Shown: piece by piece, positions 1 through 52,145 of the stretch | Layout: every line of letters begins with the position of its first letter | How positions within the stretch are numbered: position 1 is the first letter of the stretch | Source: Candidatus Zymogenaceae bacterium | GTDB taxonomy: Bacteria; Desulfobacterota; Zymogenia; Zymogenales; Zymogenaceae | Assembly (NCBI GenBank): GCA_016931225.1 | Contig: JAFGFE010000015.1 | Span: 66,858-119,002, forward strand | Length of the DNA stretch: 52,145 bases | Reading direction: 5' to 3' | Position numbers and translations under genes: made by a program | The notes under the pieces: model-generated | The model's database searches: none | Told to the model about the DNA's origin: nothing | What the model saw: only the letters and a program-made list of their open reading frames with translations

Positions 1-2
1 CG

Positions 3-578
3 AAAAAGACGTCGGAGAATATAGACGTGTTCGTGGCGCCGCCGATCTATTTCGGCGTGTGCAGAAGCACCGCCCGATTTCCGGGGACCATAGACATACG
101 CCCGGAAACCCTTGAGATGCTCATCATCGATGTGGTGAGCTCGCTGTATAGACACGGCCTGCGGCGTTTCATCCTGTACTCCGGCCATGCCGGCATGAAT
201 CATCGGGCGTCGATGCTCAACTCCTCGGACGCGCTGCTTGAAATGTTTGACGATATCGTCGTCTCATCGATAACGGATGCGGATCTCGTGGACCGGGAGT
301 TTGTCGAACTTGTGGAAACCGCCGGCGATTCGCACGCAGGCGAAATTGAGACGTCTCTTATGATGAGTATCGTACCGGAGCTTGTGGGTGATCCGCCGAA
401 GGCGGACGCCCCGGTATTTCCAAGATCGATGGTGGTGAAGGATACCCGAACATACTGGAAAAGCGGCGTGTGGGGAAATCCTCAAAAGGCAACGGCGGAC
501 AAGGGCCGTCGCATGATGGAGATACTGGCCAAAAACCTCGAGACGCTTGTGACCCGTGTTGGATCTTTTTCGGAATGA
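3..578 (+). CDS. Creatininase-family amidohydrolase (5' end missing)
   Basis: The reading frame is open from the left edge, so the gene starts outside the window and about 191 C-terminal residues are visible. The creatininase family comprises metal-dependent amidohydrolases that open cyclic or linear amides (creatinine, or in related branches formamide-type substrates in cofactor pathways). The sequence shows two family hallmarks: a GHAGMN segment at the place of the usual GHGGN metal site, and HAGEIETS, the conserved His-Ala-Gly-Glu...Glu-Thr-Ser block. A TYWKSGVWGNP segment followed by KATADKGR is also typical of the C-terminus. The first metal ligands lie outside the window, so substrate cannot be named. 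The gene stops 370 bp before the ABC transporter operon, and no terminator is obvious after it. A short related fragment exists at 16.7 kb on the other strand. Confidence 0.85.
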   Translation, partial: KKTSENIDVFVAPPIYFGVCRSTARFPGTIDIRPETLEMLIIDVVSSLYRHGLRRFILYSGHAGMNHRASMLNSSDALLEMFDDIVVSSITDADLVDREFVELVETAGDSHAGEIETSLMMSIVPELVGDPPKADAPVFPRSMVVKDTRTYWKSGVWGNPQKATADKGRRMMEILAKNLETLVTRVGSFSE

Positions 579-949
579 CTGACGAGCCTCTCACGAATAA
601 AGGGTGCGGGTCGCTCACGCCATTGGTATAACGCATATTTGGAATAACAAAAACAAAATATCTATTGACATTGGATATGTTTATTGATATTTTGCAAAAA
701 AGGTGGGTCTGCGGTGCATCCATCGAGTGGGCGTATCGCGCTGGTTAGAGATCAGGTGGGCATGAGAACTGCGGTGCTATAATTCACGGTTGAGTATGTA
801 GTAAGTAGATACGGCTGGGATGAAGCGCTCTGCGGTTATCTGTATATTTCTGTGCGTACCCGATCGAACAATCCTGAACGAAAAGAAAGTACGAAAGTAC
901 GGTGTTTATTTTTTATCGTGACTTACAGTCTGATAAAGGAGGAACTTTA
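579..949. other. Intergenic region upstream of the ABC transporter operon
   Basis: No credible gene is seen here. Two promoter-like sites precede the binding-protein gene. TTGACA at 665-670 is followed after 17 bases by TATTTT at 688-693. TATAAT at 778-783 is preceded by TGC, an extended -10 with no good -35. The remaining leader of about 160 bases has no clear terminator or riboswitch fold that I can identify by eye. Confidence 0.5.
665..693 (+). promoter_or_regulatory. Candidate sigma-70 promoter, ABC transporter operon
   Basis: A perfect TTGACA -35 box at 665-670 lies 17 bases before TATTTT at 688-693. It points toward the amino-acid binding protein that starts at 950, which would leave a leader of about 250 bases. 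The weaker -10 and the alternative extended -10 at 778-783 make the assignment uncertain. Confidence 0.4.
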
Positions 950-1777
950 ATGAACAGAAAAGTATTGTCTTTGCTTTTTGCATTCATCTTGATTTTCAGC
1001 CTGAGCGTGGTCCTGACCGGGTGTGCACCCAAGGAAGAGCCGGTCGAACCGACGGAAGGTGTGGTTGAAGGTGGGGAAGAGGCCGTGGAGATGGTGAAGA
1101 TCACCGTCGGTACCGACGCGGCGTATCCGCCCTTTGAGCTCATCGACGAAGAAACCGGCGAAATCGTCGGATTCGACATCGACCTGATGAATAAGATCGC
1201 CGAGACAGGCGGATTTGAGGTCGAGTACAAGAACGTAAACTGGGACGGAATCTTCGTGGGCCTTGACAATGAGGACTACGACGCCGTTATCTCCGCCGTC
1301 AGCATCACAGAAGAGCGCATGGAAGTGTATGACTTCTCCGATCCCTACTACGCCATCAGCCAGGCCCTGATCGTTCCCATCGAGGATGTGGAAGCCATCG
1401 CCGGCGTCGATGACCTGGCGGGCAAGAAGGTGGGAGCCCAGATCGGCACCACCGGCGCCATCTTTGTCAGCGAGCTGGAAGGCGTTGAGCTGGTCAATTA
1501 TGACGACAACGCTCTTGCCATAGAAGCCCTGCTTCGCGGCGACGTGGACGCGGTGGTCTGCGACCATCCGGTGGCTTATGACTACGCTCTGGTCAACGAG
1601 TCCTATGTCGGCAAGCTGGAAGTTGTCAACGACAACCTGAACGAGGGCGACCTGGAAAATTACGGCATCGTGGTCAAGAAGGGCAACGCCGCCGTTCTGG
1701 CACTCATCAATGAAAACCTGGCGAAGGTTCTCGATGAGGGCATCGAAGACATTGAGAAGAAATGGAAGCTGAAATAA
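950..1777 (+). CDS. Amino-acid ABC transporter substrate-binding lipoprotein
   Basis: This 275-residue protein is a family 3 solute-binding protein that captures a polar or charged amino acid outside the inner membrane and delivers it to the permease encoded next. The N-terminus is a lipoprotein signal: a short basic start, a hydrophobic core and the lipobox LTGC with the lipidated Cys at residue 25. The mature part starts with an acidic Glu/Pro-rich linker, then KITVGTDAAYPPFELID and GFDIDLMNKIAE, which are classic for this fold. A second-lobe segment, AISAVSITEERMEVYDFSDPYY in the family pattern, is also present. The ATG at 950 is chosen because AAAGGAGG lies 7 bases upstream and the signal peptide begins there, although the frame is open further up. 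A terminator follows, which would make this gene more abundant than the permease and ATPase. Confidence 0.93.
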   Translation: MNRKVLSLLFAFILIFSLSVVLTGCAPKEEPVEPTEGVVEGGEEAVEMVKITVGTDAAYPPFELIDEETGEIVGFDIDLMNKIAETGGFEVEYKNVNWDGIFVGLDNEDYDAVISAVSITEERMEVYDFSDPYYAISQALIVPIEDVEAIAGVDDLAGKKVGAQIGTTGAIFVSELEGVELVNYDDNALAIEALLRGDVDAVVCDHPVAYDYALVNESYVGKLEVVNDNLNEGDLENYGIVVKKGNAAVLALINENLAKVLDEGIEDIEKKWKLK

Positions 1778-1796
1778 TTCAAGACGCTTCAAAAAA

Positions 1797-1831
1797 GGCG
1801 GGATCTCAACAGAGGTCCCGCCGATTTTTTT
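1797..1831 (+). terminator. Intrinsic terminator after the binding-protein gene
   Basis: A 10-bp stem (GGCGGGATCT pairing with AGGTCCCGCC, one G-T pair) with a six-base loop at 1797-1822 is followed by a run of seven T at 1825-1831. It sits between the binding protein and the permease of the same operon. It probably lets only part of the transcripts continue, so the binding protein is made in excess. Confidence 0.85.
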
Positions 1832-1853
1832 ACCATAACCGGAAAATCATGTC

Positions 1854-3770
1854 ATGACAGGCATCAGTCTTATTGAAATAGCGTTTTTTACGTTCTGGAT
1901 CTGGACGTTGATGGATCTCATCAACCAGGAGGGTATTGAAGAACATCGCAAGGCCAGGATGACAACGTTCCATGCCTTTTTGGGCCTTATCGGCATCGCA
2001 TTCTATTTCTTTTTATTGATATCCGTCTTCGCCTCCGAGGAAGTACTCAACCTCAAGGTCAAGGGGGTTGTCGCTATTAATAAGGCCACATACCTCCAGA
2101 TTGCATATCATCTTCAGCCGGCGCTTGTCTTCGCGTTCGTCGTCATACTGCTCTTTCCGGTCGTTGCGGGTATCAACCTGATATTCAAGAAGAACCTAAA
2201 GGCGAAGCGATACATTACGGCGGCGAATGTCCTGGAGGGACTGGCGATACTTGGATCATTTATTTATATACTTTTTGTGACGTCGAGGCTTGAGGATATT
2301 AATTCTATAGGGCCTTTTATTTACAACGAATCAAATCTGACGCTTGTTAAAGGGATATTTTTTGGCATTGATTTCGATATTACCGCCATCAGTACGACAT
2401 TTTGCATTGTCTTTTATCTCTTCTCCTTCACAATTCTCCTCTGGGTCTTGGTTGCGCTCCATTATCTGCTCACCTTAAAGATCCCGATCAAGAAAAGGGA
2501 GGTCATCATCCTCAACACCGAGGAGGTGAAGAAGATCACCGAGATGGCGAGTATTTATAGAAGCTCCTTATACTTCCTCATACCGGCGGCGATTATCCTC
2601 TTTCGAGACGTCTGGGACATGCTGACAGGATTTCGCATCAAGGCCTTCTTTATTAATCTGATCTCACGGTCTTCGGCCTTGGGACAAGACATCCTGGATT
2701 TACATCTCAGCAAAAAGGTGTTTAAAAACCTGCTTGTCGGCAAGACCCCGGCCTCTCTCCTGGATCGACCGGACGTCATTGAGGCCCTCAGGTCCACCGC
2801 CGAAACAACGTCGTGGTTCCGAGTTCGTTTCGATGTGGCTGTCTATAAGTTTTTCGACAACTTCTTCAACGGTTCAATGGAAGGCGTCATCTCCGCTGGA
2901 TTCGTCATCGCGTGCATCCTGACGATATTCGCCCTGTTCATTACGGTCCTGATTACACGCATCAACAAGGATCTGGATGATATTCACGAAACCCACGAAG
3001 TGAATATGAACGGCGTCAAACACGCCCTGTACATGAATTCCTTTGACGCATGGCGGGTCTCCCTCTTCGCGGCGATCGTGACAATTACCCTGTTGAACGT
3101 ATTCGGAGCCAATGAATCCGGGATAAATTACTTTCATGGAACATTCAAATTTGTCCCGGACGGTATCGTTGTCACCTTCGAGGTAACGGTGGCGGCAATG
3201 ATCCTGTCTCTGATACTGGGACTGTTCGCAGGATTGGGAAAACTCTCCAGCAACGCCTTCATTAAGGGGATCGCGTCGGTATATATTGAAGTGATCCGGG
3301 GCGTACCGCTGTTGGTACAGTTGTTCTGGATTCATTTCGGGCTTGGGCGGGTGTTATTGAATCTTCCCGCCATGGGCTCCGCCATCTCGGCCATGGCCAT
3401 CTGCTACGGCGCTTACATGGGCGAGATATTCCGGGCCGGCATTCAGTCCATATCCCACGGACAGGTGGAGGCAGCGAAATCCCTGGGCATGACCAACTAC
3501 CAGACCATGCGTCAGGTCATTCTCCCCCAGGCCTTCAAGGTTATCCTGCCGCCGGTGGGCAACGAATTCATCGCGTTGTTGAAAGACTCGTCCCTGGTTT
3601 CCATTATCGCGGTAGGCGACCTGTTGAGGCGGGGTCGTGAATTTGTGGCGATCAATTTCAGTGCATTCCAAACATATACAATGGTGGCGCTGATATACCT
3701 GGTCATCACGCTGGTGCTTTCAAAGGTCGTTTGGAATATGGAAAAAATCATGGCCACGGAAAAGAAATAG
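1854..3770 (+). CDS. Amino-acid ABC transporter permease with long N-terminal membrane extension
   Basis: The 638-residue membrane protein ends in a HisM/GlnP-type permease domain, about residues 420-635. That domain carries the EAA loop ([20 protein letters not shown]) which contacts the ATPase. Ordinary permeases of this family have about 220 residues. Here roughly 400 residues precede the domain and contain about eight hydrophobic segments (near residues 7-20, 43-62, 85-108, 120-142, 180-208, 232-255, 343-368, 393-412) and a soluble stretch near 270-340. The family assignment of the C-terminal domain is firm; the extension has no function I can name. The gene lies between its binding protein and ATPase. 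The start at 1854 has only weak SD-like bases, but no better in-frame start is visible. Confidence 0.88.
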
Positions 3771-3793
3771 AGGCCGATCTCGAGGTATCCACT

Positions 3794-4528
3794 ATGGCAG
3801 AACCGATCATCAAGGTACGAAATATTTACAAAAATTTCGGTCATGTGCGGGCGCTCATCGACGTCAGCAACGACATCGACCCGGGTGAGGTGGTGGTTGT
3901 GTGCGGCCCCTCGGGCTCCGGTAAATCCACGTTTCTTCGCTGTCTGAACAAGCTCGAGGAAATCGATAAAGGGACGATCGCCATCGACGGAATGAACATA
4001 AACGATCCGGAGGTGAAAATACACAAGGTCAGGGAAGAGATCGGGATGGTCTTTCAACATTTCAATCTTTTTCCCCACAAAACAGTGATTGAAAACATCA
4101 CTCTGGCGCAAATCGTGGTCAGAAAACGTACCCCTGAGAATTCTCAAAAGATCGCCCAGGAGCTTCTGGAGAAGGTCGGCATCCATGAAAAGGCGGAGGC
4201 CTATCCCTCCCAGCTTTCCGGAGGCCAGCAGCAGCGGGTGGCCATCGCCCGGGCACTGGCCATGCAGCCGAAGATCATGCTGTTCGACGAGCCCACCTCC
4301 GCCCTGGATCCGGAGATGATCGGAGAGGTGCTGGAAGTGATGAAAACCCTCGCCAGGGAAGGGATGACAATGGTGGTGGTGACCCACGAGATGGGATTCG
4401 CGCGGGAAGTGTGTGATCGAATCATTTTTATGGACGAGGGGAGCATCGTCGAGGAGAACTCGCCCAAGGAGTTTTTCAACAATCCAAAAAGCGACAGGAC
4501 GAAGATTTTCCTGAGTCAGATTCTCTAG
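3794..4528 (+). CDS. Amino-acid ABC transporter ATP-binding protein (GlnQ type)
   Basis: This 244-residue cytoplasmic ATPase powers the transporter encoded by the preceding permease. It has Walker [10 protein letters not shown] near residue 37, the Q-loop in [12 protein letters not shown], the signature [16 protein letters not shown], Walker [15 protein letters not shown] and the switch His in [10 protein letters not shown]. This pattern is that of the polar amino acid uptake family (GlnQ/HisP/ArtP). The ATG at 3794 gives the expected [11 protein letters not shown] start. An upstream in-frame ATG inside the permease gene would add 21 unconserved residues. The gene starts 23 bases after the permease stop, within one operon. 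Confidence 0.95.
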
Positions 4529-4560
4529 CATCGAATAATGATAACTGAGATAGTGATCCA

Positions 4561-4599
4561 AACCGGTTGGGAGCGGCGAGTAGGCGCTTTCAACCGGTT
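4561..4599. repeat. Hairpin between the ATPase and second binding-protein genes
   Basis: AACCGGTTG at 4561-4569 pairs perfectly with CAACCGGTT at 4591-4599. The stem continues through two G-T pairs and AGCG/CGCT, giving about 15 pairs around a nine-base loop. No T-run follows, so it is not a standard terminator. It may protect or process the transcript, or bind a regulator because AACCGGTT is itself palindromic. Confidence 0.6.
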
Positions 4600-4658
4600 C
4601 ATGCGTGAGGGAGGGAAATACAATCATGGAGCCGGTGAGAGGGAAGAGAGGAGGTACC

Positions 4659-5582
4659 ATGCGGTTTGATACGATAAAAGACCAAAGGGGGAAAACATAT
4701 CGATATGAGGGGGAGACTCGCAACTTCGGTCTGGGATCTGTTGCGTGGGTGGTGATCATCGCTGTTCTCACCGCTCTGCTCTCGATGTCATGTTCAAACA
4801 ATGAAAACAATACCGTGACCGTCTCTCCGGACAGCTTGAGCGAGATGTCGACACTCAACACGATTCTGAAGCGTGGGAAACTGATCGTGGGTATGGATGT
4901 CTCCGATGTCCGGTATCAGCCCTTCGAAATGAAGAACGCGAACGGCGAGCTGATCGGATTCGACGTGGATCTGGCGCAGTTGATGGCCGATGAGCTCGGC
5001 GTAAGCCTCGAGATCGTGCAAACCGGGTGGGACGGTATCATACCCGCGCTGATAAACAGGAAGTTCGATGTGATCATCTCGGGGATGGGGGTAACCACCG
5101 AGCGAAATAAAGTCGTCAACTTTTCCGATCCATATTATTTATCGGGGAAGTGTCTGCTCATTCACATCAACAGCGCCGGCATTATCACCTCGTACAGGGA
5201 CCTGAACACCGAGGATATGGTCGTGGCAACGGCGTTCTACAGCGATATGGCCCTTGATCGATACATCCCGAACGCCAGCGTCATACGATACGCCTCCGAT
5301 GAAGAGGCGGTGATGGATGTCATAGAGGGAAATTCTGATGCGTATATCGCCGATAAGGCGCGGGTCGCTATTTACGCCAGAAGCTATCCGGACAATACTC
5401 TGGCGCTCCTGACGCCCTTCACATATGAACCCATAGCGATCGGTGTTCGAAAGGGCGATCCGGATTTTCTCAACTGGATTAACAACTTTATCAGGATCAT
5501 CAACGGAGACGGACGACTCGCGATGCTGGAACAGAAGTGGATGGTCGATTACGTATACACAACCGACTGGGACCTGGAATAG
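4659..5582 (+). CDS. Second amino-acid ABC transporter substrate-binding protein
   Basis: This 307-residue family 3 solute-binding protein shows LIVGMDVSDVRYQPFEMKN, ELIGFDVDLAQLMADELG and GMGVTTERNKVVNFSDPYY, the usual blocks of the amino-acid-binding fold. It resembles the protein at 950 in architecture but not closely in sequence. The N-terminus is odd: about 28 polar residues precede a hydrophobic segment (residues 28-44) that ends in SMSC, a poor lipobox. It could be a membrane-anchored protein or a lipoprotein with a long n-region. The start at 4659 is chosen because GAGGAGGT lies directly upstream; two earlier in-frame ATGs lack such a site. It follows the transporter ATPase by 130 bases and probably serves the same permease with another ligand. 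Confidence 0.88.
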   Translation: MRFDTIKDQRGKTYRYEGETRNFGLGSVAWVVIIAVLTALLSMSCSNNENNTVTVSPDSLSEMSTLNTILKRGKLIVGMDVSDVRYQPFEMKNANGELIGFDVDLAQLMADELGVSLEIVQTGWDGIIPALINRKFDVIISGMGVTTERNKVVNFSDPYYLSGKCLLIHINSAGIITSYRDLNTEDMVVATAFYSDMALDRYIPNASVIRYASDEEAVMDVIEGNSDAYIADKARVAIYARSYPDNTLALLTPFTYEPIAIGVRKGDPDFLNWINNFIRIINGDGRLAMLEQKWMVDYVYTTDWDLE

Positions 5583-5725
5583 CGACACCCGCCGAAACCG
5601 ACTCTATACGGGGAATGTGGGCTTCTGTCGGTCATGAAATCCGGCGAAAAAAACGTGATAAAATAATAAAAAATGCGGCGTAAAGAGATAATTTTTTCCA
5701 AATCGGCGCCGTGGGGAGTGTAAAC

Positions 5726-6139
5726 GTGCGTCTTTTAGGGCTCGACGTGGGTGAAAAACGAATCGGCGTGGCGGTGACCGATCCCACGGGGATATTCACT
5801 CAGCCCATCTCAACCATCATGCGCGGTACCGATGACATCGAAAAGATTCTTGATCTTGTGAGGGAATACGATATTACAGAGGTGGTCGTGGGGCTTCCGG
5901 TGAACATGAACGGAACGCTCGGTCCCGGAGCGCAGAAGGTCCAGGAGTTTGCACAGAGGCTGGAGGCGGTGCTCACGATACCGATCGTATTTGAGGATGA
6001 GCGCCTCACCACGAGCATGGCGGAGCGCATGATGATAGATGCGGATGTATCCAGGAAGAAACGAAAGCGATCCGTCGATAAAATCGCCGCGGCAATTATT
6101 CTGGAAGGAAGATTGGAAAAGATAAAGGCGAATATGTGA
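5726..6139 (+). CDS. ruvX: Pre-16S rRNA nuclease / Holliday junction resolvase-like protein
   Basis: This 137-residue YqgF/RuvX protein has an RNase H-like fold and is linked in other bacteria to processing of the 16S rRNA 5' end. Visible hallmarks are LLGLDVGEKRIGVAVTDP at the N-terminus (first catalytic Asp), VVVGLPVNMNGT in the middle and DERLTTSMAERMM with the second acidic site. Another Asp (VDKIAAAIILE) lies near the end. The GTG at 5726 is preferred over the GTG at 5711 because GGGAG lies just upstream and family members begin with this Arg-Leu-Leu segment. It is followed 48 bases later by mltG, a common pairing. Confidence 0.92.
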   Translation: MRLLGLDVGEKRIGVAVTDPTGIFTQPISTIMRGTDDIEKILDLVREYDITEVVVGLPVNMNGTLGPGAQKVQEFAQRLEAVLTIPIVFEDERLTTSMAERMMIDADVSRKKRKRSVDKIAAAIILEGRLEKIKANM

Positions 6140-6187
6140 TATGATCCTCTCACGATACAGATGCGACAGGATATGTGAAGGAACGAG

Positions 6188-7204
6188 ATGAAACGAGTAT
6201 TGAAAGCCCTTGTGTATACGTTGCTGGGCGTTCTCATCCTCTGCGGGGCGGCGGGGTACTATGTGTACTCCTTTTTCTGTGTGCCGACGGGCATGATATC
6301 GGAGCCAGTGGTGCTGACCATTGAAAAGGGCGACACCCTGGGTGAAACCGCACACCGACTGGTGGACATGGGTGCCGTCAAGGATGACCGGATATTTATC
6401 GCCCTCGCACGCTCTCTGGGGGCGGAGAAGAAAATTCGCGCCGGAGAATACGAGATAGCGCCGGACATGGCTCCCCGCGATATCCTGCTGTTGCTCATGG
6501 CCGGCCGCGTTGTCGAGTATCCGGTGACCATACCGGAAGGGTACAACATCTATCAGGTGTCCGAAACTCTTGCGGAGAAGGGATTCGGAGACGAATCAAT
6601 CTATCTCGCGTTGATGGATAATCAGGATTTTATATCATCACACGGCATCGACGCGGAAACGCTGGAGGGGTATCTATTTCCCGATACCTATAACATGAAT
6701 CGGGGCATGGACGAACGGGATATACTCGGATTGATGATCGCGAGATACAGTGCTGTCTTTGATGAGGAGAAGGAGAGTTCCTCATTGGATGTTGAGTTGA
6801 GTGATTACGAAATACTGATTCTTGCCTCCATCATCGAGAAGGAGGCAAAGGATTCGGACGAGCGGGCGCTGATTTCGGCCGTGTTCGTAAACAGGCTCGA
6901 TATGGGAATGAAGCTGGACAGCTGCGCTACGGTCATTTACGGCATCTGGGACCGGTTCGACGGGAACCTGCGGAGATCGGATCTGGAAGAGCCGTCCGAT
7001 TACAACACCTACATCATCACAGGGCTTCCGAAAACGCCCATCTGCAATCCGGGACGGGCCGCGATACGGGCCGCCCTCAATCCCGCGGACGTGGAGTATC
7101 TCTACTTCGTGTCAAAGAACGACGGCACGCACTATTTTTCCACAACGCTCTCGGAGCACAACCGTGCGGTATATAAGTACCAGAAACTGAGGGATTACCG
7201 ATAA
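6188..7204 (+). CDS. mltG: Endolytic murein transglycosylase
   Basis: This 338-residue membrane-anchored enzyme cleaves nascent peptidoglycan glycan strands and is thought to end their polymerisation. One N-terminal transmembrane helix spans about residues 8-28. A LysM-like segment follows (VVLTIEKGDTLGETAHRL), then the YceG domain with IPEGYNIYQVSETL, LEGYLFPDTY and ASIIEKEAK, whose Glu217 matches the catalytic residue of the family. The C-terminal block ending YFVSKNDGTHYFS is also standard. The length is normal. It lies in the same orientation directly after ruvX and ends at a strong bidirectional terminator. Confidence 0.95.
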   Translation: MKRVLKALVYTLLGVLILCGAAGYYVYSFFCVPTGMISEPVVLTIEKGDTLGETAHRLVDMGAVKDDRIFIALARSLGAEKKIRAGEYEIAPDMAPRDILLLLMAGRVVEYPVTIPEGYNIYQVSETLAEKGFGDESIYLALMDNQDFISSHGIDAETLEGYLFPDTYNMNRGMDERDILGLMIARYSAVFDEEKESSSLDVELSDYEILILASIIEKEAKDSDERALISAVFVNRLDMGMKLDSCATVIYGIWDRFDGNLRRSDLEEPSDYNTYIITGLPKTPICNPGRAAIRAALNPADVEYLYFVSKNDGTHYFSTTLSEHNRAVYKYQKLRDYR

Positions 7205-7240
7205 AAAAAGGGCCGAAACAATATCGTTTCGGCCCGCTTT
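7203..7240. terminator. Bidirectional intrinsic terminator
   Basis: A perfect 10-bp stem (GGGCCGAAAC and GTTTCGGCCC) with a six-base loop occupies 7210-7235. Seven A precede it and a T-rich stretch follows. It can end mltG on the plus strand and, through the A-run read as T on the other strand, the Spy-like gene that stops at 7304. Confidence 0.85.
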
Positions 7241-7303
7241 AATCTTCATCTCATTCATCGACATGGGATACGTCGATAACGCTTCATCCGTCAGTATGAA
7301 TCA

Positions 7304-7900
7304 TCACATCGGCGGCTCGCCAAAGGGCGGTCCGAACGGCGGAGGGCCTTCAGGGCATTCGCCGGGCTCAAATTCCAGGCCTCCCTCGGGCGGCATTCCT
7401 TCTGGTCCCATTTCCCCGGGATAACCATGGGATTTTTCCATGATGACCATCCGGATCTCCCTATGAAACCGCTCGTTGAAGATAAGGTATCTGCCGAACT
7501 CCTCGGTGGAAAGGAGTGAAGATAACTCCTTGTTTTCCTTCTTTCGCAAAGCGGTGATGTCATCTTCGATGTCGAAAAGGTCGTCGATAAGGGCATCGAT
7601 CTCTTTCTCGTTGACCTCTTCGGCCGCGTAGAGGGCCTCCAAAGCTTTCATGGTGTCTTTTTTCTTTGTGATATTTTCCATCATCAAAGCGAGGTACTTC
7701 TCGTTGATCTCGACGAGTTTTTCAGCTGTGGCCTCATTTAAGTCCAGTTGGGAGATTAAAAGTTCCTCCTTGAGATCTCCGACACGTTCCATGATCTTGT
7801 CACGTCTGTTGTCGGCCTCATCCGGCTGAAATGCCAGGGCGGTAAGTCCGATCGCAAGTATCGAAACCAGCGCCGTGAAAATGATGAGATATTTTTTCAT
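7304..7900 (-). CDS. Spy/CpxP-like periplasmic protein with Pro/Gly-rich tail
   Basis: This 198-residue secreted protein has an N-terminal signal peptide (hydrophobic residues 5-22, likely cut after ALA). A long, charged, all-helical middle follows, and LSTEEFGRYLIFNERFHREI near the end resembles the LTxxQ-type helix of Spy/CpxP/ZraP periplasmic chaperones and metal sensors. The last 40 residues are rich in Pro, Gly, Glu and Met, with one Cys, and are unlike the helical part. It lies 36 bases downstream of the anti-sigma gene in an ECF operon. The context suggests an envelope-stress or metal-stress effector or sensor for the sigma/anti-sigma pair. The family call rests on architecture and weak motif similarity. 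Confidence 0.65.
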   Translation of the reverse strand: MKKYLIIFTALVSILAIGLTALAFQPDEADNRRDKIMERVGDLKEELLISQLDLNEATAEKLVEINEKYLALMMENITKKKDTMKALEALYAAEEVNEKEIDALIDDLFDIEDDITALRKKENKELSSLLSTEEFGRYLIFNERFHREIRMVIMEKSHGYPGEMGPEGMPPEGGLEFEPGECPEGPPPFGPPFGEPPM

Positions 7901-7936
7901 TCAGTCCTCCTATTTTTACTGTGTCCCACCTCCCAT

Positions 7937-8533
7937 TCAGGACATTCGTTCCTTTATTTCGTTGAAAATCTCCTCCTGCTCTTCATCGGAAAAGAGCAAC
8001 ATCGAGTCGACTGCATCGGTGTCCGAGTACCAGATGTCGTTGTCCGACGCGCCGTTGATGGCGGTCTCGAAGTTATCAAGCATCAGCGTTTCGTCGGTAT
8101 GTTCTACAGAGGAGATGAACTCCGTGTACGTTTCGATCTGGTCGATATCGGTCAAGTCGGGGAGCGAGCCGGTCGGGGTGTTTGTTCCTCCCGGAAGTGT
8201 AAGGAAAAAGACGAGTACAACGAGAACGGCCGTCATGAGCACTGAAGCCGGTTTCCACCAACGCCGAAACGGGAAAAACAAGATATCGCGGGAATCATCT
8301 TCACCAGAGCATATTCGTGAAAGAACCTTCCCCGGCAGCACGTCGAAATAAAGCTCGGACGGATCGTTGATGGATGAGTCCGGGAAATGATTGAACAGCT
8401 CCCGGTACACGGAGAGGGATTCGTCGCAGGAGGAACAGGACTCTATATGCTCTTCAAGAAGTACCCTGTGTCTTTGAGAAATATCACCCAACAGATACTC
8501 GCTGAATAATTTCTTGGCTTGTTTACATCGCAT
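7937..8533 (-). CDS. Zinc-finger anti-sigma factor
   Basis: This 198-residue inner-membrane protein begins with a cytoplasmic zinc-binding anti-sigma domain: Cys3, then His29-x3-Cys33-x2-Cys36 (HIESCSSC). One transmembrane helix follows near residues 90-112, then a periplasmic, acidic tail. This is the standard build of regulators that hold an ECF sigma factor at the membrane until a periplasmic signal arrives. Its ATG overlaps the sigma factor stop by one base (TAATG), and GAGGAGGGGG lies just upstream inside the sigma gene, so translation is very likely coupled and the two proteins made in fixed ratio. Confidence 0.9.
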   Translation of the reverse strand: MRCKQAKKLFSEYLLGDISQRHRVLLEEHIESCSSCDESLSVYRELFNHFPDSSINDPSELYFDVLPGKVLSRICSGEDDSRDILFFPFRRWWKPASVLMTAVLVVLVFFLTLPGGTNTPTGSLPDLTDIDQIETYTEFISSVEHTDETLMLDNFETAINGASDNDIWYSDTDAVDSMLLFSDEEQEEIFNEIKERMS

Positions 8534-9093
8534 TATACCCCCTCCTCAATGAATCTTTTTCGTTCACATTCCTTTATAATGCGTTTGACGCCGTAATGAA
8601 ATGTGGTCTTGGCGTTACCCGTTGTTATCTGTAGAAGCTCGGCGATCTCCGAAAACGATAACTCCTGTTTGAGACGAAGAGAAACCACAATGCGCTGTCG
8701 CTCGGAAAGGGAGTCGAGGGCCGTTTCAATCAATTTGGAATCCTGAAAAGTACTCATCTGTTGTTCAGCGTTTGGTGTGTTTTCGGACGCCGCTTCTACA
8801 TATTCACCGGCGGGTATTGTTTTGGTCCTGTTTCTTTTTCTCAGACAATCCCGTGAAAGGTTAATGGTGATACGCAACAACCACGTTTTGAAAGACGATG
8901 CGCCGTTGAATGTACCGAGTTTTGTGAAGCATCGGACGAACGTATTCTGCGTCACGTCATCGGCGTCGAAATGGTCCCTGACAATGCTCAAGCTGGTGTA
9001 ATAGACATCCCGCATATAGGTTCTGACCAATTTCTCGAAAGCGGTCTCACTCCCGGAAAGCGCCTGTTCAATCAGCAGCTGCTCGTCTTTCAT
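8533..9093 (-). CDS. ECF RNA polymerase sigma factor
   Basis: This 186-residue sigma-70 family protein has region 2 at about residues 20-90 (DADDVTQNTFVRCFTKL, then FKTWLLRITINLSRD) and region 4 at about 125-180 (LSERQRIVVSLRLKQELSFS, EIAELLQITTGNAKTTFHYG). Regions 1 and 3 are absent, as in RpoE-type factors. The ATG at 9093 is chosen because AAAGGG lies six bases upstream. An ATG six codons earlier has no ribosome site. The gene is first in the operon with its anti-sigma factor and a Spy-like protein. The promoter upstream looks like a sigma-70 type rather than an ECF one, so autoregulation is not evident from the sequence. Confidence 0.92.
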   Translation of the reverse strand: MKDEQLLIEQALSGSETAFEKLVRTYMRDVYYTSLSIVRDHFDADDVTQNTFVRCFTKLGTFNGASSFKTWLLRITINLSRDCLRKRNRTKTIPAGEYVEAASENTPNAEQQMSTFQDSKLIETALDSLSERQRIVVSLRLKQELSFSEIAELLQITTGNAKTTFHYGVKRIIKECERKRFIEEGV

Positions 9094-9151
9094 GAAAATC
9101 CCTTTACCCATTAGACGTGCACGGCAATCGAAAGGTTAATACTGAAAGAAT

Positions 9152-9180
9152 ATTGTATCGTATCGAATGATAATAGACAA
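9152..9180 (-). promoter_or_regulatory. Promoter of the ECF sigma operon
   Basis: Read on the minus strand, TTGTCT (9180-9175) is followed after exactly 17 bases by TACAAT (9157-9152). This is a good housekeeping sigma-70 promoter about 60 bases before the sigma gene start. It is back to back with the serS promoter. Confidence 0.65.
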
Positions 9181-9208
9181 CGAACACGTCGTGATACAGA
9201 GAAAAATA

Positions 9209-9237
9209 TTGACTCTTGAGATAAGGAGTGATACAGT
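9209..9237 (+). promoter_or_regulatory. Promoter of serS
   Basis: TTGACT at 9209-9214 and TACAGT at 9232-9237 are separated by 17 bases, and the TTG start of serS is 62 bases downstream. The match to the sigma-70 consensus is good. No T-box leader is visible in the short remaining leader. Confidence 0.65.
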
Positions 9238-9298
9238 AAAAAATCTTTGTGGTGTCAAGTATTGGAAATGATAAAGTTTTTTTACGGGTGCAGGACAA

Positions 9299-10570
9299 TT
9301 GCTTGATTTAAAGTACATTCGAGACAATATCGACCTGATTGAAGAAAAGCTTCATCACCGGGGGACGGATGTCGATCTGAAGGAATTCAACAAGCTGGAT
9401 GAAACGCGAAGGAGCATCCTCGTTGATGTCGAGTCGCTCAAACATGAGCGCAATAAGGTCAGTGACGAGATTGCCAGAATAAAAAAACAAAAAGGCGACG
9501 CGTCCGGTTTGATTGAACAAATGCGCGGCGTGTCTGACAGGATAAAGTCACTGGACGGCGACCTGACGGATATACATCAGAAGCTCGATGATATCATCAT
9601 GGAAATTCCCAATCTTCCTCATGAGTCGGTCCCGGTGGGAACGAACGAGGAAGACAACACCGAGGTCAGAACGTGGGGCGAGAAGCCGAAATTTGATTTC
9701 ACACCGAAGGATCATGCGGATATCGGAGAGGATTTGGATATCGTCGATTTTTCGGTCGGAGCGAAACTGGCAGGCGCCCGTTTTTCCATGATGAAGGGGA
9801 TGGGTGCTCGCCTGGAACGGGCCCTGATAAGCTTCATGCTGGATATTCACACGACGGAGCACGGGTACACCGAGGTGCTTCCTCCGTTTATGGTCAATTC
9901 GAAGACGATGACCGGCACGGGACAGCTCCCGAAATTCGCTGATGACCTCTTCAAGGTGGCGGACACCGATTACTGGCTGATACCCACCGCAGAGGTGCCG
10001 GTGACGAACATCTTTCAGGACGATGTCGTCGATGCCGGGAACCTTCCGATTTACATGACCGCCTACACCCCCTGTTTCAGAAAGGAGGCGGGCTCATACG
10101 GCAAGGATACCCGGGGACTGATACGGCAGCACCAATTCGACAAGGTGGAGCTGGTTAAGTTCGTACATCCCGATACCTCGTACGATGAGCTGGAGAAACT
10201 TCTGGAAAACGCGGAAGAGATCCTCAAAAGGTTGAACATCCACTACCGAGTGGTGAACCTTTGTACCGGTGACCTGGGATTTTCCGCCTCTAAAACCTAT
10301 GACATCGAGGCATGGCTTCCGAGCCAGGACGCCTATCGGGAGATATCCTCATGCAGCAACTTCGAGGATTTCCAGTCCCGCAGGGCGAACATACGCTTCA
10401 GGGAAAAGGACAAAAAGGGAACCCGCCTTGTGCATACGCTGAATGGATCTGGTCTGGCCGTTGGACGGACGCTGGTGGCAATCCTTGAGAACTACCAAAG
10501 AGCCGACGGCAGTGTTGAGATACCCGAGGCCCTGAGACCGTACATGAACGGGATCGAGGCTATAACATAG
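9299..10570 (+). CDS. serS: Serine--tRNA ligase
   Basis: This 423-residue class II aminoacyl-tRNA synthetase attaches serine to tRNA-Ser. It starts with the long antiparallel coiled coil (about residues 25-100) that reads the variable arm of tRNA-Ser, followed by the catalytic core. Class II motifs are visible: motif 2 in [20 protein letters not shown] and QHQFDKVE, and motif 3 in [19 protein letters not shown]. The zinc-independent bacterial form is indicated by the overall layout and [19 protein letters not shown]. The start is an unusual TTG at 9299, which gives the conserved [10 protein letters not shown] beginning; the ribosome site (GCAGGAC) is modest. Two tRNA-Ser genes follow directly. 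Confidence 0.97.
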
Positions 10571-10585
10571 AAAAAGAATTTCCGA

Positions 10586-10614
10586 TGGACGTAGAGCAAA
10601 AAGGCGGGTATAAT
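10586..10614 (+). promoter_or_regulatory. Promoter of tRNA-Ser(UGA)
   Basis: TGGACG at 10586-10591 and a perfect TATAAT at 10609-10614 are 17 bases apart. The tRNA begins 48 bases after the -10 box. Confidence 0.55.
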
Positions 10615-10661
10615 TATATTTTTAAAGTTCAATATACATAAGTCCATGTTCACTCATGAAC

Positions 10662-10747
10662 GGAGGGATGGCCGAGTGGTTTAAGGCGGCGGTCTTGAAA
10701 ACCGTTGAACGAAAGTTCCGTGGGTTCGAATCCTACTCCCTCCGCCA
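10662..10747 (+). tRNA. tRNA-Ser (anticodon UGA)
   Basis: This 86-base sequence folds as a class II tRNA. The acceptor stem GGAGGGA/TCCCTCC is followed by discriminator G and an encoded CCA. The anticodon loop CTTGAAA gives UGA. A long variable arm (GAAC-GAAA-GTTC) and the T loop GGTTCGAATCC are present. It decodes UCA and related Ser codons and lies 91 bases after serS. Confidence 0.97.
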
Positions 10748-10779
10748 GTTGTCGATTGCATGATCATAAAACTTTGTGG

Positions 10780-10806
10780 GTCTTTTCAAAAAGACGGCGT
10801 TTTTTT
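10780..10806 (+). terminator. Possible terminator after tRNA-Ser(UGA)
   Basis: A short stem GTCTTT/AAAGAC with a four-base loop (10780-10795) is followed, after GGCG, by seven T. The stem is AT-rich and the T-run is not directly adjacent, so the call is moderate. Confidence 0.45.
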
Positions 10807-10827
10807 ACATATCATTTATTTCATTTA

Positions 10828-10857
10828 TTGACACACACGACATAACCATGATATAGA
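10828..10857 (+). promoter_or_regulatory. Promoter of tRNA-Ser(GCU)
   Basis: A perfect TTGACA at 10828-10833 and TATAGA at 10852-10857 are separated by 18 bases, 21 bases before the tRNA. The two tRNA-Ser genes therefore look like independent transcription units. Confidence 0.6.
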
Positions 10858-10878
10858 TTTTCGAAATTATCAAGATCA

Positions 10879-10972
10879 GGAGAGATGGCCGAGCTGGCTG
10901 AAGGCGCTCGCCTGCTAAGCGAGTGTAGGGTTTAAAGCCCTACCGAGGGTTCGAATCCCTCTCTCTCCGCCA
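10879..10972 (+). tRNA. tRNA-Ser (anticodon GCU)
   Basis: This 94-base class II tRNA has acceptor stem GGAGAGA/TCTCTCC, discriminator G and encoded CCA. The anticodon stem CTCGC/GCGAG holds loop CTGCTAA, giving GCU for the AGC/AGU codons. The long variable arm (GTAGGGTTTAAAGCCCTAC) forms a strong stem. Confidence 0.97.
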
Positions 10973-11078
10973 ATTTCTTATACTGAACCGTACGACGAGG
11001 AGTAACGAAAAGTCTGTCAACACTGATTGTGAATACAGATCCAAGAAATATATTTTTCAAATCATACCTGAACATAGA

Positions 11079-11525
11079 ATGGATGAAAAAATCCTGAGAA
11101 TAGTAGGGTCAGATAGGCCTCCCGGTATTGATGAGGTGAAGGCCTGGATAGGGGAAGAGGCCTTTGGTTTTTTTGACCAAATAACACAAACAATAGAGAG
11201 GAGATACCCGGGAGTATTTGTCCCGGAATGGTTATACGGCGGAAAAAAACACGGGTGGTCTTTTAGGTATAAAAAGGGGAGATCCTTTTGTACACTCATT
11301 CCGGAAAAAGGCTGTTTGAAAACGTTAATAGTTTTTGGCGCCAAAGAAAGAGCGAAGGTGGAGGATATCCGGGACAAATTATCCGTGTCTGTTGAAAAAC
11401 AGTATGATGCCGCGAAGACATATCATGATGGTAAGTGGCTTCTTTTGACTGTTGATTCAAATGAGATTTTGAAAGACATAGAAGTTCTATTAACGGTAAA
11501 ACGTAAGCCAAAAAACCAACAATAG
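11079..11525 (+). CDS. DUF3788 family protein
   Basis: This 148-residue soluble protein matches the layout of DUF3788 proteins: an N-terminal EEAFGFFDQI segment, an aromatic-basic WLYGGKKHGWSFRYKKG stretch, CTLIPEKGCLKTLIVFG as the central strand pair, and WLLLTVDSNEILKDIEVLL near the end. The biochemical function of the family is unknown; members are often found near transcription or stress genes. There is no clear ribosome site at the ATG, which follows tRNA-Ser(GCU) by 106 bases, and no signal peptide or membrane segment. The codon use looks somewhat more AT-rich than in neighbouring genes. Confidence 0.75.
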   Translation: MDEKILRIVGSDRPPGIDEVKAWIGEEAFGFFDQITQTIERRYPGVFVPEWLYGGKKHGWSFRYKKGRSFCTLIPEKGCLKTLIVFGAKERAKVEDIRDKLSVSVEKQYDAAKTYHDGKWLLLTVDSNEILKDIEVLLTVKRKPKNQQ

Positions 11526-11696
11526 TCTTATTCAGTATCGGAAGAAATAATCGCGGCGTTTAGGGATAGATGCCATCCCATACTTCGTGCATGATAGATT
11601 GTGTGAAGTGGTTTTACGAGTAGTTGTAGGGTTCACCTCCCATATACAATTACCCGACATTCACTGTGTCGTCTTACATATTCAGAATACGCCAGA

Positions 11697-12980
11697 ATGA
11701 AACGTATTTCCTTTGTCATAGCATCAATATGTATCGCTTGTGTTGCGATGTGTGTTTTCGGTTGTGGACCGGACGTATCTCCGGAAACCATCGCGTTGTA
11801 TGATCAGGCGGAGATGTATTACGAAACGATGATGTACGATGAGGCCATCGCATCATATACCTCCGTTATAGATGAGGAACCGTCATTCGCCCTGGCGTAT
11901 CTGGGAAGGGGGAAAACCCTTACCGCCATGGGGAGATTCGATGAAGGAGTGAGGGATTTCAGCGTGGCGATGGATCTTGAGCCGAAAAACGATGAGGTTC
12001 TTGCCACCGTCGCCATGGCGTATATTGAGCGAAATCTTCAGGATGAGGGGCTTATCATTCTTGAAAAGGCGGAAGAACAGAACCCCCTTAATCCCACGAT
12101 ACACCTTGCGAGGGGCCTGTACCATGTAAAAAATCTGGAATACTCGAAGGCGATCGAGGAATACCTGAAGGCGACGAAGAGGGACAAGGCAGCGAAAGAG
12201 GCATATATACGCATCAGCGGCATCTATTGTTGCGCCGAGAATCCCATGTATCGTAATGACGACCTCGCCCTGGATTATGCGGGAAAAGCGCTGGAAATCG
12301 CACCGGACGACCCAGCGGCCCTCGACGCACTGGCATACGTGTATTATTCCAGGGGAGATATGGAAAAGGCCATAGAATACGAGACGAAAGCACTGGAAAT
12401 GCTGCCGGAAAACCGCACACTGACGGAACATCTGATGCTGTTTAAGGGGACGGTTGCAGAGACGGCGGAGGAACGTAACAACAGGGGGGCGGAGCTCCTG
12501 CTGGAGGGAAATTATTCGGAGGCGGCGGATGAGTTTCGGACGGCCATCGAGATCGATCCGAATTATTCCGATGCGTATTACAACCTGGGGAAAGTATATT
12601 CCCACCTGGAGGACTACAGCTCGGCGGAGGAATACTACATCACGGCGATTGAGATCGATCCGGATGACGCCCGCTATCACTATAATCTTGCCATTGTGTA
12701 CGGAAAGATGGAAATGCTCGATAAGAGCGAAGAGGAATACCTCTACGCAATCAGCATAGATCCATTTTATGATAAGGCTCATAATAATCTGGGCGCACTG
12801 TATGTCAAAACGGGAAAGCTCGAACAGGCCCTGGCGGAATTCACCTACGCATACGAGATAAACCAAAAAGGCACCTATAAGGCGAATATAGATATGGTCA
12901 GGGAAATGCTGGGAGAAGACGCCCCCGTTTCCACGAATTCACCGACTGGCGCATCCGAGACGGATATGCTACAATACTGA
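11697..12980 (+). CDS. TPR-repeat lipoprotein
   Basis: This 427-residue lipoprotein has a signal peptide ending in VFGC (Cys23), followed by back-to-back tetratricopeptide repeats through about residue 395. Repeats with typical endings include SFALAYLGRGKTLTAMGRFD, NYSDAYYNLGKVYSHLEDY, DDARYHYNLAIVYGKMEM and FYDKAHNNLGALYVKTGKL. TPR arrays bind other proteins; an anchored periplasmic TPR protein usually acts as a scaffold in an envelope complex. The next gene, 42 bases downstream, encodes a DUF4388-receiver protein, and a second TPR/DUF4388 pair occurs at 32.7-35.8 kb. Partners cannot be told from sequence alone. Confidence 0.88.
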   Translation: MKRISFVIASICIACVAMCVFGCGPDVSPETIALYDQAEMYYETMMYDEAIASYTSVIDEEPSFALAYLGRGKTLTAMGRFDEGVRDFSVAMDLEPKNDEVLATVAMAYIERNLQDEGLIILEKAEEQNPLNPTIHLARGLYHVKNLEYSKAIEEYLKATKRDKAAKEAYIRISGIYCCAENPMYRNDDLALDYAGKALEIAPDDPAALDALAYVYYSRGDMEKAIEYETKALEMLPENRTLTEHLMLFKGTVAETAEERNNRGAELLLEGNYSEAADEFRTAIEIDPNYSDAYYNLGKVYSHLEDYSSAEEYYITAIEIDPDDARYHYNLAIVYGKMEMLDKSEEEYLYAISIDPFYDKAHNNLGALYVKTGKLEQALAEFTYAYEINQKGTYKANIDMVREMLGEDAPVSTNSPTGASETDMLQY

Positions 12981-13022
12981 GTAATTCGACGAATATCGGA
13001 TGTGTTGCGGGAGGTTCATTGC

Positions 13023-13994
13023 ATGGACAGTTTAGAGGGAAAAGTCCCACAGATTGAGGGTAATTTCACCGCTCTTTCACTGGTAAGTCTCATCCAGGGT
13101 ATATCGAACAACAAGAAGATGTTGATCACTCTCTATTCTCTGGATGGAGGGGAGGGGAGACTGTACTTCGATAACTCGCGGATTGTCGGCGCTTTCGTCG
13201 GCGATAATCTTGTGGGACGAAAAGCTTTTTTTCGCATGATCGAGTGGGAAGACGCCCGCTTCCAGGCGTATGATATCAACAACATTAATCCGAAAATGCA
13301 GAACATCAACCTGGAAGTGTCACATCTTCTTCTCGAGGGCCTTCGACAAAAAGATGAAAAGAACAAGATAAAAGAGAAGGTTGCTCCCATCTATAAAATA
13401 AAACGGAGCGAAGGTTCCTTTGAACTTGATGAAAACGAGAAACAGATGTGGGAGAGCCTGCCGGAAGACGGGATATTCGTAAATAGTCTTGTCAACCAAT
13501 CGTCTATGACCGATTGGGAGGCGTATAATGTACTTTCCTCCCTCATGAAAAAACGCGCCCTGGTGTTTATGCGCCTGAAGACGCTGGTGGTGGATGACAG
13601 TGAATTTATGATCAAGATTATAAAGGATATTCTGGAAAAGATATACAAGAACATGATGATCATAAAGACCTTCACCAACGGCGCGGACGCAATCAAGCTT
13701 ATCTCATCTTCTGATCCTCGAAATCGTCCCGACCTTGTACTCACCGATATCATGATGGAGGGAACAAGCGGGATGGAGGTCATCAAGGCGGCCAGAAACG
13801 CCCAGCCTCCGGTCAATATCATCGCCGTAACGTCCCTCCAGAGAGAGATGAAGGATATCCTTGAATCCGGTGCGAATTATCTCCACAAGAACTGGATAAC
13901 CAAGGATAATATCGGTGATATCATGAAGGACCTCATCGAGCAGACCATCTGTGGAGAATTATGGGTCATCGGCGGCGAGGGTGAAAAAACATAA
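13023..13994 (+). CDS. DUF4388 (PATAN-like) protein with C-terminal response-regulator receiver
   Basis: This 323-residue protein begins with a DUF4388 domain (about residues 1-100: EGNFTALSLVSLIQGISNN, then GRLYFDNSRIVGAFVGDNLV). A winged-helix-like linker follows (about 120-185). The C-terminal receiver domain (about 187-310) has LVVDDSE as acidic pocket, the phosphoacceptor Asp242 in LVLTDIMM, Thr in IIAVTS and Lys in LHKNW. DUF4388 domains are found in PatA-type regulators in cyanobacteria and many delta-type bacteria, but their partners are largely unknown. The ATG at 13023 is selected by GGAGGTT six bases upstream. No cognate kinase is adjacent. The likely role is phosphorylation-controlled protein interaction, perhaps with the TPR lipoprotein operon. 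Confidence 0.85.
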   Translation: MDSLEGKVPQIEGNFTALSLVSLIQGISNNKKMLITLYSLDGGEGRLYFDNSRIVGAFVGDNLVGRKAFFRMIEWEDARFQAYDINNINPKMQNINLEVSHLLLEGLRQKDEKNKIKEKVAPIYKIKRSEGSFELDENEKQMWESLPEDGIFVNSLVNQSSMTDWEAYNVLSSLMKKRALVFMRLKTLVVDDSEFMIKIIKDILEKIYKNMMIIKTFTNGADAIKLISSSDPRNRPDLVLTDIMMEGTSGMEVIKAARNAQPPVNIIAVTSLQREMKDILESGANYLHKNWITKDNIGDIMKDLIEQTICGELWVIGGEGEKT

Positions 13995-14009
13995 AGAAAT
14001 CCATTCACC

Positions 14010-14570
14010 ATGAAAGTCCCGCCGAGATCCGATCGGTTTCATAATCAGCTCCGCGATTCATTTCATCCGGCCCGCATTATTGCCGAAGTTTCCATCCTGA
14101 GCGCGCTGTACGTTGCGCTGACACTGCTTCTGGCTCCCGTTTCATACGGACCCATTCAGTTTCGCGTCAGCGAGGCCCTTGTCATTCTTGTGGCAACGAG
14201 AAGACACCTTCTTCTCTTCGTCCCCATCAGTTGTTGTATCGCAAATCTCTTCTCACCCTACGCGGGCCCCTGGGATCTGATTTTCATGCCTCTGGTCAGC
14301 ATGATCGGTGCGCTGCCGATGTATATCCTCAGGACGCGTTGGCTCCTCTTCTCCTCGTGGGCATATGCCTTCATCACCGCCGTCGGCGTGGGAATCATGC
14401 TGTCGGTTCTTGTTGAAAAGGGGTTTTTGGTCATGTTCGGGCCGGTCCTGGCGAGTCAGTTGATTATCATGACAATCGCGTTTTTCGTATTTAGGGGCTA
14501 TCTTCTGGCCGCGGTGAGAAAGAAACCACACGACGGTACGAACGGCGGGAGAGAAGAAAAAAACGGGTGA
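14010..14570 (+). CDS. QueT-like transporter (ECF-type S component)
   Basis: This 186-residue membrane protein has about five to six hydrophobic segments and the sequence ALTLLLAPVSYGPIQFRVSE, a strong signature of the QueT family. These are substrate-capture components of energy-coupling-factor transporters predicted to import queuosine precursors. A positively charged N-terminus and a hydrophilic C-terminal tail flank the core. It begins 15 bases after the DUF4388-receiver gene, but no queuosine gene, EcfA/EcfT gene or preQ1 riboswitch is visible nearby. The substrate is therefore an inference from the family name only. It is convergent with purC. Confidence 0.8.
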   Translation: MKVPPRSDRFHNQLRDSFHPARIIAEVSILSALYVALTLLLAPVSYGPIQFRVSEALVILVATRRHLLLFVPISCCIANLFSPYAGPWDLIFMPLVSMIGALPMYILRTRWLLFSSWAYAFITAVGVGIMLSVLVEKGFLVMFGPVLASQLIIMTIAFFVFRGYLLAAVRKKPHDGTNGGREEKNG

Positions 14571-14652
14571 GAAGAAGTGAAGGGCACCGTTTCCAGTGAG
14601 ATCACACCGATGCGGGTGGGGAGTAACCGGGTGACGGACACGATTCCGGGTA

Positions 14653-15531
14653 TTATCCGATACCCTTGATTATCTCGAGAATTTCACGATACCTATTTCT
14701 GGTACCCTGGATGATTTCATCGGGAAGGGGAGGCGCCGGTGGGGTCTTGTCCCAGTCGGTGGTTTCCAGGAAATCACGCACATACTGCTTGTCGAAGCTG
14801 GGGGGGGATGTGCCGATCTCGTAGGAATCCATGGGCCAGTATCGAGACGAGTCGGGAGTGAGGGCCTCATCGATGAGAATGACCGTGCCGTCGATGACGC
14901 CGAATTCGAACTTCGTATCGGCGAGGATGATTCCCCTCTCTTTCATCAAATCATGGGCGAACGCATATATCTTGAGGGAGAGCTCTTCTATGGTTTTGGA
15001 GAGATCGGCGCCGATGACGTTCGTCATCTCCTTTCTGGTGATGTTCTCGTCATGACCGACATCCGCCTTGGTTGAGGGGGTGAAAATCGGCTCGGGAAGC
15101 TCCTGGGCCATCTGGAGGCCGTCCGGGAGTGCATGTCCCGATATCATGCCGGTCTTCTTATAGTCCTTGTAACCGGATCCCGCAAGATATCCCCGAACGA
15201 TGCATTCAACATCGACACGCTCGGCCTTTTTGACCAATACAGATCGTCCCGAAAGAAGCGGTTCGGTATTGAACGGTTCGGGAAACCGGGTGCTGTCCGT
15301 CTCAATGATATGGTTCGGCACAAAGTCGATAAGAGAAAACCAGTGGTTGGATATCTCGGTCAGGATTTTCCCCTTTTCGGGTATGCCCTCGGGAAAGACC
15401 ACGTCAAACGCTGAGATACGATCCGTGGCGACGATGATCAACTGATCACCGAGATCGAAAATCTCCCGAACCTTTCCGGTGTAATCGGCCTGTCTGCCTC
15501 CGGGGGAAACGCTGGTAACTGCTCTTTCCAT
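14653..15531 (-). CDS. purC: Phosphoribosylaminoimidazole-succinocarboxamide synthase
   Basis: This 292-residue SAICAR synthetase catalyses ATP-dependent joining of aspartate to CAIR in purine synthesis. Hallmarks are GKVREIFDLGDQLIIVATDR with the nucleotide-binding loop, ISAFDVVFPEGIPEKGKILT, VECIVRGYLAGSGYKDY, and ADTKFEFGVIDG before LIDEALTPDSSRYWP. The length is that of the long bacterial/yeast ADE1-like type. The ATG at 15531 is preferred; six more codons would reach a TTG at 15549. No ribosome site precedes either start, and a promoter at 15540-15568 places the transcript start almost at the ATG, so the mRNA may be leaderless. No other purine gene is adjacent. Confidence 0.95.
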   Translation of the reverse strand: MERAVTSVSPGGRQADYTGKVREIFDLGDQLIIVATDRISAFDVVFPEGIPEKGKILTEISNHWFSLIDFVPNHIIETDSTRFPEPFNTEPLLSGRSVLVKKAERVDVECIVRGYLAGSGYKDYKKTGMISGHALPDGLQMAQELPEPIFTPSTKADVGHDENITRKEMTNVIGADLSKTIEELSLKIYAFAHDLMKERGIILADTKFEFGVIDGTVILIDEALTPDSSRYWPMDSYEIGTSPPSFDKQYVRDFLETTDWDKTPPAPPLPDEIIQGTRNRYREILEIIKGIG

Positions 15532-15539
15532 GTCGACGA

Positions 15540-15568
15540 ATTTTAGCAAAAACCAGAGAGAAGGTCAA
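15540..15568 (-). promoter_or_regulatory. Candidate purC promoter, close to the start codon
   Basis: On the minus strand TTGACC (15568-15563) is followed after 17 bases by TAAAAT (15545-15540). Only eight bases separate the -10 box from the purC ATG, which would leave almost no leader. Confidence 0.45.
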
Positions 15569-15691
15569 AGAAAATCAGGACGACCGCTGTATTCCTATAT
15601 ATTATATATAATTTATGCTAATATATACCATATTATATATAAAAGAAATATCATGAACATATCTTTTATATGTACATTATACGGAATCCCC

Positions 15692-15719
15692 TTGACACAC
15701 AAAAAAAAGTTGTTATAAT
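15692..15719 (+). promoter_or_regulatory. Consensus sigma-70 promoter, lytic transglycosylase gene
   Basis: A perfect TTGACA (15692-15697) and a perfect TATAAT (15714-15719) are 16 bases apart in an AT-rich intergenic region. The transglycosylase start is about 100 bases downstream. Confidence 0.8.
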
Positions 15720-15821
15720 AATAACAGTAAGCATATTGCGCGTGTTCGGTGTGTCTCTTCATGCTGCACTCCGTATTATTGAAAATCACGCGACACTGAC
15801 GACTAAGGCGGTACACGGAAC

Positions 15822-16466
15822 ATGTTAAAAGTACATGTACGGTACGAGGCCGTTGTAAGCGGCCTCGTTGTTTTATGTATGGGGGCTGCTCTTCTTTTCA
15901 CCACACTCTTCCCACCACGCACACGGCCCATTTCCCACGAACGTCTGGTGTATCTGTTCATCAACGGGGAAGAGAAACGGATGTCGGATACGGGTTTTTC
16001 CATCCTCGACCATATCAGGTCGTTCGAGACCGGACTTACATCAGAAGAGGAATGGGAGTTGGCGTCCCTTATCTATTTTGAATCCCAAAAGTACGGCTAC
16101 GATCCGGAGTTCATCCTCGCACTGATTCAGATTGAGAGCGCGTTCAACTCGAGTGCGGTGTCCGTTGTGGGTGCAAGGGGGTTGATGCAGATCATGCCCG
16201 CCACCGGAAGAGAGATAGCCGGGGAGTTCGGCATTCCCTGGGAGGGGACGGATACCCTCGAAAATCCGTCCATCAATGTCAGGATGGGCATGTATTACCT
16301 CTTCAAGATGCTCCTGAAATACGAGGACCTGAGACTTGCGCTGGTTGCATACAACTGCGGACCGGGCGCCGTTGACGGCATGCTCCATCGGGGTGCGATG
16401 CCGCCCTCGGATTACGTCGAAAAGGTGATGGGGACCTACGAGAGGATCAAGATCCAGGGCATGTGA
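15822..16466 (+). CDS. Lytic transglycosylase (SLT domain), membrane-anchored
   Basis: This 214-residue protein has one N-terminal hydrophobic segment (about residues 10-30) and a C-terminal Slt70/MltC-type domain. The domain shows ALIQIESAFNSSAVS with catalytic Glu105, GARGLMQIMPATG, NVRMGMYYL and AYNCGPGAV. It cleaves the glycan strands of peptidoglycan from the outer face of the inner membrane. The first codons overlap a terminator-like hairpin (15844-15868). If the real start were the ATG at 15879, the anchor would be cut in half, so 15822 is kept. It is transcribed alone from a consensus promoter. Confidence 0.9.
   Translation: MLKVHVRYEAVVSGLVVLCMGAALLFTTLFPPRTRPISHERLVYLFINGEEKRMSDTGFSILDHIRSFETGLTSEEEWELASLIYFESQKYGYDPEFILALIQIESAFNSSAVSVVGARGLMQIMPATGREIAGEFGIPWEGTDTLENPSINVRMGMYYLFKMLLKYEDLRLALVAYNCGPGAVDGMLHRGAMPPSDYVEKVMGTYERIKIQGM
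15844..15875 (+). terminator. Terminator-like hairpin inside the start of the transglycosylase gene
   Basis: ACGAGGCCG at 15844-15852 pairs perfectly with CGGCCTCGT at 15860-15868 around a seven-base loop, and TTGTTTTA follows. It lies between codons 8 and 16. It could act as an attenuator or a translation-blocking structure, or be a chance result of codon choice. Confidence 0.4.
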
Positions 16467-16995
16467 CGGTCCGCCGGAGGGGCATGATCGCCACGAAAGC
16501 GGCACTGCCATGTGCGACTCGCTGTATCCGACGCCTCCTGGGGGTAATGATTGCTCCCGAGTCGGTCCCCGATATTTCAACTCCTGCATTTCAGAGAAGG
16601 GGGGAGATGAGCCGCACGGCGCCGTCTTCCGTATGCGGTTTCGATACCCCGTATCGCCCGACTCCTTCGGGGATTTCCCACATGCCGCCTTCCAGATAAT
16701 TGCGGATATCCTTCACCACCATCGATCGGGAAAGTCCGACACGTCGTATTGCGTTTGATCGACGGAAAACGGAGAGGAAAGACGGTGAGGCGGGGGAAGA
16801 CCCGCCGCGATCGCATCACACCGGCGACGTCGCCGTTGCTTTCCATGTAGGATTTGTATCTGCATAGAGGGAAGGCGATCGGCGGCAATGGAAACACCGA
16901 TGACTTGCGGAAGCGATCTTGCCGCGCATTAATAATATCGAAATCATTCTTGGTGACGCTGCGACGATCCCGGAAACTGTGACTCGGGAAAGCGA
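16467..16995. other. Gene-poor stretch with one decayed gene fragment
   Basis: No intact gene is supported. Several open frames run through both strands, but they are rich in Arg and Pro, lack ribosome sites and match no family. The only recognisable item is the minus-strand fragment at 16591-16760. No promoter or terminator is evident. Confidence 0.55.
16591..16760 (-). pseudogene. Fragment related to the creatininase-family gene
   Basis: Read on the minus strand the sequence encodes SRSMVVKDIRNYLEGGMWEI, which parallels PRSMVVKDTRTYWKSGVWGN of the gene at the left edge. At DNA level, 21 bases (16707-16727) are identical to 424-444, and the similarity continues for about 60 bases in all. 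The frame ends at a TGA at 16593-16591, and no family motif is found upstream, so this is a truncated remnant and not a functional gene. It could instead be a relic of another family member. Confidence 0.5.
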
Positions 16996-18039
16996 TCAGT
17001 CGAAGAGCTTGAGGATCTCGTCCCGTTCACGATAGGGGAGGGGCGAGCGATCCCTCTTTTGATTTTCTATATATACCCGCTCGTGTGACGGTTTTTCCAC
17101 TCGTCCGATAACACTAAGAGATATTCCTGCGTTTGAAAACGCCGTTTCAAGGCGCTTTTCTTCTTTCTCATCCGCCGTGAAGATCAGGGAGCCGGATGAT
17201 ATCGTCATGAGCGGATCGATATCGAAGAGGCCGCAAAGTATTTTCCCCTCGGGATAGACAGGAATCGCGTCTCTTTTTACCACTATTGATACATCCGCCG
17301 CCAGGGCCACTTCGTTCAGGCCCGCCGCCAATCCCCCTTCGGTGGGGTCGTGCATCGACGTGACGGCGGCGGTTTGTGATGCCAAAAGCGCGTCTTTCAC
17401 CACGCTGATTCCCGGATCGCACAGGAAATCCCTTGCACGCCGAATCTCCTCGGGCGTAACGCCGCTCTCGATAAGCTCCTGCGCCTTTTCCGCCGCGATG
17501 ATGGCGATCCCCTCGATGGGGATGCCCTTTGTGAGAAATATTAGGTCTCCGGGACGACACCCCCGTGTGGTGACGAGGTCTCTTTTTTTCACCTCACCAA
17601 GCATCATGCCGCTCACCACGGGGCTCTGTACCGAGTCGGTCACCTCGGTATGGCCGCCGATGAGATTTATACCGAGGGGCAGCATGGCCTGTTTGATTGA
17701 TTCGAATATATTCCTGACCGTTGTTTCGTCCGCCGCCCCCAGGGGGAGGAGGATTGTTGCCATGAACCAGCGCGGCTTCGCGCCGTGCACGGCGATATCG
17801 TTCGCGTTGACGTTTATCGCGTAATAGCCGATGTTTTCCGCGGTAAACGTGATGGGGTCCGCGGTGGCGACGAGGTAGTGATCGCCCATGTCGATGACCG
17901 CGGCGTCCTCTCCCACTCGGGGTCCCACGGTGACCCGAGGGTCCGTGCACTTCAGTTCAGAGAGGATCTCTTCAAGCAGTTCGTATCGCAGTTTTCCGCT
18001 GGGAAGTGAGGTGATGTGTGTCATAGAAGCCTGTTCCAT
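16996..18039 (-). CDS. AIR synthase-related (HypE/PurM-like) protein
   Basis: This 347-residue protein has the two-domain PurM/HypE fold. The N-terminal half carries VGEDAAVIDMGDHYLVATAD, the ATP-binding acidic loop, and NANDIAVHGAKPRWFMATIL. The C-terminal half has SMHDPTEGGLAAGLNEVALA, typical of the HypE-like branch. Family members use ATP to activate an amide or acyl substrate; HypE itself dehydrates a thiocarboxamide during hydrogenase maturation. The HypE C-terminal Cys tail is absent, since the protein ends ERDEILKLFD, and no hyp genes are nearby, so it should not be called HypE. It is last in a coupled operon: its ATG directly follows the stop of the HAD gene. Confidence 0.82.
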   Translation of the reverse strand: MEQASMTHITSLPSGKLRYELLEEILSELKCTDPRVTVGPRVGEDAAVIDMGDHYLVATADPITFTAENIGYYAINVNANDIAVHGAKPRWFMATILLPLGAADETTVRNIFESIKQAMLPLGINLIGGHTEVTDSVQSPVVSGMMLGEVKKRDLVTTRGCRPGDLIFLTKGIPIEGIAIIAAEKAQELIESGVTPEEIRRARDFLCDPGISVVKDALLASQTAAVTSMHDPTEGGLAAGLNEVALAADVSIVVKRDAIPVYPEGKILCGLFDIDPLMTISSGSLIFTADEKEEKRLETAFSNAGISLSVIGRVEKPSHERVYIENQKRDRSPLPYRERDEILKLFD

Positions 18040-18711
18040 TCAGTCTGTAAGGTGTTCTATCATATCCGACGCACGATCGAGCACAAATAATGCGCCGGCG
18101 CTTTTCAGGTCATCATGACTCGCCTTGCCGGTCAGCACGCCTACAGATTCCATGCCGACGGCCTGTGCCGATGTCACGTCTATGGGGTGATCACCCACCA
18201 TGATGCTCATTTCAGCCTCCGTGCCCATTAGGAAGAGGGCTCTTTGGAGGTGTTCGGGATCGGGCTTTATCCTTTTCACGTCGTCCCTGGGGAGAAAAAC
18301 GTCCACATCGCTCGTGATCTCGGGATACACCGTCAGGACCGCGTCCCGACAGTTCCTGGTGACCAGCGCCACCCGCTTGCCCCTGGCCTTCAGAGCGCGT
18401 ATCAGCTGCCGGGCGCCGGGAAAGAGCGAGGCGTTTTTGGCGGCGTTGAGCTCTTCGGCGATGATCATATCGAGGGCGTCCCTTCGAAACTTCGCTCCGT
18501 CGTCTCCGCTGATGATCGAGGCGATTTCATCGATCACCTCGATGAGGTAGCGTTCCGTAAGCCTCGTGGTGTCGACGTCGTATTTCTGTGACATCTCGAA
18601 AACCCGGGTATAGAGGGGCGGGAAGTCGATCGTCAATTCGGCAAGCGTCCCGTCGAAATCGAATACAACGCCTGCGGCGGTATCTATCAACGATGTGAGT
18701 GTGGGTGTCAT
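18040..18711 (-). CDS. HAD-superfamily hydrolase (phosphoglycolate phosphatase-like)
   Basis: This 223-residue soluble phosphatase shows all four HAD motifs: VFDFDGTLAEL (nucleophile Asp), VALVTRN, KPDPEHL (Lys) and MVGDHPIDV (acidic pair). The cap insert between motifs I and II is helical, as in Gph/PGPase-type enzymes. The exact phosphorylated substrate cannot be read from the sequence. Its ATG overlaps the DUF763 stop by four bases (ATGA), and the AIR-synthase-like gene follows without a gap, so the three genes are translated as one unit. Confidence 0.88.
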   Translation of the reverse strand: MTPTLTSLIDTAAGVVFDFDGTLAELTIDFPPLYTRVFEMSQKYDVDTTRLTERYLIEVIDEIASIISGDDGAKFRRDALDMIIAEELNAAKNASLFPGARQLIRALKARGKRVALVTRNCRDAVLTVYPEITSDVDVFLPRDDVKRIKPDPEHLQRALFLMGTEAEMSIMVGDHPIDVTSAQAVGMESVGVLTGKASHDDLKSAGALFVLDRASDMIEHLTD

Positions 18712-19808
18712 GGGGACGCGGTCGTAAAACGGTCATAGAAACGGTCGAGTCTTTTGAGGGCCTTAATCTTTTCGGTGCGTTCGATCCGAGACGACTGGGT
18801 GGTTCTCCTCAGGATGTCGATGGACGTATCGTAGTTCTCCCGGTCGACCGGGTACGGGTGCCCGTCCTTCCCGCCGTGGGCGTAGCTGAATCGCGCCGGG
18901 TCCGAGAATGACGCGTTCGCGCCGTGTATTACCTCCGCGATGAGGGAGAGGGCACGGATCGTCTTCGGCCCCACGCCTTCTGAGGCGAGCAGCGTCTCGA
19001 AATCTTCCGGCCGTCTCTCGTAGGTTTTCAGCATGATCTTATAAAGCCTGTCGGGATGGATATCCCGGGAGATGATATGGTGCCGGCGGGGAAGCGTCAT
19101 GCCCTTGATCGTCGTCAGGTCCTTGGTAAGGGTATCCGGACGTTCATGCGAGAGATCGGTGACAATCGTACGCGCCGCGTCGGAGCGGGTATCGGTCAGG
19201 TTTGTGACCGTTTCCTCGCGTGCGTCACAGCATATCGCAGAGTGCGGTTCCACGACCATGTCATTGACGTCGTCGCCCAGCCAGTGATATCTCCGGGCGG
19301 TGCCGTTCGCGTCGTTCATGCCCTGCTGCACCACCGACCACCGTCCCTCGCGGGTGAAAAAGAAGTGGTGGAGATAAATCTGGTAGCCGTCCATCACCGC
19401 GTTGTTGTCCACCTTGGCCGACAGGCGGGAGAGATACACAAGCTTTTCAGGGTCTGGATCGATGCGATCGGCGACGGCCGTGATTTCATCGGGCGTGTTT
19501 CGGGACCGACCTCCCTTGCCGCCGGCGGCGAACAGGTTCAGATCACTCTCCATACCCGCTATGCCCTGTTTGACGGCGGCGGATACGGTGGTGGTGACGC
19601 CGCTGGAGTGCCAGTCGAATCCCAGCACGCACCCCAGGGATTGGAACCAAAACGGGTCGGCAAGCCTTCTCAACACCTCGTCGGAGCCGTATTCCGCAAC
19701 CAAAATGACGACAATCTCTCGAGCGAGCCTGATCATGCGCTGCATCAGCCATGCCGGGGCCTTCCCGCCGTGGAGCGGGAGCGTTGCGGTGGTGCGTCGT
19801 GGGGCCAT
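18708..19808 (-). CDS. DUF763 domain protein with helix-hairpin-helix motif
   Basis: This protein of about 366 residues matches DUF763, a family of unknown function found in archaea and some anaerobic bacteria. It begins TATLPLHGGKAPAWL, the characteristic N-terminus, and contains the His/Trp-rich middle part (GFDWHSSGVTTTV, YHWLGDDVNDMVVEPHSAIC). A helix-hairpin-helix-like segment (LLASEGVGPKTIRALSLIAE) suggests nucleic-acid contact, and the C-terminus is basic. MAPRR at 19808 is taken as the start because it matches the usual beginning; the frame is open for seven more codons to a TTG. It is the first gene of the operon with the HAD and AIR-synthase-like genes. Confidence 0.85.
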   Translation of the reverse strand: MAPRRTTATLPLHGGKAPAWLMQRMIRLAREIVVILVAEYGSDEVLRRLADPFWFQSLGCVLGFDWHSSGVTTTVSAAVKQGIAGMESDLNLFAAGGKGGRSRNTPDEITAVADRIDPDPEKLVYLSRLSAKVDNNAVMDGYQIYLHHFFFTREGRWSVVQQGMNDANGTARRYHWLGDDVNDMVVEPHSAICCDAREETVTNLTDTRSDAARTIVTDLSHERPDTLTKDLTTIKGMTLPRRHHIISRDIHPDRLYKIMLKTYERRPEDFETLLASEGVGPKTIRALSLIAEVIHGANASFSDPARFSYAHGGKDGHPYPVDRENYDTSIDILRRTTQSSRIERTEKIKALKRLDRFYDRFTTASP

Positions 19809-19929
19809 GTGCCGAGGTCGATTCCCCAAAAATCTTGAAAAAACGCCCAGATGGGCGTATACTGATCATTCGGACTATTATATGAAAAAGATACTCGTTT
19901 CTCAAGGAGAAAATAGATGGCGATATAGA

Positions 19930-20123
19930 CGGTCTGAAGTCGAATCAGATGAAACGCCCGGAACATCCTTTTTAGAAGAGGATGAGGACGAATCGCGTCT
20001 TTCAGTCGGAATCCGCACGGGCATTCGCCGATATGTCTTATATATTTACGAATAAGACATTCTTTTCTCAGGAAAAAAAATGAAGGTATACGGCAATACA
20101 ACCGGTCTGAAGTCGAATCAGAT
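19930..20123 (+). repeat. Direct repeat: decayed partial copy of the hflX 5' end
   Basis: CGGTCTGAAGTCGAATCAGAT occurs at 19930-19950 and again at 20103-20123, inside hflX codons 8-15. The bases before it (TTTCTCA-GGA-AAAA and an ATG) and a weaker match further downstream suggest that about 75-200 bases of the hflX start were duplicated about 173 bases upstream and then decayed. Confidence 0.6.
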
Positions 20124-21759
20124 AAAGCGTCTGGAGAATCTCTACCGGAGAAAGATTCCGACGGATCGTATCGTCAATCCGGAATTCGCCCGGGCGCTCA
20201 CGGAGATGTCTCTTGAGATCAAGCGCCAGATCGGCGCGATTATCGACAGGAGGGGCGCGGTTCAATTCGTGGTCGTGGGAGACCACGCGATGATCGTCAT
20301 CCCGGACCTCTCCCGTCACCGGGCGGGCGGCACCAGGTTTCGGGGCTTGAGGCTTATACACACACACCTGAAGGGAGAGCCGCTCTCCCGGGACGACCTG
20401 ACGGACCTGGTGCTCTTGAGGTTCGATCTGGTCGCCGCAGTCGGTGTGGAGGCGGACGGACTCCCGGGGGACGTATTCGTGGCTCATCTTTTACCGGAAA
20501 ACGGTGACGGGGATGTGTGGACCGAGTGGGAGCCGGAATCCATCCATGATCTGGATGAGGATTTCGATGAGCTGATCTCGTCGCTGGAGGAGGAGTTCGC
20601 TCGGACCTTTCGGGCCCGGAAGGTAAAAAAGGGCGAGGGGGCGATTTTGATCGGATGCTATGCGGATTCATACGCGAATCCGGAAGACTCCATGGCCGAG
20701 CTGAAGGAGCTGTGCGTCACCTCCGGTCTCTCGGTCGTCGATACGGTCATGCAGAAGCGATCGAAAATCGACCCGAAATGGGTGCTCGGTCAGGGAAAGC
20801 TGAAGAACGTGGTGATTCGGGCCATGCAGCGGGACGCGGATCTTTTGGTATTCGACGGGGAGCTGAAGCCCGCGCAGGTGGACAGCATCACCGACTTCAC
20901 CGAGCTCAAGGTGATCGACAGGACCCAGGTGATACTGGACATATTCGCTCGGAGGGCGAAAAGCCGACAGGGGAAAATCCAGGTGGAGCTGGCACAGCTC
21001 AACTACATGCTGCCGAGGCTTGTGAAGAAGAACACCGCCATGAGCCGTCTGACCGGCGGCATCGGCGGCAGGGGGCCAGGCGAGACGAAGCTCGAGATCA
21101 ACCGCCGCCGGGTGCGTGATCGCATCAACCGGCTGGAGAAGGAGATACACGGGCTCGAGCGGGAGCGGGGACAGCAGCGGGCGCTCAGGGTGAGAAAGGA
21201 GCTACCCATCATCTCCATCATCGGATATACCAACGCGGGAAAGTCGACGCTGCTCAACACCCTTACCAAAAGCAACGTGGACGCCCGCAATATGCTCTTT
21301 GCCACGCTGGATCCGTCGAGTCGCCGACTCAGGTTTCCCCGGGAGATCGAGGTGATCGTCACCGATACCGTCGGATTCATCAGGGACCTTCCGAAGGAGC
21401 TGATGGCGGCGTTCTCGGCGACGCTGGATGAGCTGAAAATCGCGGACCTCCTGCTGCATGTGGTGGATGTATCAGACCCTTTGTTTTTGGACCGCATCGG
21501 TGCGGTGAACGAGATTCTCAAGGAGCTTGACCTCCTTGACATACTGCTGCTTTTGGCCTTCAACAAGATGGATAAAATTGATATCACCGAGGCAAAAAGT
21601 CGGGCGGAGAAGCACGACGCGGTGTTGATATCCGCCGTCGACAACAAAACCCTTGCCCCGTTAATCTCCCGGTTGGAGGAGGAAATGACGCTGGTGATAG
21701 AACGGGAGAGAAATGAAGATACGATTCCTCTCGAAACGTCTTTAATCGGAGAGGCGTGA
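20080..21759 (+). CDS. hflX: Ribosome-associated GTPase HflX, long form
   Basis: This 559-residue GTPase binds the large ribosomal subunit and, in other bacteria, splits or rescues stalled ribosomes. The HflX domain (about residues 190-360) shows DPKWVLGQGKLKNV, QVELAQLNYMLPRL and GGIGGRGPGETKLE, followed by a coiled coil. The G domain has G1 GYTNAGKST at 382-390, G2 region LFATLDPS, G3 DTVGFIRDLP, G4 NKMD and G5-like ISA. Typical HflX has about 420 residues. Here about 180 extra N-terminal residues carry their own conserved-looking block (VVVGDHAMIVIPDLSRHR), a form I associate with some delta-type bacteria. AGGAAAA precedes the ATG. Confidence 0.94.
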   Translation: MKVYGNTTGLKSNQIKRLENLYRRKIPTDRIVNPEFARALTEMSLEIKRQIGAIIDRRGAVQFVVVGDHAMIVIPDLSRHRAGGTRFRGLRLIHTHLKGEPLSRDDLTDLVLLRFDLVAAVGVEADGLPGDVFVAHLLPENGDGDVWTEWEPESIHDLDEDFDELISSLEEEFARTFRARKVKKGEGAILIGCYADSYANPEDSMAELKELCVTSGLSVVDTVMQKRSKIDPKWVLGQGKLKNVVIRAMQRDADLLVFDGELKPAQVDSITDFTELKVIDRTQVILDIFARRAKSRQGKIQVELAQLNYMLPRLVKKNTAMSRLTGGIGGRGPGETKLEINRRRVRDRINRLEKEIHGLERERGQQRALRVRKELPIISIIGYTNAGKSTLLNTLTKSNVDARNMLFATLDPSSRRLRFPREIEVIVTDTVGFIRDLPKELMAAFSATLDELKIADLLLHVVDVSDPLFLDRIGAVNEILKELDLLDILLLLAFNKMDKIDITEAKSRAEKHDAVLISAVDNKTLAPLISRLEEEMTLVIERERNEDTIPLETSLIGEA

Positions 21760-21784
21760 TCATTTTAAACGCCTGAAGTTTTTT

Positions 21785-21820
21785 CCCTGTCTCGCATGTC
21801 CGTGCGGAACAGGGTGTTTT
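21785..21820 (+). terminator. Probable terminator after hflX
   Basis: CCCTGT at 21785-21790 pairs with ACAGGG at 21809-21814, with an inner CGCA/TGCG stem separated by short internal loops. TGTTTT follows. The fold and position, 25 bases after the hflX stop, fit an intrinsic terminator. Confidence 0.5.
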
Positions 21821-21910
21821 GTGCACCATACACTCCATGTAATCCGTAAAAAACCTGTGAGAACGGCGGGAGCTTTTGACAGACTGTGTCTCAACACAGG
21901 AAAGACGATT

Positions 21911-22867
21911 ATGATACGAACAGACAAGCTGACAATGCGGTTTAACGGTTTTGTCGCTGTGGATAAGGTGAGCTTCTCCGTGGGCGAGGGGGAGTTGTTC
22001 GGATTTCTCGGTCCAAACGGGGCGGGAAAGACCACCACCATTAAAATGCTGACAACCCTCCTCCCGCCGAGCGGGGGAAGGGGATGGGTCGCGGGTCACG
22101 ATATCGTGACGGAGTCGGATGCGGTCCGTGACCGAATCGGGATCATCTTTCAGGACCCGAGCCTCGACGAGCGCCTGACCGCCACCGAGAATCTCTTCTT
22201 TCACGCAATCCTGTACGGCATCGGCCGGAAGGACGCGAAGGCGCGCATAGATAAGGCGCTTGCGATGGTGGAGTTGAAAGGCGTCAAGGACAAGGTGGTC
22301 AAGACCTTCTCCGGCGGTATGAAGAGACGTCTCGAGATCGCCCGGGGATTTCTTCACATGCCGTCTGTGCTCTTTCTGGACGAGCCCACCCTGGGCCTCG
22401 ATCCCCAGACCAGGAGGGTCATCTGGGAATATATCAGGGGTCTGAAGGAGACATTCGGCGTCACCCTCTTTTTGACGACACACTACATGGAGGAGGCTGA
22501 GCACTCTGATCGTATCGGCATCATTCACAAGGGAAAGCTCATTCGCGTGGATACGCCGGAAAATCTCAAAAAGGCCCTCGGGGGGAGCGCGATCGCCCTT
22601 CGAGCGACCGACGATAATGTAAAAAAACTGGCAAACGCCGACATAGACGCGATCCGGGAGGATTCATCATTGATTGTCAAAACCGAACAGGTCGATGAAA
22701 CCATCAAGAGAATGGTGGAAATCGGTGCGGACATGATGGGGATATCCGTCAGGCAGCCGACGCTGGAGGATGTGTTTATCGACATGACCGGAAGCGCCAT
22801 CGGGGAAGAAAGCGGCGATGCGATGGGGGTCATGAGGGCCGCCGTGAGAATGAGGAGGATGCGATGA
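21911..22867 (+). CDS. ABC-2 type exporter ATP-binding protein
   Basis: This 318-residue ATPase is of the DrrA/CcmA type. It has Walker A GPNGAGKTTT near residue 38, Q-loop IIFQDPSLDERLT, signature FSGGMKRRLEIARG, Walker B VLFLDEPTLGLDP and switch LTTHYMEEAE. A C-terminal domain of about 90 residues includes the typical RQPTLEDVFIDMTG. The start at 21911 (MIRTDKLTMRFNGF) has AGGAAAG upstream and fits the family; the frame is open another 30 codons. Its stop overlaps the permease start (ATGA), so the two are co-translated. The cargo (drug, lipid or polysaccharide) is not evident. Confidence 0.92.
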   Translation: MIRTDKLTMRFNGFVAVDKVSFSVGEGELFGFLGPNGAGKTTTIKMLTTLLPPSGGRGWVAGHDIVTESDAVRDRIGIIFQDPSLDERLTATENLFFHAILYGIGRKDAKARIDKALAMVELKGVKDKVVKTFSGGMKRRLEIARGFLHMPSVLFLDEPTLGLDPQTRRVIWEYIRGLKETFGVTLFLTTHYMEEAEHSDRIGIIHKGKLIRVDTPENLKKALGGSAIALRATDDNVKKLANADIDAIREDSSLIVKTEQVDETIKRMVEIGADMMGISVRQPTLEDVFIDMTGSAIGEESGDAMGVMRAAVRMRRMR

Positions 22868-23625
22868 GGCGACGTATGGGCGCGTTCGCGCGTGGAACAT
22901 ATATCATCTGGCTGAGAGACGTCAAACGGCTCCTCAAGGACAAGCATCAGTTCTACGGCTCATTTGCCCGTCCTATTCTCTGGCTTGTGTTTCTCGGCAT
23001 GGGTCTCAAGCCGATCTTCAACGAGACGGAGGGATTCGACTATGTGCAGTATATCTTCCCCGGCATCGTCGTCATGACGCTGATCTTCTCCGGCATGTGG
23101 GCCGGGATATCGGTGGTGTGGGACCGCGAATTCGGTTTTCTCAAGGAGATCCTGGTAGCGCCGGTGCCAAGAACGTCCATCGTCGCCGGGAAGGTGGCGG
23201 GGGGGGCGACCCAGGCGATGTTACAGGGCGTGATAACTCTCTTGTTCGCGCCGCTGGTCGGGGTTTCCCTCACCTTCGGCATGGTGTGTCAAGTGATCGG
23301 GGTGATGCTCATCATCTCGCTGGCACTGGCGTCCCTGGGATTGGTCATCGCAAGCCGAATGTATTCCTACGAGGGATTCGGCACCATCTCGAACTTCATC
23401 ATCATGCCGCTTTTCTTCCTGTCGGGCGCAATTTATCCCGTGCATACCCTACCGAGATGGCTCAAGCTCATGGTGAGCATCAACCCGGTGACCTACGGCG
23501 TCGACCTGATGCGATCGGCGGTACTGGGAATATCGGCGTTTTCGGTGACCATGGACGTTGTATACATGGTCGGATTCGGCGTCGTTATGGGCGCCCTGGC
23601 GACGATTCTCTTTCGGCGCTATTGA
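22864..23625 (+). CDS. ABC-2 type exporter permease
   Basis: This 253-residue membrane protein has six hydrophobic segments and an N-terminal amphipathic stretch (FARGTYIIWLRDVKRLLKD). It contains YIFPGIVVMTLIFSGMWAG and the ABC-2 signature region FFLSGAIYPVHTLPRWLKLM with NPVTYGVDLMR, typical of DrrB-like permeases. It forms the membrane channel for the ATPase with which it overlaps by four bases. Both genes make a complete two-component exporter, and no substrate gene lies next to it. Confidence 0.92.
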   Translation: MRRRMGAFARGTYIIWLRDVKRLLKDKHQFYGSFARPILWLVFLGMGLKPIFNETEGFDYVQYIFPGIVVMTLIFSGMWAGISVVWDREFGFLKEILVAPVPRTSIVAGKVAGGATQAMLQGVITLLFAPLVGVSLTFGMVCQVIGVMLIISLALASLGLVIASRMYSYEGFGTISNFIIMPLFFLSGAIYPVHTLPRWLKLMVSINPVTYGVDLMRSAVLGISAFSVTMDVVYMVGFGVVMGALATILFRRY

Positions 23626-23668
23626 CGTGTACCGTATATTTCAGGTCAACAGACGATAAGGAGTTCCC

Positions 23669-23965
23669 GTGCAGATTGATATGAGCGTCTTCGAGATCAT
23701 CATGCTGCTCTGTTTCGGCATAGCGTGGCCGTTTTCCATATACAAGTCATTTACGTCTCGAACGAACAAGGGCAAGAGCTTTCTCTTTATGTGTGTCGTG
23801 TTTTTCGGATACGTATCCGGTACGATACACAAACTGCTGTACAATTTTGACCCGGTCACCTTCATGTATATATTCAACGGATTGATGGTGCTGACGGACA
23901 TATCACTCTATTTCAGGAACATGTATATCGAGCGGCTCCAAAGCGCAATGATTCCGAAGACCTGA
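23669..23965 (+). CDS. Small three-helix membrane protein (SemiSWEET-like layout)
   Basis: This 98-residue protein has three hydrophobic helices (about residues 8-22, 36-58, 66-82). The pattern CFGIAWPFSIYKSFTSR followed by NKGKSFLF resembles the PQ-loop/SemiSWEET half-transporters, where a Trp-Pro in helix 1 and GKS at the start of helix 2 are common. These dimerise to move small sugars, but similarity here is by pattern only and the function is open. The start is GTG at 23669 with a strong AAGGAG five bases upstream. It follows the exporter permease by 43 bases and ends at a hairpin shared with the convergent AsmA-like gene. Confidence 0.7.
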   Translation: MQIDMSVFEIIMLLCFGIAWPFSIYKSFTSRTNKGKSFLFMCVVFFGYVSGTIHKLLYNFDPVTFMYIFNGLMVLTDISLYFRNMYIERLQSAMIPKT

Positions 23966-23999
23966 TCATGATTTCCCGGGGAACACAGGCGGCGACATA

Positions 24000-24030
24000 T
24001 CCGGGATGTGTTTCCATCCGGACTTTTATT
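24000..24030. terminator. Possible terminator between convergent genes
   Basis: TCCGG-(G)-ATG at 24000-24008 pairs with CATCCGGA at 24015-24022, with one bulged base and a six-base loop, and CTTTTATT follows. It lies between the small membrane protein and the convergent gene that stops at 24029. Confidence 0.45.
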
Positions 24031-25495
24031 AAAATTCTATTCCAAATTGTTCCAGCGCGTCGAGGAGGCGGGTGAGAAACGGAGAGTTGAGGGAGATATC
24101 GAACTCCACATCGTCGATTGTTTTGTAGACCGTAAAGGGGATAACCCGAAACAGGTTTTCATTCCCCGAGAGATTCGCCAAGCGCTGAAGCTTCGTGGTC
24201 TCCAGTATCTCTTCCGTCGGATAGATCTCACCTGTAAAGTCCAGGCTCTTATCGAAACCCACATACCCGGAAGATGTGGCCGTGTACGTTGGGGCGGTGA
24301 CGTGTGAGTCGTCAAACCATACCCTTTCGTTTCCTACACGATAGCTCCCCCCCAGGTAATCAAACGCCCCGGTATCGAGCTCCTCGGGCAGCAGAAACTC
24401 GGGGATGTGTATCGCATCCGCCAGCTCCTTCCTGATGGAAAAATCGGTCACGTAGCCGTCGACAATGGCATATTCACCCCGTCCGATGAGGGCCGCAGGA
24501 ATGGTTGACGGTGAGCGGGCCGAAAACACAAAACGTCCGTCGGCCGTGAACGTTCCCACAACCAGATCCTTTTCATCGGAGAAGGTATTTAAGAGCCGGT
24601 GGATGGCGAGGTCCGTGACCTCTAATGTGAGAGACGTTGGGAATGAGGGATCGGTCATGTCGATGGTGCCGGACGCGTCGAACGTCCCCTCGTAGGCCTT
24701 TACCGATATCCGCTTTGCGGTCACAATGCCCTTCTCGATTGAGTGGCTGAATGATTCGACCTCAAAGGTCAGATCCTTGATGTCGACACGATCGATGGAT
24801 CCGTTCATGCTTCCCGCGATCAGCGTCAGGGGGTCTGTGGTCTCCATGAGGCTCCGAATGGGGAGGGCGCCGTCCAGGGTGAGGGTGGCGTCGATGCCCC
24901 GGGAGGATACCAGAGATGTGACAACGCCGGTATCCTTCTCGTGACGGTAGAAGAGCGAGCCGTCGTCTATCGTCAGGCGTTCGATGATAATGTCGGTGTC
25001 GAGAAATCTCTGAACGATCACCTCAACGACGCCGCCGTTGAGCGCGGAGGATGAGAACGCCGGGGTTTTCGAGGATGTCTGGAGCCTGTCTGATCGATTC
25101 GTGTGCGCCAGGAGGTCCCAGGTGTTCATTCCGTTTCTGTATTCCGTCAGGTGCAGATCCGGCATACTCATCGATACGTTGGATACGATGAGTGTTTCGC
25201 CGAACAGAGAACGCAAGGCAAGCCTGGTCTTTACCCGGGGCACATAGAGGATGTAGTCCCCCACGAGCCGTGGGTCTTCGACCATCAGACCGTCGACGAC
25301 GAGCACCGGCCCTGTCGTCCATGCAAGCGAGAGGCGGGAGATGGTGACTTCAACGCCGAGGGAATCCGTCAGTGCAGACTCCAATTCGTTCCGATAGGTC
25401 TCCAGGCTCAGCCGGAAGAGCAGGACCAGGGCGGTTACTGCGAAAACGACCGCAATGACGGTAATAAAGAGAACTTCGCGGATCGATCTTTTCAT
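24029..25495 (-). CDS. AsmA-like envelope protein
   Basis: This 488-residue protein has one N-terminal transmembrane helix (about residues 8-27) followed by a long beta-rich periplasmic part. The segment LGVEVTISRLSLAWTTGPVL and the following DGLMVEDP and RVKTRLALRSLF match the start of AsmA/YhdP/TamB-type proteins, which are thought to bridge the envelope and move phospholipids to the outer membrane. A second AsmA-like block lies near residues 390-470 (GEYAIVDGYVTDFSIR to FTGEIYPTEEI). The start overlaps the stop of the DUF4125 gene by four bases (ATGA), so translation is coupled. It is the last gene of the minus-strand run. Confidence 0.78.
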   Translation of the reverse strand: MKRSIREVLFITVIAVVFAVTALVLLFRLSLETYRNELESALTDSLGVEVTISRLSLAWTTGPVLVVDGLMVEDPRLVGDYILYVPRVKTRLALRSLFGETLIVSNVSMSMPDLHLTEYRNGMNTWDLLAHTNRSDRLQTSSKTPAFSSSALNGGVVEVIVQRFLDTDIIIERLTIDDGSLFYRHEKDTGVVTSLVSSRGIDATLTLDGALPIRSLMETTDPLTLIAGSMNGSIDRVDIKDLTFEVESFSHSIEKGIVTAKRISVKAYEGTFDASGTIDMTDPSFPTSLTLEVTDLAIHRLLNTFSDEKDLVVGTFTADGRFVFSARSPSTIPAALIGRGEYAIVDGYVTDFSIRKELADAIHIPEFLLPEELDTGAFDYLGGSYRVGNERVWFDDSHVTAPTYTATSSGYVGFDKSLDFTGEIYPTEEILETTKLQRLANLSGNENLFRVIPFTVYKTIDDVEFDISLNSPFLTRLLDALEQFGIEF

Positions 25496-26046
25496 GAAGC
25501 GCGGTGAGTCATCTGTTGTTCCACCTGGTCTATGCCGGTATATCCGAGGGACTCGAAGAGCAGGCGGTATCTCTCCTCGGTCAGGTTTTCACCCCGTTTG
25601 AGCGCAAGGGAGACATCCCGGTGATACAGGGCCAGTGTGGCGTCTGAATAGGTCTCAAGCTCAGAACAGAGATATATCTCAAAGGGCGTTCGGTCGCCCC
25701 GAAAGGTTTTCGGGAATCGATGCTTCAGGGCTTCCATCCAGTCCGCCTCGATGGTGACGATCTCACCGATGAGGGGGTTGTCCGAAAGGGGGGGGATGAC
25801 GTTGTCCATCCGGGCGTATTTCTCCGTCAGGAGATTTCTGCCGTTCTTTTTGGCCAACTTCAGATCCTTCAGGTATGAAGAGAGTGTATCGGATGAGAGG
25901 ACCGCATGGGACATCTCCCGCATGGTCCGAAAGGTTTCGGGACGTTCCTGACACAGGGAGGGAATAGATGTTCGAACCTGCAGGAACATCGAAAGCTCGC
26001 GTTCCACGATATCGGAGAGCAGTTTCTTTCTCTTCTTTTCTTTCAT
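25492..26046 (-). CDS. DUF4125 family protein
   Basis: This 184-residue soluble protein has the DUF4125 layout: IVERELSMFLQVRT and CQERPETFRTMREM at the N-terminus, SSYLKDLKLAKKNGRNLLTE followed by KYARM, and a second similar block, ATLALYHRDVSLALKRGENL. The repeated Y..D...A...G.NL pattern suggests an internal duplication. Function is unknown. It sits 50 bases after prfB and overlaps the AsmA-like gene. No ribosome site is evident before its ATG. Confidence 0.75.
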   Translation of the reverse strand: MKEKKRKKLLSDIVERELSMFLQVRTSIPSLCQERPETFRTMREMSHAVLSSDTLSSYLKDLKLAKKNGRNLLTEKYARMDNVIPPLSDNPLIGEIVTIEADWMEALKHRFPKTFRGDRTPFEIYLCSELETYSDATLALYHRDVSLALKRGENLTEERYRLLFESLGYTGIDQVEQQMTHRAS

Positions 26047-26096
26047 TTTATTTAAATGGACGATCTGTTGATGTCGTCAGATTGTCGGCGACCTCC

Positions 26097-27207
26097 TTAT
26101 TCAGAACCCGCGGAAAGGAGATACGATTCGATGAATCCATCCAACTCGCCGTCGAGAACTGCGTCCACATTTCCCACTTCAACGCCGGTGCGGTGATCCT
26201 TCACCAACCGATAGGGTTGGAGGGTGTACGTTCGTATTTGGCTTCCCCAGGCGATATCCTTTTTCTGTTTGTGCATTTGTTCCATCTTCGCCATCTCTTC
26301 CTCCCGCTTCTTCTCGTAGAGGCGGGATTTGAGAATTTTAATGGCGATGGATTTGTTTCGATGCTGGGATTTCTCGTTGCTGCAGGTGACGACGAGCCCC
26401 GTGGGAAGGTGCGTGATGCGTACGGCGCTGTCGGTTTTATTGACGTGCTGACCGCCGGCGCCGGACGCCCGGAAGGTATCGATACGCAGATCGCTCTCGT
26501 TGACCTCGATGTCCGTGTCGTCCTCCACCTCGGGCGTCACGAAGAGTGATGCGAACGAGGTGTGGCGTCGTTTGCCCGCGTCGAAGGGGGATATGCGGAT
26601 GAGACGGTGCACCCCCACCTCCGCCTTGAGGAGTCCGTAGGCGTACTGGCCGGTCACCACGAAGGTGACGCTTTTCAGACCCGCCTCATCCCCCGGCTGT
26701 GCGTCCACGACCTCCACCGAAAAGTCCTTGATCTCGGCCCATCGGGTATACATGCGAAAGAGCATCTCCGCCCAGTCCTGAGCCTCGGTACCGCCGGCGC
26801 CGGCGTTGATCTGGACGATTGCCGGACGCCCATCGTCGGGACCGGAGAGCATCCGCCGGGTTTCCATGGAGGAAAACTCCTGTTCCAGGTGCTGTATCTT
26901 TTTTTCTATTTCGACCGGGGCGTCGGAATCACCCTCGTCAAGGAGCTCGATGAGGATGGAAAACTCTTCAAGGTCGTTTTCGCGGTCGGTAAACCATGTG
27001 AGCTGATGCTGGAGGGTCGTCTTTTCCCTTCCGGTTTTCTCGGCGTTTTCCTGATCCGTCCAAAAGTCGGGATCCGCCATCTTTTTATCCAGCTCGTCTA
27101 TTTTCTCTTTGAGCCTCTTCGGTTCAAAGATACCCCCTGTGTGTATCGAGACGCTCCCGGTAGCCGTCAAGTGTTTCCAAAAGCTCGGATGTCGATGCGG
27201 GTATCAT
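26097..27207 (-). CDS. prfB: Peptide chain release factor 2, expressed by programmed +1 frameshift
   Basis: The product has 369 residues after frameshifting. It reads UGA and UAA stop codons and releases the peptide through the GGQ motif (ASGAGGQHVNKTDSAVRITH). SPFD in the recognition region is the RF2-type SPF tripeptide. The first frame starts at the ATG at 27207 (GAGGAGGT upstream) and runs 27 codons, ending with RGYL and an in-frame TGA at 27126-27124. The second frame continues from 27125 with EPKRLKEKID. The shift site has the classic SD-like AGGGGG, TAT, CTT, TGA order. The ATG overlaps the lnt stop (ATGA). Annotators who start inside the second frame would lose the true N-terminus and gain a false one. 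Confidence 0.95.
27124..27138 (-). promoter_or_regulatory. prfB: Programmed +1 frameshift site of prfB
   Basis: On the minus strand the order is AGGGGG (27138-27133), TAT, CTT, TGA (27126-27124). The SD-like hexamer stands three bases before the slippery CTT, and the in-frame TGA is the stop codon that RF2 itself reads. Low RF2 lets the ribosome slip forward by one base, which autoregulates the factor. Confidence 0.95.
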
Positions 27208-28847
27208 GAAACCTCCTCATGTGAAAATCCTTTTCGTATTATACCACCCCAGTGGATGAAAATGGGAGTGAAAAAACAGAGTGTGACAAGCCATGCGAAC
27301 ACGTCGCCGAACCTGGTATAGAACGTCGTGCGGGGGCAGGGCCGTATGTACGCAACGGAGATGGTGCGGCGAAAGAGCGGCGTCATCATCTCCACATCCC
27401 CCGTGGGATGAACCACCGCGGATATCCCGGTGTTTGCGACGCGTATCAGGGGAAGACGCGTCTCAATGGCGCGCATCCGTGCAAGGGAAAAATGCTGGTA
27501 GGGCGCGCTGGTGGTGCCGTACCATGCGTCGTTTGTGATGTTGACGAGAAGTGCCGCGTTCTTACGGGCGAACATCCGCGATATCTCGGGAAAGATGGCC
27601 TCGTAGCAGATGAGGGAGCCGACGGCGCCGAACTCCGTCTCCATGGGATCGGTGATGGAGCCCGGCTCGGTCTCACCGACGCTTTCGGTCAGCTTATCGA
27701 CGAAAAAGAGCAGCTTCTTGAGCGGTACATACTCCCCGAAGGGTACGAGGTGCCTCTTGTCGTAGTAGCCCACGATATCCCCTTCGGGGGAGAACAGGTA
27801 GGCCCTGTTGAAAAAGGCGATGGAATCATCACCACGAATCTCGTACGCAGGGATCCCGAAGAAGAGATGTATATCGTTTTCGTCGGCGAGGTGGACGATC
27901 CGGTCGACGAACCGCTCGGAATCCTGGTAAAAGAACGGCATCGCCGTTTCCGGCCAGACGACGAGATCGGGACTGTCTTCGATGGATGCACGTGTCATCT
28001 CTTCGTAGAGGGAGACCGTCTCCTCCCGGAATGACGGATTCCATTTCAGGTTCTGGGGAATGCTTCCCTGAATGAGCGCCACGGTGACGGGCTCAGGCGA
28101 CAGGTATATGCGTGATGGATCAGTAAATATGCGCTCTTCCCGATTGAGGGCGAACAGACCGTAACCTATCACCGCGGCCACGAGAATCGCTGCGACGGCC
28201 GCCTCCTTAAAGGGAAAGGTCGTGATGGTTCCGATAAGACGCTTCACGATCAGAAACAGGGCGACGTTCACGGCGGCGATGACGAATGTCACGCCGTACA
28301 CACCGGTGATGTCAAGCACCTGCATGAATGTGAGCCACTGAAGCTGTGAATGGCCCAGATACCCCCATGGAAATCCGGTCAGGAGATACGCCCTGAAAAA
28401 CTCCAGCGCCGTCCAGGCCACCGGGACCGTGACGAAAAGGGGAAGTGAAAAACGAAGCCTCGACCAGGAGACCAGATAGGCAAACAGTGAGGAATAAATT
28501 GAAATATAAGTTGCAAAAAGGAGCACCAGGATCATGGAAACGGGAAGCGATATCCCGCCATAGAAGTACATGGGCGTATACGTCCAGTAGAAGATGCCGG
28601 TATAGGCAAAGAGCCCGAAGACCAGACCGAAAAGGAACGATCGGTGGGGAGGCTGGTTTTCGATGGCGAACAGAAGCGGGACGAGGCAGACCCAGGCGGT
28701 GAAGAAGAAATCAACCTTGGGAAGTGACAGGGCGAAGAGCACACCGCCGACCGCGGATAAAAAAAACGGGGTCAAGCGACCCGTCGGGGAAGGGACCTTG
28801 TGAGAAGACGTCAACCGCTTTGCCTCTTTCTCTGGTTTCTTTTTCAT
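27204..28847 (-). CDS. lnt: Apolipoprotein N-acyltransferase
   Basis: This 547-residue inner-membrane enzyme adds the third acyl chain to lipoproteins, a step typical of diderm bacteria. About six N-terminal transmembrane helices (residues 25-235) precede a nitrilase-like periplasmic domain (about 245-500) and a last helix. The catalytic triad is visible: Glu in VVWPETAMPFF, Lys in YYDKRHLVPFGEYVP and Cys in GSLICYEAIFPE. SQLQWLTFMQVLDITGVYGV before the domain is also conserved. Its stop overlaps the prfB start. Upstream lie ybeY, pgpH and phoH in the usual order. Confidence 0.96.
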   Translation of the reverse strand: MKKKPEKEAKRLTSSHKVPSPTGRLTPFFLSAVGGVLFALSLPKVDFFFTAWVCLVPLLFAIENQPPHRSFLFGLVFGLFAYTGIFYWTYTPMYFYGGISLPVSMILVLLFATYISIYSSLFAYLVSWSRLRFSLPLFVTVPVAWTALEFFRAYLLTGFPWGYLGHSQLQWLTFMQVLDITGVYGVTFVIAAVNVALFLIVKRLIGTITTFPFKEAAVAAILVAAVIGYGLFALNREERIFTDPSRIYLSPEPVTVALIQGSIPQNLKWNPSFREETVSLYEEMTRASIEDSPDLVVWPETAMPFFYQDSERFVDRIVHLADENDIHLFFGIPAYEIRGDDSIAFFNRAYLFSPEGDIVGYYDKRHLVPFGEYVPLKKLLFFVDKLTESVGETEPGSITDPMETEFGAVGSLICYEAIFPEISRMFARKNAALLVNITNDAWYGTTSAPYQHFSLARMRAIETRLPLIRVANTGISAVVHPTGDVEMMTPLFRRTISVAYIRPCPRTTFYTRFGDVFAWLVTLCFFTPIFIHWGGIIRKGFSHEEVS

Positions 28848-28892
28848 TGTGTCGATATTCTCAAGTGGTGGTTCGGTCGTGAATAGGAAATA

Positions 28893-29342
28893 TTACAGGG
28901 AAATTCCGAAAAGGTCAAGCAGGCGGGACTCTTCCGATTCCATCAGCATCCGGTCTTCATCGCTCGCCCCCTCCCGGATGTCGTGTATGTGGCCCAGAAG
29001 ATGCAAGAGACCGTGAACCAGAAGAATCGTCACCTCATCGAGAAGCGAGACGCCTCGATCAACGGCCTGTCGTGCTGCGGTGTCGTAACTGATTGCAATA
29101 TCTCCCAGGATATCAAGACCGATGGGCGGGTTGACGCCCGAGGCGAATGACAGGACGTTCGTGGGTCCCGAGCGTCCCAGGTAGTCCCGATTGAGCCGGG
29201 CGATGGTATCGTCGTCGGCCAGAAGGATTGAAAGCTCTCCATCTCCTCGACCGGTTATGGAGAGCAGTTCCTCGGCGCGCTTCGTGAGAGCCGTCAGATC
29301 TATATTAGTGGGTGCTCCCTCTGTTCGAATAAGCACTGTCAC
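28893..29342 (-). CDS. ybeY: rRNA maturation RNase YbeY
   Basis: This 149-residue zinc-dependent endoribonuclease acts in 16S rRNA 3'-end processing and late ribosome quality control. The metal motif appears as VHGLLHLLGHIHD, with three His residues as in the family H-G-x-L-H-L-x-G-H pattern. NRDYLGRSGPTNVLSFA is the second conserved block. The GTG start at 29342 overlaps the pgpH 3' end by 38 bases, and AAAGGA lies about 11 bases upstream. A second in-frame GTG two codons later is equally possible. Confidence 0.93.
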   Translation of the reverse strand: MTVLIRTEGAPTNIDLTALTKRAEELLSITGRGDGELSILLADDDTIARLNRDYLGRSGPTNVLSFASGVNPPIGLDILGDIAISYDTAARQAVDRGVSLLDEVTILLVHGLLHLLGHIHDIREGASDEDRMLMESEESRLLDLFGISL

Positions 29343-31719
29343 CGATGATTTGTTCCTTTGGTTTTTCCTCCACCCAGGTTTCCCGAATAACCGGTTCGGG
29401 ATAATCGATCCGCTGGTGGAAAATGCCCGTGAGCACTTGGGTGAAACTGCGGGTGATGGCGTCCAGGTCCTTCAGGGTCAGTTCACACTGGTCGAGCTGT
29501 CCGTCAAGAAAGATACGGTCGATAATGTTTTGAACCATGGATTCAATGCGGGCGGGTTTTGGGTCGGACAGCACCTTGGATGCCGCCTCCACGTTATCGG
29601 CCAACAACACAATGCCCGCCTCCCGGGTCTGGGGTTTCGGGCCGGGATATCGAAAATTCTTCTCCTCGACGGTCATCCCCTTGGTGGTCTCAGCCATCTC
29701 CAGGGCCTTCTGGTGAAAGAAGGAAATCAGGTGCGTGCCGTGGTGCTGCATGATGATGTCGATGATCTCCTGTCCCAGCCTGTAGCGTCTCGCCAGGTCG
29801 ACGCCGTCCTTGACGTGGGATATCAGGATCAACGCCGACATGTGCGGCGTGAGACGATCGTGGGGATTGTTGCCGTCAGTGATATTTTCGATAAAATAAT
29901 TCGGTTTCTTGATTTTCCCGATATCATGATAATAGGAGCTGACGCGGGCGAGAAGCGGATTCGATCCGATGGCGGTGGCTGCGGCTTCGGCCAGATTGCC
30001 GACGATGATGCTGTGATGATACGTGCCGGGCGCTCGGATCACCATCTCCTTCAGCAGTGGATGTTCAAGGTTTGAGAGCTCCACAAGCTTGATGTCGGTC
30101 GTATATCGGAAGAGCAGCTCCACCAGCGGCGTAATGCCAAGAACCACCACAGACGAGATAATACCAGCCGAGAAGCCGAAAATTATATTGGAAACCATCG
30201 TTTTGGTGTCGGTGGTGATAGTCGTCAGTATGTCCTGAGAGAGCAGGTTGAGCCTGCTTATATAAATGGATACGATCGTCAACACGTTTATCATGCCGAC
30301 CATGAGGCCCGCGTACACGATGGTCGAGCGCTGTTTCGTCTGGGCGACAAGGTGCGCACCGATGAGTGAGCCGATAAAAATGAACACTGAGAAGAATATA
30401 TCCCCCCCCACCATGATACCGGTGAAGATGCTGGAGAGAACTGCGTATATAACTGCCGATTCGGAATTGATGACGATGCGAACGAGCATGGCCCCCGCCA
30501 CGATCGGCAGGATAAACTTGTATGCAGGCTCTGGAATGAGGATGAATTCGTCGACCAGGGCGTCTTTCAGGAAAAGGAATATCTTGGTGAAGGCGCTGAA
30601 GAGAAGCAGAGTCAACCCGATGAAGAGGAAATCCTTGTTGCGAAGGGTAAGCTTCTTGATGTTCCGGACGGAAAAGACATACACCGCATACGTCATAATG
30701 ATAATGAGCAGGAGAATGCCCTGGTAGGCAAAGTAGATATTGTAGTCGCTTTCCGACTCGATTATCGCGTCGAGTATGGTGACGTGACGCTTCTCCACCT
30801 TTTCACCGTCACGGATGATCATCTCTCCCTTGTTTATGGAGATCATCACCGGTTTCACGCTTTCCCGGGCTGAATTTCGGCGATTTTCCGTTTCGGTTGG
30901 ATTGTAGGTCACGTTCGGTTTGATGAGGATCTGCGAGAAATCCACCGCTACGGCCAAAACAGCACGAGACGCATTCGGAGCGGACGTCGATGCGTTTTCG
31001 GCGATGATATCCCGGGCGTCGTTCAGATTGACGACGTGGTCTGTCGAGGCAAGAATTGTTTCGGCTTTGGTCTGGCTGTTGATGAGGACGATATTGGTAT
31101 TGACGATGTCTTCGATAATCTGGGTGTACGATTCGACGATATACAATCCATAGAGGTTTTCAAGTAATAATTTGACCGACTCTTCGATATCCGTGTCAAA
31201 CTCGGCATCCGCAAGTCTCAAGAAGACATCGTCGGGGACATCCACACCGATAAGCTCATTGAACAGATGTCGATTCTGCATGAACCATTCGCGGGTGGTG
31301 ATGTTTTCCGGCTTCTTGCCGCCAAGATCCCTCATATGTTTGAACGAGGAATCGATTCGGTCAAACAGGGATACGAGGCTCGTGACGTCCGCATCATAAA
31401 CCGGATATACTTCTTTTGCGGCCTCGGTCTGTTTTTGTTCGGTGGCGTCCTTATCGACGATGAGGTAATCACGAGTCGCCTTGATGTCCTTCGTGGCAAA
31501 ATCACCGACGGTGTAGGTTACAGTTGTTATCTTGTTTTGAGGCGCCAGGATGAAAGACATGATGACCACGAACGATACAAACAGAAGCACTCGTTGTATC
31601 TTCGGATTCCTATATGTCTGCCCATCAATGACAAAGGTGAGAGGACGTGTGAATCGATTCGAAAAGAGAGATCGATACAGCTTGAGATATATATTATGAA
31701 CGGTGTTAAAAAACTTCAT
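29305..31719 (-). CDS. HD-domain cyclic-di-AMP phosphodiesterase, PgpH/YqfF type
   Basis: This protein of about 804 residues has an N-terminal helix (about 43-61), a 7TMR-HDED extracytoplasmic domain (to about 310), seven membrane helices (about 315-545) and a C-terminal HD domain. The HD motif is visible as APGTYHHSIIVGNLAEA and SYYHDIGKIKKPNYF, with further metal ligands in LISHVKDGVDLA and IMQHHGTHLISFF. In Firmicutes, PgpH hydrolyses the second messenger c-di-AMP; the same activity is inferred here. I choose the ATG at 31719 (MKFFNTVHNIY). The frame stays open 29 codons further, but those are Ser/Lys-rich and overlap phoH. It overlaps phoH by 14 bases. Confidence 0.9.
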   Translation of the reverse strand: MKFFNTVHNIYLKLYRSLFSNRFTRPLTFVIDGQTYRNPKIQRVLLFVSFVVIMSFILAPQNKITTVTYTVGDFATKDIKATRDYLIVDKDATEQKQTEAAKEVYPVYDADVTSLVSLFDRIDSSFKHMRDLGGKKPENITTREWFMQNRHLFNELIGVDVPDDVFLRLADAEFDTDIEESVKLLLENLYGLYIVESYTQIIEDIVNTNIVLINSQTKAETILASTDHVVNLNDARDIIAENASTSAPNASRAVLAVAVDFSQILIKPNVTYNPTETENRRNSARESVKPVMISINKGEMIIRDGEKVEKRHVTILDAIIESESDYNIYFAYQGILLLIIIMTYAVYVFSVRNIKKLTLRNKDFLFIGLTLLLFSAFTKIFLFLKDALVDEFILIPEPAYKFILPIVAGAMLVRIVINSESAVIYAVLSSIFTGIMVGGDIFFSVFIFIGSLIGAHLVAQTKQRSTIVYAGLMVGMINVLTIVSIYISRLNLLSQDILTTITTDTKTMVSNIIFGFSAGIISSVVVLGITPLVELLFRYTTDIKLVELSNLEHPLLKEMVIRAPGTYHHSIIVGNLAEAAATAIGSNPLLARVSSYYHDIGKIKKPNYFIENITDGNNPHDRLTPHMSALILISHVKDGVDLARRYRLGQEIIDIIMQHHGTHLISFFHQKALEMAETTKGMTVEEKNFRYPGPKPQTREAGIVLLADNVEAASKVLSDPKPARIESMVQNIIDRIFLDGQLDQCELTLKDLDAITRSFTQVLTGIFHQRIDYPEPVIRETWVEEKPKEQIIGDSAYSNRGSTH

Positions 31720-32698
31720 TGCTGTTTTCCGGTTCCCGCTGTCTTTGCTGATTGTCGATTTCGTACGCCTTGATGATTTCCCGGACGAGCCTGTGTCTGA
31801 CGACATCGGTTTCGCTAAAGTAGGAAAACTGTATCCCCTCGATCGAAGAGAGGATGCGGCGTGCCTCGACCAGCCCGGACACCTTTCCGTACGGAAGGTC
31901 TATCTGCGTGATGTCTCCGGTGATAACGGTCTTTGAGTTGAATCCAAGACGAGTCAGAAACATCTTCATCTGCTCGCTGGTTGTATTTTGCGCTTCGTCA
32001 AGAATAATAAACGAATCATTGAGCGTTCGACCCCTCATAAAAGCCAAAGGCGCCACCTCAATAATCCCCTTGTGAACGAAGCGCTCCGCTTTTTCAATAT
32101 CCATCATATCATGAAGCGCGTCATAGAGCGGCCTCAAGTATGGATTGATCTTCTCATTGATGTCTCCGGGGAGAAATCCGAGCTTCTCTCCCGCCTCTAC
32201 GGCGGGTCGTGTTAAGATAACACGATCGACCTTACCTTTATTAATATAATCCATGGCCATTGCCATTGCAAGGTATGTCTTGCCGGTGCCGGCGGGACCG
32301 ATACCGAATACGATATCGTTTTTTCTAATGTCTTCGATATATTTTTTTTGGGCAAGGCTTTTCGGTGCTATGTTCCGATTCTTGGCGGATATATAGATAG
32401 TATCGAGGAATATATCATGCAGCTTCACCTTCCGGTTGGATTTTATTATTCTGAGGGCGAAGTCTACATCCTGAGCATATATCGGGTATCCCTTTTTAAT
32501 GAGTTCTGAGAGTTGTGTGAGGACATCCTGAGCTATCTTCACATCATCGGACATCCCGGTAATGGTGACGCTGTTTCCCCGGGTGTCGATGCTGGTGTGT
32601 GTATCCTTTTCGACAATGGCAAGATGCGCGTTATGCTCTCCAAAAAGCGTACGCGCAAGGTTATTGTCGTCAAATTCTATTTTTACGGTGTTGCTCAA
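31706..32698 (-). CDS. PhoH family ATPase
   Basis: This 330-residue protein has a KH-like N-terminal part (residues 1-110) and a P-loop ATPase domain with FGIGPAGTGKTYLAMAMAM (Walker A), ILTRPAVEAGEKLGFLPGD (PhoH block) and FIILDEAQNTTSEQMKMFLT (Walker B), plus TVITGDITQIDLP. PhoH-like proteins are predicted RNA helicases or chaperones and in many genomes travel with YbeY, as here. It starts four bases after the DUF4388 gene stop, and its 3' end overlaps pgpH. Confidence 0.94.
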   Translation of the reverse strand: MSNTVKIEFDDNNLARTLFGEHNAHLAIVEKDTHTSIDTRGNSVTITGMSDDVKIAQDVLTQLSELIKKGYPIYAQDVDFALRIIKSNRKVKLHDIFLDTIYISAKNRNIAPKSLAQKKYIEDIRKNDIVFGIGPAGTGKTYLAMAMAMDYINKGKVDRVILTRPAVEAGEKLGFLPGDINEKINPYLRPLYDALHDMMDIEKAERFVHKGIIEVAPLAFMRGRTLNDSFIILDEAQNTTSEQMKMFLTRLGFNSKTVITGDITQIDLPYGKVSGLVEARRILSSIEGIQFSYFSETDVVRHRLVREIIKAYEIDNQQRQREPENSNEVF

Positions 32699-32702
32699 AC
32701 GG

Positions 32703-33851
32703 TTATTCCTTGACTATAAGAGAATACCCGCTGCCGGTGAGAGTGTATTCAAAGCGATCTTTCCAGTCGTAACGGACGTTTTCCACGTATCCGTTTGTAT
32801 ACAGCTGCTGGAGATTTTCAGGATAGCTTGAATGGATGAAATAATAAATTTCAATTGCTGATTCTATGTTGGCACGTTCCATATTAAGCTGGGATTGGTT
32901 GAATAAAGTAGTATTGGAGGGTGATATAGTGAAATTAGATTTGATCCGTGGATATGCAATAAAGAGATACCCAACAAGAATGATGACAAAAACGGCGACA
33001 GCCAGATAGGAAGAGACATTCTTGACAGAAATATCTTGAGAGGTTGTGATTCTTTCTTCCTCAAGTTCATATCCGACGTCAATCAGCCTTTTTGATATGA
33101 GCATGGACAGAGCCTTGAGGGTTTCAAATTCCCCGATTCTGCCGATATTGATTATCTCCGAGACGGACCGCTCGCCGTCTATAAGATCGAATATCCGCTT
33201 TTCGCTTGAGTTGAGTATTCTTTCGGAAGGGTCAGGTTCATCACTATCGAAAAACAGATCATCCTCATCTTCATCACGATCCTGGACTCTCCAGAATTTG
33301 ATTTCATCTTCAGCCCCGGGCATCTTTTCAAAAACGATGTTTTTTGAATATACTTTTTTCCTGATTTCCGGCAGTTCGTCGGTCATCCGCAGACTGTCCA
33401 TCAGGAAGTGCTCTGTATTTATGGGGCTCGTTGTCTTTTTGTTGTATGTGACTATTCTCTGGTGGAAGTTATACGTTCCGCTTTTCCACATCAGGAGCTT
33501 GAAAATGGTCTCATGGGTCTGGAGCTTAAGAAAGTGGCGCAACTCTTCCAGGGTAATATATCCCTGCTCGATAAGGATATCGCCAAGCTTCTTGAGAGTT
33601 TCTCTTTGAATTTCAAGTGTGCGGAGCAATTGTGTCTTGGTGATGAGGTCCGCCTTCAACAGCATCTCTCCGAGGTACTCGTTTATATTTCTGATAGAAG
33701 ACGTGGCGGATATGATCATGCCGTTGTCAAAGAGGACTTGTACCTGTTTGCTTTTATCGGCGAGAGTCAGTACGCCGCTTTTTTGTTGTTGGTAGAGCAG
33801 TTGAAGAATATCGACAACCGACAGATCTTTTATATCTCCCTGTAGGGCCAC
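32703..33851 (-). CDS. DUF4388 protein with membrane helix and pseudopilin-like C-terminus
   Basis: The 382-residue protein starts with a DUF4388 domain (residues 1-95: MALQGDIKDLSVVDILQLLY, SGVLTLADKSKQVQVLFDNG). A second DUF4388-associated helical part follows (LGDILIEQGYITLEELRHFL, ETIFKLLMWKSGTYNFH), then an acidic linker rich in Asp, Glu and Ser (about 190-225) and a winged-helix-like segment (ILNSSEKRIFDLIDGERSVS). One transmembrane helix lies near residues 283-303. The outside part ends with IESAIEIYYFIHSSYPENLQ and DWKDRFEYTLTGSGYSL, which looks like the globular part of a GspG/type IV pseudopilin. The cytoplasmic-sensor-plus-pilin arrangement is unusual. It lies between a TPR membrane protein and phoH. 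Confidence 0.72.
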   Translation of the reverse strand: MALQGDIKDLSVVDILQLLYQQQKSGVLTLADKSKQVQVLFDNGMIISATSSIRNINEYLGEMLLKADLITKTQLLRTLEIQRETLKKLGDILIEQGYITLEELRHFLKLQTHETIFKLLMWKSGTYNFHQRIVTYNKKTTSPINTEHFLMDSLRMTDELPEIRKKVYSKNIVFEKMPGAEDEIKFWRVQDRDEDEDDLFFDSDEPDPSERILNSSEKRIFDLIDGERSVSEIINIGRIGEFETLKALSMLISKRLIDVGYELEEERITTSQDISVKNVSSYLAVAVFVIILVGYLFIAYPRIKSNFTISPSNTTLFNQSQLNMERANIESAIEIYYFIHSSYPENLQQLYTNGYVENVRYDWKDRFEYTLTGSGYSLIVKE

Positions 33852-33863
33852 GCTGATCTCCTG

Positions 33864-35828
33864 TTATGTCAATCGTTCCGATACAAAAAAGTCTCTCTGC
33901 GCGATAATATACACAATGATCAGTAAAATGAAATAGAGGAAAAAGTTATGAATGATAGGAAATCCCGCCGCGTGCATCGGATATACAATAATCCCATCAA
34001 TGTACACGATATTTATCACGCAGAAAATATAGAGCAGCAGGAAAATAAAACCCTTTATCGTATATCCTCGAAATATCGATCCAAATCCCGGGAGGAGCAG
34101 GTTTATAATCCGGAGCACGATTCTGATGACGTTTCTTTTCCGTTCCACTCTCATACGAAGATCGGCCTTGGTCTTCGGGTCGACACCCTCCCGGCGGATA
34201 AACACTGAGAAACACCGATTACATGAATCACGTTTATCCATGTGAGTCAGGGATTTCAACAGAAAGGGCTCCCAACAATACTTACAGGCCTTGGAGAATA
34301 CATACCGGTTTCTTAACGTGGCGAATATAAAAAGCAGTGCAAGGATGAATACACTAATACCCGATGTGAGACGAAACGTAACCCCCTTCATCAGGTCGGC
34401 CCATATGGAGGCCGAGATGGTCTTGGCGCTCGAGGAAGAGAGGATTCTGCCCCAGAAGACCGTGTCGGAAATGTAGCGATCCATGACGACTCGATTGACG
34501 CGATCAAGATATGTCAGTGTGTCCTCACTGCCCCTGGCCTCCCTGTCGACAAAACTGTTTATCAGATCTGGAGAAAGCTCATCAGCCTTCTCTCGATATT
34601 CCTCCGCCTTATATATGTCAAATTCATCTCCGGATATGCTCCGCTTGTACAGATTGTAATACGTCGTCGCCGAATTGGAGTCGATGTCCAAGGACTTGAG
34701 GTAGTACACTTCCGCCCTATCGTATTCACCGAGAATGAAATATATATTGCCCAGATTATTGAGTGCCAGCGGATGATTCGGCTCGATTTTAAGGGTTTCC
34801 AGGTAGTATTTCTCCGCAAGTTTTAGCTCACCCCGCTTTTTGTTCATCAGACCGAGGGTAAACAGCACATCGGTATCGTCAGGATGATTCAGGTTCCAGA
34901 CTTTCAACTCCTTTTCGACCATATCGGAGTATGTGTCTTCCCTGACGGAGATCATCTCGTCGATGACCTGCTGATGCGTGGAGAGCATCATTGTTGCGGT
35001 GTTGTTCATCAGGATGGGTGAAATAACCAAAAGAACATAAAACACGGCGGAAAGATACCGTTCCGTTTTTGTGTAGTATATGGACAATGTGAGGGTCATA
35101 AAAATGATTGTCCAGATGATTCCCAGGTTGAGGGACGCGAATATAACCAACAAAAGGATGATAAAGAGGATGAAAAGCCACAATGACACGTCCCAATCGA
35201 GGAACACCTTGATATCGTTGGCCGCCAGCGGGATGTATTTCACCGCAAGGATAACAGCGAGGAGTGCGAACGAGATCAGCAGGGTGATGAGGATCATCAA
35301 CATGAGATTTGCGATCAGTGTTGTGAATATCGTTGTGTCGGCCAGTGAATGAGAAATGCCCAGAATATAGAAGTTTATGATATTAAAAATCTTCGACGGC
35401 GTGTGTCGCCAGGTGAACTCCGCCAAGGCGAAATATACGCTCGGTTTGTTGGGTGAAAAGGTTTCTGCCTTGTGAAGGAGCATTTCGGCGTTTGATAGAT
35501 CCCCCGAATTTTCAAGCATTTCGGACAGATGAATCAACGCGAAAGAGTATTCGGGTATATTTCGGTCACTCTGGCGATATTTAATCGAGGTAAATGAATC
35601 AAGGATATTATTTGCTTTTACTCTGTTATTGTCCTTCATCGCCTCCATAAACTGAAACCAAATGTCATCGTAGCTGAGCGTGGGAGGTGTCTCGGACACG
35701 GGAGGGGTGGAAGGAGCGTCATCGGCGGTCGAATTGTCCTGGGAGACGACGGAAAGTGGAGATAGAAGAAGTACAACAAGAAATGCAATGAGAACGGTGC
35801 ATCCTCTTTTAAGAAACCGAAATTGCAC
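33864..35828 (-). CDS. TPR membrane protein with zinc-ribbon-like motif
   Basis: This protein of about 654 residues has a signal peptide (residues 8-28, likely cut near VVSQ) and a helical N-terminal TPR-like part. A membrane block of four to five helices lies at about 165-290. Clear TPRs at about 315-410 include DVLFTLGLMNKKRGELKLAE and HPLALNNLGNIYFILGEYDR. Another helix follows near 485-505, then CKYCWEPFLLKSLTHMDKRD and SCNRCF, a pair of CxxC knuckles, and two last helices. The GTG at 35828 is chosen because GGAG lies six bases upstream; an ATG at 35867 is the alternative. It is followed after 12 bases by the DUF4388/pilin-like gene. Function is unknown, possibly assembly of an envelope complex. 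Confidence 0.7.
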   Translation of the reverse strand: MQFRFLKRGCTVLIAFLVVLLLSPLSVVSQDNSTADDAPSTPPVSETPPTLSYDDIWFQFMEAMKDNNRVKANNILDSFTSIKYRQSDRNIPEYSFALIHLSEMLENSGDLSNAEMLLHKAETFSPNKPSVYFALAEFTWRHTPSKIFNIINFYILGISHSLADTTIFTTLIANLMLMILITLLISFALLAVILAVKYIPLAANDIKVFLDWDVSLWLFILFIILLLVIFASLNLGIIWTIIFMTLTLSIYYTKTERYLSAVFYVLLVISPILMNNTATMMLSTHQQVIDEMISVREDTYSDMVEKELKVWNLNHPDDTDVLFTLGLMNKKRGELKLAEKYYLETLKIEPNHPLALNNLGNIYFILGEYDRAEVYYLKSLDIDSNSATTYYNLYKRSISGDEFDIYKAEEYREKADELSPDLINSFVDREARGSEDTLTYLDRVNRVVMDRYISDTVFWGRILSSSSAKTISASIWADLMKGVTFRLTSGISVFILALLFIFATLRNRYVFSKACKYCWEPFLLKSLTHMDKRDSCNRCFSVFIRREGVDPKTKADLRMRVERKRNVIRIVLRIINLLLPGFGSIFRGYTIKGFIFLLLYIFCVINIVYIDGIIVYPMHAAGFPIIHNFFLYFILLIIVYIIAQRDFFVSERLT

Positions 35829-35962
35829 GTAATTCTCCAAAAAAAAATTGTTACTAAAATGTAGCATATGGCTATAGGAAAAGCAATAGTAATGTTTTTT
35901 ACCTTGCCATTTTCCAACAACTGTTTTATTTTCGAAAAGTTACGTATTCGAAGAGAGCACAC

Positions 35963-36748
35963 ATGAAATTTGATGGACTGGTGAAAATAATGGCACGGCT
36001 CCGCGGCCCGGATGGATGCCCGTGGGATCTCGCTCAAACGCTTTCTGATCTCCGTCCCTTCATCATGGAGGAGGCGATGGAAGTCGTCGATGCGATAGAT
36101 TCCGGCAATCGTCTCTGTGTCTTCGAGGAGCTGGGGGATTTGTTGTTTGAAATCGTGTTCGCCGCCCGAATACTTGAGGAAGAGGGCGTGTGCGACATGG
36201 ATGACATTATCGCCGCAATCGCGGAAAAGATGATAGAGCGGCATCCGCACATTTTCGGAGATAAAATCCTCACAACCGCCGAAGAGGTGAGTAAAAGTTG
36301 GGAGGAGATCAAGGCTGAAAAACGCTCCAGTGATTCAGTGCTGGACGGTGTTTCGGAATCTTTGAGCGCACTGGTGGTTGCGGAAAAATATGGTCGGAGG
36401 GCTTCCGAGATCGGGTTTGACTGGAAACATGTAGAAGATGTGATCGCAAAGCTCAACGAGGAGATCGATGAGCTGAATGATGCGATCAAGGGAGGCGGGC
36501 GCTCTGATATTGAAGATGAGATCGGCGATATGTTGTTTACCGTGGTGAATATCTCCCGATCGGTCGGTGTTAATCCTGAACTGGCGCTCAGAAAAACAAA
36601 CAGAAAATTTTCCAATCGCTTTCGCCATATGGAAAAACATGCGGGTGAATCCGGCAGATCATTTCGGGAGATGGACATTGACGAGATGGAACGACTGTGG
36701 CAAAATGCAAAAGAGGTTTTGAAGAACAGAGATCGCGAAATAGAATGA
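35963..36748 (+). CDS. mazG: Nucleoside triphosphate pyrophosphohydrolase MazG
   Basis: This 261-residue all-helical house-cleaning enzyme hydrolyses NTPs to NMP and pyrophosphate. The full-length two-domain form is present: MARLRGPDGCPWDLAQTL at the N-terminus, then EELGDLLFEIVFAARI and later DEIGDMLFTVVNISR, the paired EExxD metal-binding helices, and LRKTNRKFSNRFRHME at the end. Length matches the Escherichia coli enzyme. It is divergent from the TPR gene cluster. Confidence 0.96.
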   Translation: MKFDGLVKIMARLRGPDGCPWDLAQTLSDLRPFIMEEAMEVVDAIDSGNRLCVFEELGDLLFEIVFAARILEEEGVCDMDDIIAAIAEKMIERHPHIFGDKILTTAEEVSKSWEEIKAEKRSSDSVLDGVSESLSALVVAEKYGRRASEIGFDWKHVEDVIAKLNEEIDELNDAIKGGGRSDIEDEIGDMLFTVVNISRSVGVNPELALRKTNRKFSNRFRHMEKHAGESGRSFREMDIDEMERLWQNAKEVLKNRDREIE

Positions 36749-36859
36749 CGTATCGGTAACGCGCTCAGTACGCAAGCAGCTTTTTCCGAGAGGAGAGGGG
36801 AAACGGTATACGACACCGGCGATGATACTTTACGTCCGCTCAAAATGGAGAAGACACGT

Positions 36860-37189
36860 ATGAACAAGCGATTCCTCTCTCCGATAATATCCGGATTAAT
36901 CTATCCAGGAGCGGGACAACTTCTGAACGGTCACCACTTAAAAGGATGGACCATTATCACAATCACATCCCTCAACCTGGTCTTTCTGATCTTTTTTATA
37001 TTCAAGGGGTTTATAACGGTCATAAAAAATATTTCCGCTCCTTTCGGGAGCATGTGGGAATTTATTGCGGCCTCTCTCGCCATGAATGGGAGGCATGAAC
37101 TGGTTCTCTTGATCGTGTTGTTTGCATTATGGATATATGCAATCGTAGACGCTCATATCGGCGCTCCTCCGGAAAAATCGACCGTGTGA
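36860..37189 (+). CDS. Small membrane protein with PGxGxxxxGxxxKG motif
   Basis: This 109-residue protein has three hydrophobic segments (about residues 4-15, 28-50, 75-98). The N-terminal motif YPGAGQLLNGHHLKGW resembles the PGxGqxyxGxxxkG motif of TM2/DUF5683-like proteins. The C-terminal membrane part of the TPR protein (LLLPGFGSIFRGYTIKGFIF) carries the same motif. The ATG at 36860 is used because GGAG lies nine bases upstream; an ATG five codons earlier is possible. No function can be assigned. Confidence 0.65.
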   Translation: MNKRFLSPIISGLIYPGAGQLLNGHHLKGWTIITITSLNLVFLIFFIFKGFITVIKNISAPFGSMWEFIAASLAMNGRHELVLLIVLFALWIYAIVDAHIGAPPEKSTV

Positions 37190-37476
37190 AATCACTCTGA
37201 ACCTTTTTTCGTACGACTAAAACCGATATTCGGATTTTCTTTGAAAACATAACTAGATGCATTTTCTCACCTTGACCCTCAGTGACAATTGCGATATCAT
37301 ATTAACGATTTCTATATCGACTATGTCTATACGTATACAGCCTGCTGTTCGAAAACCGTATCACCCTTTTAACAAATCGAAATCATATGCCGCATGTGAC
37401 ATGCACTCGTACTGACTCACTCGCGATATCGGGTCTTTACAGGTTCTCCTCTTATACAGAAAGGGTCATTCGTGTC

Positions 37477-40023
37477 ATGCCGAAAAAATCTATCAATATT
37501 TTATACATTGAAGATGACGGCATCATACGTGAGCTGGCAGCGTTTCAGTTACAGGACTCTGAAGAAGACTCCTTCCAGCTGATCACCTCCGAGGACCTTT
37601 CCGAAGGATTGGTAAGACTTGAGAATGATGATGTCGATGTCATCCTTTTGGGTCTGAATGCTCCGGACGGTTCAGGTTTGTCTGCCCTTTCTTCCGTTCG
37701 GGACGTTCGGCCCGACCTTCCCATTGTGGTGTATGCCGGACTGGATGATGAAGAGACGGGCATGGAGGCCCTCAAGCGGGGTGCAGATGATTACGTGATT
37801 AAGTGCAAGACGGATAGGCCGTTTCTCCTCAGGTCGCTTCGATACGCCGTTGAAAGGAAACGATTCAGACAGAAACTCCACATCGCCCATGACGAACCTG
37901 AAAAAAGAGTCGTTTCTCAAACAGAAGAACATCACAAAACAAACAAACAGATTCAGCGACCTTTCGACGAAAAAAGGAAGTCGGACAAAGAACCGCTGCA
38001 CCGGATGAACATGCCGATGAATGTGTCCGACGCGGTGATAGTCTGTGATGCGGATATGGTGATCACCTCTTGGAACAGTGCGGCGGAAAGCGTGTATGGT
38101 TTTTGCGAAACCGAGGTGATGGGACACACAGTCGACGACATACTCTGGACACAATATCTGTCAGAGAACCGTAAAGATGTCCGGGAGCATCTTTGCGAGA
38201 AGGGGATGTGGCAGGGCGAGATCCGACAGACGACAAAAGACGGGCGACTCGTGAACAGTATGGCGTCGATATCCGTCATCAATGATGGAGACGGCGTGAC
38301 CGTCGGTCTTGTTATTATGAATCAAGACGTGACAACATACCGTAAGACGATCGAAGCCCTGAGAGACTCAGAAGAGAAATGGCGAAATTTGATGGAGATC
38401 GTGTCGGATCCGATCATCATCGTCGGAGTGAATGAAGAAATTCTGGACTGCAATCAGGCGTTTCTGGATCAGTTCGGCTATACACGATATGATCTCGCCG
38501 ACCTTCGATCCGACGCATTATACCAGAAAGCAAACGAAGATGAGACGCTATCCCGACTATTACATGAACAGGGGACCATTAAAAACCATAATCTGATATG
38601 TGTTCGAAAAGACGGCAGTGTTTTTGAGGGAATCATTACCGCAAAGCTCATGAAGGATTTATACGAAAACATCGTCGGATATCAGGGAATTGTACGGAAT
38701 GTGACGAAAGATAGGAAATTCATCTCCGGCACCTTGAGAAGCATCACGGACGGTGTTATCACCCTTGATCATGATTACAGGATTATCCTCACGAATCCAG
38801 CTGCGGAGGAGATATTCAACATCCCAAAAGAAAGAATGCTGGGCAAGAAATATGACGAGCTGTTTAGGGATACGATTTCCCAGGACGGCTACAATATTAA
38901 ACGTGCTGTGTTATTGGGAGAATCCCTCTCACATTACAGGACGGACATCCTTTCGGACAACACGAATAAAGTACCCGTTTCCATAAATGTTTCTGTTCTC
39001 AGAGAGGAAAACGGAGAAGAGTTCGGAAGTGTCATCACGATCAGGGATCTGTCGGTTATCGAGGAGTTGAGAAAAGAAATATCATCCAAATATACGTTTG
39101 CCGACATCGTCAGCCGCAACAACACGCTTTTTGACATCATGCGTACACTGCCGAGTATCGCAGAGAGTGACAGCAATCTTCTTATTGAAGGGAAGAGCGG
39201 AACCGGGAAAGACCTATTCGCCAGTGCGGTGCATAATCGTTCTCATCGGAGGGACGGTCCGTTTATTGTGCTGAACTGTGCGGCTATCCCGGATTCGTTG
39301 ATGGAATCGGAGATGTTCGGGTACACCAAAGGAGCCTTTACGGACGCGAAAACCGACAAACAGGGTTATTTCGCCAGGGCCGACGGGGGGACGCTGCTTC
39401 TTGACGAGATCGGGGAAATCCCGAAAACACTCCAGGCCAAGCTTCTTCGCCTGATTGAGGAAAAGACATTTGTCCCCCTGGGAGCGTCAGATCCGGTGCG
39501 GGTGGATGTGCGTATTATTGCATCCACAAATAAGGACCTCGCACTGGAAGTCATGAAGGGACATTTTCGCGAAGATCTATTCTTCAGGCTTAATGTGGTC
39601 AGAATATGCATACCCGATCTCAAGAAGAGAAAGGAAGACATTCCGCTTCTTGTGGAGCATTTTTTAAAGAAATTCAATATTCAAAAGGACAAGGGCATAC
39701 TCGGAATCACCGATGACGCCATGGAAATATTGATGAAATACGATTACCCGGGCAATGTAAGGGAATTGAAAAACATTGTTGAGTACGCCTGTATCATCTG
39801 CGACGAGAAATACATTTCGAGGGGATACCTCCCGAAGGATCTTGTGGACGGTATAGAGTCAGGCCGCGTACGTACGTTAAAGAAAGCTATTTCAAACACG
39901 GAAAGACAGTTGATTGTTGAAACGTTGTCTCGTTTTGAAGGAGACAGACAGAAAACGGCACATGCCCTCGATATGCACCGGGGGACGCTCTGGAGAAAAA
40001 TGAAGGAATATCAGATTAACTGA
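37477..40023 (+). CDS. Sigma-54 activator: degenerate receiver, PAS domains, AAA+ and Fis-type HTH
   Basis: The protein has about 848 residues. An N-terminal receiver-like domain (1-125) keeps the acidic pocket (YIEDDG) and the Lys (YVIKCK), but residue 59, where the phosphoacceptor Asp is expected, is Gly (VILLGLNAPDGSG). Three PAS domains follow (about 180-300, 305-415, 420-540). The AAA+ domain has Walker A GKSGTGKDLFAS, GAFTDA in place of GAFTGA, Walker B GGTLLLDEIGE and the usual RLNVVRICIPDLKKRKEDIP arm. A Fis-like HTH (RQKTAHALDMHRGTLWRKMK) ends the protein. It should turn on sigma-54 promoters in response to a PAS-sensed signal rather than by phosphorylation. The ATG at 37477 begins the receiver, with AAGGG upstream. 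A double-receiver gene follows. Confidence 0.9.
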   Translation: MPKKSINILYIEDDGIIRELAAFQLQDSEEDSFQLITSEDLSEGLVRLENDDVDVILLGLNAPDGSGLSALSSVRDVRPDLPIVVYAGLDDEETGMEALKRGADDYVIKCKTDRPFLLRSLRYAVERKRFRQKLHIAHDEPEKRVVSQTEEHHKTNKQIQRPFDEKRKSDKEPLHRMNMPMNVSDAVIVCDADMVITSWNSAAESVYGFCETEVMGHTVDDILWTQYLSENRKDVREHLCEKGMWQGEIRQTTKDGRLVNSMASISVINDGDGVTVGLVIMNQDVTTYRKTIEALRDSEEKWRNLMEIVSDPIIIVGVNEEILDCNQAFLDQFGYTRYDLADLRSDALYQKANEDETLSRLLHEQGTIKNHNLICVRKDGSVFEGIITAKLMKDLYENIVGYQGIVRNVTKDRKFISGTLRSITDGVITLDHDYRIILTNPAAEEIFNIPKERMLGKKYDELFRDTISQDGYNIKRAVLLGESLSHYRTDILSDNTNKVPVSINVSVLREENGEEFGSVITIRDLSVIEELRKEISSKYTFADIVSRNNTLFDIMRTLPSIAESDSNLLIEGKSGTGKDLFASAVHNRSHRRDGPFIVLNCAAIPDSLMESEMFGYTKGAFTDAKTDKQGYFARADGGTLLLDEIGEIPKTLQAKLLRLIEEKTFVPLGASDPVRVDVRIIASTNKDLALEVMKGHFREDLFFRLNVVRICIPDLKKRKEDIPLLVEHFLKKFNIQKDKGILGITDDAMEILMKYDYPGNVRELKNIVEYACIICDEKYISRGYLPKDLVDGIESGRVRTLKKAISNTERQLIVETLSRFEGDRQKTAHALDMHRGTLWRKMKEYQIN

Positions 40024-40239
40024 TAAAGACGACGCGTGTTGCCGATGCTTTGGATCAATGCGGTTATGATATGCCGGGTCTTTATGAAATACTGTTTTCC
40101 CGACTGAGTGGGACATTCTGTTATTTAGTCTTTACAAATCATACGATCGAACGATTCGAACCACTTGTACGTTCCTCGCGTGATAATTACCATATTTCTG
40201 TTTACCTTTTTATTTCGTATCTGGATGAAGGGAGGAAAG

Positions 40240-41043
40240 ATGAGAATTCTTATAGTTGATGACGATACAGATGTGAAAGATTTCCTCGTTGAGTCTATGA
40301 AACTCATGGATCATCATGTACATGCGGTCGAAAACGGATACGACGCCATCGACTACGTCAGAGATCATGAAGTCGATCTGGTGTATATGGATGTATCACT
40401 GCCGGGAATTGATGGATTTCAAACACTGGCGAAAATGCGGGAAATTGATCCATCGATAACGGGAGTCATGATGTCCGGCGATGAGACGAATAAAATGCTC
40501 GATCCGCCGACCCAGGACGGGATATATGTCAGCATTGCAAAACCGATCGAAATCGATAAAATCCAGGAAATAAACGACTCCTTCGAAAGGGTGAGCAACG
40601 CCGTCAAGTTCATCTATGACAATCCGTTCGGATTTGACATCGAACGATTCAATGAGGCCAAAATCCTGATTGTCGACGATGAAAAGGATATCGTCGATAT
40701 ACTGGTTACCGCTCTGGAAGATGTCGGTATGAAAAATCTGGATACGGCGTTTGACGGACAGGAAGCCGTTGTCGCCGTGAATAAAAAACACTACGATGTG
40801 GTGCTTACCGATATCGTCATGCCGGAGTTAAACGGTATCGATTTGATGAGACACGTGAAGGCGTTATCGGAGGATACACAGGTTATTATTTTAACGGGCA
40901 ACGCCGACAAGAAATCGGCCATCAGCGCGGTGAAGCTGGGGGCCTATGACTTCATTGAAAAGCCGTTTGACCTGAATATCATGGCTCGTGTCGTTCACAG
41001 GGCCGTTGAACACAAGCTGCTCTTGGAAGAGCGAAAATTGTAG
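40240..41043 (+). CDS. Tandem receiver-domain protein (REC-REC)
   Basis: This 267-residue protein consists of two response-regulator receiver domains and no output domain. The first (1-125) has LIVDDDTD, phosphoacceptor Asp51 in YMDVSLPG and Lys in SIAKPIE. The second (about 140-262) has LIVDDEKD, Asp191 in LTDIVMPE, Thr in IILTGN and Lys in FIEKPFD. Both look functional. Such proteins can act in phosphorelays or as phosphate sinks. It stands 216 bases after the sigma-54 activator that has a dead receiver, so the two may work together. The ATG at 40240 has GGGAGGA directly upstream; the frame is open further up but without conservation. Confidence 0.88.
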   Translation: MRILIVDDDTDVKDFLVESMKLMDHHVHAVENGYDAIDYVRDHEVDLVYMDVSLPGIDGFQTLAKMREIDPSITGVMMSGDETNKMLDPPTQDGIYVSIAKPIEIDKIQEINDSFERVSNAVKFIYDNPFGFDIERFNEAKILIVDDEKDIVDILVTALEDVGMKNLDTAFDGQEAVVAVNKKHYDVVLTDIVMPELNGIDLMRHVKALSEDTQVIILTGNADKKSAISAVKLGAYDFIEKPFDLNIMARVVHRAVEHKLLLEERKL

Positions 41044-41413
41044 CTCATTCCTGATGGATCCGAACATATAACACACCCCTTCGATTGTGTAATACGGAGC
41101 CGAGATGAGTATTGCGAGCCCGTGTATTGAACAGGGAAGGGAAGAAAACAACCTGTCTATTGACCGTAACGATCGGGATGGATGCATCGGGCGATTCGCG
41201 TCGATAGGTAGGGCGTAAAGCCCTCATCGTCGGTGGAGAATGGCGCCGTCGATGGGACATCGCTCGATGATCCGGTCCGTCACGCACGCACAAAGAGTGA
41301 AACCGTCAAGATATACAAGCGAGCTCCGCATCAGTCCGGGACATAACGAAGGATTCCCTCATACGTACCGATGCCGGTCGCTCTGACCTCCCGCAATTTC
41401 AATCCACAACACA
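41044..41413. other. Stretch without an established gene
   Basis: No gene of known family is visible here. The minus strand holds two very short frames linked by TGATG overlaps (41331-41414 and 41224-41331), listed separately. No terminator is evident for the double-receiver gene or for the convergent dehydratase-like gene. Confidence 0.5.
41224..41331 (-). CDS. Possible 35-residue Cys-containing peptide
   Basis: The frame starts with an ATG that overlaps the previous short frame's stop (TGATG). It encodes 35 residues with a CAC pair and a later Cys (GFTLCACVTDRIIERCPIDG), a spacing that could bind metal. There is no separate ribosome site. The only support is the chain of overlaps and the Cys pattern, so it may be chance. 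Confidence 0.25.
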   Translation of the reverse strand: MRSSLVYLDGFTLCACVTDRIIERCPIDGAILHRR

Positions 41414-41414
41414 T
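41331..41414 (-). CDS. Possible 27-residue peptide coupled to the dehydratase-like gene
   Basis: The ATG overlaps the stop codon of the upstream dehydratase-like gene (TGATG), and GGAGGGC lies just before it inside that gene. The product would be MCCGLKLREVRATGIGTYEG plus seven residues. It has two adjacent Cys and no known relatives that I recognise. Confidence 0.25.
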   Translation of the reverse strand: MCCGLKLREVRATGIGTYEGILRYVPD

Positions 41415-42526
41415 CAGCCCTCCAGAAGCTCCGCATACGCCTCGATACGCGTGACGACGGTGCCGATGTGCTCGGAGTTGTCTATAGAGAATTCCAGGGC
41501 AAGGGGCTTTATGCCGAGTTCCCTCAGTTTTTTTTCAAGGTGCGGGAACTCAAAATATTCGTATTCACAGAATTTCTCTCCCAGGAAGACGAAACCGTCG
41601 GCCTTCAGCTTACGGCAGAGGGAAAGGATCGTTTCAATCCGTCGATCCGCCAGGTAGTATAATGTCGTGCAGGGATAATGATCTTCATAGAACCCGGCGT
41701 AGTATGCCCCCGGCTCCTTTATCGGGGCGGGCCGGTATGAAAAACTTCGGCGGAAGATCGCCAGGTCTTCGCCCACCACTCGGAGTCCTGATCGTTCCAT
41801 CGCTTCGATAACCGACCGGGGCGGTGGGAGGATGCCGCTGACGATGATCCGTTTTTTGTCGTCATTTATTTTAGGGGCGTTCTTCAGGTCATCGATTGCG
41901 GCCGAGAGCGTGGAGAATTGTCCGGTGATCGGCATGAAAGACACATCCAAAAGCAGGGTGACGAATCGAGCGAAATCGATCCGTCCCTCGGAAAGGTGGT
42001 CGTTGACGGTGCGATACAGACCACTGACCGCGTTGTATAATTCAACGCTTTCCAGAAACCTGTAGGCGTTGAAGGATACACCGAAGGACGACTCCAGCTC
42101 ACGGATCAGCCGATTTATTTCATTTTCTATATACACCCGGACGTAATCGGAGCGTGATCTCCCTATGGCGCCCGTCATGGGAATATGATACGTGAATACA
42201 GGGATGGATGTGTGTCTTTCCTGAAGACCGCTCAGGATGATTTCGGGCATGTTTCTGAGGGTGTCACAGGCGTTATAGGCGATAATGCCGTCGACCTGTT
42301 CTGCGCCGCGGGTCAGGAGGTACTCGACGAGGTGACGGGCCACGGAGCAGACATAGTTCTGAAGGTGTCGATCGCTCTGTTCCGTGTTTTGTATGTGCGC
42401 CTTGAGATTCCAGGGGATGAACGGATGAAAACCGAGGGAATCCAGAAGCGCCAGCGGCGGATAGAGGGGGAGACAGGCGATAATCGGACGAGACGTCGAC
42501 GAAAGTTCCTGGAGGGGAGAATCCAT
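41414..42526 (-). CDS. 2-hydroxyacyl-CoA dehydratase D-component-like protein
   Basis: This 370-residue protein has the 2-hydroxyacyl-CoA dehydratase/benzoyl-CoA reductase subunit fold. Three conserved Cys positions for a 4Fe-4S cluster are visible: NYVCSVARHLVEYLL, IIAYNACDTLRNMPE and GEKFCEYEYFEFP. LEKKLRELGIKPLALEFSID near the end is also typical. True dehydratases need two such subunits plus an ATP-dependent activator. Only one is found here and no activator, so the role may be different, such as sulfur-metabolism or double-cubane-cluster relatives. MDSPLQEL at 42526 is taken as start; the frame is open another 31 codons. It is downstream of the TIGR04076 gene by 178 bases on the same strand. 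Confidence 0.75.
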   Translation of the reverse strand: MDSPLQELSSTSRPIIACLPLYPPLALLDSLGFHPFIPWNLKAHIQNTEQSDRHLQNYVCSVARHLVEYLLTRGAEQVDGIIAYNACDTLRNMPEIILSGLQERHTSIPVFTYHIPMTGAIGRSRSDYVRVYIENEINRLIRELESSFGVSFNAYRFLESVELYNAVSGLYRTVNDHLSEGRIDFARFVTLLLDVSFMPITGQFSTLSAAIDDLKNAPKINDDKKRIIVSGILPPPRSVIEAMERSGLRVVGEDLAIFRRSFSYRPAPIKEPGAYYAGFYEDHYPCTTLYYLADRRIETILSLCRKLKADGFVFLGEKFCEYEYFEFPHLEKKLRELGIKPLALEFSIDNSEHIGTVVTRIEAYAELLEG

Positions 42527-42704
42527 GGTCACCGTTTGATGAAGTGTCCGGGAGATTGAGTTCTCTCTCAGTATGCCCCTTTTCGTGGAGAAGTCAAGGG
42601 GTTTCGCCGGGGGAATCACTCAGAATGAAAGCAACCATACCAGAAATAACCGCCGGCCGCATGTACACCGAAGAAATGCATGAATCCTCCGGGAAACAGG
42701 CCGG

Positions 42705-43139
42705 TCATTTTCCCCGGTTCCGGTCCTCCACCCGAAGCTCCATAATGATATGTCCCCACCCACCGCACTTCACTCCAACGTCAATGCATCCCGCCCGACT
42801 GAACTTCAGCGTATTTGGGTCCATATCGGCATAGAGAAACTCCGAGGCACCGTAAATCAGGGGTGCGAGAGAATGAAGCGCATATATGCACATCCGTTTT
42901 GGATTCAGAGAGGTTATCAGATTTCCCGCCGCGTCAAAATAAAATCGATCCCCGGTCCTATGTGCCGAATTGCACCCCTTTGACGAGACGACCTCGACGA
43001 CGATGGTTTTATCCGCGAGGGTGGACATTTTTGAGAGTATATCACCGTTATTGGAATCTGCAAGGAACATCTTCATTTCTTCATCGGTATACTCGAGATG
43101 TTCCTGAACTGCTTTTTTGATATTCTGATCCGATTTCAT
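42705..43139 (-). CDS. TIGR04076 family protein
   Basis: This 144-residue protein has the small Cys-containing TIGR04076 domain in its C-terminal two thirds: VVEVVSSKGCNSAHRTGDRF, RMCIYALHSLAPLIYG and AGCIDVGVKCGGWGHIIMEL. Conserved Cys residues suggest metal or cofactor binding, but no function is established. The start at 43139 is supported by AGGAGAATATCG before the ATG. It lies 36 bases after the ECF sigma factor and is probably co-transcribed with it. Confidence 0.75.
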   Translation of the reverse strand: MKSDQNIKKAVQEHLEYTDEEMKMFLADSNNGDILSKMSTLADKTIVVEVVSSKGCNSAHRTGDRFYFDAAGNLITSLNPKRMCIYALHSLAPLIYGASEFLYADMDPNTLKFSRAGCIDVGVKCGGWGHIIMELRVEDRNRGK

Positions 43140-43175
43140 CGATATTCTCCTTTTTATACACGTGTTAAACAACCT

Positions 43176-44012
43176 TTATTGCAGAACCTTCCAGGTTTCC
43201 GTTTCAATGAGATTTCGGATGTTCGCCGCAAATCCCTCACCCAGCGTATGATCGGGATGGCTCCGAAACAGGACCGACAGGCGCTGAAGGGCATTGATCT
43301 CCTGGAGGCAATGTTGTATAGTATCTTCGACCGGCGGATCTTCTGAGAAGACGAGGCGATCGGGCCGGACACGGCCGATTGAGATCTCATAGACAATCTG
43401 CTTTTCGCACCGGCAGGATGCGTCTGGATTGAACAGACCGCACTTTTTGTCCATGAAATCCCTGAGTTTTCTTTTAGATCGGGAGACGCGCTGTCGGTAT
43501 GCAGCAGGCGTACTGTTCATTATTTCGGAACCTTCGACACCGGAAACGTCAAAGACTTCTGAAAGAATAAACGCGATGCGATCCATCCGGCTGAGACACA
43601 AGAGCATTCCATACATGCACATTATTTTAATCTCCCGGACGATGAGACGTTCATCTGCCCGGGGATAGTTGACATTTTTATCCAGGGCGCATCCATAATC
43701 GATCATTTCCCCGTATGTGGAGAAATTCAGCTCAAGACGTTCCGCCCGGGATTTTCGGGCGGTGAGAAGGTGACGGGACGCAATGCTGAATACCCACGTA
43801 GTAAGGGCGCTTTCTTTACGAAAACCGGAAAGATTGGTAATCACCTTCACAAGGATTTCCTGGGTTGCGTCCCGAGCGTCTTCAGGGTTGGACAGCATCC
43901 TCAAAGCGAGGTTATAGACCTTGTCCTGAATGAGGAGTACAATTTCTTCGAGGGCCTGTCCGTCTCCATTGACCGCCCGGTCTACAAGATCAAAAACTGC
44001 ATCAGTTTTCAT
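43176..44012 (-). CDS. ECF sigma factor with C-terminal Cys motif and extension
   Basis: This 278-residue protein has sigma region 2 at about residues 20-95 (NPEDARDATQEILVKVITNL, ALTTWVFSIASRHLL) and region 4 at about 130-190 (RIAFILSEVFDVSGVEGSEI, AAYRQRVSRSKRKLRDFM). A CGLFNPDASCRCEKQ motif and about 75 further residues follow. The Cys motif CGLxNPxxxCRC recurs in one branch of ECF factors and may bind metal or sense redox state. No anti-sigma gene is adjacent; the extension could replace it. The next gene, TIGR04076, is also Cys-rich. Start at 44012 lacks a strong ribosome site. Confidence 0.85.
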   Translation of the reverse strand: MKTDAVFDLVDRAVNGDGQALEEIVLLIQDKVYNLALRMLSNPEDARDATQEILVKVITNLSGFRKESALTTWVFSIASRHLLTARKSRAERLELNFSTYGEMIDYGCALDKNVNYPRADERLIVREIKIMCMYGMLLCLSRMDRIAFILSEVFDVSGVEGSEIMNSTPAAYRQRVSRSKRKLRDFMDKKCGLFNPDASCRCEKQIVYEISIGRVRPDRLVFSEDPPVEDTIQHCLQEINALQRLSVLFRSHPDHTLGEGFAANIRNLIETETWKVLQ

Positions 44013-44145
44013 AAGACAACCACATGTTGAGGGTTTACATCATTGTATATCATAGAAGATGAAGACAAAAAAATATTGTATCTGTATGGTGTTTATACAT
44101 TGAGACTGAAAATATGTCTTTGTGTGACATGAAGGGATTATTTTC

Positions 44146-44174
44146 TTGACAAAATGTTTTGGGCATGACATGAA
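44146..44174 (+). promoter_or_regulatory. Possible promoter of the MerR-like gene
   Basis: A perfect TTGACA at 44146-44151 is followed after 17 bases by CATGAA (44169-44174), a poor -10. A weak -10 would fit activator-dependent or autoregulated control, but the assignment is tentative. Confidence 0.3.
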
Positions 44175-44220
44175 TTAGAAAGTCGAACCTGCTACTTTCT
44201 ATTCTATTGAGGATAATCGT

Positions 44221-45708
44221 GTGTCAAAAAAGGCGGGACAGAAACCCCCCGGGTTGAAAATCAGTGAACTGGCGAAACGCGCCGACGTAACCATCCCCAC
44301 CATCAAGCACTACCTGAAAGAGGGTCTGCTTCCCAGACCCATCAAAACCGGTCGCACCATGTCATACTACGACGAGGCTTGCGTCGACCGGGTCAGGCTC
44401 ATCAAGCGACTTCAAAATGAACGGTTTCTCCCCCTGTATGTGATAAAGCAGATACTGGAGAGTGATACCGACCTCGATCAAGAGTTGATACTGAGGGAGG
44501 GAATCCTGGGTGTCTCACGGCTGGACATCCCCACACGGGTCGTATCGCCCGAGGATATCGAAAAGGCGACAGGATATGGCGCCGCGCGCCTGAAGGAGGC
44601 GGAGCGTATGGGCGTGATCCTTCCCCAGTCAACCGATGGGGGGACGATATACGATACCGTCGACCTGGAAATACTCTCACTCATAAGAAAGCGGGAGGAC
44701 ATCGGGATTCCCTTCGAGTACACCCTCGAGATGATGTCCATATACAAAAAATATATGAAGAAAATCGTCGAGGAGGACGGCGTCCTTTTCGTCCGGAACC
44801 TGCTTTCATTGAAGAGCACCGAAGAGGTCATTACATACGTCTGGGAGGGTGACAGCGCCCTGGTGGCGTACATGCCGCTGATTCGTGCCAAACTCACCCG
44901 GGCGAACGTCGAGCGATTGTTCCGTGTCCTTCGGTCCGTGCCGGAGTTAATCGATGAGGCGCTCAATTTTCGATGTCTGCCCGGCGCATGGGAGACGATT
45001 GACCGGGATCTGGAATCGATAGATCCTCAATCGGTGTCGTGGAGGCTTGTGGCCGGTTCCGTCGTCCATCCTGAACGACGGGACGATACGGCGTCTCTTT
45101 TCGACGGGGGACCGTCAGCGGAGGAAGCACGGGAGTTGTTATCGGCACTATGTGATATCACCCGCGGCCGGGCGGACGACGCACTTTCTCATCTCGCCGC
45201 CGTATCCGAGAATGATACATGTGTGCAGATGAAACACGCTCTTTTAGGAGTGGCGTATATCATCAAAGCCACACAGACATCGAGATTCATGCCGATCATC
45301 GATAATATAAAAAATGCGATGTCGCATTTCGACCGATCTCGGGAGACATCCCGTTACCGGTCGTCACATCTTTTTGCCACCTATATCCGCGGCATGGGAC
45401 TCTCGGTCATCCCCGAAGAGTTCGGCGCCTATGACAACGCACTTCTCGATCTTACGTGTGTCATCGAGTGGGGGGGCGATCAGAATGATGACGATAAGGG
45501 GGACATCGATTTCCACATCATCCGTGAGCTGATATACAAGTCCACCTATTTTTTGGTGCTGATGCAGCGCGCCGCGGGGAGGCTCGAGACAGCGGTAGAT
45601 CGCTTAGGAAAATTGATTGAAACGGGTGCGGAAAAATATTACCTATCCTGGGCGAAAAAGACGCTGAAAGAGATCAAAAAGGAGCTTCTTGACCAGAAGA
45701 AGACGTAA
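44221..45708 (+). CDS. Large transcriptional regulator with tandem MerR-like domains
   Basis: This 495-residue protein begins with a MerR-type winged helix (about residues 13-75: ISELAKRADVTIPTIKHYLK, GLLPRPIKTGRTMSYYDE). A second MerR-like unit follows (about 105-190: SPEDIEKATGYGAARLKEAE, GTIYDTVDLEILSLIRKRED). The remaining 300 residues are helical and match no family I recognise; they may bind the inducer. Most MerR proteins have 110-300 residues. The GTG at 44221 has GAGG eight bases upstream. It is followed by a transporter gene and a ThDP-dependent enzyme gene, which it probably controls. Confidence 0.82.
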   Translation: MSKKAGQKPPGLKISELAKRADVTIPTIKHYLKEGLLPRPIKTGRTMSYYDEACVDRVRLIKRLQNERFLPLYVIKQILESDTDLDQELILREGILGVSRLDIPTRVVSPEDIEKATGYGAARLKEAERMGVILPQSTDGGTIYDTVDLEILSLIRKREDIGIPFEYTLEMMSIYKKYMKKIVEEDGVLFVRNLLSLKSTEEVITYVWEGDSALVAYMPLIRAKLTRANVERLFRVLRSVPELIDEALNFRCLPGAWETIDRDLESIDPQSVSWRLVAGSVVHPERRDDTASLFDGGPSAEEARELLSALCDITRGRADDALSHLAAVSENDTCVQMKHALLGVAYIIKATQTSRFMPIIDNIKNAMSHFDRSRETSRYRSSHLFATYIRGMGLSVIPEEFGAYDNALLDLTCVIEWGGDQNDDDKGDIDFHIIRELIYKSTYFLVLMQRAAGRLETAVDRLGKLIETGAEKYYLSWAKKTLKEIKKELLDQKKT

Positions 45709-45776
45709 AAGCAACTCGTACCACGATGAACGATACTATTGACGTGATTTGAATAGAGAAAGAAGAAGGGTATCGT

Positions 45777-47040
45777 ATGGAACAGACGAAGGTTCGGCTC
45801 GAAGCGGTGGGGACTGCCGGTGGTGCTCCTGGTGACACTCCTGATCGCCTATCTCGATCGTCTGAACCTCTCACTGGCGCTGCCGAAGATCGCCGAGGAA
45901 TTCGGCTGGACCGACGCCCAGATCGGCGAATACGGTGGTCTGCTTATCAGCATCTTCTTTGTGGGATACGGCCTGACGAACATGTTCGCAAGCCCCTTGG
46001 GCGAGAAGATGGGCGCCAGAAGAAGCCTGATTGTCATTATCATCCTCATTTCCATTTTCACCGCAATCACCGATGATATCGGCGGTCTTTACCGCCTTCG
46101 TCGCGGTTCGGTTCCTGCTGGGTGTCGGCGAGGGGATTCATTTTCCGATGATGAGTCTTTTGACGAAGACCTGGTTTCCCCCGAAGGAACGATCCCGGGC
46201 GAACGGCATCTGGATCAGCGGCGTGATGTGGTCCACCATCATTGCTCCGCTTGTGCTTGTGCCCGTTATCGGGTGGCTGGGGTGGCGGGGGATGTTCTAC
46301 TTCCTCGGCGTTATGGGGATTATCATCAGCATTCCACTGGTTGTTGCCTTTGTGTTCAATAGCCCCAAATCACACCCGCGGATAACAAAAGCGGAAGTCG
46401 CGTATATAGAAGGCAATATGGAGCCGGAAGCGGAGATGGATGAGCGATTTAGTTCCCAGATCAAGGAGATCGCCAAAAAGCCGACGTACTGGATATTGAT
46501 GCTGGCGGGCATTATGAACAACATGACGGCGTACGGGCTGATCATGTGGCTCCCCACCTATTTCGTCCGGGAGCAGGGCCTCGATTTCGGAAAGCTCACC
46601 TTCGTGGCGGCCGTCCCCTATCTCTTTTCCATTGCGGGGATCGCCGTGATGGCGTTTCTCGGTGATCGAACGGGGAGACGATCCCTGCTGGCCGGTCTCG
46701 GGTACATCATCACCGCCGTCATCACCTACTTCGCCGCAACGTCCCCAACCATCTTTATGACCGTGGCGCTCTTTTCCGCGGCCGTCTTCTTCCAGATGGG
46801 TTTTGCACCAACGAGTTCGCAATCCTCTAGCATATCCTCCCGAAGGAGAGGGTGGGAACAGGGACCGGTTTTTACAACGGAATGGCCATGCTGATCGGGG
46901 GCGGGGTGTGTCCGATCGTCGTTGGACAGGTGGTCGGCATGACGGGAGGCAGCTACACCGCCGGGATTATGGCACTGATGGGGATGGCGTTTCTCTGCGG
47001 AATCATCATGCTGATATTACATAGATTGGTAAAATATTGA
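45777..47040 (+). pseudogene. MFS transporter (anion:cation symporter type), frameshifted
   Basis: The combined frames encode a 12-helix major facilitator protein of the ACS type (organic-acid or sugar-acid uptake): IAYLDRLNLSLALPKIAEEF, NMFASPLGEKMGARRSL, VRFLLGVGEGIHFPMMSLLT and GTGTGFYNGMAMLIGGG. The frame is broken at least three times. The ATG at 45777 is out of frame with the first helix, which reads in the next frame from about 45799. The frame changes again near 46075 and back near 46800. An in-frame TAG at 46828 stands where a Gln codon (AIL-Q-HILPKERV) would be expected. It is either decayed or affected by sequence errors. It lies between its likely regulator and a ThDP enzyme. Confidence 0.85.
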
Positions 47041-47089
47041 TCAATCAAGGCCGGTCATCCCGGACATAAAAGGCATCAAGGAGGACAGT

Positions 47090-48784
47090 ATGCCGAAAGC
47101 AACTGAAGTAATGGCGGACATTCTCGTACAGGCGGGTATTGAATATATCTTCGGCATCCCCGGAGGATGCACGCCATTTTTATTCGAAGCCCTGGAGGAA
47201 AAACAAGATAAAATCAAGATGATCCTCTCCAGGCAGGAGGGAACCGCATCCTGCATGGCGGATATGTATGGACGGATAACGGGAAAGCCCGCGGTTATCA
47301 TGGGGCAGGGGGCGTGGATGGGCTCGAACGCCGCGTTCGGCATCATGGAGGCGTATCTTGCCGGCGTGCCGATGCTGATCATCACGGAAACATCCGATTA
47401 CGCAAGCCTCCCGCTGCACCAGCCGTACCAGAACGCCACGGGCGATTACGGCGCTTTCGACCTTCCGTCCATCATGCGCTCAATGACAAAATTCACCACC
47501 GTCGCCACCAACGCCAGCGAATTCGCCCACGGCATCCAGCTTGCCATCAAGCACGCCACGACCGGGAAGCCGGGGCCGGCGGCGGTTATCATCCGCTGGA
47601 GCGTGATCAGCGAGGAACTGGACCCCGATACCGCGAATCCCCGACTCTATCCCATTGCGGGACATCTGAACGTATCGCCCCCCTCGATCACAATGGATGA
47701 CGCAGACCGCATCGCGGATATGCTCATTGCAGCGAAAAACCCGGTGATGATCACCGGAAGGGGCATCCACGCCGCCAAGGCGTACGCGGAGGTTCAAGAG
47801 ACGGCCGAGCTTCTGGGTATGCCGGTTGCGACCAGCTACATGGGAAAGAGCACCATCCCCGAGGTACACGACCTGGCCCTCGGCACCACCGGGATCATCG
47901 GCCAAAAGGCCGCGAACGAGCGGGTGACGAATGCGGACGTCATCTTCGCCGTGGGAACGGGATTGGCGCCGGAGAATATGAAGATGCTCTCCCCCGATTT
48001 CATCCGTCCGATGGAGCAGAAGATCATCCAGGTGGACATCGAACCGCTCCACGTGGGGTGGACGTATCCGGTGACAATCGGCGTGACGTCAGAGGCGAAG
48101 TGTGCACTTCGGGCGATTATCGACGCCGTCAAGGAGAGAAACCCGAAGATCGACGTGAAAAAGAGGATCGAGGAGGTCAAGGCGTTCAAGAAGGCACACG
48201 GCTATTTTGAAAACATCTCTCACGACTCCACCGACACGCCGATCCCGCCGGGCAGAATCGTCGGCGAGGTCTCGAAGGTGCTCGGTCCCGACGACCTCCT
48301 GGTGCTGGACGCAGGAAACAATCGGATATTTTTTACACACCTGTTCCAGTCCACACATGTGGGGCAGATATTCGCCGGCGGCGGCGCAGCCGCCATGGGA
48401 TGGGGGCCGCCGGCGGCCCTGGCCGCGCAATTGCTCAATCCAAAGAAGAGGGTGATGTGCCCGACCGGTGACGGCTGCATGTTCATGGCCCTCAGCTGCC
48501 TGGAGACCGCGGTCCAGTACGATATACCGGTCACCTACGTGATCCTCAACAATTCTGTTTTGGGCAACGTCAATGATTTTATGAATCCACAGCGGAGGAA
48601 GATTACCGAATACAACGAGCCCGATTTGGCATCCCTGGCGAAGGCTTCGGGATGGATGGGGATAAAGGTGAAAAAACCCCAGGAACTAGAGCCCGCACTC
48701 AGAGAGGCCGTCGAGAGCGAGAGGCCGGCGCTTGTGGATATCACGACACTGCACCAGCCGCATTTCACGATGATGCCGTTTTAA
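47090..48784 (+). CDS. Thiamine-diphosphate-dependent enzyme (acetolactate synthase-like)
   Basis: This 564-residue protein has the three-domain POX/ALS build. The N-terminal pyrimidine-binding domain has the catalytic Glu50 in ILSRQEGTASCMADMYGRIT. The central domain includes VMITGRGIHAAKAYAEVQE. The C-terminal domain has the ThDP/Mg motif GDGCMFMALSCLETAVQYDI followed by VILNNSVLGNVNDFM. Such enzymes decarboxylate 2-oxo acids or join or cleave C-C bonds. The FAD-linked regulatory subunit of true acetolactate synthase is absent, and the transporter and MerR context suggests catabolism of an organic acid. The substrate is not readable. AAGGAGG precedes the ATG. The gene follows the broken MFS gene by 49 bases. 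Confidence 0.88.
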   Translation: MPKATEVMADILVQAGIEYIFGIPGGCTPFLFEALEEKQDKIKMILSRQEGTASCMADMYGRITGKPAVIMGQGAWMGSNAAFGIMEAYLAGVPMLIITETSDYASLPLHQPYQNATGDYGAFDLPSIMRSMTKFTTVATNASEFAHGIQLAIKHATTGKPGPAAVIIRWSVISEELDPDTANPRLYPIAGHLNVSPPSITMDDADRIADMLIAAKNPVMITGRGIHAAKAYAEVQETAELLGMPVATSYMGKSTIPEVHDLALGTTGIIGQKAANERVTNADVIFAVGTGLAPENMKMLSPDFIRPMEQKIIQVDIEPLHVGWTYPVTIGVTSEAKCALRAIIDAVKERNPKIDVKKRIEEVKAFKKAHGYFENISHDSTDTPIPPGRIVGEVSKVLGPDDLLVLDAGNNRIFFTHLFQSTHVGQIFAGGGAAAMGWGPPAALAAQLLNPKKRVMCPTGDGCMFMALSCLETAVQYDIPVTYVILNNSVLGNVNDFMNPQRRKITEYNEPDLASLAKASGWMGIKVKKPQELEPALREAVESERPALVDITTLHQPHFTMMPF

Positions 48785-48861
48785 AAATCGGAAAGATGCA
48801 TCATGAAGTATGCAGATGCTGAAAGTATTGGAGAATAGTAAATAGCAACAACTCAAATGGT

Positions 48862-48909
48862 TCCTCTCCGGCGTCTTTTCCTTATCGTCCCCACGTGCCG
48901 GAGAGGAAT
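48862..48909. repeat. Perfect 12-bp inverted repeat
   Basis: TTCCTCTCCGGC at 48862-48873 and GCCGGAGAGGAA at 48898-48909 are perfect complements around a 24-base spacer, 78 bases after the ThDP enzyme stop. No T-run follows, so it may be a processing hairpin, a weak terminator or a protein-binding site. Confidence 0.6.
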
Positions 48910-49378
48910 CCTTACTTTCAAATAAGGGACGGTTTCGATTGATAAAAATATCCAATAGAACAGAAGAGAACATACAAGGATGATACGATCATCCGGGACG
49001 GCGGTAAAATCGTACAGTGAAGGCGGTTGTGGGTGCGCCCCACATCATCGGCGCGTATATAACAAGATCCATTGACGAGGAGCTTTCATGCGATATGTGC
49101 GGCGATGGGCTTGAAGATATCTCGGTGACATTCGTTCAACTCAATTCGGGTGAGCCGGTAATCGGGGCGTTGAGGTTTCCGGGTGCGTGTGATGTCCTGT
49201 GTGTCGGGAAAAGAGGGACATCGAATAGTCATGTCGTTTGTTTTTTTACTATAAAAAACGAATTGTAAAGGATTTTAGGTGCGGTAGTTGTGAGTTGCGT
49301 TGACAGTTTCCCTTCCTGTGAGACGGTTTTACTATACTTCGCCATGCTTTCCTCGGCTACCGTCTCTTCATACACAAG

Positions 49379-49640
49379 TCACTGACACAAATCCAGGCCG
49401 TCAGGGAAGGTCTCCCGGGGCGTTCGTCCCTGACGGTACTTCCCGTGCCTCGTTGTAGAGATTCATGAAGCCGTCAAGATCGGCCGGTATCTCCTCAAGG
49501 AACCGATGGAGTTTCTTCCTGAAGGCCACCTCGTAAAACTCATTCTTGATAATCTGATAAAGTCGCCCCACCGATCCGTCTGTCTGCGGACGCCTGACCC
49601 GTCTCCTCGTGTGCTCGACGTACCAACTCCACACACTTCA
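49379..49640 (-). pseudogene. Remnant of an integrase-core transposase (IS481/IS3-like)
   Basis: The minus strand encodes the C-terminal end of an rve-type transposase: HTRRRVRRPQTDGSVGRLYQ, then IKNEFYEVAFRKKLHRFLEE and IPADLDGFMNLYNEAR. This corresponds to the usual RPQTNGxVERF...NEERPHQG region, with the catalytic Glu region altered to SVGRLY. After NEAR the frame shifts by one, and the expected ending continues as KYRQGRTPRETFPDGLDLCQ before TGA at 49381-49379. The N-terminal two thirds are missing and a stop lies just upstream. No terminal inverted repeats are visible, so the element is dead. Confidence 0.75.
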
Positions 49641-49793
49641 CCGATGCTGATCTGAATGTCCGGCATTTTAGGGAATTTTTAAGAAATCTAGGGCGATCAC
49701 TATCGTCTCTATACGACAAGACCTTTTCAAAAGGCAGTCATGTGGTCATATTTCGATAAAACACGAAGTTAATACCTTTTTCCACATTTCCTC

Positions 49794-49821
49794 TTGACAA
49801 TCTTTTCAGGATTGCTATAAT
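49794..49821 (+). promoter_or_regulatory. Consensus promoter of the tetR-type gene
   Basis: TTGACA (49794-49799) and TATAAT (49816-49821) are both perfect and 16 bases apart, and TGC before the -10 makes it an extended -10 promoter. The regulator gene starts 80 bases downstream. Such a strong promoter in front of a repressor suggests self-repression. Confidence 0.8.
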
Positions 49822-49901
49822 CAGAAAAAAAGTAGACCGACGGTATACTTTTATTTGGCACGATTCAATTCTATCTTTCATGAGGATCTCTCGGGGTAAC
49901 A

Positions 49902-50561
49902 ATGGGCCATCTTGAGATACATTGTACGGAACAAGCAATCTCTGAAAGTCGTCGAGAACAAAATAAAAACGCTATTCGGATGCGCATTTCCATGGCCGCG
50001 CACAACCTCTTTCTTGAAACCGGGTACAGTAAAACGACAATTGCCGATATCGCCCGGCGTGCTAACGTCACGAAACGCACGCTTTACAGTTATTTTCCCT
50101 CAAAAATAACTCTATATATCGAGATGTATGATTACTATCTCGAAAGATATCACCAGGTCATCGTGGACGCGGTTCGATCGGAAATGCCGACGAGGGAGAA
50201 ATTGCTTTTTCTCATGGACTCTTTGTTTGCCTTTACCAAAGATAATGAGAAATTCATGAGATTGTTCTGGATGATAGACAGTGAGGAGTATGGGGGAGAT
50301 CTCTCAGACGATTTAACCGAACGTATCAGGAACTGGAGCATCGAAAACATTCGTGAAGCTCGGCCCCTGGTGAAACTGGCGTTTGAAGAGGGAGTGATCA
50401 TCGACATTGAGCCGGAGATGCTCATTCATCTCATATCCGCCGTGAACAAGGGTATTATGACCCATACTCATAAAGAGCGGAAGTTCAATATCGCTCATAT
50501 TGATCCCGAGAGTCTGTACAGTCAGTTTAGACATATATTATTACGGTCCATTTTCCTTTAA
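49902..50561 (+). CDS. TetR/AcrR family transcriptional regulator
   Basis: This 219-residue repressor-type protein has an N-terminal TetR helix-turn-helix (about residues 25-72: RISMAAHNLFLETGYSKTTI, ADIARRANVTKRTLYSYFPS). A variable ligand-binding helical domain follows, with RLFWMIDSEEY and PLVKLAFEEGVIIDIEPEML typical of the family. GGGGTAAC precedes the ATG. It is the first gene of a group with a ferredoxin-like protein (31 bases downstream) and a Cys-containing protein. It probably controls the group, but the inducer cannot be inferred. Confidence 0.9.
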   Translation: MGHLEIHCTEQAISESRREQNKNAIRMRISMAAHNLFLETGYSKTTIADIARRANVTKRTLYSYFPSKITLYIEMYDYYLERYHQVIVDAVRSEMPTREKLLFLMDSLFAFTKDNEKFMRLFWMIDSEEYGGDLSDDLTERIRNWSIENIREARPLVKLAFEEGVIIDIEPEMLIHLISAVNKGIMTHTHKERKFNIAHIDPESLYSQFRHILLRSIFL

Positions 50562-50592
50562 ACAACGAGAAAGCATACAGGAGCGGTTAAAA

Positions 50593-51318
50593 ATGTATGT
50601 TGATCAAGATCTCTGTAGGAAATGTGCGGACTGCCTGCCGATCTGCCCTGTCGGTGCGTTTGAAATCAGGAATAAGAAAATAGTCATCAACTACGATTCC
50701 TGTGTCGAATGCGGTGTCTGTCTCAGATCAGGAATATGTACGGAGGGAGCCATCAAGCAGGTAGATGAAATCCCATACCCCCGGATAATTCGGGCGGCGT
50801 TTTCCGATCCGCTTCACCACCATGAAAGTACCGAGGTGTTGGGGCGAGGGACCGAGGAGATGAAGACAAACGACGTCAAGGATGAGTTCACCGAGGGAAA
50901 TGTTGGATTTTCCCTCGAGCTCGGACGACCGGGAGTCGCCACGAAGCTCTCGGAGCTTGACAAGGTTACCAGGGAAGTGATCTCCCTGGGGGGAGAGTTC
51001 GCCACGTATAATCCGGTGCTCTCATTGATGGAGAATCCCGATACAGGCGCATTGAAATCGGAGGTGCTCGGAGAACGGGTTTTATCCGCAATTGCGGAGT
51101 TCATAGTTCCCCGAGAGCGAGCGATGGACGTACTGGGTGAACTGGTCACATTCATCAACCACTCGGTGGATACCGTCGTGACGGTAAGTCTGATAGCGAG
51201 AAATGACGAAAATGGCGGCCATTCACTGCTGGATGATCTTAAAAAATTAGGTCAAGAGCTCGGTTTCAATCCGTATCCCAACGGCAAGGTCAATGTCGGC
51301 ATGGCACTGGTCAGATAA
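50593..51318 (+). CDS. Ferredoxin-like 4Fe-4S protein with a C-terminal domain of unknown function
   Basis: This 241-residue protein starts with two cluster motifs: CRKCADCLPICPVGAF (C-x2-C-x2-C-x3-C-P, canonical) and CVECGVCLRSGICTEGAI (C-x2-C-x2-C-x5-C, without the following Pro). The second is unusual and may hold a modified cluster or none. After a linker, residues 105-241 form an alpha/beta domain (GFSLELGRPGVATKLSELDK, LSAIAEFIVPRERAMDVLGE) with an ACT-like flavour that I cannot assign. The ATG at 50593 has AGGAG nine bases upstream; longer frames overlap tetR. The next gene starts 10 bases after its stop with its own AAGGAG, so the two are co-transcribed. Confidence 0.78.
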   Translation: MYVDQDLCRKCADCLPICPVGAFEIRNKKIVINYDSCVECGVCLRSGICTEGAIKQVDEIPYPRIIRAAFSDPLHHHESTEVLGRGTEEMKTNDVKDEFTEGNVGFSLELGRPGVATKLSELDKVTREVISLGGEFATYNPVLSLMENPDTGALKSEVLGERVLSAIAEFIVPRERAMDVLGELVTFINHSVDTVVTVSLIARNDENGGHSLLDDLKKLGQELGFNPYPNGKVNVGMALVR

Positions 51319-51328
51319 GGAGCAAAAG

Positions 51329-51940
51329 ATGACGCACACTTTGGACAGGATCGGATTGAGTGAAAACCATTCAGGCGAGGAAATCGTCATCTTGTGTATG
51401 GTGCATTACAAGCACAAGGAAGAGAAGTCTGAAGAGATCCAGGAAATCGCCCGAACGGTACTGAAATACAAGCCGAACAACTTTATCGGTTTCCCCCTGA
51501 GTATACCGGAAGAATACCTTCTCCCCATGGCCGCACAGGCGGGTATTGTCACAGCGGTTTTCACCGACATGAGCTCAATAACATCGCTTGTTCGCGAGCT
51601 CCGTGAAAAGGCTCTGGGTATTTCCGTGGTACTATCGGGACTTTTCTCTGATGTACGAAAAATATGTGATGAAACGGGACTTACGGAACATACTACGCAT
51701 TATACCGCGGGGGTTTTCGGGAAAACAGACGAGTTACCTGATCATCTTACCCTTGAGATAACGACCCAGTGCGGTCATGCACTTGTCTCATCGCATTATG
51801 TATCTAACATAGTGAAAAAAATAAGAAAGGGCATGCTGACATCGGAAGAGGGTGCGGAACTTCTGGCCAAGCCGTGCGTGTGCGGTATCGTGAATAAAAA
51901 GCGAACGGCGGAAATACTCGCGAAAATGGCGCAACTATAA
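51329..51940 (+). CDS. Unknown Cys-containing protein, partner of the Fe-S protein
   Basis: This 203-residue soluble protein has no membrane segment or signal peptide. It appears to be an alpha/beta protein. Residues 15-60 (IVILCMVHYKHKEEKSEEIQ) begin the fold, and the C-terminal third holds conserved-looking Cys/His: TTQCGHALVSSHYVSNIVKK and KPCVCGIVNKKRTAEILA. A Cys-x-Cys and a Cys-Gly-His are plausible metal or substrate ligands. I do not recognise the family. AAGGAGC directly upstream of the ATG at 51329 fixes the start; longer in-frame starts overlap the Fe-S gene. Its pairing with the Fe-S protein suggests a redox or one-carbon function, but that is inference. Confidence 0.72.
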   Translation: MTHTLDRIGLSENHSGEEIVILCMVHYKHKEEKSEEIQEIARTVLKYKPNNFIGFPLSIPEEYLLPMAAQAGIVTAVFTDMSSITSLVRELREKALGISVVLSGLFSDVRKICDETGLTEHTTHYTAGVFGKTDELPDHLTLEITTQCGHALVSSHYVSNIVKKIRKGMLTSEEGAELLAKPCVCGIVNKKRTAEILAKMAQL

Positions 51941-52105
51941 TTATAGTGAAATGTATTTATCCATTACGGACTGTTATGGAAGGGAGGTGTGAAACAGTCT
52001 TCATGTCGCTTCAAAGATATCTTATCTTTCCCTGTTCCGTTCAAGGAGATGCATCATGTGTGACAAGATTAACTTGACTTGACAGTTGAAAAGAAAGGTG
52101 GTCAG

Positions 52106-52145
52106 ATGCCTCCTGGCAAACAACTCAAAAAGTTGAAGGAGGATA
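52106..52145 (+). CDS. Start of a further gene (truncated by window end)
   Basis: An ATG at 52106 with AAAGGTGG upstream opens a frame (MPPGKQLKKLKED) that runs off the window. It lies 165 bases after the unknown Cys protein in the same direction. Too little is visible to name it. Confidence 0.5.
   Translation, partial: MPPGKQLKKLKED

Follow-up and report, generated by a model that had tools for sequence, protein, structure and literature searches.

We propose that two adjacent genes in the window (the whole 52,145-nucleotide stretch of DNA that we analysed) encode a conserved two-protein inner-membrane signalling unit, which would connect c-di-GMP or MglA to an envelope machine, and that a second pair of similar genes in the window is a separate family-level operon. 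We put the probability of this reading at about 0.5. The two proteins are T, a TPR membrane protein, and D, a DUF4388 protein; we refer to this pair as pair 2 and to the unit as T-D. T and D are orthologous families that lie next to each other, in the same order, across the phylum Desulfobacterota. We take DUF4388 (PF14332) to be the PATAN domain, as the domain architecture suggests. In the open-access PMC papers that we searched, the T-D unit appears to be undescribed.

Two TPR-DUF4388 gene pairs in the window

An earlier note on this DNA reported that a TPR gene lies directly upstream of a DUF4388 gene twice, and both pairs are present. In pair 1, at 11.7-14.0 kb, the gene for a TPR lipoprotein is followed by the gene for a DUF4388-receiver protein; the reported gap of 42 bases holds if the second protein starts at ATG 13023, and the gap is 21 bases if it starts at GTG 13002. 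Pair 2 is on the other strand, with T first and D (described in the note as DUF4388-pilin-like) 12 bases behind it. The features of the window that we refer to are:

11697..12980, + strand: TPR lipoprotein of pair 1, 427 aa, with an N-terminal ...CVFGC lipobox (ORF and Pfam)
13002..13994, + strand: PATAN(DUF4388)-receiver protein of pair 1, starting at GTG 13002 or ATG 13023
14010..14570, + strand: queT (PF06177), the downstream neighbour that is kept with pair 1 in three genera
33864..35867, - strand: T, polytopic TPR membrane protein, 667 aa, first gene of T-D
35403..35672, - strand: first TPR-like region of T, aa 66-155, probably periplasmic (helical pairs in the AF2 model; acid-rich loop behind the signal peptide)
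34983..35336, - strand: membrane helix cluster of T, aa 178-295 (AF2 model and hydropathy)
34530..34973, - strand: second TPR region of T, aa 299-446, probably periplasmic (Pfam TPR_1 and structure matches)
34212..34286, - strand: zinc-ribbon-like CxxC...CxxC motif of T, aa 528-552, probably cytosolic (invariant Cys)
32703..33851, - strand: D, DUF4388(PATAN)-MshEN-winged helix-TM-pseudopilin-like protein, 382 aa, second gene of T-D
33375..33842, - strand: DUF4388 domain of D, aa 4-159, insertion included (PF14332, 108 bits)
33519..33677, - strand: predicted MshEN c-di-GMP motif of D, about aa 59-111, inserted in DUF4388 (NF053729, 54.5 bits)
33063..33359, - strand: winged-helix-like domain of D, aa 165-263 (VIA-align and weak MarR/TrmB matches)
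32955..33026, - strand: single transmembrane helix of D, aa 276-299 (helix in the AF2 model; hydropathy of relatives)
32712..32921, - strand: GspG-like (pseudopilin) tail of D, aa 311-380, predicted to be periplasmic (PF08334 T2SSG and AF2 model)
31706..32698, - strand: phoH (PF02562), directly downstream of D in the window's family; context, outside the T-D unit

T and D stay together while their context changes

T-D is present in 43 of 118 sampled Desulfobacterota genomes. A DUF4388 gene is found in 74 of the 118, and these include all of the genomes with T: 43/43 genomes with T have a DUF4388 gene, as compared to 31/75 without T (p about 3e-12, not corrected for kinship). When T and D were searched for separately in 39 relatives, they had neighbouring coordinates wherever the match to T was strong, except for one case at a contig end. 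Scanning named genomes with the alignment of D alone gave 22 strong D loci in the lineage, with T directly upstream in 22/22, and D was adjacent to T in all of eight further T loci. Across 16 families, the adjacency and the order held at every locus examined where the contig allowed the check, and the measured loci had gaps of -1 to 63 bases.

The surroundings of T-D vary. It lies before phoH in four families (f1, f12, f27, and f31), between guaB and guaA in three (f8, f11, and f13), and directly after mglA in five (f9, f19, f32, f34, and f42). (Except for mglA, neighbours outside the window were named from their sequences by eye.) As the two genes stay paired in changing contexts, T and D themselves should be functionally linked, and we consider this link to be strongly supported. 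The earlier note had suggested such a link for both of its pairs; it stands for pair 2, which is adjacent in 16 families and in several contexts, and for pair 1 it comes down to co-regulation at most, as the predicted compartments of the two proteins differ.

TPR genes are not generally paired with DUF4388 genes

The source genome has nine DUF4388 genes, and only those of pairs 1 and 2 have a TPR gene directly upstream. By our own count there are about 47 distinct TPR frames in the genome. With an estimated 3,300 genes this is ~1.4%, and about 0.13 DUF4388 genes preceded by TPR genes would be expected, where two are seen (Poisson probability about 0.008, an estimate). Conservation is stronger evidence for the pairs than this chance estimate.

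We also compared the upstream genes of DUF4388 genes to the background, as the earlier note had proposed, and the comparison went against a general pairing. We fetched the top 100 DUF4388 genes from a score-ordered list for the phylum, in which strong DUF4388 matches are over-represented. T-D accounts for 21 of these best 100. For 56 of the remaining 79, there is an upstream gene on the same strand at most 300 bases away, and a Pfam scan of those 56 upstream genes found no TPR family that was matched by at least two of them, so at most 1/56 is a TPR gene. The families seen among the 56 were receiver, GGDEF, EngA, and T2SSE. The background rate of TPR genes among nearby genes was 3/405. (TPR genes among the neighbours were detected with a consensus profile and Pfam.) We therefore reject a general TPR-DUF4388 rule in this phylum. 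Pair 1 is not a paralogue of pair 2 either: a TPR lipoprotein and a PATAN-receiver protein stand against a polytopic CxxC/CxxC protein and a PATAN-MshEN-TM-pseudopilin protein, and the compartments differ. The two pairs are not examples of a single rule.

These results bear on two simpler explanations. If TPR and DUF4388 proteins were a general functional class, any neighbouring pair could belong to one system; the two pairs in one window fit this, as does a TPR gene that overlaps a DUF4388-MshEN gene in one Gemmatimonadaceae genome. However, the low rate of TPR genes close upstream of other DUF4388 genes, and the lack of a common subfamily or compartment for the two pairs, make this explanation very unlikely, and it is largely refuted in this phylum. 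The T-D pairing could also be due to chance or neutral operon inertia, since genes of both kinds are common here and pair 1 alone would be unsurprising in number. But the T-D adjacency is kept across the 16 families and their several contexts, none of the 22 strong loci that were fetched by D alone is without T, and the control rate for nearby TPR genes is just 3/405, so we regard this explanation as extremely improbable.

Several other arrangements of DUF4388 genes were seen. In Gemmatimonadaceae (L121, the sole genome outside the phylum that was looked at here), the gene for a 904-aa TPR protein (1859-4573) overlaps the start of a DUF4388-MshEN gene (4573-5718) whose product itself ends in TPR repeats; this pair is without T's CxxC/CxxC motif. 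In three families, a DUF4388 gene is directly 3' of a gene for the GTPase EngA/Der, on the same strand (L142, L146, and L174), and in two families DUF4388 genes are directly 3' of a gene for a T2SSE-type (PilT-like) ATPase (L194, L222, and L226). On contig C18 of the source genome (L239:6048-6989, L002:2154-2522), a receiver-DUF4388 gene is followed by a gene that looks like roadblock/LC7 (MglB-like).

Pair 1 is a family-level operon

Pair 1 is conserved in three genera of one family, while pair 2 extends across the phylum; both pairs are thus conserved in relatives. The order of TPR lipoprotein, PATAN-receiver, and queT is kept in two other genera of Zymogenaceae (L071 and L072). The PATAN-receiver proteins of these genera are 73% identical to that of the window, and the orthologues of the lipoprotein, in the same position in G001 and G002, are 50% identical. 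The PATAN-receiver protein matches PF14332 at 53.9 bits (the cut-off is 25) and PF00072 at 59.7 bits, and its sequence keeps the Asp/Thr/Lys acceptor positions of the receiver. Because a lipoprotein and a cytosolic regulator are predicted to be in different compartments, direct contact is unlikely, and the lipoprotein is probably co-regulated with the PATAN-receiver protein rather than bound by it.

The cyanobacterial PATAN-CheY regulators PixE, PixG, and LsiR (PMC7690835, PMC12288463) combine PATAN with a receiver as the pair 1 protein does; here, the protein is coupled to a TPR lipoprotein and queT. In contrast to these regulators, D has no receiver domain.

Distant paralogues of the PATAN-receiver protein have neighbours other than those of pair 1. 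One of them, 53% identical to the pair 1 protein, is on contig C38 of the same genome (L234:9543-10586, - strand), between two minor-pilin clusters (PilX_N, N_methyl) and with a second small receiver-like gene downstream. Another distant paralogue, in G002, is behind a CoA-ligase-like gene.

Two TPR regions and a CxxC/CxxC motif in the inner-membrane protein T

From its N-terminus, T has a signal-peptide-like start, a TPR-like region, four membrane helices, a canonical TPR region, a membrane helix, the CxxC/CxxC motif, and two more membrane helices (AF2 model, pLDDT 79.8). The second TPR region has structural matches to consensus TPRs, with an rmsd of about 2 Å over 119-135 columns. Cys528, Cys531, Cys549, and Cys552 are invariant in all aligned members of the orthologue family, and the CxxC/CxxC motif is found in every Desulfobacterota T that was compared; the sequence suggests that it is zinc-ribbon-like. 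The large loops of T are acid-rich and the small ones are rich in Lys/Arg, so both TPR regions are probably periplasmic and the CxxC/CxxC domain is probably cytosolic, a topology read from hydropathy and charge only.

We considered whether the first TPR region of T is lost together with the pseudopilin-like tail of D. This looked strong by profile score, but both are physically absent only in family f32: the stretch is diverged but present in f27, f45, and f21, and in f9 and f42 it is kept while the tail of D is absent. We therefore draw no conclusion from such a co-loss. Near T, on the + strand (36845-37189), the window also encodes a small membrane protein with a PGxG membrane motif that resembles the C-terminal part of T. 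Its counterpart in L100 (6552-6932) has a weak score with the profile of T.

D combines a PATAN domain, a predicted c-di-GMP motif, and a pseudopilin-like tail

D matches PF14332 at 108 bits (the cut-off is 25) and NF053729, which describes the MshE-type c-di-GMP motif, at 54.5 bits (the cut-off is 38). The MshEN part, which is found in 18/18 aligned members of D, is made up of a pair of 24-residue motifs, separated by a 5-residue spacer, and is inserted in DUF4388; it may be the "alpha-helical insertion" of Makarova 2006. In the alignment of D, invariant positions include Gly3, Leu21, and Gln24 in motif I, as well as Gly3 and Gln24 in motif II. The matches of this part to sequences in the PDB are MshE, PilB, and PilF, and the corresponding part of the AF2 model of D (pLDDT 78.8, pTM 0.55) aligns to c-di-GMP-bound MshE (5htl) with Z 6.5 and an rmsd of 2.3, and to PilF with Z 6.2 (VIA-align).

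The MshEN domains of MshE, PilB, and PilF (PMC5013675) and that of D are alike in the two 24-residue motifs, the exact 5-residue spacer, and most of the contact residues. They differ in that MshEN precedes an ATPase in those proteins and is inside PATAN in D, where the first Arg of both motifs is replaced: position 1 is Y and K in the D of the window and is mostly not Arg in its relatives. In MshE, the arginines at this position (R9 and R38) stack on guanine (PMC5013675). As the guanine-stacking Arg is absent from both motifs in most D, the MshEN part of D is a predicted c-di-GMP-binding motif whose binding is not assured.

The winged helix of D is similar to the winged-helix parts of GATOR1/SEAC (Z 8-10, VIA-align), which is a common fold, and has weak matches to MarR/TrmB. 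The PATAN part gave Z 5 to the Vibrio protein 2p6y (VIA-align), which is too weak to use. A Foldseek search with the whole model of D had no match at E < 0.001, which is unsurprising for a model of several domains with a pTM of 0.55.

The tail of D matches PF08334 (T2SSG) in 11/18 members, with a best E-value of 4e-5, and is a helix and a beta hairpin in the AF2 model. It has the C-terminal helix, the YP..L..L motif, and the beta hairpin in common with GspG. Unlike GspG, D is without the N-terminal methylation motif (class III signal; there was no N_methyl match in D), and its tail follows a cytosolic sensor and a transmembrane helix in one fused protein, so D cannot be an ordinary processed pilin. 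The tail has been lost in several clades in which T and D are still paired.

A link to mglA in some lineages

The gene directly upstream of T in the five families listed above encodes MglA (8e-66 to a solved MglA); mglA is not adjacent to T-D in the window's family. The contact residues of MshEN are degenerate (at most 6/10) in 11/13 of the D next to mglA, as compared to 2/~39 elsewhere. This inverse relation has a p of about 1e-7 by locus and is thin by clade (3/4 vs. 1/11, p 0.03). In the tree of T, the rows linked to mglA are in four clades; its deep branches have little resolution, and the tree does not distinguish repeated gain of the link from repeated loss. In family f32 (L023:2-559, L213:5964-6500), a further TPR gene lies before mglA, giving the order TPR-mglA-T-D.

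Published surveys report mglA and mglB genes near PATAN genes (PMC4316618), and co-occurrence of PATAN proteins with SgmX has been described for Myxococcales (PMC11580455). The Bdellovibrio hub of MglA, Bd2492, RomR, and CdgA (PMC3983030) and MglA-SgmX of Myxococcus (PMC7519303, PMC11580455) also combine MglA, a TPR protein, and a c-di-GMP receptor-like protein, and several T-D lineages have mglA directly upstream of T. However, no signal sequence is predicted for Bd2492 or for its counterpart in Myxococcus (PMC3983030), whereas T is a polytopic membrane protein with CxxC/CxxC. If TPR proteins of the MglA/SgmX type are those without a signal sequence, then T, with its N-terminal hydrophobic segment and several membrane helices, is not one of them. 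T-D also differs from these sets in having its c-di-GMP motif within a PATAN protein with a pseudopilin-like tail.

Proposed mechanism and alternatives

T-D is likely to transmit a signal from inside the cell, a small messenger molecule or a molecular switch, across the inner membrane. We infer that T and D form a complex, along with its topology, its c-di-GMP/MglA input, and its envelope output. D would sense cytosolic c-di-GMP via the MshEN motif that is inserted in PATAN; where the operon includes mglA, MglA-GTP may replace this input or add to it. The change would be passed via the transmembrane helix of D and the cytosolic CxxC/CxxC domain of T to the periplasmic side, where the pseudopilin-like tail of D would meet the TPR repeats of T and adjust an envelope machine. 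The most plausible candidates for this machine are type IV pilus or pseudopilus-type systems, which we consider putative. A bolder version is that T-D is an undescribed transmembrane relay that keeps a pseudopilin-like domain permanently attached to a sensor of c-di-GMP in the cytosol, with the input having switched to the small GTPase MglA in several lineages and the membrane output having been kept; we think that this version is rather improbable.

A pilus output is one candidate. In cyanobacteria, the pilus motor is a target of PATAN-CheY proteins, which bind PilB1 (PMC7690835, PMC12288463). T-D is found in 35/85 genomes with a strong PilM and in 8/33 without (p 0.09), which is a weak association, and three genomes of family f13 (drafts, 92-95% complete) have T-D and no PilM match. 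A strict dependence of T-D on pili is therefore not supported. T-D might instead be a regulator that is specific to type IV pilus assembly and controlled by c-di-GMP or MglA, as the membrane counterpart of the myxobacterial MglA/TPR(SgmX)/PATAN sets. The mglA-T-D operons in five families, the origin of both the pseudopilin-like tail and MshEN in pilus/T2SS machinery, and published links between PATAN and pili (PMC11580455, PMC7690835, PMC7519303) point this way. However, besides the PilM results, we recognised no pil genes in the T-D neighbourhoods that we read, and T is polytopic, whereas no signal sequence is predicted for Bd2492 and the Myxococcus protein, so we consider a pilus-specific regulator to be unlikely. 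Nor do we favour the converse direction of signalling, in which T-D would be a sensor of envelope quality or growth state, unrelated to filaments, that reports on the periplasm inward and has the winged helix and PATAN of D as its output. Housekeeping neighbours (guaB, guaA, dnaE, and phoH) in many families would fit such a sensor, and so would the clades that lost the tail of D and kept the pairing, but it has no known output partner and the conservation of MshEN argues for a signal that enters from the cytosol; we view it as doubtful.

PATAN (DUF4388) domains are widespread, and what is known of their roles comes largely from cyanobacteria. T-D brings PATAN together with a predicted c-di-GMP motif and a pseudopilin-like tail, adds a TPR membrane partner of its own and sometimes mglA, and does so phylum-wide. 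It offers a concrete and testable system for how PATAN domains may link the cell envelope to second messengers and to Ras-like GTPases.
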